DNA of 22,920 bases from positions 1 through 22,920 of the IMG/VR virus record IMGVR_UViG_3300044684_000437; one strand, written 5' to 3'. Below the pieces are notes generated by a model that had not been told where the DNA came from, ran no database searches, and worked only from the letters and a program-made list of their open reading frames with translations. Position numbers and translations under genes: made by a program. Shown one piece after another: positions 1 to 22,920 of the stretch. Numbering within the stretch: the stretch's first letter is position 1; every line of letters starts with the position of its first letter. Origin of the DNA: a virus.

Positions 1-102
1 CTCCTCGGCGACGGAGGCGCCGGCACCGAGCTGGGCCGCGAGGCCCGGCCCGACGATGCCGCACGACACGTCGAGGAAGGAGTACGAGACGGGAGAGGTC
101 AT
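1..102 (-). CDS. Tail tube-like protein (DUF3277 type), 5' part only
   Basis: This is the first 34 codons of a gene that runs off the left edge. The N-terminus reads MTSPVSYSFLDVSCGIVGPG and continues with a Gly/Ala-rich GAGASVAEE stretch. This matches my memory of DUF3277 phage structural proteins, which form the tail tube and typically begin with a YSFLDV..T..GPGG pattern. An AAGGAA ribosome binding site lies about 8 bases before the ATG. It follows the DUF3383 sheath gene directly, which is the usual sheath-then-tube order in these myoviruses. Only the N-terminus is visible, so the assignment rests on a short pattern plus synteny. Confidence 0.72.
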   Translation of the reverse strand, partial: MTSPVSYSFLDVSCGIVGPGLAAQLGAGASVAEE

Positions 103-131
103 TTCTGGTTTCCTTCTGCGCCTTCGCGCGG

Positions 132-1622
132 TTACTGGTTCACGCCGATGAGGACGTTGGCGCTGTGGATCGCGCCCGCGAGCTTCGCGGCGATCTGGAA
201 GGGCGGGCACTTGCGCGCGGCGCGGTCGGCCTGCGACTGCGCGGCGATGCTGCCCGCGTAGACGTAGAAGCCCTTCGCCATGTAGTCGCCCTGCTTGAGC
301 TGGCCGAAGCCCTGCGCGGACCACACGCCCGGGGCGAGCAGGCCGTTGAGCACCGCCTGCGCGAGCACGCCCTCGATGGCGGCCTGCAGGATGCCGACGC
401 CCTGGTCCGTCTGCGGCACCTTCGTCGTCGAGGAGTACAGGACGTTGTAGATCGCGGTCTGGATCGCGAGGGCGAGCCAGTCGGTGCCCAGCACCACGTC
501 GGTGAAGGTGCCGTCGCACTGGACGCCCTGCTCCACGATCGAGGTGTTGTTGTCGTACTGGACGAAGACGTTGCAGTTCTTCTCCTCGACGCCCGCGGCC
601 TGCGAGGCGCTCAGGGCCTCGGACACGATGCCCGGCTCCTGCTTGAACTTCATGGTGATGACCGAGTTCGGCTGGCTGTAGTCGGTCGTCAGGATGCGGC
701 CCGCGTACGACATCGCCGCGTACGCGTCCTGCGAGGAGTACTGGCACGCGGCGCGCTGGTAGGCCGCGTCGCGCAGCAGGGCCGCCAGGCAGGTGTCGTT
801 GCCCGTGATGAGCGTGTTCGCGTCCTGCGTCGTCGCGAAGAGGCAGTGCTTGTTCGCGCTGCCCTGCACGTACGCGGCGGCGGCGATCTTGTCAGCGTCC
901 AACCCCGTGGGCAGCGCGACGCCGTACCACTGCTGGCCGAAACGGTCGTCGAAGACCGCGAGCGCCGCGCCGATCGTCTCAAGCGCGATGCCCGCGTACG
1001 TGTACGCGCCAGGGCTGGTGACGAGGCCCATCATCTGGCCCGAGATGTCCACGCCGGAGCCGGGGGCGGTCAGGAACGAGACCGCCCCGGGCGGCCCCGC
1101 GGTCGCGCTCTCGAACTCGAAGCGGCCGAGCGTCGCGTTCCACACGCACGTGACCGTGAGCGGCACGGCCGCGAGCGCCGCCGTGATGGTCGCGGCGACG
1201 GCGTTCAGGTTCGCGGCGAGGTGGAAGTCCAGGCCCACGATGTGGTGCACCGCGCCGCCGTCCTGGGCGAGCGTGAAGCCGCCGTTCACCACGGCGGTCC
1301 AGTTCGCCAGCGCCTGCTGGGCGGTGGTCAGGGGGCCGCAGCGCAGGCCGCCCTTCGTCGCCGCCTGCGCCCATCGCCCGATGCGAATCTGCGCGGGCTG
1401 CGGGCTTTGCCCGAACCAGCGCTGCGCGGCGAGGTACTCGGGCGCGTTCGTACCGAAGTCCGTCGCGACGGCGCTGAGCGTGGCGTAGGTGCGCATGCGC
1501 TCGACGGTGTCGATCACGTCGGAGTTGCCCAGGACGAGCATGTCCGACAGGGACTGCGACTGCGCGCCGGCGGGGCTGAGGTTGACCTGCGAGGACACCA
1601 CGCGGCTGATGGGGAGTTTCAT
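132..1622 (-). CDS. Tail sheath protein, DUF3383 family
   Basis: A 496-residue protein, a normal length for DUF3383 proteins, which serve as contractile tail sheath subunits in several myovirus groups. Family-typical stretches are visible: ITMKFKQEPGI near residue 325, a KNCNVFVQYDNN segment, GTDWLALAIQ followed by TKVPQTDQGV near 410, NGLLAPGVW, and a C-terminal KLAGAIHSANVLIGVNQ. The start MKLPISRVV follows AAGGAAATCGAC, a good ribosome binding site. The upstream gene is the tail terminator and the downstream gene a tube-like protein, so the context is a sheath/tube pair. The sheath implies a contractile tail. No frameshift or truncation is seen. Confidence 0.9.
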   Translation of the reverse strand: MKLPISRVVSSQVNLSPAGAQSQSLSDMLVLGNSDVIDTVERMRTYATLSAVATDFGTNAPEYLAAQRWFGQSPQPAQIRIGRWAQAATKGGLRCGPLTTAQQALANWTAVVNGGFTLAQDGGAVHHIVGLDFHLAANLNAVAATITAALAAVPLTVTCVWNATLGRFEFESATAGPPGAVSFLTAPGSGVDISGQMMGLVTSPGAYTYAGIALETIGAALAVFDDRFGQQWYGVALPTGLDADKIAAAAYVQGSANKHCLFATTQDANTLITGNDTCLAALLRDAAYQRAACQYSSQDAYAAMSYAGRILTTDYSQPNSVITMKFKQEPGIVSEALSASQAAGVEEKNCNVFVQYDNNTSIVEQGVQCDGTFTDVVLGTDWLALAIQTAIYNVLYSSTTKVPQTDQGVGILQAAIEGVLAQAVLNGLLAPGVWSAQGFGQLKQGDYMAKGFYVYAGSIAAQSQADRAARKCPPFQIAAKLAGAIHSANVLIGVNQ

Positions 1623-1635
1623 GTCGATTTCCTTT

Positions 1636-2286
1636 TCACGGGGAAGGGGGATTCACGTCGATGTCCGTCTTGTACTGCCCGTTGTCGAGCGAGCGCACGG
1701 ACGCGGATGCGAGGTTGAGGATGGGGTAGACGCGGAACACGCGGCGGCGGAACACGTACTTCTGGTCCCAGCGGTTGACCCACCGCTCCTTCACGAGCGC
1801 GGGCAGCCTGTACGCATCGCCGCGCGGGCCGATGAACTTGATGCCCTGGGCCTCCAGGGGCTCGCGGTTCTGCCTGACCTTGATCCCGTCCTCGAACACG
1901 CCCTGCAGCGCCTTCGCGTTCGGGCCGTAGAAGGAGACGAGGAGCTCCAGCTCCTCGTCCTGGCTCGAGACCGTCGCGCCCGCGTCATCGCCGTAGTAGT
2001 CGGGCGAGTGCTGCAGGTACGGGTCCCAGTCGCGCTTCGAGTTCTGGAACCCGAACGCGACCCAGTCGACCGTCGCGTCGGGCTGCGCCGGGGGGTCGAG
2101 CTGGTACCGCGGGCGCACCAGCACGTTGTGCAGGCTGTCGTCGAACCCGATGACGCCGCGGATGACGCCCTGGAAGAGGTCCTCGAGCTGCTCGCCTTCC
2201 AGCGGAGGCGGGTGCGGGGGCGGCGCCTCCGCGTCGGGCACCAGGTAGCCGCCCGTGCTGCTGTTGGGGGTCGGTATCGTCGCCAC
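1636..2286 (-). CDS. Tail terminator / neck protein (LIC_12616, gp12-like)
   Basis: A 216-residue protein starting at GTG, preceded by GAGGAGGAG. The N-terminus is Pro-rich (VPDAEAPPPHPPPLEGEQ). Next comes EDLFQGVIRGVIGFDDSLVRPRYQ-like sequence and a central DEELELLVSFYGPNAKAL segment. The C-terminal WDQKYVFRRRVFRVYPILNL segment resembles the LIC_12616 family of phage neck or tail-terminator proteins, which cap the tail tube at its head-proximal end. It sits between the head-closure gene and the sheath, where a tail terminator is expected. The family assignment is from remembered pattern plus position. A generic tail-completion protein is the alternative. Confidence 0.62.
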   Translation of the reverse strand: MATIPTPNSSTGGYLVPDAEAPPPHPPPLEGEQLEDLFQGVIRGVIGFDDSLHNVLVRPRYQLDPPAQPDATVDWVAFGFQNSKRDWDPYLQHSPDYYGDDAGATVSSQDEELELLVSFYGPNAKALQGVFEDGIKVRQNREPLEAQGIKFIGPRGDAYRLPALVKERWVNRWDQKYVFRRRVFRVYPILNLASASVRSLDNGQYKTDIDVNPPSP

Positions 2287-2299
2287 TCTGCTCCTCCTC

Positions 2300-2740
2300 T
2301 CACTGCGGCACGTCCGGCATCGTCGTGCTCTCGGCCCTGACCTCGTAAACGCCCGCCCCGTAGGTCGAGTAGGGGAGCACCTCCGTGACGATGTAGCAGG
2401 TGCCCTGCCACACGATGAGGTCCGGCTGGTGGGGCACGCCCAGGGGCGGCTGCGGCAGCGTCACCTGCGCGCCGCCGGAGACGACGGGCTCGATGACCGG
2501 GCCGTACAGCGGCATGGTGCCGAACCAGCGTATCCTGCGCGGGGCGCGTTGGCCGTCGGGCGTCCGCTCGAGGCCGTTGCCGTCGTCCTGCGTCACCACG
2601 CAGTCCACGCCGCGGAAGCGCTCGTACTGGACCGGGTCGCTGCGCCCGCGGCTGGTCACCCTGCCGCTGCGCCTGACAACGTCGCACGCGTCCGAGAGCA
2701 TCGGGTCGAAGAGGACGTCGGATACGTCGAGGTCCGGCAT
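2300..2740 (-). CDS. Head closure-like connector protein, unrecognised family
   Basis: A 146-residue protein with a beta-rich look and no membrane segment. It begins MPDLDVSDVLFDPMLSDACDV and has a short acidic/basic N-terminal part. A central hydrophobic VVSGGAQVTLPQPP stretch and a DLIVWQGTCYIVTEV segment follow. The latter resembles the DxI.w.G..Y.V pattern of head-completion or stopper proteins. An AAGGAAGTGAC ribosome binding site precedes the ATG and lies in the 3' end of the preceding gene, so the two are probably co-translated. Placement between a gp10-like neck protein and the tail terminator supports a head-closure role. That role is inferred from order rather than from a clear family signature. 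Confidence 0.5.
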   Translation of the reverse strand: MPDLDVSDVLFDPMLSDACDVVRRSGRVTSRGRSDPVQYERFRGVDCVVTQDDGNGLERTPDGQRAPRRIRWFGTMPLYGPVIEPVVSGGAQVTLPQPPLGVPHQPDLIVWQGTCYIVTEVLPYSTYGAGVYEVRAESTTMPDVPQ

Positions 2741-2741
2741 G

Positions 2742-3344
2742 TCACTTCCTTTCCTTGCGGCTGCGGATGACGTAGGTGATCGACTTGAGCATGTCGCCCG
2801 TGTCGATCAGGGGCGTCACGAAGTCCGTGCTGGGCGCGTAGCCCATCCGCCTGGACATCAGCTCGAGGCCCGGCCCCACGCGCCCCTTGCGCCTCCTCGC
2901 CCGCTGCCTCAGCGTCGAGTCGGCCAGCGGGGGCGGGATGCCCTGCTGGATGGTCTTCTGGATCGAGAGCTGCGCCGTGAGGCCGCACAGGTGCATCGCG
3001 CGCTCGACCGCCGACGCGCTCTGCTCGTTGAAGGCCACCGTCGCCGAGCGCCGCAGCTGGTTCGCGATCTTCTCCTGCACCGCGACGATGCCGGGGACCA
3101 TAAAGCGCCGGGGCGGGATTCCCGCCTCGGGCGCGCCGTTGTCGTGGATGTACGCGAGCGCGGCGTTCGTGATGTACTCGACGCCGTCCTCGTTGCGCAC
3201 GTCCGTGGTGCTCTCGGGCACGCCCACCAGCACCTCGACGTCGGCCAGTATCCTCAGCGCGTCGGCGAGGTCGCCCAGCCCCTGCGCTCCCCGCGGCGCC
3301 CGTATCGTGACGCCCGAGCCCCTGCGCGTGTAGCCGGTCGCCAT
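2742..3344 (-). CDS. HK97 gp10-like neck / virion morphogenesis protein
   Basis: A 200-residue protein. The core AYIHDNGAPEAGIPPRRFM (about residues 84-102) is the hallmark of HK97 gp10 and Mu-type virion morphogenesis proteins. The C-terminal part has PPLADSTLRQRARRR, then PLIDTGDMLKSITYVIR, also typical of this family, which acts at the head-tail junction and in tail completion. The start ATG lies 4 bases after the stop of the upstream adaptor gene. The ribosome binding site is weak, which suggests translational coupling. The family is recognised with fair confidence; the exact role in the neck is not resolved by sequence. Confidence 0.68.
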   Translation of the reverse strand: MATGYTRRGSGVTIRAPRGAQGLGDLADALRILADVEVLVGVPESTTDVRNEDGVEYITNAALAYIHDNGAPEAGIPPRRFMVPGIVAVQEKIANQLRRSATVAFNEQSASAVERAMHLCGLTAQLSIQKTIQQGIPPPLADSTLRQRARRRKGRVGPGLELMSRRMGYAPSTDFVTPLIDTGDMLKSITYVIRSRKERK

Positions 3345-3348
3345 CGGC

Positions 3349-3822
3349 TCACGGGTAGCTGGGCGGGAAGAGCGGCCCCGCCCACGGGTAGACCGCGCCC
3401 GCGCCGCACGACGGGCCGACCTGCACGGGGCCTGCGCCCACCATGCGCATCAGCTGCCAGTAGCGCATGCCGTACACCGTCATGTTCCAATGCCCCGCGC
3501 CGGGGTTCAAGATGTCCTGCAGGCTGCGCGTGTAGCTCACCTTGTCGACGGAGCCGGACGCGATGGGGCCGAGCACCTGGCCCGGGTTCTGCCCCTTGGC
3601 GGCCAGCTTCTGCGCCTCGCCCTCTATCGAGAGGTTGTGCGCGACGAAGAGCTGGGCTCCGTAGGGGGCCTTCGTGCCCCACCGCGGCCCGATGAACCCC
3701 TGCAGGCCCGCTTCGTTGCCCTGGGCGAGGTCAAGGTAAAACTGCACCTGCGCGTCGGGGTACTTCACCGCGTTCCCGAACTCGGGGAAGGCCGTGCGAA
3801 ACTGCTGGACGGTGACCGCCAT
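3349..3822 (-). CDS. Head-tail adaptor, DUF4054 family
   Basis: A 157-residue protein starting MAVTVQQFRTAFPEF, the characteristic F...FPEF opening of DUF4054 head-tail connector proteins, followed by YPDAQVQFYLDLA. It then has RWGTKAPYGAQLFVAHNL, the conserved segment in which a helix with Ala and His (AHNL) packs in this fold. The C-terminus is Gly/Pro-rich. AAGGAG lies 7 bases before the start. In DUF2184-capsid phages this adaptor normally lies just downstream of the capsid gene, as here, and docks on the portal. Length and neighbours fit the family. Confidence 0.82.
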   Translation of the reverse strand: MAVTVQQFRTAFPEFGNAVKYPDAQVQFYLDLAQGNEAGLQGFIGPRWGTKAPYGAQLFVAHNLSIEGEAQKLAAKGQNPGQVLGPIASGSVDKVSYTRSLQDILNPGAGHWNMTVYGMRYWQLMRMVGAGPVQVGPSCGAGAVYPWAGPLFPPSYP

Positions 3823-3849
3823 GTCGTTGCTCCTTCCCCGGCCGGGGCG

Positions 3850-4227
3850 TCAGTCGGCGTCGACGATCTCGACGCCGTTCGCGATGCTGTAGTCGTGTTC
3901 GGCGTGCGAGCGCGGCATGTCGACCGCGGAGCCAGCCTTGTACTCGACGATCTGGCTGCCCTGCTCGCCGAGCACCTGCAGCCTGAAGTCGCGCGGCACG
4001 CTGACGGTCACGAGCGGGTCGTGCTTCGGCTTCGCGGGCGCGTCCTGCCCCTCGATGTCGGCGAGGCGGCGGCGCCTGCCGGGGGCCGCGAGGTGCTCGT
4101 GCTCCTGCGTCACCGTGCCGGTCGGCTTCGCCTGCGCCGGATCGGCGCCGCGGGGGTCGGCGCCCGCCTTCGGGGGCTTCGCCGCGGTCGGCTTCTTCGC
4201 CGCCGGGCGCTCCTTGTTCGTTGCCAT
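3850..4227 (-). CDS. Small virion-region protein, function unknown
   Basis: A 125-residue protein in two parts. The first 60 residues are Lys/Pro/Ala-rich and look disordered. The C-terminal part reads VTVSVPRDFRLQVLGE, then YKAGSAVDMPRSHAEHDYS and NGVEIVDAD. Proteins with a V.RDF.L.....YKAG...MPR.HA.H pattern are common beside capsid genes in myoviruses. I know of no defined role for them; a minor capsid-associated or connector role is possible. An AGGAG lies 9 bases before the ATG. It is separated from the capsid gene by a perfect 12-bp hairpin, which may lower its expression relative to capsid. Confidence 0.7.
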   Translation of the reverse strand: MATNKERPAAKKPTAAKPPKAGADPRGADPAQAKPTGTVTQEHEHLAAPGRRRRLADIEGQDAPAKPKHDPLVTVSVPRDFRLQVLGEQGSQIVEYKAGSAVDMPRSHAEHDYSIANGVEIVDAD

Positions 4228-4251
4228 GTGTTCGATCTCCTGTGTTCGGAT

Positions 4252-4279
4252 CGGGAAAGGGGCGACCGCCCCTTTCCCG
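4252..4279 (-). terminator. Perfect 12-bp hairpin after the capsid gene
   Basis: CGGGAAAGGGGC at 4252-4263 pairs with GCCCCTTTCCCG at 4268-4279 around a 4-base loop. It lies 9 bases past the capsid stop. On the minus strand no T-run follows (next bases ATCCGAACACAGGAG), so it is not a textbook intrinsic terminator. It could be a partial terminator or a 3'-end block that stabilises capsid mRNA. Confidence 0.5.
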
Positions 4280-4288
4280 GAGGCGGCG

Positions 4289-5503
4289 TCAGATGCCGTC
4301 GCGGTAGCCGATAGTCTCGGGGTACACCACCTCGACCACGCCGAGGCGGCCGTAGTAGGTGCACTTGTGCCAGATGGACTCGTACTGGATCGGCGTGCGC
4401 GCCAGCGGGACCATCGGGAAGCGCACGAACTTCTCGAGCTGGGTGTAGACCACCATGCGGTCGTGCCCGTTCGCCGTGCCGATCGTGCCGCCCGCGCCGG
4501 CGCCCACCAGCCACTTGCACGGCTGGATGTCGAGCTCGCGGTTCGTGCTGGCCGTCACGATGTTGTTCTTCTTGATGTACTCCAGGATGGAGACGGCCGA
4601 GGACGAGCCTGCGAGCGCGACGAGGGTCGTGGACAGGTAGCCGAACTGCGCGGGCGGCAGCAGGATTTTCGAGGGCAGCACCGCGTAGCCGCTGGACGCC
4701 CACACGCTCTGCAGCACCTCGTTGAAGTCCGCGAGAATCTGCTGCGGGGTCTTGGTCGACCACGCCGTGCCGCCGCCGGGGTTGGCGACGTTGGTCACGT
4801 TGGTGACCAGCGCGTTGTTGACCAGGCCCGTCGCGGCGGAGCCGTTCACGAGCACCGAGGAGTCGCCGACGTAGACCATCTCGTCGGTGTCCATCGAGTG
4901 CTTGAGCTTGAGGGCCTCGTACTTCTGCTGGTCGACCGGGCGTCCCAGGCGCGCCGCGGCCTCGAGCTCGAACTGCGTGTACGCCAGCTCCAGGCCCCAG
5001 GGCGTCAGCGGGAAGGGCAGCTTGCCGATGTCCACGGACACGCCGCCGATCTGGTCGGAGGTCTTGCCGATCCACGCCTTGCCGTTGCGGATGCCGTTGC
5101 CCTGGCCCAGGTTGCCCGCCGAGCCGAAGGTCGACAGGGTGAACGAGGACACGTCGTCGGCCATCGAGACGTCGCCGCGCAGGTCGATGTCGCGCGACCA
5201 GGTGACGGCCGCCAGCGGCATGTGCAGCGTCTGGTCGAGGCGCTCGAGCTCGCCGACCATGAAGGCGCCCGTCGAGTCGTAGGTCAGCGTGCGCTGGCCG
5301 TTGGGCTCGAAGGTCGCCTGGTCGAACGTGGGGAACGTGCGCTGGACGTTCATGCCCAGGGACATGCCGCGCATGTCGCCGCGCTCGTTGATGATCGTCC
5401 GGGGGTCGACCAGCGCGTGGTCGTGGGTGCGGGCTCGCACCATCGCGCCCGCGGTCAGCGCGGCGGCGGCAGCGAGGCCGCCCAGGTAGATACGCTTTTT
5501 CAT
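4289..5503 (-). CDS. Major capsid protein, DUF2184 family, with an N-terminal leader
   Basis: A 404-residue protein from the ATG that follows GCAAGGAACCTAGCAAC; an upstream in-frame extension to 5575 overlaps the cement gene and lacks a good ribosome binding site. The body (RTFPTFDQATFEPNGQRTLT, AAVTWSRDIDLR, then WGLELAYTQFELEAAARLG and HSMDTDEMVYVGD) matches DUF2184 HK97-fold major capsid proteins, and the C-terminus (PIQYESIWHKCTYYGRLGVVEV) also fits. The first 22 residues (MKKRIYLGGLAAAAALTAGA) look like a signal peptide and are followed by RARTHDHA. A secreted capsid makes no sense, so I infer a removable leader, probably cut by the DUF2213 protease. The cement protein has a similar leader. 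Confidence 0.92.
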   Translation of the reverse strand: MKKRIYLGGLAAAAALTAGAMVRARTHDHALVDPRTIINERGDMRGMSLGMNVQRTFPTFDQATFEPNGQRTLTYDSTGAFMVGELERLDQTLHMPLAAVTWSRDIDLRGDVSMADDVSSFTLSTFGSAGNLGQGNGIRNGKAWIGKTSDQIGGVSVDIGKLPFPLTPWGLELAYTQFELEAAARLGRPVDQQKYEALKLKHSMDTDEMVYVGDSSVLVNGSAATGLVNNALVTNVTNVANPGGGTAWSTKTPQQILADFNEVLQSVWASSGYAVLPSKILLPPAQFGYLSTTLVALAGSSSAVSILEYIKKNNIVTASTNRELDIQPCKWLVGAGAGGTIGTANGHDRMVVYTQLEKFVRFPMVPLARTPIQYESIWHKCTYYGRLGVVEVVYPETIGYRDGI

Positions 5504-5540
5504 GTTGCTAGGTTCCTTGCGTTGCTGGTTGCGGGTGGGT

Positions 5541-6170
5541 TCAGGAGACGGACGGGAAGACCTCGATCTCGGCAACGTTGTTCGCGTCGCCGGGGCCGCG
5601 GTACTTCGCGTTCGCGATCTTCACGGTGTTGCCTGCGGAGGCCGCGGGCTCGAAGCCGCCGAGGACGTGCGAGCCGGCGGAGGCCGCGCACCACACGTAC
5701 ACATCGGAGTCGATGTTCAGGCCTGCGGCGCCCGCGCCGTTCACCTGCACGAGCATGCGGCCCGAGGTCAGCATGTCGTTGGGCACCGTCGTGACCGGGG
5801 CCGTCGCGTCCGTGAGCGCCTGCTGGCCGAACGCCCCTGCGCTCGAGCCGCCCTGCACGGGCCACGGGCGCACCAGGAGGCCCGCGACCGCGAGCGGCGT
5901 GCTGTCGCTCTGGTCCGCAGCCTTGAGCTGGCGCACGGTGTTGTTGCCCGCGTTGTAGACGAGGGCGACGCCGTAGGAGGCGGGCACCTGGCCGGCGGTC
6001 TGGTCGAGCATCACCGGGTAGACGCTCGCCGGATGGGTGCGGTTGACCGCGCCCGGGAAGCCCGCGGGCATCCGGTAGCCGTACGAGATGTCGTGCGTGC
6101 GGGCGCGGCGGGGGTCCATGGCGGCGGCCACCACCGTCAGGGCCGCCAGCGCGATGAGGGACTTTTTCAT
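5541..6170 (-). CDS. Capsid decoration / structural cement protein
   Basis: A 209-residue protein directly upstream of the capsid gene, the position of the cement (gp24-like) protein in DUF2184 phages. It begins MKKSLIALAALTVVAAAM, a signal-peptide-like leader, followed by PRRARTHDIS, echoing the capsid leader. The body is Ala/Gly/Val-rich and beta-prone (ASYGVALVYNAGNN, then SDSTPLAVAGLLVRPWPVQG and GRMLVQVNG) and ends with NNVAEIEVFPSVS. Cement proteins bind the outside of mature capsids and stabilise them. The start follows GCAAGGAACGTTCTC, whose first nine bases are identical to those of the capsid leader region. The cement call rests on pattern and position. Confidence 0.75.
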   Translation of the reverse strand: MKKSLIALAALTVVAAAMDPRRARTHDISYGYRMPAGFPGAVNRTHPASVYPVMLDQTAGQVPASYGVALVYNAGNNTVRQLKAADQSDSTPLAVAGLLVRPWPVQGGSSAGAFGQQALTDATAPVTTVPNDMLTSGRMLVQVNGAGAAGLNIDSDVYVWCAASAGSHVLGGFEPAASAGNTVKIANAKYRGPGDANNVAEIEVFPSVS

Positions 6171-6208
6171 GAGAACGTTCCTTGCGTTGGTTGGGTTTGC
6201 GGCTTGGC

Positions 6209-7006
6209 TCAGGCGTGCGCCGTCTGCTGCTGCCAGAACTTCCGGTTCGCGCTGTTGAGCGCCTGGATGCTGACGGGCATCTTTCCGCCCAGGCTATGCA
6301 CCTGGGGCACGTGGGCCGCGTCGAGCGTGGCCTTCGTGTTGTTCGCGGTCGCCTTGGCTGCAGCCGCGGCGTTGAAGAGGACAGCCGCGGCGGCGCAGTC
6401 CATGTCCGCCACCGAGGCGTCGCCGACGATCGCCGTGACCAGCGCCTTGTTGGCGTCGTCCTTGGCGAACTCGGCCAGCGCCTTCTTGCGGGCGCCGCAC
6501 ATCGCGTCGACCGTGAGCTGGCGCTGGGCGGCGGCGTCGAAGGTCGGCATCTGGAAGCCGGGCACGAGAATCTCGGCCTTGCTCGCCAGCTCCTGCCAGG
6601 ACGCGGCGAGCGCGGCGGAGTCCTCCGTCTTGCCCTGCTTCGCCCTGGCCTCGGCCTCGAGGCGCTTGCGCTCGGCCTCCTTCTCCTCGTCGGTCAGCGT
6701 CTCCTCGTCGTTGGTCTTCCTGCCGGACGACATGAACGAGCGCATGGACTCGCTGAGGGTCGTGACCGTGCCCGCGAGGGAATCGACGGTCGTCTCGAGC
6801 TTCGCGATGCGGTCGTCGTCCTCGTCCTTGTCCTTCGCCTTGGGCGCGGCGTCGTTGGTGAGGGCCGGCACGTGCACGTGGATGTGCGTGTCGCGCTCGT
6901 CGTCCTCGTCGGCCACCGAGACGCGGCGGCGGGAGGGCACCTCCTCGTAGTCGACGTCGTCGACGCGGATGCGGCGGCGGTCGCCGCCCTGGTTTGCTGC
7001 GGGCAT
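6209..7006 (-). CDS. Putative nested scaffold protein (internal in-frame start)
   Basis: Within the protease gene, Met214 (7006-7004) is preceded by AGGAG at 7013-7017 with a 6-base spacer. This is a better ribosome binding site than many real starts here. Initiation there would give a 265-residue protein made only of the charged, coiled-coil-like scaffold part without the DUF2213 domain. Phage lambda C/Nu3 is the known precedent for a scaffold nested in-frame in a protease gene. The frame, ribosome binding site and domain boundary all agree, but expression is inferred. Confidence 0.6.
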   Translation of the reverse strand: MPAANQGGDRRRIRVDDVDYEEVPSRRRVSVADEDDERDTHIHVHVPALTNDAAPKAKDKDEDDDRIAKLETTVDSLAGTVTTLSESMRSFMSSGRKTNDEETLTDEEKEAERKRLEAEARAKQGKTEDSAALAASWQELASKAEILVPGFQMPTFDAAAQRQLTVDAMCGARKKALAEFAKDDANKALVTAIVGDASVADMDCAAAAVLFNAAAAAKATANNTKATLDAAHVPQVHSLGGKMPVSIQALNSANRKFWQQQTAHA

Positions 7007-7645
7007 GTCATGCTCCTGTTGCTGGTTGGGGTCGTGGTCGCCGATTGCGCACCGCGGGCCGCAGCGACCTTTGTCGACCAGCGCGATGTGGTTTGCGATG
7101 ATTCGGGACTGCCTGCCCACGCCGGGGCGGACGGTCTCGTAGGTGGCGTCGTAGCCCGCGCTGACCTCGTTCTTGCGGTCCTGCGTGATCGCCTTGATGG
7201 CGTCGCGCCGGGTGATGATGAGGTCGGCGAGGAGGACGTCCTCGTCTCCGTCGCGGCCGGGGCGCGGGTTCACCGCGTAGCCCACCGCGAGCTCCTTGAA
7301 GTTGTCCGGCGTCACGCCCTCCGGGTAGAGGTGGCCGGGCGGGTGGCCGATCGTGACGGCGGCGCCGTAGAACGAGGCGACCGTCTCGGGGTCGAAGAGC
7401 TCGTCGGCGGTGCGCTGCACGTAGATGCGGTGGCTCCCGGGATCGGGCTGCACGGGCACCTCGCCGACGCCGTACAGCATCGTGCCGACGCGCGACACGG
7501 GCACGTCGTAGCAGACGAGGTTGCCGTTCTTCATCAGCTCGCGCCGAGGCCCCAGCCTCTCCACCGTGAGGATGGGGCGCTCGGGCGTCGGCGGCCCGCG
7601 GTCGTTCGTCTGCCAGCTGCGGTCCTGCGTGTGGGCTCGCTTCAT
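6209..7645 (-). CDS. Prohead protease (DUF2213) fused to scaffold
   Basis: A 478-residue protein. Residues 1-200 match DUF2213 prohead proteases: FYGAAVTIGHPPGHLYPE carries the likely catalytic His101, NEVSAGYDATYE carries Ser162, and IIANHIALVDKGRCG carries a third His (186). Residues 214-478 are charged and helical (about 265-330 Asp/Glu/Lys-rich, including KLETTVDSLAGTVTTLSES), as expected of a scaffold domain. The N-terminus MKRAHTQDRS resembles the RARTHD motif of capsid and cement. In this family the protease degrades scaffold and trims capsid during maturation. The gene lies between MuF and cement, as expected. An internal start is described separately. Confidence 0.87.
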   Translation of the reverse strand: MKRAHTQDRSWQTNDRGPPTPERPILTVERLGPRRELMKNGNLVCYDVPVSRVGTMLYGVGEVPVQPDPGSHRIYVQRTADELFDPETVASFYGAAVTIGHPPGHLYPEGVTPDNFKELAVGYAVNPRPGRDGDEDVLLADLIITRRDAIKAITQDRKNEVSAGYDATYETVRPGVGRQSRIIANHIALVDKGRCGPRCAIGDHDPNQQQEHDMPAANQGGDRRRIRVDDVDYEEVPSRRRVSVADEDDERDTHIHVHVPALTNDAAPKAKDKDEDDDRIAKLETTVDSLAGTVTTLSESMRSFMSSGRKTNDEETLTDEEKEAERKRLEAEARAKQGKTEDSAALAASWQELASKAEILVPGFQMPTFDAAAQRQLTVDAMCGARKKALAEFAKDDANKALVTAIVGDASVADMDCAAAAVLFNAAAAAKATANNTKATLDAAHVPQVHSLGGKMPVSIQALNSANRKFWQQQTAHA

Positions 7646-7663
7646 GAAGGCTCTCTCCTTGAT

Positions 7664-8410
7664 CTAGTGGTCCGGCAGGACCGGCTCGGGGAAGCAGCGG
7701 CAGTTGGGGCCGCACCCCGCGTGGTAACCGTTCGGCATGTCCGTGACGGGGGGCCTGTCCCACCGCACGTACACGCCCTCCATCTCCTTGTGCTCGGGCC
7801 GCACGTCCGCGTCGTGCGCCGTGCGCCACAGGTACCCCTGCGAGCCGACGAACTGCGCGCGGGCTTGCGTGAGCGTGACGGCGGCGCGCGAGGCCTCGGT
7901 GCGGGCTATGAGGGTCGCCTTGCTGGCGCTCACCCTCCCGGACTCGAGGATCGCCGCGGCGACCTCCTCGTGCCTCCTGCCGCCGATGCGGGCCTCGGTC
8001 ACAAGGTTGTGGACGCGCTCGGCCGCCTTGCGGGGTATGGACTGGATGAGGTCCACGTTCAGGCGCATCAGCTCCTTGTACGCGGCCCCCGTGGGGGCGT
8101 GCGCGACCTCGGCGTAGAGCGCGCGCGACATCTCGCGCGACTGCTCCTTCCACGCCAGCAGGTTGCGCCGCGAGACGTCCGCGAGCATGTAGTTGGCGAC
8201 GGACGCCGCCCAGGGCCGCAGCAGCGCCGCGTAGTCGTTCAGTATCTGGACGAGCGGCGCGGGGTCCGCGACGCGCCCGTCGGGGGCCATCCCCCGCACG
8301 AGCTTGTCCACCTCGCGCGCGACCTGGCGAAGGCGCGAGTTATACGCTGACTCTGCGGCGCGGGCGAGCGTCCACCTTAGCCTCTTGCCCGTCCTGTCCA
8401 GCATCGGCAT
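7664..8410 (-). CDS. MuF-like minor head protein (SPP1 gp7 / Mu gpF family)
   Basis: A 248-residue protein. Three family landmarks are present. ATLIARTEASRAAVTLTQAR lies at about 165-184. TAHDADVRPEHKEMEG lies at 197-212, the W.T..D..VR..H....G motif. HAGCGPNCRC lies at 230-239, the C-terminal HP..NCRC-like segment. These minor head proteins enter the procapsid with the portal and are involved in head morphogenesis or DNA ejection. The start ATG at 8410 is preceded by AAGGAGGA inside the portal gene, so the two genes overlap by 71 bases. The N-terminal 100 residues are helical and Ala/Arg-rich. The second Met (MLDRTG) is an alternative start two codons in. Confidence 0.88.
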   Translation of the reverse strand: MPMLDRTGKRLRWTLARAAESAYNSRLRQVAREVDKLVRGMAPDGRVADPAPLVQILNDYAALLRPWAASVANYMLADVSRRNLLAWKEQSREMSRALYAEVAHAPTGAAYKELMRLNVDLIQSIPRKAAERVHNLVTEARIGGRRHEEVAAAILESGRVSASKATLIARTEASRAAVTLTQARAQFVGSQGYLWRTAHDADVRPEHKEMEGVYVRWDRPPVTDMPNGYHAGCGPNCRCFPEPVLPDH

Positions 8411-9914
8411 CGTCGTCCTCCTTCGCGCCCGGCGCCCTGTAGCCCGGCTTGCCGGCGCCCTGGCCGAACTGCGCCGCGTCGAGCAGCTGCTCGGACATGG
8501 GCGGGGCGATCTCGTCGTCCGCGGCCTCGATGGCCTCCTCGGAGATGTTGGTGAAGACGCCCGTGCGCCTGCTCGACTGCTTGAGCTCCTTCATGCCGGT
8601 CTGCGTGCCGACGAGGCCCGCGTCCTTGGCGGCCTGGACCGCGGCCACCGTGTCGCTGGCGACCTTCGCCTTCTGCTCCTCGGTCAGCTCGTACAGCGGG
8701 CGGAATTTCGTCGTGAAGTCCTCCGGCGGCCTGACGCCCACGGACTGCGCGATGAGCCGGTAGAGCAGGGGCACGCCCTGCCCGAGGTCCTTGTTCTGGC
8801 GCGCGCCGATGCCGTCGTAGTAGTTGCGCCAGTCGCTCTCGCCGGTCGCCGAGAGGCCCGCGGGCGACTGGCCCAGGAGCCGCACGAGCGGCACGCCCAG
8901 CGCGCCGGACACCTGCTGCGCCAGCTGCGTGATGACGGCGTCGACGCCCGAGAAGGCGCTCGTCTGCTGCACCGCGAAATCGTCGGTGGCGTCGATGACG
9001 GTGATGCCCTCGAGCCCCTGGAACTGCCGCATCTGCTGGACGTACGACTGCAGGCCGAGGAGCATCTCGCCGCCCGCTGCGACGAGCTCGCGCAGGCCCT
9101 CGACCTTCAGCGTGCGCAGGTAGGACTTCGTGACCAGCTGGGCCGCGCCCATGCTGGCCGTGTCGAAGCCCACCATGCGGTCGTAGAATCGCTCGTACAC
9201 CGAGATGCCCCACAGGTTCTCCGTGAGGGCCTGCTGGTAGGGCAGCTCGACGCCCAGGTGGCGCAGGACGATGCGCGAGTAGTGGATCACCTCGCCGCGC
9301 AGCGCCGGGGCGTTGTCGAGGACGCGGTAGTACTTGGGCATGCCCAGGTAAGGCCCCAGCTCCGTGACCAGGTCGCCGAGCTCGGGCGTCAGCATCCAAC
9401 GGTCGAGGGCGACAAGGCCTTTGAACTGCCCCTTCCCCACGGTCTCGGGGCGCAGAGGCGTACGGAAGTCCTGCCCGTCGACCAGCGCCACGCAGACGGC
9501 GCCGCCGTAGAGGCGTCCCCACTTGATGCCGCCGTTGAGCTTGTCCCACACGGCAAGGCGCTGCGCCTCGGACTCGATCTTCTGCACGTCGGCCGTGTCC
9601 ATCTCGGACTCGACCTCTACGCCCTTGCGCGTCATGTCGTCGCCGATCACATCGACGGCGACGCCGCCGAGCCAGGAGCCGCGGTGAATCCACTCGCACA
9701 GGATGCGGTTGCGCGTGATGGGGTTGAACCCGTACGTCGCGCCCGCGAGCCCATTCGAGCCCGCCATCACGCCGATGCCCTGCATGAAGTTGACGAAGGA
9801 GTCCCGCGTAGCGGCCGAGACCGCCTTCCTCTTCCCAGGGGGCGCGGCGAGCGCGCGCTCCTGCGAGAGGGCCGAGCGCACCTGCGCCCGCACCGACACG
9901 CGCGGTTGCGCCAT
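8340..9914 (-). CDS. Portal protein, DUF1073 family
   Basis: A 524-residue protein that fits the DUF1073 portal family. It has an N-terminal TRDSFVNFMQGIGV region, then a WLGGVAVDVIGDDMTRKGVEVE segment. Further on are KWGRLYGGAVCVALVDGQD, ERFYDRMVGFDTASMGAAQL and a C-terminal third with GLSATGESDWRNYYDGI and LTEEQKAKVASDTVAAVQ. The acidic tail (KEDDDADAG) overlaps the start of the MuF gene in another frame. The portal forms the dodecameric ring at the packaging vertex. GGAGAAGCAT precedes the ATG. Some annotation pipelines label this family Acb1-like, but I see no HxT catalytic motifs, so I call it portal only. Confidence 0.9.
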   Translation of the reverse strand: MAQPRVSVRAQVRSALSQERALAAPPGKRKAVSAATRDSFVNFMQGIGVMAGSNGLAGATYGFNPITRNRILCEWIHRGSWLGGVAVDVIGDDMTRKGVEVESEMDTADVQKIESEAQRLAVWDKLNGGIKWGRLYGGAVCVALVDGQDFRTPLRPETVGKGQFKGLVALDRWMLTPELGDLVTELGPYLGMPKYYRVLDNAPALRGEVIHYSRIVLRHLGVELPYQQALTENLWGISVYERFYDRMVGFDTASMGAAQLVTKSYLRTLKVEGLRELVAAGGEMLLGLQSYVQQMRQFQGLEGITVIDATDDFAVQQTSAFSGVDAVITQLAQQVSGALGVPLVRLLGQSPAGLSATGESDWRNYYDGIGARQNKDLGQGVPLLYRLIAQSVGVRPPEDFTTKFRPLYELTEEQKAKVASDTVAAVQAAKDAGLVGTQTGMKELKQSSRRTGVFTNISEEAIEAADDEIAPPMSEQLLDAAQFGQGAGKPGYRAPGAKEDDDADAGQDGQEAKVDARPRRRVSV

Positions 9915-9926
9915 ATGCTTCTCCTT

Positions 9927-12131
9927 TTAGAACACCCAGGCCGTGGGGTTCTGGACGTACTGCCTCATCTCGGCGAGCGTCTGCGGCAGGCGCGGGACGT
10001 GCGTGGGCGGCCCCGGCTGCCAGGCGCGCAGGTTCCAGTCCCAGTGCGTCTGCGGGCCTGCCTGCGTTATGGGCGTGCTGCCGTCGGCGAAGGTGCCGAT
10101 GTAGAGCGTCCCGTCGCCCCCGTAAACGCGCGCCGTCGGGTTGATGCGGAAGTCGCCGACCTCCGGGCCGCCCGTGCCCTGCGCGACGCCGAACCAGAAC
10201 GCGTTGGGGTTGCCCAGCGTCTGATCGATGACGCGCACGCCGACGCTGTGAGCGTCCTGCCCCGTCTTGACCTGCCAGTCATGCAGCGTGAAGCCGAAGG
10301 AGCCGTCGCTCCAGCTCCAGTGCATGCCGCCGATGCTCGGGCAGCTCGGGTTGCGGTACCACATCCAGACGTTGTAGTCGCCCGTGTATGTGCCGGGGTC
10401 CGTCCCATTCGTCACCGCGATGTTCGTGCCGTTGACATCGTTGATGCAGTAGCGCGAGTTCATCGAAGCCGAATTGATGTTGTAGGACGAGCCGTTGTCT
10501 GTGACAAAGGCGCTCTGCAACAGCGGCACGGTGACAGTGCCGATGGTGTCGAGCACAGCCCCCGCGCCCTTCTTGCCGAAGATCGCGGCATCCTGCACGT
10601 TCGCGCTGACGTTCACCGTCGCGTGGATCGAGGTGAACGCCGTGACGCCCCCGAGGTACGCCGAGACGGCGTCGTCGACCATGAGCATGCGCCGCAGCGT
10701 GGTGCCCGGGCCGAGGAAGACGCCGTCGCTCACCGCGTTCTTGACGAAGAGGCCGTCGATCGTGCCCACGTTCGCCGAGAGGTGCGCGATGCCGTTCGTG
10801 CCGACGAAGCCGCACTGCTCGCAGTCCATGCCGTCGATGTTCGTCGAGCCGGAGTGCTGGCTGATGCAGTGCACGACGTCGCTGCCGGCGGCCAGCTGCG
10901 CGTTGCTGAACACGCCCATCACCCGCTTGAGCACCGGGTAGAAGCCCGACGGGTCGTCGCGGTAGGCGACGAACGGGTTGGGCCCCGCTGCGGTGTCCAG
11001 CTCGGTGAAGATCGTGTCCGACATGAGCTGCGACTGCGCCACGCTGTGGTGGATGGTGCCGTCGCGGATCAGGCACTGCTGCGAGTGGCCGACGCCCATC
11101 TGCAGGGCGTTGTAGTGCGAGAGGTACCGCTTCATCTCGATGCCGCCCGTGCCGATGTCGTTGGGCAGCGTGGTCGAGTCGTAGCAGGCGATGGCGTACT
11201 CGTAGCGCGCGATCTCGATCAGGTGCGCCGTCGGGTCCGCCACCTTGACGTACACGTTCGTCGTGGCCGCGATGCGGGAATCGCAGAACCACCCGCCGTT
11301 TGCCTCGAGGTCGTTGAGGTCGTCCGCGAAGCGGGGCCGGACGCTGTCGAGCCACAGCCCGAGGAGCTCGGTGCTCGTGGGGTTCGGGTTGTCGCGCGTC
11401 CACTCCAGCGTCCAGATGTCGTTGAACGGCGACAGGAGCGTCCATCCCGTCGCAACGTCCGCGCCGTCCATCACGGGCGGCGCTCCCGCGCCGTAGGTGG
11501 CGACGCGCACGGCCACGTGGCCGACGTCGGGGATGAAGCCGCGCCAGTAGCTCCCCTTCGCGAGGCCGACGCTCTGGTTGTTCTGGAGCACGGGCAGCCG
11601 CGCGAGCGTCTTGAACGCCGTCTGCGCCGTCTGGCCGTTGTTCGCGTCGTTGCCGTTCACCGAGTCCACGAAGTACGTGAACGCGGCCGGAGCGGGAGTC
11701 GGCGCTGGCGTCGGCGCGGGCGTGGGAGCCGGGGTCGGCGCGGGAGTCGGGCCGGGAGACGGAGCGGGCGTCGGCCCGGGCGCGGGCGTGGGAGCCGGGG
11801 TCGGGGCCGGGGCCGCGAACTGGGCGGCGACCCGGTACAGGTTGCCGTTCGTCGCCACGATCGTGAGGTAGCCGTCGGGCACGACGGGGTCGCCCCCTGC
11901 CGTGTAAACCGGCGCCTCGCCCGACCCGCCAAACTCGACCCAGACCATCGGCTCGATCCCCGCCAGGCGCCAGTAGGTGCCGTCGCTGAGCTGCAGGCCG
12001 ATCTTGTTCAGCTCGTTCTCGTCGTTCGTGCTGAACCCCAAGCGCGCGGCCTCCGTCATGAAGAGCCACTGGTGGGGCACGTGCACGTCGCCGGGCGGCA
12101 CGAGGCCGTGGTCGAGCAGCGGGTTGGTCAT
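9927..12131 (-). CDS. Large beta-helix fibre/spike protein with Ala-Pro linker
   Basis: A 734-residue protein with three parts. Residues 1-105 ([17 protein letters not shown], then [19 protein letters not shown]) resemble a small domain at the N-terminus of phage fibres that attaches them to the virion. Residues 107-150 are a Thr-Pro-Ala-Pro linker. From residue 152 ([20 protein letters not shown]) the sequence looks like a right-handed parallel beta-helix of the pectate-lyase type, with [11 protein letters not shown]-like turns and a Trp-rich section near 580-620. No catalytic site can be assigned, so receptor binding or polysaccharide degradation are both possible. The ATG follows GAAGGAGAAAACCGA. 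It lies between head genes, not tail genes, which points to a head fibre. Confidence 0.72.
11682..11813 (-). repeat. Short in-frame repeat coding an Ala-Pro linker
   Basis: About 44 codons of a degenerate 6 to 12-base repeat coding TPAP and GPTPAP units, at residues 107-150 of the fibre protein. Such linkers are extended and flexible. The tract is prone to length change by slippage, which would alter the reach of the fibre. Confidence 0.85.
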
Positions 12132-12162
12132 TCGGTTTTCTCCTTCGCTTCTTCCCTGCGCG

Positions 12163-12969
12163 TCAGCCGATCTTCCAGGACGTGCCGTCGCAGAAGGCGG
12201 GCACGACGTTCGATCCCGATCCGGCGATTGCGGTGAGGAAAGTTGTCGCCGTCGCGTCCGTGACGGTGGCGCGCGCCCCCTTGGTGGTCGAGCCGCAGGT
12301 CGGAAGCTGCGCGAACGTCTGCGCCCCCAGGACCAGCGCGGTGCCGGGGTACGCGCCCGCGGTGCCCGAGTTCACCTCGACGACCTTCGCCGCGGTGCGC
12401 GACAGCTGCGTGTCCATGCCCACGGTGATGTCGCTGCCCGGCGTCCAGCCGTAGCCGCCCGCAGCGGGCACGTGGGTCGCGAGATTGAACCGGTCGACCC
12501 CGAACTTGTGGTTGCCCGTGCCGTTGGTGCTCAGGACGAGCGTGGAGCTGCCGTTGTCCTGCCACGCCCACGTGTTGCCGTTCATGGCGAGGGAGAACAC
12601 GTCGCCCAGGGTGAGCTGGCCGCCGCTGACGCTCGACCCGGTGATGCCCCCGAAAGCGCCCGCGTTGTTGTACTGCACGGTGCCCGACGCGCCGCCGGGG
12701 CTGCCGCCCCCGCCGCTGGCGCTGAGGGTGCCCGAGGAGTACGTGAGGCCCGAACCGATCGTGACGGCCGCGACCGTGCCGCTGCCGTTCGCGCGCAGGA
12801 TGCCGGAGACCGTCCCCGCGCCGCCCTGGGACGCGGGGAGCACGCCCTGCGTCTGGGTGGCGAGGTTGACGAGCGTCAGCGCGCCGGCCGTCGGCAGGAT
12901 CGCGGCGGACAGGAACGCGACGGCAGCGGCCGTCGCGAGGAGGAGCTTAGTACCGATAGAAGGCTTCAT
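12163..12969 (-). CDS. Fibre-like protein with signal-like N-terminus and conserved C-terminal tip
   Basis: A 268-residue protein. The first 29 residues (KLLLATAAAVAFLSAAILPTAGA) look like a signal peptide or membrane anchor with an A-G-A boundary. Residues 40-130 are Gly/Ser/Thr-rich and repetitive (SGLTYSSGTLSASGGGGS, GTVQYNNAGAFGGITGSS), as in trimeric fibre shafts. The C-terminus QTFAQLPTCGSTTKGARATV followed by GSNVVPAFCDGTSWKIG matches a fibre tip motif found in many phages (F..LP.C...G....D...N..P.FCDG..W). The start overlaps the previous gene by 23 bases and follows GGAGACTCGC. It is probably virion-attached, and no known receptor is implied. Confidence 0.66.
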   Translation of the reverse strand: MKPSIGTKLLLATAAAVAFLSAAILPTAGALTLVNLATQTQGVLPASQGGAGTVSGILRANGSGTVAAVTIGSGLTYSSGTLSASGGGGSPGGASGTVQYNNAGAFGGITGSSVSGGQLTLGDVFSLAMNGNTWAWQDNGSSTLVLSTNGTGNHKFGVDRFNLATHVPAAGGYGWTPGSDITVGMDTQLSRTAAKVVEVNSGTAGAYPGTALVLGAQTFAQLPTCGSTTKGARATVTDATATTFLTAIAGSGSNVVPAFCDGTSWKIG

Positions 12970-13303
12970 GCGAGTCTCCGGCCTGTGGGGCGTTGGTGTA
13001 GGTGATGGTGTTGCCTGCGAGGACGTAGTCGACGCCAGCCTTGCACATGATCCCGTTGAGGAACAGCTGCAAGCTCGCGCCGCTGGGGGCGTTCACAAGC
13101 GTGTAGACATGATTCGCGCCGTCGATCGCGCCGACCGGCACCTCGGCATCGGCGAAGTTCGGGGAGCCTCCGCCCCCTCCGCTCCACGCCGTGCCGTCGG
13201 GCAGCACGACGCTGTTGCTGCCGTCGTTGGCGATGCGCAGGACGCCCAGGGCGAGGAGCTCTTGGAGTATCGGCGAGGGGCCGTGGTCAGTTCGGAGTGG
13301 CAT
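12947..13303 (-). CDS. Small fibre-associated beta-sandwich protein
   Basis: A 118-residue protein with a Gly-rich linker (WSGGGGGSPN). Its C-terminal half, VGAIDGANHVYTLVNAPSGA then LQLFLNGIMCKAGVDYVLAG and ITYTNAPQAGDSHEAFYRY, matches a beta-sandwich domain seen repeatedly in phage fibre and collar genes (dGsn..ftL..aP..gsl.lyvNG...k.G.DYtlsGntIt...aP..GD...a.Yry). It starts at ATG 13303 after CAGGAGCATCCTC, which itself overlaps the T-tract of the preceding terminator. Its stop lies within the next fibre gene, so the two are coupled. A fibre attachment or base role is likely but unproven. Confidence 0.62.
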   Translation of the reverse strand: MPLRTDHGPSPILQELLALGVLRIANDGSNSVVLPDGTAWSGGGGGSPNFADAEVPVGAIDGANHVYTLVNAPSGASLQLFLNGIMCKAGVDYVLAGNTITYTNAPQAGDSHEAFYRY

Positions 13304-13313
13304 GAGGATGCTC

Positions 13314-13347
13314 CTGAAAAGCAGAAGGCCCGCGTCGTGCGGGCCTT
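13314..13347 (-). terminator. Intrinsic terminator inside the structural gene block
   Basis: AAGGCCCGC (13325-13333) pairs with GCGGGCCTT (13339-13347) around a 5-base loop, a 9-bp perfect stem. On the minus strand it is followed by CTGCTTTTC. It lies 24 bases after the stop of the 304-residue gene and directly before the ribosome binding site of the fibre gene. Confidence 0.78.
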
Positions 13348-13371
13348 CGGGGGTTCGGGAATGTGTTGGTT

Positions 13372-14286
13372 TCAGCGCGTCGAGCTGATCTCGTCGGCTA
13401 TCGCGTCCTGGATGGCGCGCAGCTTCTTCGCGGTCTCGGCGTTGCCCGATCCGGGCTCGGTCGACAGCCGCTCATGGAACGCGGCCTCGTCGAGGAGCAG
13501 GTCCTTCATGCGCCCGTTCGCGTTCTGGGCGAGCCTGCGCGATTCCGCCGCGTTCCTCTTGTCCCGCTCCTGACGCTGCTGCACGGACTCGGGATCGTGG
13601 CCGTACCGCTTCGCCAAAGCGCGGGCAGCCGCAGCCTTCTCCGCGTCCCCGGCCTGTTCGTACATCTCCGCGGCCGAGTGGAAGCTGCCGCCGTCGCCGC
13701 GCTTGGCCCTGTCGAACTCCGCCGCAGCGTTCTTGCGCAGCTCCGTCTTGCCGGGCTTCTTGAGCGCAGGATGGTCGGGCGTGCCACCCTTCGCATACAC
13801 GTCGCCCTGGCGCCCGACGATCGAATCGAAGCGGTTCAGGTCGCGCGGGTCGAGCTTGCCGTACTCCTTCTCGTACGCCTGCGTCGCAGCTTCGTGCTCG
13901 GGGCGGTGCTTCGCGCGCCCCGCCTCGTTCTTCGCGCCCATGTACTTGCGCTGCGCCTTGTAGACGCGCTCGAGCGCGGCGTGGTGCTCATCGCCGTCCT
14001 TCTTCTTCTTGCTGCCGTGGGCCTCGGCTTCGGAATCCGAACGGATCACCTTGATTTCTTCATGCTCGTTTCCGACCGCGCCCGCCTTAACGTGGCCCGG
14101 GCCGGGCGAGTGCCTCGACGCCTCGCCCTCGGACTTGCCCACGAGCGCCGCCGGCCCCTTCGTGATCTTGCCGTCCTTGATGAAGACGTGCGCCCCGTTG
14201 ATGGTGCGCCAGACGCCTCCCTCGTCGGAGTCGCGGGTCTGCCGGGCGGGCTGGCCGCCGACGTGGATGTGCACGTGCTTCGCCAT
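13372..14286 (-). CDS. Charged helical virion-region protein with INGxHVFIKDGK motif
   Basis: A 304-residue protein from the ATG after AAAGGAAAATCCCC; an 11-codon upstream extension has no ribosome binding site. The N-terminus MAKHVHIHVGGQPARQTRD is followed by WRTINGAHVFIKDGKITKGP. This short motif recurs in several phage head proteins, where it appears at the C-terminus of portal or MuF-like proteins. The rest is highly charged and mostly helical (KKKKDGDEHHAALERVYKAQ, DAEKAAAARALAKRYG). No enzyme motif is visible. The HVHIHV sequence is matched by THIHVHV in the protease/scaffold gene. An internal head protein or assembly factor is possible, but the function is unknown. Confidence 0.7.
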   Translation of the reverse strand: MAKHVHIHVGGQPARQTRDSDEGGVWRTINGAHVFIKDGKITKGPAALVGKSEGEASRHSPGPGHVKAGAVGNEHEEIKVIRSDSEAEAHGSKKKKDGDEHHAALERVYKAQRKYMGAKNEAGRAKHRPEHEAATQAYEKEYGKLDPRDLNRFDSIVGRQGDVYAKGGTPDHPALKKPGKTELRKNAAAEFDRAKRGDGGSFHSAAEMYEQAGDAEKAAAARALAKRYGHDPESVQQRQERDKRNAAESRRLAQNANGRMKDLLLDEAAFHERLSTEPGSGNAETAKKLRAIQDAIADEISSTR

Positions 14287-14325
14287 GGGGATTTTCCTTT
14301 CGCGCGGGAACCCCCGCATATTAGA

Positions 14326-14445
14326 TCAGTCGAGGTCCTGCAGGTCCTGGGCGGTCAGCCAGCGCACGGCCGCCGCGACGAGCAGCGCCAGGGCGGCAAG
14401 GAGGAGCGCCGCGAACGCGGCGGGATGGTTCTCGAGCCAGCCCAT
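14326..14445 (-). CDS. 39-residue single-pass membrane protein
   Basis: MGWLENHPAAF is followed by a hydrophobic stretch (AALLLAALALLVAAAVRWL, about residues 10-30) and a short acidic C-terminal tail (TAQDLQDLD). One membrane helix is predicted. The ATG follows GGGAGGCGTG and overlaps the previous stop in a TGATG, so it is translationally coupled. It is too short for a classical holin. A holin-like or regulatory membrane peptide is possible, but there is no endolysin nearby to support a lysis role. Confidence 0.6.
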   Translation of the reverse strand: MGWLENHPAAFAALLLAALALLVAAAVRWLTAQDLQDLD

Positions 14446-14666
14446 CACGCCTCCCCTCTGCGCACGCGCTGGCGCTGCCTGCCGGTGCCCGGGACCGCCT
14501 CGGCCCCGAGGCACGCGACCTCGAACAGGGGCAGGCGGCGCAGCTGCTCCTGCCTCTCGGGCTGCCCCGGCGCGAGGCGGCGCGCGAGGCTGGCGTCGTA
14601 CTCCTCGGCTGCCTCTCCCCTCAGGCGGGGCGGCATGCCGTGCTTGCGCAGGCATGGTGCTACCAC
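14445..14666 (-). CDS. Small basic protein, function unknown
   Basis: A 73-residue protein starting at GTG 14666, preceded by AGGAGGGAACGCC (a strong ribosome binding site). The longer in-frame ATG start at 14738 would run through the upstream gene and is less likely. The sequence MVAPCLRKHGMPPRLRGEAA continues with a Leu/Arg-rich helix (LARRLAPGQPERQEQLRRLP) and FEVACLGAEAVP, then a basic tail. Similar short proteins are carried between terminase and portal in related phages as far as I recall. No function is known. It shares a TGATG overlap with the downstream membrane peptide. Confidence 0.6.
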   Translation of the reverse strand: MVAPCLRKHGMPPRLRGEAAEEYDASLARRLAPGQPERQEQLRRLPLFEVACLGAEAVPGTGRQRQRVRRGEA

Positions 14667-14677
14667 GGCGTTCCCTC

Positions 14678-14905
14678 CTACTCGAACAGTTCCTGCAGGT
14701 CGCGCTTGCCGTCCGCGACCTCTAGCAGCGTTTCCCACAGCTCGTCAGGCGCGAGGATGAGGAAGCCCGACACAAGGCCAAGCACCTCGTTGCTGAACTC
14801 GAGCTTCGCCTGCTCGGTGCCCGTCATGTGCAGCTTCCTGCGCGCGTTCAGGAGGCGGCGCACGCGTTCGCGTATCAGCGCCTTGTTCTCTTCACTCAGT
14901 TTCAC
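14678..14905 (-). CDS. Small helical protein, function unknown
   Basis: A 75-residue protein starting at GTG 14905, with AAGGAG five bases upstream. It reads MKLSEENKALIRERVRRLLN, then an amphipathic helix with SNEVLGLVSGFLILAPDELW and an acidic C-terminus (DGKRDLQELFE). The composition suggests a compact all-helical protein. It lies between two other small genes and probably belongs to the same co-translated block. No family is recognised. Confidence 0.65.
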   Translation of the reverse strand: MKLSEENKALIRERVRRLLNARRKLHMTGTEQAKLEFSNEVLGLVSGFLILAPDELWETLLEVADGKRDLQELFE

Positions 14906-14933
14906 GGTTGCTCCTTATTTCCACCGGCCGCGC

Positions 14934-15170
14934 TCACTTCGTCACCTCGCGCTCGAGGCGCACGAACCGCACGCCTTGTTCCGCCGGCCACCAGCCGCTC
15001 TCCACGATCGCCCACCCCGAGGGGATGGCGTCGTAGAAGGCCTCGCGGTCCGCGATTGCGTGCGTGAGGAGCACGCTCTGCACCAGCTTCGACCTGACGA
15101 CCGTCGCCTTGCCCTTGACGCGCATCGTCAGCTCCAGCGCCCTCAGCTGCTCGTACTCCTTGCCCATCAT
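14934..15170 (-). CDS. Small protein coupled to terminase, function unknown
   Basis: A 78-residue protein whose ATG overlaps the terminase stop in an ATGA (15167-15170). It starts MMGKEYEQLRALELTMRVKG and has a C-terminal WAIVESGWWPAEQGVRFVRL segment that looks like a small alpha/beta fold. Translational coupling to the large terminase suggests a packaging-related or co-regulated role. I recognise no family. Confidence 0.68.
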   Translation of the reverse strand: MMGKEYEQLRALELTMRVKGKATVVRSKLVQSVLLTHAIADREAFYDAIPSGWAIVESGWWPAEQGVRFVRLEREVTK

Positions 15171-16705
15171 CCCATCCCCAGTCTGGCGCGCTCGCGCATG
15201 TGCGGCGCGTCCGCCCTAGCTATACGCGCCCAGGCGCCCATGGCACCGCCGCGGGTGATGTACCCGTCGAGCGAGTAGCGTATCGCGTCCCAGCAGTGGT
15301 TGTGCGCGTCCACCACGACGGGAAGGACGAGCGGCTGGCCCTCGGCGTCGCGCTGCTTCGGGTCGACCTTGTAGCGCCACATGTACGCCTCGGCGGCCGT
15401 GCGCTGGCACCGCGGGTGTATGACGATGCGCCGGAACCCCTTTAGGTGCGTGATGCCGTCCTCGACGCTGCCCTGCCACTTCTCCGCGGCCGAGATGTTG
15501 AAGCCCATGGCGCGCACGTGCGAGATCGTCTCGGGCCTGGCGTTGTCCGCCTTGATCGGCCAGCGCCTGGCGCCCGGCACGCCCGGGTACTCCTTGTTCG
15601 GCACGCAGTGGGACGCGCCGCCCTCGTAGAACACGTCGAAGTCGTTCAGCTCGACGTGCTGCTCGTACGCCTCGTATTCGACGTACAGGTCGTAGATGGT
15701 GCCCGACTTGTGGTGCTCGACCGGCAGCATGAACGAGCGTATCAGCGTGGACGGGTCGTCGGCGAAGCCGAAGTCCGCGCCCAGGAGGAGCCGGTCGGCC
15801 TGCTTCCACAGGTCGTCGGGGAACGCCTCCACGACGTACTTCCCGCCCAGGATGATCGCGTTGCTGCGCTTCCTGGGCTTGCCAAGCCACACGTGCTCGT
15901 AGAGGTCGGGGTTCAGCCTCCTCGCCCGCAGCATCTGCGGGTAGAGCTCCGTCTGCTCGAACCACGGGTTCTGGTCGAAGTTGACCTCGTGCACCACGGC
16001 GCGGCCCGCGTCCACGTCGCCGTTGGCGATCAGCGAGAGCGCCAGGACGTGGATGGGGTCCGTCTCCTCGATCAGGTTGTAGACCGCCCATATCTCGGAG
16101 CCGGGCTTGCGGATCGTGGGCTCGAGCGCCTCCAGGGAGGCCGAGCTCACCGACTGCGCCTCCTCGATGAAGCAGACGTCGATGTCCTCCGTCGAGCGGA
16201 TGCCCTGCTCGTTGTTGTGCATCCCCTTGAAAATGAACTCCGCGCCCACCCGGGACGAGATGCGGTTCTCCGTGACCGTGAACCAGGAGTCCAGCCCCAG
16301 GCGCGAGATCGTGTTCTTCAGGAGCTTGTGCGAGCTCTCCTTGATCGAGTTCATGTGCTCGCGCACGCACAGGACGCGAAGGGGGACCGTCGCCGCCAGC
16401 CGCACCAGCGCCTCCGCGGCGCCCCAGGACTTCACGCCGCCGCGGCCCCCTCGGTAGATCTTCCACCTGCACTTCCTGTAGTACAGGTCGGAGATGGGGT
16501 GGTTCCTGTCCAGGACGACGCTGGGCACGTCCAGCGGCTGGGGAGGGCCGTCGGGCTCCTCGTCCTCCTGGCTAGTCCGGGTCAGCGCGGCGGCGGCGAG
16601 CTCGCGCTCCCTCCTGGCCTTCCCCCTCCTGGCCTTCTCGGCCAGGACCAGGAGCAAGGCCTGCTTCGGCGGCAAGGCTCGCAAGGAGCTGGTCGAGATC
16701 GTCAT
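15167..16705 (-). CDS. terL: Terminase large subunit (PBSX/Terminase_3 type)
   Basis: A 512-residue packaging motor. The ATPase domain has the Walker A-like GGRGGVKSW (86-94), and Walker B is DVCFIEEAQ with Asp176 and Glu181-182. The nuclease domain has ADFGFADDPST with Asp311, PIKADNARPET with Asp387, and VDAHNHCWDAIRY with Asp476 and Asp483. These match the acidic metal-binding pattern of Terminase_3 C-terminal domains. The first 44 codons overlap the small subunit in another frame by 134 bases. The ATG at 16705 follows AGGGGATGAGCG. No other Met lies before the ATPase core, so the start is acceptable but not certain. Confidence 0.93.
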   Translation of the reverse strand: MTISTSSLRALPPKQALLLVLAEKARRGKARRERELAAAALTRTSQEDEEPDGPPQPLDVPSVVLDRNHPISDLYYRKCRWKIYRGGRGGVKSWGAAEALVRLAATVPLRVLCVREHMNSIKESSHKLLKNTISRLGLDSWFTVTENRISSRVGAEFIFKGMHNNEQGIRSTEDIDVCFIEEAQSVSSASLEALEPTIRKPGSEIWAVYNLIEETDPIHVLALSLIANGDVDAGRAVVHEVNFDQNPWFEQTELYPQMLRARRLNPDLYEHVWLGKPRKRSNAIILGGKYVVEAFPDDLWKQADRLLLGADFGFADDPSTLIRSFMLPVEHHKSGTIYDLYVEYEAYEQHVELNDFDVFYEGGASHCVPNKEYPGVPGARRWPIKADNARPETISHVRAMGFNISAAEKWQGSVEDGITHLKGFRRIVIHPRCQRTAAEAYMWRYKVDPKQRDAEGQPLVLPVVVDAHNHCWDAIRYSLDGYITRGGAMGAWARIARADAPHMRERARLGMG

Positions 16706-17015
16706 CGCTCATCCCCTGAACGGTTTCCACGGTCGACAGCTTGGGCGCGTAGTAGGGGGCCGCCGCCTTGGCCGCGTCCTTCTGCGTCTCGAGGTCGACG
16801 CTGACCCACTCCTCCTCGACCCTCACGCTGCCGTCGTCCAGCGTCTTGACGTGCTGCACCTTCTGCGGCTTGCCGCGGGCCATGTCGAGCAGTATCTCGT
16901 GCGGCAGCAGGCCCGTCTGCTCGGCCCTCCTGATGGCCTCCTGGGTGAGCCGCGTGTTGCTTCCCGGGGGCCTTCCCCCCTTGCTCCTGGGCCTCTCGCC
17001 CCCTCGGGTTTCCAC
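16572..17015 (-). CDS. terS: Terminase small subunit-like protein
   Basis: A 147-residue protein starting at GTG 17015 with GAGGAG upstream. The N-terminus is basic with a SKGGRPPGSNTRLTQEAIRR pattern. The middle has QKDAAKAAAPYYAPKLSTVE, which recurs in small terminase-like proteins of this type, then SDDDLDQLLASLAAEAG. The C-terminus is Gly/Glu/Arg-rich. Small subunits recognise the packaging site and regulate the large subunit. It lies directly before the large subunit and overlaps it by 134 bases, which supports the call. Family recognition is from memory of the YYAPKLSTVE region, not from a search. Confidence 0.75.
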   Translation of the reverse strand: METRGGERPRSKGGRPPGSNTRLTQEAIRRAEQTGLLPHEILLDMARGKPQKVQHVKTLDDGSVRVEEEWVSVDLETQKDAAKAAAPYYAPKLSTVETVQGMSDDDLDQLLASLAAEAGLAPGPGREGQEGEGQEGARARRRRADPD

Positions 17016-17265
17016 GTTTGTTTACTCCTCGCGCTTCGCAATGAGGAACGCGCATCTCGTGTCTCCTGCCCTCCTGGCCGGGGCATCCGGCAGCGCCCTC
17101 CCCGCTTTGCGAGGGCCGCTCTCGGCTGTCTCTCCCTAGGAGCGAAGACGCCCGCGGTCCCCCTTGCGGGAGGGCGGGCGTCGTTAAGGGGAGGTCCTTT
17201 CCCCTTGCGAGCAGTGCGGGTTCGGGCTACTTCATGGCTTCCTCCTTGGCAGGTGTCTCGGCTGT
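17016..17265 (-). other. Structured spacer before the terminase genes
   Basis: About 250 bases with no accepted gene. It holds a two-codon minigene near 17227-17247, a 7-bp hairpin (17186-17206), and a 9-bp stem (17147-17155 with 17174-17182) whose minus-strand 3' side is followed by TTCGCTCC. The stems look like weak terminators or an RNA structure between the two small genes and terS. I see no convincing sigma-70 promoter here. Because the region is next to terS it could also include the packaging site, but nothing in the sequence proves that. Confidence 0.5.
17227..17247 (-). other. Two-codon minigene with perfect Shine-Dalgarno
   Basis: On the minus strand AAGGAGG (17241-17247) is followed after 5 bases by ATG AAG TAG (17235-17227). 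The whole translated product would be Met-Lys. No longer frame uses this ATG. It resembles lambda bar-type minigenes, which trap peptidyl-tRNA, but it may equally be the remains of a lost gene. Confidence 0.45.
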
Positions 17266-17496
17266 CTAGTTCCGCTGGCCGCGCCTGGCCCTCCTGGGCG
17301 CAGGCGGCTCGATCCTCGTCTCGACGGTCCTGGGCTTCCTGGGTTGGAGCTCGGCGACGTCGTGCGCCGACAGGAATCCGGGGTTGGCGAACGGCTCCCC
17401 CTGGGAGGGCGGGCGGTGCCGCTCCTGGTGCGGGTCGACCTGGTCGCCGGGGCGCCCGAGCGGGGCGCCGGTGAGCTGCTTGAGGGCTTCGTTCAC
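17266..17496 (-). CDS. Small Pro/Arg-rich protein, function unknown
   Basis: A 76-residue protein starting at GTG 17496, with AGGAG six bases upstream and a 4-base GTGA overlap with the preceding stop. The longer reading frame upstream is a shadow of the neighbour gene. The sequence MNEALKQLTGAPLGRPGDQV is followed by Pro/His-rich and basic stretches and ends RRARRGQRN. It looks largely disordered. The overlap and ribosome binding site make it a real gene, but there is no hint of function. Confidence 0.62.
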   Translation of the reverse strand: MNEALKQLTGAPLGRPGDQVDPHQERHRPPSQGEPFANPGFLSAHDVAELQPRKPRTVETRIEPPAPRRARRGQRN

Positions 17497-17879
17497 GTCG
17501 TTCTCCTGTTGTTCCTCCTTGCGAGGACCTCGGCGAGGTCGGCCAGGGAGGGCGCCGAGGGGACGCGGCAGGAGGCGTCCACGTAGTAGCGCATGTCGTC
17601 GGTGCGCGCGAGGTACCCCTCCTTCGCGTGCATGTTGGGCACCGTGCAGCTGGGGTAGGTCAGCTCCGGGGTCAGGCGCATCACGAGGTGGTGGGGCAGG
17701 GCGGTCGCCTCGTCCCGGGCCACGGGGGCCAGCGCGGCCCACACGTGCCACCTGATGGTCGTCGCGTGCATCTCGTCGTCTTCCTGCTTGGGCCTGAGGC
17801 GGGCGCAGCGCCTGGCCGCCCTGCACGAGGAGGGCAGGCCGCAGCCCTCGCACGGGAAGAACTCGACCGGGTACCGCAT
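17493..17879 (-). CDS. Cys-motif small protein, first gene of the late block
   Basis: A 128-residue protein from the ATG that follows AAGGAGGGCCGAGC. An in-frame ATG at 17984 would add 35 Pro-rich residues but has a poorer ribosome binding site. The N-terminus MRYPVEFFPCEGCGLPSSC carries a C-x2-C-x5-C group, possibly metal-binding. A second part (MHATTIRWHVWAALAPVARD) leads to YPSCTVPNMHAKEGYLARTD and DASCRVPSAPSLADLAEVLA. No known family is recognised. It is the first gene after the 0.7 kb control region and overlaps the next gene by 4 bases. Confidence 0.65.
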   Translation of the reverse strand: MRYPVEFFPCEGCGLPSSCRAARRCARLRPKQEDDEMHATTIRWHVWAALAPVARDEATALPHHLVMRLTPELTYPSCTVPNMHAKEGYLARTDDMRYYVDASCRVPSAPSLADLAEVLARRNNRRTT

Positions 17880-18149
17880 GCTCGGCCCTCCTTGGGGGTT
17901 GTACGGCCCCGCGCTCTCTGGCGTCGGCGCGGGCTCCGCCGGTCGCGGAGTTTTAGTGCTGGCCGTGCTGCGCCTCGCCGCCATGGCGCCCGCTCGTACT
18001 GGCTCAGCGTCCCAGGACCGGCTGAGACTGGTTGACGGCCCGGTGCGGCGGGGAGCGGTCGCGATTCCGCTTCAAGCACGCTTTTTCGGGAGGTTGCGTC
18101 GCTATGGCCTTGAGACGTAGGAAGAGGCACATCTTCTCGTCCATTCTGT

Positions 18150-18180
18150 GCAAAACTGCCGGGGGTGCTAGTTCCCCGGC
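18150..18180 (-). terminator. Hairpin with T-tract in the leader before the late genes
   Basis: GCCGGGG (18158-18164) pairs with CCCCGGC (18174-18180), loop 9. On the minus strand AGTTTTGC follows. It has the form of an intrinsic terminator placed about 270 bases before the first late gene. It could be the tR'-like site at which a late antiterminator acts. Confidence 0.6.
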
Positions 18181-18212
18181 CCGCGTCCCCCTGGGATCGC
18201 CGCCCGAGCCGT

Positions 18213-18285
18213 CGAGTATGCCGCCTGCGTCCCCCGCGCGCCATGCCAGCCTGCGTCGGACCTACCGCGGGAGGCGGCATACTCG
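18213..18285. repeat. 14-bp perfect inverted repeat
   Basis: CGAGTATGCCGCCT (18213-18226) and its exact reverse complement (18272-18285) flank 45 bases. Inside it, CCCGCG near 18233 and CGCGGG at 18266-18271 can extend the stem after a bulge. As RNA it would be a very stable stem-loop. As DNA it could be a protein binding or recombination site. Confidence 0.8.
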
Positions 18286-18303
18286 AACTCGCTCCGTCTC
18301 CTA

Positions 18304-18338
18304 TCTATACGCGCCGCAAAACGACCCCGGCGCCCAAG
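18304..18338 (-). promoter_or_regulatory. Candidate late promoter (weak -10 only)
   Basis: On the minus strand GGCGCGTATAGATAGG contains TATAGA at 18309-18304, four of six matches to a sigma-70 -10 box. No good -35 lies 16-18 bases upstream; the only TTG-starting hexamer (TTGGGC) is about 22 bases away. Transcription from here would start near 18297 and at once produce the 14-bp inverted repeat. An activator-dependent promoter is possible. Confidence 0.28.
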
Positions 18339-18532
18339 GAAGCCCCTGCGCGTGCTGCTCCGCGCGCGGGGGAAGAAGGGTGCGAAGCGCCGGGGGCTGG
18401 CGTCACGCCGCGGGTCCCGCGCCGGAGCCTGGCGCTCCCCTCGCGAGGAGGGCGCCGCCCCGGGGAGACTGCCGGGGGCGGACGCCCCTGCGCGTCCCCG
18501 CGGCCTGCCCGCGCCGCGCCAGCACGGCGCGG

Positions 18533-18567
18533 AAACGAAAAAGGCGCTGGGGGCAGTCCCAGCGCCT
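18533..18567 (-). terminator. Strong intrinsic terminator after the Q-like gene
   Basis: AGGCGCTGGG (18542-18551) pairs with CCCAGCGCCT (18558-18567), loop 6. On the minus strand TTTTTCGTTTCC follows. It lies about 50 bases after the stop of the Q-like gene and ends the early/middle transcription unit. A second stem (18514-18520 with 18526-18532) lies just beyond. Confidence 0.88.
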
Positions 18568-18615
18568 ATGCGAATGCCGCGTAATGTATGCGATGTCGAC
18601 GAGCTGCGCAACCCC

Positions 18616-19344
18616 CTACGGCGCGGCCCCCACGATCCCCGCGGCGTCGAATATCGCGTCGAGCTGCTCCCAGGCCGCGCCCTCCTCCTGCTGCAGGTAC
18701 TCGTACACCCAAGCCCTGTGCTTCGCGGCCGTCACGGTCGTGACGCCCCCGATCCGGGCCATGTCGACCAGGGAGAGGTCGTTGCGCGTGTAGTACTGCT
18801 CCACGATCGCGACGCGCATCTCGGGCTGGGTCGAGAGCCCGCGCTTGCCGTCCCTGGTGACCTCGCCCGCGAGCTCCAGGTGCAGGCACGTGTCGCGCAC
18901 GGCCTGCCACCACCTCGCCTGCTTGCGCCACCCCGAGCAGCACGGCGAGCCGCACGCGCACCGGTCGTACGCGACCGCGCAGCGACCGGTCAGGATGGTC
19001 TGGTGGTGCGGGTCCAGGCGCGCGAAGTGCGCCAGTATCCAGCCGGCGAGGTGCGCCCCGTCCAGGCCCCTCGGGGGCGGCGCGTGGCCCCCTCGCATGC
19101 GCCTGCGCCTCAGCTCGCCGTCCAGCACCGCGGACACGAACGCGGCCAGCTCCGGGTCCTCGTACTGGCGCAGCAGCCGCCTCCTCGCGGCCTTCGACAC
19201 CCTCCTGGGAGCCGCGGCGACCTGCGCCATCACGCGCGACATCACGGGCGCCTTCGTGTCGCCGCGGAAGTTCAGGGCGAACTCAAGGGCCTTGCGCGTG
19301 TCGTCGAAGTGCGGCGCCGGGGCCTGCTCTGCCGCGCCGGTCAT
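18616..19344 (-). CDS. Cys-rich HTH protein, candidate Q-like late regulator
   Basis: A 242-residue protein from the ATG that overlaps the previous stop in an ATGA. It has a helical, basic N-terminal half. A central RCAVAYDRCACGSPCCSGWR holds Cys129, 131, 135 and 136, a likely zinc site, and continues into WRKQARWWQAV. The C-terminal DLSLVDMARIGGVTTVTAAK (about 190-210) has the form of a helix-turn-helix. I recall this CxCxxPCCSG plus HTH layout in Burkholderia-type phages without an assigned role. Its place, last in the early/middle unit and just before a terminator and the late genes, is that of lambda Q. That makes an antiterminator or late activator my best inference. A replication or other DNA-binding protein remains possible. 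Confidence 0.62.
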   Translation of the reverse strand: MTGAAEQAPAPHFDDTRKALEFALNFRGDTKAPVMSRVMAQVAAAPRRVSKAARRRLLRQYEDPELAAFVSAVLDGELRRRRMRGGHAPPPRGLDGAHLAGWILAHFARLDPHHQTILTGRCAVAYDRCACGSPCCSGWRKQARWWQAVRDTCLHLELAGEVTRDGKRGLSTQPEMRVAIVEQYYTRNDLSLVDMARIGGVTTVTAAKHRAWVYEYLQQEEGAAWEQLDAIFDAAGIVGAAP

Positions 19345-20060
19345 CCCGCTTGCGAGCCGCAGGCCAGGCCGTGCCTCGCCGCCCATCCCGGACGGGTGAT
19401 GGCGAGGACGCCCAGGAGGTCGGGCTCGCGGTAGTTGACGCCCTTGATCCACTTACCGTCGGGCGTCTTGTCGATCATGCCCGTCTCGGGGTTGCCCTTG
19501 CTGATGTTCGAGTCCTGCACCTCGCCGTACCCGGCCGCGCCTGGGAGCCCCGCGGAAGCCGCGAACCCGCAGTTGGTGACGGACAGGTCGGCGGTGTCGT
19601 CGAGCAGGTCCCTCGCCTCGTCAGGGGGCAGCTCGTGCTCGCCGATGTCGTGCTCCTTGAGGATGCTGCGGATGTACCGCGACCAATGGGCCAGGCGCTC
19701 GCCGTAGCGCCGCAGCTCGATAGACAGCGACTGGTTCAGGGGAATGCTCACGTCGCAGCGCCTGGCGACGGAGGTCGAGAGGTGGTCCAGCATCTCGGCG
19801 AGCTCCTCCATGTTCAGCATGGCGTAGAGGAGCACGCCGTTGTTCAGCGTGGGGACCAGGGGGAGCGGCTGCGCGCTCATCGCCATCAGCCGGCGCTGCA
19901 CGTGCCACGGGTCGACGGCCATCATGCCCCGGTACTCGTCGCGGGCCTCCTCGGCGCAGTCCCGCTCGGCCCTTGCCAAGCGGAAGGCACGCAAGGAGAG
20001 CGCGAAGACGACGGCCGCGACGACGAGCATCGCGACGCTGATGGAAATGGTGGGCTGCAT
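19341..20060 (-). CDS. MazG/HisE-like NTP pyrophosphohydrolase with N-terminal membrane anchor
   Basis: A 239-residue protein from ATG 20060; GAGGAG lies 10 bases upstream. Residues about 5-27 (ISISVAMLVVAAVVFALSLR) form one membrane helix. The catalytic domain has NMEELAEMLDHL (Glu85, 86, 89) and PDEARDLLDDTADL (Glu148, Asp151, 154, 155, 158), the acidic pattern of all-alpha NTP pyrophosphatases. It ends with EVQDSNISK (180-188) and DGKWIKGVNYREPDL (201-215), which are seen in phage members of this family. Such enzymes hydrolyse nucleoside triphosphates or related nucleotides, for instance (p)ppGpp-linked or modified dNTPs. The membrane anchor is uncommon. The enzyme class is fairly sure, the substrate unknown. 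Confidence 0.75.
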   Translation of the reverse strand: MQPTISISVAMLVVAAVVFALSLRAFRLARAERDCAEEARDEYRGMMAVDPWHVQRRLMAMSAQPLPLVPTLNNGVLLYAMLNMEELAEMLDHLSTSVARRCDVSIPLNQSLSIELRRYGERLAHWSRYIRSILKEHDIGEHELPPDEARDLLDDTADLSVTNCGFAASAGLPGAAGYGEVQDSNISKGNPETGMIDKTPDGKWIKGVNYREPDLLGVLAITRPGWAARHGLACGSQAG

Positions 20061-20086
20061 GGTGGACGGACTCCTCGTAAACGTTA

Positions 20087-20106
20087 AGGGGCGCACTTGC
20101 GCCCCT
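20087..20106 (-). terminator. Short hairpin, possible terminator
   Basis: AGGGGCGC (20087-20094) pairs with GCGCCCCT (20099-20106), loop 4, an 8-bp stem. On the minus strand TTAACGTTTACG follows, a poor T-tract. The decamer CGTTAAGGGG (20082-20091) recurs at 17182-17191 beside another hairpin. Confidence 0.4.
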
Positions 20107-20108
20107 CA

Positions 20109-20138
20109 GATATACGAATGCCGCCACCGGCACGTCAG
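20109..20138 (-). promoter_or_regulatory. Weak promoter candidate before the MazG-like gene
   Basis: On the minus strand CTGACG (20138-20133) and TATATC (20114-20109) are 18 bases apart, four of six matches each to sigma-70 consensus. The -35 overlaps the preceding stop codon and the hairpin at 20087-20106 lies just downstream. This is weak evidence only. Confidence 0.22.
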
Positions 20139-20341
20139 CCCGGAGAGCCGTCGTCCTCGTCGCCGACCCGCAGCACCTCGGGTTCGGCGCGCCTCGCCGA
20201 CATCGAGTAGACGGGAGCGGCGAGCCCGCAGCGCGCGACCACGCGGGCGTGGCCGTCCTCCAGGGCGTCCCAAACATCGGCGTATTCGCCCTGCCACCTG
20301 GTGACGACGCCGTCGATGTTCACCTTGACCTTCACCTGCAT
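20135..20341 (-). CDS. Small protein, function unknown
   Basis: A 68-residue protein from ATG 20341 after GGGAGAGTGAT; it overlaps the previous gene by 10 bases. It reads MQVKVKVNIDGVVTRWQGEY, then ADVWDALEDGHARVVARCGL, and ends in an acidic tail (GDEDDGSPG). A beta-hairpin followed by a helix is likely. No family is recognised. It belongs to a run of coupled small early genes. Confidence 0.62.
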   Translation of the reverse strand: MQVKVKVNIDGVVTRWQGEYADVWDALEDGHARVVARCGLAAPVYSMSARRAEPEVLRVGDEDDGSPG

Positions 20342-20562
20342 ATCACTCTCCCGGCATCCCGCGGCAGCCGGCTGGCCGCATTTTCCCACGCCCGCGAGGC
20401 GTTGGCCCCCGAGCCCAGGACGTCGGGACCGTCGTAGACGGTCCATCGCTGGTCGGAACCGATAGCGGTTTTCGCGCGCTCGACCACGGCCTGAGGATAC
20501 ACGCGCTTGACGCGGTCCTTGGGCGTCGTCGAGAGGCCCGAGAAAAAGGTGGGTTGCGTCAT
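20332..20562 (-). CDS. Small protein, function unknown
   Basis: A 76-residue protein from ATG 20562 with GGAGG five bases upstream and an ATGA overlap with the preceding gene. It contains RWTVYDGPDVLGSGANASRA and WENAASRLP, a pattern (W.vyd....lg.g..a..AW..A...) seen in small phage proteins of unknown role. A compact alpha/beta fold is likely. Confidence 0.63.
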   Translation of the reverse strand: MTQPTFFSGLSTTPKDRVKRVYPQAVVERAKTAIGSDQRWTVYDGPDVLGSGANASRAWENAASRLPRDAGRVICR

Positions 20563-20822
20563 CGCGTCCTCCGCTTCGGGACGTGGCTGAAGTCGCGCGG
20601 AACGATCCGAACGTGGTTGGACGCGTCGCACTCGAGTAGGATAGCGGCACCGGTGACGTGACGCACTGTGAGACTCTCCTCGGCCTCGACGAGGCGGATG
20701 TCGTAGACGGTGTTCCCGTTGCGGTCCTTGACGACGACTCGGGGCACGCGGTCCATGTCGTTGGGGTCGTTCGGCAGCGCGAAGTGCATGGACCGCTTCG
20801 CGTCAGGTATCTTGTTTGCCAT
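20559..20822 (-). CDS. Small protein, function unknown
   Basis: An 87-residue protein from ATG 20822, preceded by AAAGGAGAGACAGG. It begins MANKIPDAKRSMHFALPNDP and has DRVPRVVVKDRNGNTVYDIR, a beta-rich middle. A C-terminal GAAILLECDASNHVRIVP segment follows, and it ends in PKRRTR. No known family is recognised. The upstream reading-frame extension lacks a ribosome binding site and overlaps the previous gene, so I reject it. Confidence 0.65.
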   Translation of the reverse strand: MANKIPDAKRSMHFALPNDPNDMDRVPRVVVKDRNGNTVYDIRLVEAEESLTVRHVTGAAILLECDASNHVRIVPRDFSHVPKRRTR

Positions 20823-20835
20823 CCTGTCTCTCCTT

Positions 20836-21081
20836 TCAGTCGAGCCGCCGGGGCGCGCCCACGGACCGCAAACCGTACTGCCGGTTCCACTCTTCCAAGC
20901 GGCGCAGCCCGGCCTCCGTGATGCCCTGCGGTCCCGACATGCCATACAGGCGCGCGCCGACGGCCACCGGTCCCCAGGAAGACAGGTTGCTCAACCCCAG
21001 CGCGAGCAGCGTCAGGTAGCCGTGGCGGAGGGTGGAATAGTAATAGAAGGCTCCGGCCTTCCTGCGGGGCGCCCGGCCCAT
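20836..21081 (-). CDS. Possible small DNA-binding or helical protein
   Basis: An 81-residue protein from ATG 21081, which overlaps the previous stop in TGATG. It starts with basic MGRAPRRKAGAFYYYSTLRH and continues LTLLALGLSNLSSWGPVAVG, then QGITEAGLRRLEEWNRQYGL. The ITEAGLRRLE segment resembles the end of winged-helix proteins (.It..G...L), so a small HTH protein is conceivable. A weak ribosome binding site suggests coupling to the gene before it. Confidence 0.58.
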   Translation of the reverse strand: MGRAPRRKAGAFYYYSTLRHGYLTLLALGLSNLSSWGPVAVGARLYGMSGPQGITEAGLRRLEEWNRQYGLRSVGAPRRLD

Positions 21082-21464
21082 CAGTCGTCGTCCCTCAGGG
21101 AAGGCGAATGCTGCGCCTGCTCCCACGCCTCGGCGACGGACTCGGCGAGCGACGCCTGCATCGCCCGGGTGGACTGCCGCCGGGCCTCCCGCAGCTGCGG
21201 GCTGGGCAGCGTGACGACGCGCTCGAAGGTCATCGTCTGGAGCCCGATGATGCCGGTCGGGGACGTGGCGACGAGCCTGTAGCCGCGCTCGGCCATGGCC
21301 GTCTCCAGCGCGTCGTGGATCGCCGTGTGGTTGTGCGTCGTGACACGATCGACGGTCTGCAGCGAGATGCTGCCCAGCGCGTACGGCACGACGGGGACGC
21401 CCCTACGGGGCTCGTTGCTCTTGCTCGTGGCTTGCCTGCATTGTTCATAGCGTTCGTCGTTCAT
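21081..21464 (-). CDS. Small protein, function unknown
   Basis: A 127-residue protein with GGAG eight bases before the ATG, directly after the ParB-like gene. The core SISLQTVDRVTTHNHTAIHD, then ALETAMAERGYRLVATSPTG and MTFERVVTLPSPQLREARRQ, suggests an alpha/beta fold with a helical C-terminus rich in Ala, Glu and Gln. No family is recognised. It may act with the ParB-like protein because of its position, but nothing in its own sequence shows this. Confidence 0.63.
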   Translation of the reverse strand: MNDERYEQCRQATSKSNEPRRGVPVVPYALGSISLQTVDRVTTHNHTAIHDALETAMAERGYRLVATSPTGIIGLQTMTFERVVTLPSPQLREARRQSTRAMQASLAESVAEAWEQAQHSPSLRDDD

Positions 21465-21466
21465 GG

Positions 21467-22507
21467 TCAGAACTCCAGGGAGACTTCGTTCATGCCCGCG
21501 GCGACCTTGAGCGCCATGAGGGCACCGAAGGAGGCGGCGAGCGCCAGCTCGCGGTCGCCGGACACCCAGGCCGCGAGGTCGGCGTCGGCGGCCAGGCTCG
21601 TGTCCTTGAGGCGCTCGACCACGCGGCGCGACTGCTCGGCGCCCAGGAGCGAGAGGTCGCCGGCCGAGAGCGCGCCGCCCTTCACGACGCGCCCCTTCTT
21701 GGCATGCTTCTCGCGCTGCGCCTGCTTGACCTCCTTGCGGAACGCCCGGCGCTCCTCCTTGCCTCCCTTCTTCGCGGCCCTGGCCTTGCCGACGAGCTGC
21801 TTCTGCCGCTGCCTGTCGCCGCGGGCGTGCACGGCAATCTGCATGGCGTCGCCGGGGGTCACGTCGCCCGAGCGCATCGCCTCGACCAGCTCCTCGTCGC
21901 CCTCGAGGAGGGCAAGGGAGGCGTTGATGGTGTTGTCCGAGAACCCCGTGGCCTTCTCGATCTCCTTCAGAGTCATCGGCGGCATGTCCAGGTCGGGGTC
22001 GCCGTCGCGCAGGCGCTTGAAGCCCAGGGCGCGCTCGTACGGCAGGAGCGGCTTGCCGCCGTTCTCGACGAACATCTCGATGGTGGCCGTGCGGATGTCC
22101 ATGCCCTTGTCGAGGATGGTGGCGGGCACGCCGAAGGGAAAGGAGACGCCCGCCTTGCGCAGGAGGTGGATGGAGCCCGCGCGGCGGTGGCCGCGGACAA
22201 CCTCAAAGAGGTACTTGCCGCCCTCCGACAGCGGGTCGGAAGGGGCCAGGCGCAGCAGCCCGATGGGGTGCATGAGGCCCCCGGACTCCGGGTCGCGCTC
22301 GAGCTTCGCCCTGATCTGCTCGGCGAGCTCCTTGAGGTCGCCCATGTCGGTGCGGATGTTCCACCCGGGGCGCACGGCGATCGTGTCGGGGTCGACGTTC
22401 CACGCGCCGCCGGTCTTCTTCACGACGCCCGGCCCGTTGCTGCTCTTCGCGGCAGGCTTCTCGCCGACCACCGGGGCGTCCGCCTCTGCTGCCATGTCTG
22501 CTTTCAT
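21467..22507 (-). CDS. ParB/Spo0J-like protein
   Basis: A 346-residue protein from ATG 22507 (GGAG eight bases upstream). The N-terminal PGWNIRTDMGDLKELAEQIR begins a ParB/Srx domain. KYLFEVVRGHRRAGSIHLLR (about 98-117) carries the GHRR signature that in ParB binds CTP, and PYERALGFKRL follows. A helix-turn-helix is likely at about 169-190 (MTLKEIEKATGFSDNTINAS). The C-terminus has a long Lys/Arg-rich helix (about 250-275) and a final Ala-rich segment. ParB proteins act in partition or transcription regulation, and phage members often work without ParA as regulators or nucleases. No ParA or parS is visible here. Confidence 0.85.
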   Translation of the reverse strand: MKADMAAEADAPVVGEKPAAKSSNGPGVVKKTGGAWNVDPDTIAVRPGWNIRTDMGDLKELAEQIRAKLERDPESGGLMHPIGLLRLAPSDPLSEGGKYLFEVVRGHRRAGSIHLLRKAGVSFPFGVPATILDKGMDIRTATIEMFVENGGKPLLPYERALGFKRLRDGDPDLDMPPMTLKEIEKATGFSDNTINASLALLEGDEELVEAMRSGDVTPGDAMQIAVHARGDRQRQKQLVGKARAAKKGGKEERRAFRKEVKQAQREKHAKKGRVVKGGALSAGDLSLLGAEQSRRVVERLKDTSLAADADLAAWVSGDRELALAASFGALMALKVAAGMNEVSLEF

Positions 22508-22580
22508 GTTCGTATCTCCGTTGGTTGACGACGGCCCGATGCCGTCCCGCCGCGCCGACCCGCGACGCGCCGGGATGGGA

Positions 22581-22751
22581 TCATCCCGCTTTCCTTGCCC
22601 GATTGCTCACCATGTCTCGACCTTCTTCCTTGAGCTTCTCACACAATTTGCGCTCGCCCGCCCTGTGCGCCATGACATACCCGCGGTTGGGTATGTTGGC
22701 GAGCACAAGCGGCTTGCCGCAGTACTGGCACCTCAGATTTACATGCTTCAT
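22581..22751 (-). CDS. Small zinc-finger-like protein
   Basis: A 56-residue protein from ATG 22751, overlapping the previous stop in TGATG. It reads MKHVNLRCQYCGKPLVLANI, with a C-x2-C knuckle, then MAHRAGERKLCEKLKEEGRD with a His and a third Cys, suggesting a single zinc site. The C-terminus is basic. Such mini-proteins often bind DNA or another protein. No family is assigned. The upstream extension to 22829 overlaps the previous gene and is rejected. Confidence 0.6.
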   Translation of the reverse strand: MKHVNLRCQYCGKPLVLANIPNRGYVMAHRAGERKLCEKLKEEGRDMVSNRARKAG

Positions 22752-22920
22752 CACTTCTCCGCGAACGACAGCGCCGACTCGGCGTCCTGCATCACCGGGA
22801 CGGGGACGCTGCCCGGCGACTCCGAGCACGCCAAGAACATGCGCTCCAGGGCGCGCCTGAGGATGTCGCGCTGCAGCGCCATCTCCTCGACGGCGATGTG
22901 GAACTGCAGCGAGTCCGTCC
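22751..22920 (-). CDS. 3' end of an unrecognised gene
   Basis: The last 55 residues of a gene entering from the right edge. They read TDSLQFHIAVEEMALQRDIL, then RRALERMFLACSESPG and VMQDAESALSFAEK. It is mostly helical with Glu and Arg. The stop overlaps the next start. Nothing more can be said without the missing 5' part. Confidence 0.6.
   Translation of the reverse strand, partial: TDSLQFHIAVEEMALQRDILRRALERMFLACSESPGSVPVPVMQDAESALSFAEK

Follow-up and report, generated by a model that had tools for sequence, protein, structure and literature searches.

Antitermination is proven for AlpA of Pseudomonas aeruginosa. This protein has its binding site between the -35 and -10 elements, relies on sigma-dependent pausing and constricts the RNA exit channel (PMC7969949, PMC9371919). 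In the gene transfer agent of Caulobacter, GafZ acts together with GafY and Nus factors, and the study concerned reports no similarity of GafZ to Q or AlpA in sequence or structure (PMC11150451). More Q-like antiterminators of unrelated sequence should, according to a prediction by Wen et al. (PMC9371919), come to light through structure-based annotation. The 242-aa viral protein studied here very likely acts as a Q/AlpA-type processive antiterminator that switches on the late genes from a pR' promoter; it lies outside the known Q sequence families, though probably Q-like in action.

The window, i.e., the whole stretch of DNA that was analysed, is an IMG/VR virus record of 22,920 bases with a G+C content of 69.5%. 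The switch and the surrounding genes are on the - strand and the locus reads from right to left, with the following genes:

18616-19344, - strand: gene of the predicted Q-like antiterminator (ORF with ATG at 19344, 242 aa)
17493-17879, - strand: gene that opens the presumed late region, with a strong Shine-Dalgarno sequence, AAGGAGGG
15167-16705, - strand: terminase large subunit TerL (Pfam Terminase_3, E 8e-30), in the presumed late operon
8340-9914: portal (Phage_portal_3, E 8e-91)

TerL and the portal bear out an earlier reading of this DNA, made from its letters alone (the sequence-only reading), in which packaging and head genes follow the switch. The Q-like gene shares an ATGA overlap with the preceding gene, which suggests translational coupling of the two. 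Further upstream of the switch a ParB-like gene is present (21467-22507; PHROG 32069, E 1e-25), as it is at a similar place in Edwardsiella phage ZHS. The window also contains a mini-ORF with a good Shine-Dalgarno sequence (ATG-AAG-TAG, 17248-17232, - strand), and similarly preceded mini-ORFs of one or two codons were observed in loci of relatives (designated by L numbers), i.e., L091 (ATG-TAG, ~7590-7599), L010 (ATG-TAG, ~7600), L012 (ATG-TGA, ~6003), and L002, the locus of ZHS (ATG-CTG-TAA, ~10358). These recall the bar minigenes of lambda.

The 242-aa protein consists of an N-terminal segment, a CxCxxxCC cluster (C129, C131, C135, and C136) and a C-terminal helix-turn-helix (HTH), in agreement with the Cys-rich helix-turn-helix protein recognised in the sequence-only reading. 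Profile searches gave no Pfam or NCBIfam match, and searches of Pfam, PHROGs, NCBIfam and PDB sequences provided no usable name; phrog_12618, which matches the Cys stretch only, was not accepted as its identity. Because lambda Q carries a zinc finger insertion (PMC9371919), it is plausible that the Cys cluster binds zinc.

Computation places the protein in a family with its own synteny, predicted fold and, in the relatives, a module of promoter, pause-like element and terminator. As a lone query the window protein gave no matches among viral contigs and an alignment query was required to find its relatives, which are encoded on at least 148 viral-contig stretches, 80 of which were kept, and on 31 stretches of bacterial genomes, mostly of Burkholderiales. 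By tblastn, a protein of Edwardsiella phage ZHS is 42% identical to the window protein, and weaker relatives occur in Bordetella, Achromobacter, Burkholderia, and Shewanella phages; the best phage match of the window's terminase is likewise the terminase of ZHS. An alignment of 55 members reveals a conserved FxxxxxAlxFAlN start, a GLDGAAQAGMI segment, the CxCxxxCC cluster followed by W, and the C-terminal HTH, in proteins of ~175-240 aa. No Pfam, NCBIfam or PHROG entry describes this family: none of the 55 members has an antitermination match in Pfam, and the known antitermination families of Pfam and NCBIfam, which served as the test for phage 21 Q, gave no family match. A profile of the 55 members found no AlpA chain among PDB sequences at E up to 10, the hhalign probability for lambda Q is 0.6%, and sequence homology to lambda Q, AlpA or other Q families was not detectable. 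In the open-access literature that was searched, no description of the family was found.

The predicted structures point to AlpA. AlphaFold (AF2) models were obtained for the window protein (pLDDT 84, pTM 0.73) and for L072, a relative of 200 aa (pLDDT 89, pTM 0.85), from largely overlapping alignments. A structure search identified AlpA as the only confident solved fold for both models: the only matches in the PDB to which Foldseek assigned a probability of 1.00 are the AlpA complexes 7xyb and 7xya. The Foldseek TM-scores on the AlpA target are 0.67-0.71 for the window model and 0.58-0.62 for L072. The E-values are modest, at 0.008 for L072 and at 0.02 and 0.14 for the window model, and the query-normalised TM-scores are only 0.48-0.51. 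By these matches both models are predicted to have the AlpA fold, which comprises an N-terminal ring segment and a C-terminal HTH. In the viral structure library the top match is annotated as 'Antitermination protein Q'.

Where tested, the genomic position of the family is the Q position of lambdoid phages, between the replication and the late genes. The largest downstream ORFs (62 loci) most commonly match terminases and portals of several unrelated families and the largest upstream ORFs (61 loci) O/P-like replication initiation and primosomal proteins, a tally that covers nameable ORFs only, many of the sampled ORFs being without a match, and that is not claimed for every locus. QDWS and PHB09 show the same order, i.e., replication genes, Q-like gene, terminase and portal, and in Bcep176 the Q-like gene comes after the replication genes. 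Among the TerL relatives fetched, most are without a Q-like gene within reach; only L118 had it.

Downstream of the gene the relatives share a module that comprises, in this order, TTGAC(A/G), a spacer of 16-17 bp, (G/C)AAAAT or a similar sequence, 6-8 bp, an TTCGATAC-type motif and a terminator ~60-100 bp past the stop codon. Stop codons of other long + strand ORFs from the same loci served as controls. The best sigma70 site near the stop has a mean score of 9.0 at 62 family loci vs 3.8 at 258 controls. TTGAC occurs near the stop in 42 of 62 family loci (18 of 255 controls), a terminator 20-130 nt past it in 40 of 62 (26 of 255), and promoter motif and terminator together after it in 35 of 62 (4 of 255); since the family loci are related, P values overstate the independence of these counts. 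The TGA stop even lies inside the TTGAC of the -35 hexamer in 23 of the 62 family loci (e.g., L072, L046, L059, L005, and L020) vs 4 of the 255 controls. Past the -10, at a distance of 8-16 nt, the relatives have a conserved motif, of which TTCGAT is an example; it is comparable to CACGAT of alpB (PMC9371919) and to AACGAT in lambda. The 16-17 bp spacers contain a weak dyad signal, slightly above shuffles (combined p 0.02), and with such weak statistics the dyad was not accepted as a proven binding site. Strong modules are present in, for example, L072 and L078. Further small genes intervene between the Q-like gene and the module in ZHS, L010, L091, L201, and L118. Two successive terminators, ~50-80 nt apart, were noticed after the Q-like gene in L006, L013, L020, L027, L045, L046, L049, and L050. 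In the ZHS-like clade the pause-like motif is immediately followed by a hairpin of 7 bp, GTGGTGG...CCGCCAC (L002:10029-10052, L201:7450-7478), at the position that the terminator hairpin takes in the window.

The corresponding elements of the window are as follows:

18606-18611, - strand: putative -35 of pR', TTGCGC, weak; part of the best sigma70 site around the stop, with homology to TTGCGG of L201
18589-18605, - strand: 17-bp spacer, candidate Q-binding element by its position only, analogous to QBE/ABE (PMC9371919, PMC7969949)
18583-18588, - strand: putative -10 of pR', TACATT, from a model built from relatives only
18568-18576, - strand: CATTCGCAT, start region and candidate -10-like sigma-pause element, by position and similarity to relatives
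18537-18567, - strand: intrinsic terminator, the putative equivalent of tR' (stem 18567-18542, then TTTTC)

In a sigma70 scan the best site, TTGCGC-N17-TACATT (18611-18583), has a poor score of 5.0, which 29% of the control stops reach; the putative promoter is thus weak by consensus and its placement rests on homology. Three observations place the putative pR' and tR' here. When the -10 and start region is modelled from the relatives only, TACATT-N6-CATTCGC ranks 2nd of 68,682 placements on the whole - strand; L201 carries TTGCGG, TAATAT, and GCATTCGGCTAG where the window carries TTGCGC, TACATT, and GCATTCGCATAG; and the terminator directly follows. The counterparts of CATTCGCAT at the same position are GCATTCGGCTAG in L201 and CAATTTGCTAG in the ZHS-like phages. 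No dyad is evident in the window's spacer. The terminator has a stem of 10 pairs and a folding z-score of about -4 vs dinucleotide shuffles, and is indeed the strong intrinsic terminator noted after the gene in the sequence-only reading. It was, however, thought to precede the switch, whereas by homology it would be tR' itself, with the promoter at 18611-18583. It starts only ~10 nt after the predicted transcription start, closer than in the relatives.

Between tR' and the first late gene lie ~660 nt, with four further features:

18315-18339, - strand: second hairpin resembling a terminator, with TCGTTTTGC, immediately before TATAGATAG; jointly with the next element it corresponds to the 3' end of RNA model R1
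18301-18311, - strand: CGTATAGATAG element, containing the TATAGA of the sequence-only reading; recurs in relatives, without a -35
18212-18286: 15-bp perfect inverted repeat (arms 18212-18226 and 18272-18286) with a 45-nt loop
18152-18180, - strand: third hairpin (GCCGGGG...CCCCGGC stem) followed by AGTTTTGC, possible additional terminator

These features allow another reading of the locus, in which TATAGA at 18309 is the late promoter, the inverted repeat marks the transcript start, the hairpin at 18180-18152 is tR', and the terminator at 18567 ends the early operon. The conservation in place of TATAGATAG, of the preceding hairpin with its T-run and of the following hairpin in relatives speaks for it, as does the repeat, which is not a chance event: when the 736-nt gap was simulated 200 times with a first-order Markov model, the longest perfect repeat was 14. 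However, no hexamer resembling a -35 lies within a usable distance of TATAGA and a scan revealed no sigma70 consensus site there; ZHS, L010, and L091 possess both the element and a clear promoter-pause-terminator module ~200-300 nt upstream; and the homologous module was found in the window itself. We therefore reject TATAGA as the late promoter and regard this whole reading as unlikely. The element itself is real. TATAGATA at 18309-18302 is the sole exact match in the window (0.32 matches with at most one mismatch are expected by chance), and CGTATAGATAG recurs as the same word ~200 nt past tR' in ZHS, nearly identically in L010 and L091, and as CGTATAGTTCG in L012. The length of the 11-mer common to the window and ZHS is by itself not significant (a length of at least 11 arose in 52 of 300 simulations), so that the argument rests on position and recurrence. 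Because relatives with a clear upstream promoter of their own carry it in place too, TATAGA is probably part of a conserved element distinct from, and additional to, pR'. The inverted repeat, first described as one of 14 bp where a transcript would start, is in fact a perfect one of 15 bp, which could be a packaging or protein-binding site; the supposed start has to be abandoned with the promoter. The hairpin with TTTT at 18180-18152 is likewise present, but is only a modest terminator, which a simple terminator scan did not list.

The untranslated late leader after tR' may hold a further element, i.e., a candidate RNA of ~200 nt conserved in ZHS, L010, L091, and L201, located at:

L002:10086-10298, L010:7331-7542, L091:7317-7528, L201:7511-7722, and L200:6122-6285: candidate structured RNA

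The model derived from four relatives has 48 pairs, 90% of them standard, and pairing falls to 39-57% in a slid control; 12 pairs show compensating changes among ZHS, L010, L091, and L201 vs 4.3 in shuffles. The copy in L200, which was left out of model building, was found by the covariance model at the expected place (E 2e-7). Of the model, the window matches only the 3' part, made up of the second hairpin with its TTTT and of CGTATAGATAG, at 11.4 bits (E 0.055 in a search of 389 kb), whereas the full model gives no match there. Folding of the window's region 18534-18320 is not better than that of shuffled sequences (z -0.9), and a structured RNA is not claimed for the window itself. Rfam searches gave nothing credible, leaving the candidate without an Rfam match, and a search for tRNA and tmRNA found none. 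We tentatively suggest, as a possibility on the doubtful side, that the late leader forms a second layer of control, in which a structured RNA of ~200 nt, which follows tR' and has a second terminator and CGTATAGATAG at its end, is acted on by the antiterminated polymerase or by a phage or host factor.

The protein could also be an activator of late promoters, the terminator then merely separating early from late transcription. Its HTH would suit this role; two relatives match Sigma70_r4_2 weakly and only one relative matches RinA (TIGR01636; E 0.044, 14.0 bits, below the cut-off of 31.9). The fold that is matched, however, is that of an antiterminator, not of an activator, and the promoters of the relatives have good -35 and -10 elements with a terminator within ~100 bp in most of them, which would be needless for an activator and makes this function less likely; we consider it quite improbable. 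Of the two functions offered in the sequence-only reading, antiterminator or activator, the AlpA fold, the Q position and the module favour the former. That the protein is a DNA-binding protein of packaging, recombination or replication, adjoining the terminase genes by chance, is very improbable, for in spite of this proximity, the Cys cluster and the HTH, the gene precedes several unrelated terminase families, profile searches gave no match to such protein families, and the AlpA fold and the promoter module after the gene point to regulation.

As a Q/AlpA-type antiterminator, the protein would work as follows. RNA polymerase would start at the weak sigma70 promoter pR' (18611-18583), just past the stop codon of the gene, and pause at the -10-like sequence in the first transcribed bases; without the protein, transcription would end at the terminator at 18567-18537. 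The protein would contact the DNA between the -35 and -10 via its C-terminal HTH and transfer to the paused polymerase, where its N-terminal segment would narrow the RNA exit channel as a nozzle. The polymerase thus modified would read through 18567-18537 and later terminators into the terminase, head, and tail genes, and we infer that these late genes depend on the protein. A leader RNA of ~150 bases, proposed earlier as the target of the protein, does not fit this scheme, since in Q/AlpA systems the target is the DNA between -35 and -10 together with the paused polymerase. The core of the earlier proposal, a Q-type switch with a protein outside the known Q families, is upheld by the lack of Pfam and NCBIfam matches, the AlpA fold, the Q position and the module.

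Prophages of Burkholderiales and other Proteobacteria, for example in Cupriavidus, carry the family, as do many uncultured phages; it is unnamed in the profile libraries searched. Our results supply an annotation for a gene that tends to be labelled hypothetical, and from the module behind it the start of late transcription in these phages can be predicted. Dozens of promoter/terminator modules are, moreover, available for finding out what in the Q mechanism is universal.

The new family looks like a case of the type predicted by Wen et al. (PMC9371919). With AlpA it shares the predicted fold with a C-terminal HTH, a promoter with a candidate -10-like element and then an intrinsic terminator behind it, and the DNA site expected between -35 and -10. 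It differs in that its sequence does not match the solved chains, in its conserved CxCxxxCC cluster, and in that phage packaging genes follow it instead of a bacterial lysis operon. Lambda Q with pR' and tR' has the same order of replication genes, Q, promoter, terminator, and late genes, with the promoter just downstream of the Q gene, and lambda Q also has a Cys-rich region. However, hhalign and Pfam give no match between the two proteins, the window terminator is much closer to the start than in lambda, and packaging rather than lysis genes come first. For phage 21 Q and related families, the kind of function that we infer is the same and a short leader likewise precedes tR', but none of the 55 members of the new family, of ~175-240 aa, has a Pfam antitermination match. 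GafZ, finally, parallels the predicted antiterminator described here in that it controls a head and tail gene cluster by antitermination and has a putative site between -35 and -10 (PMC11150451).
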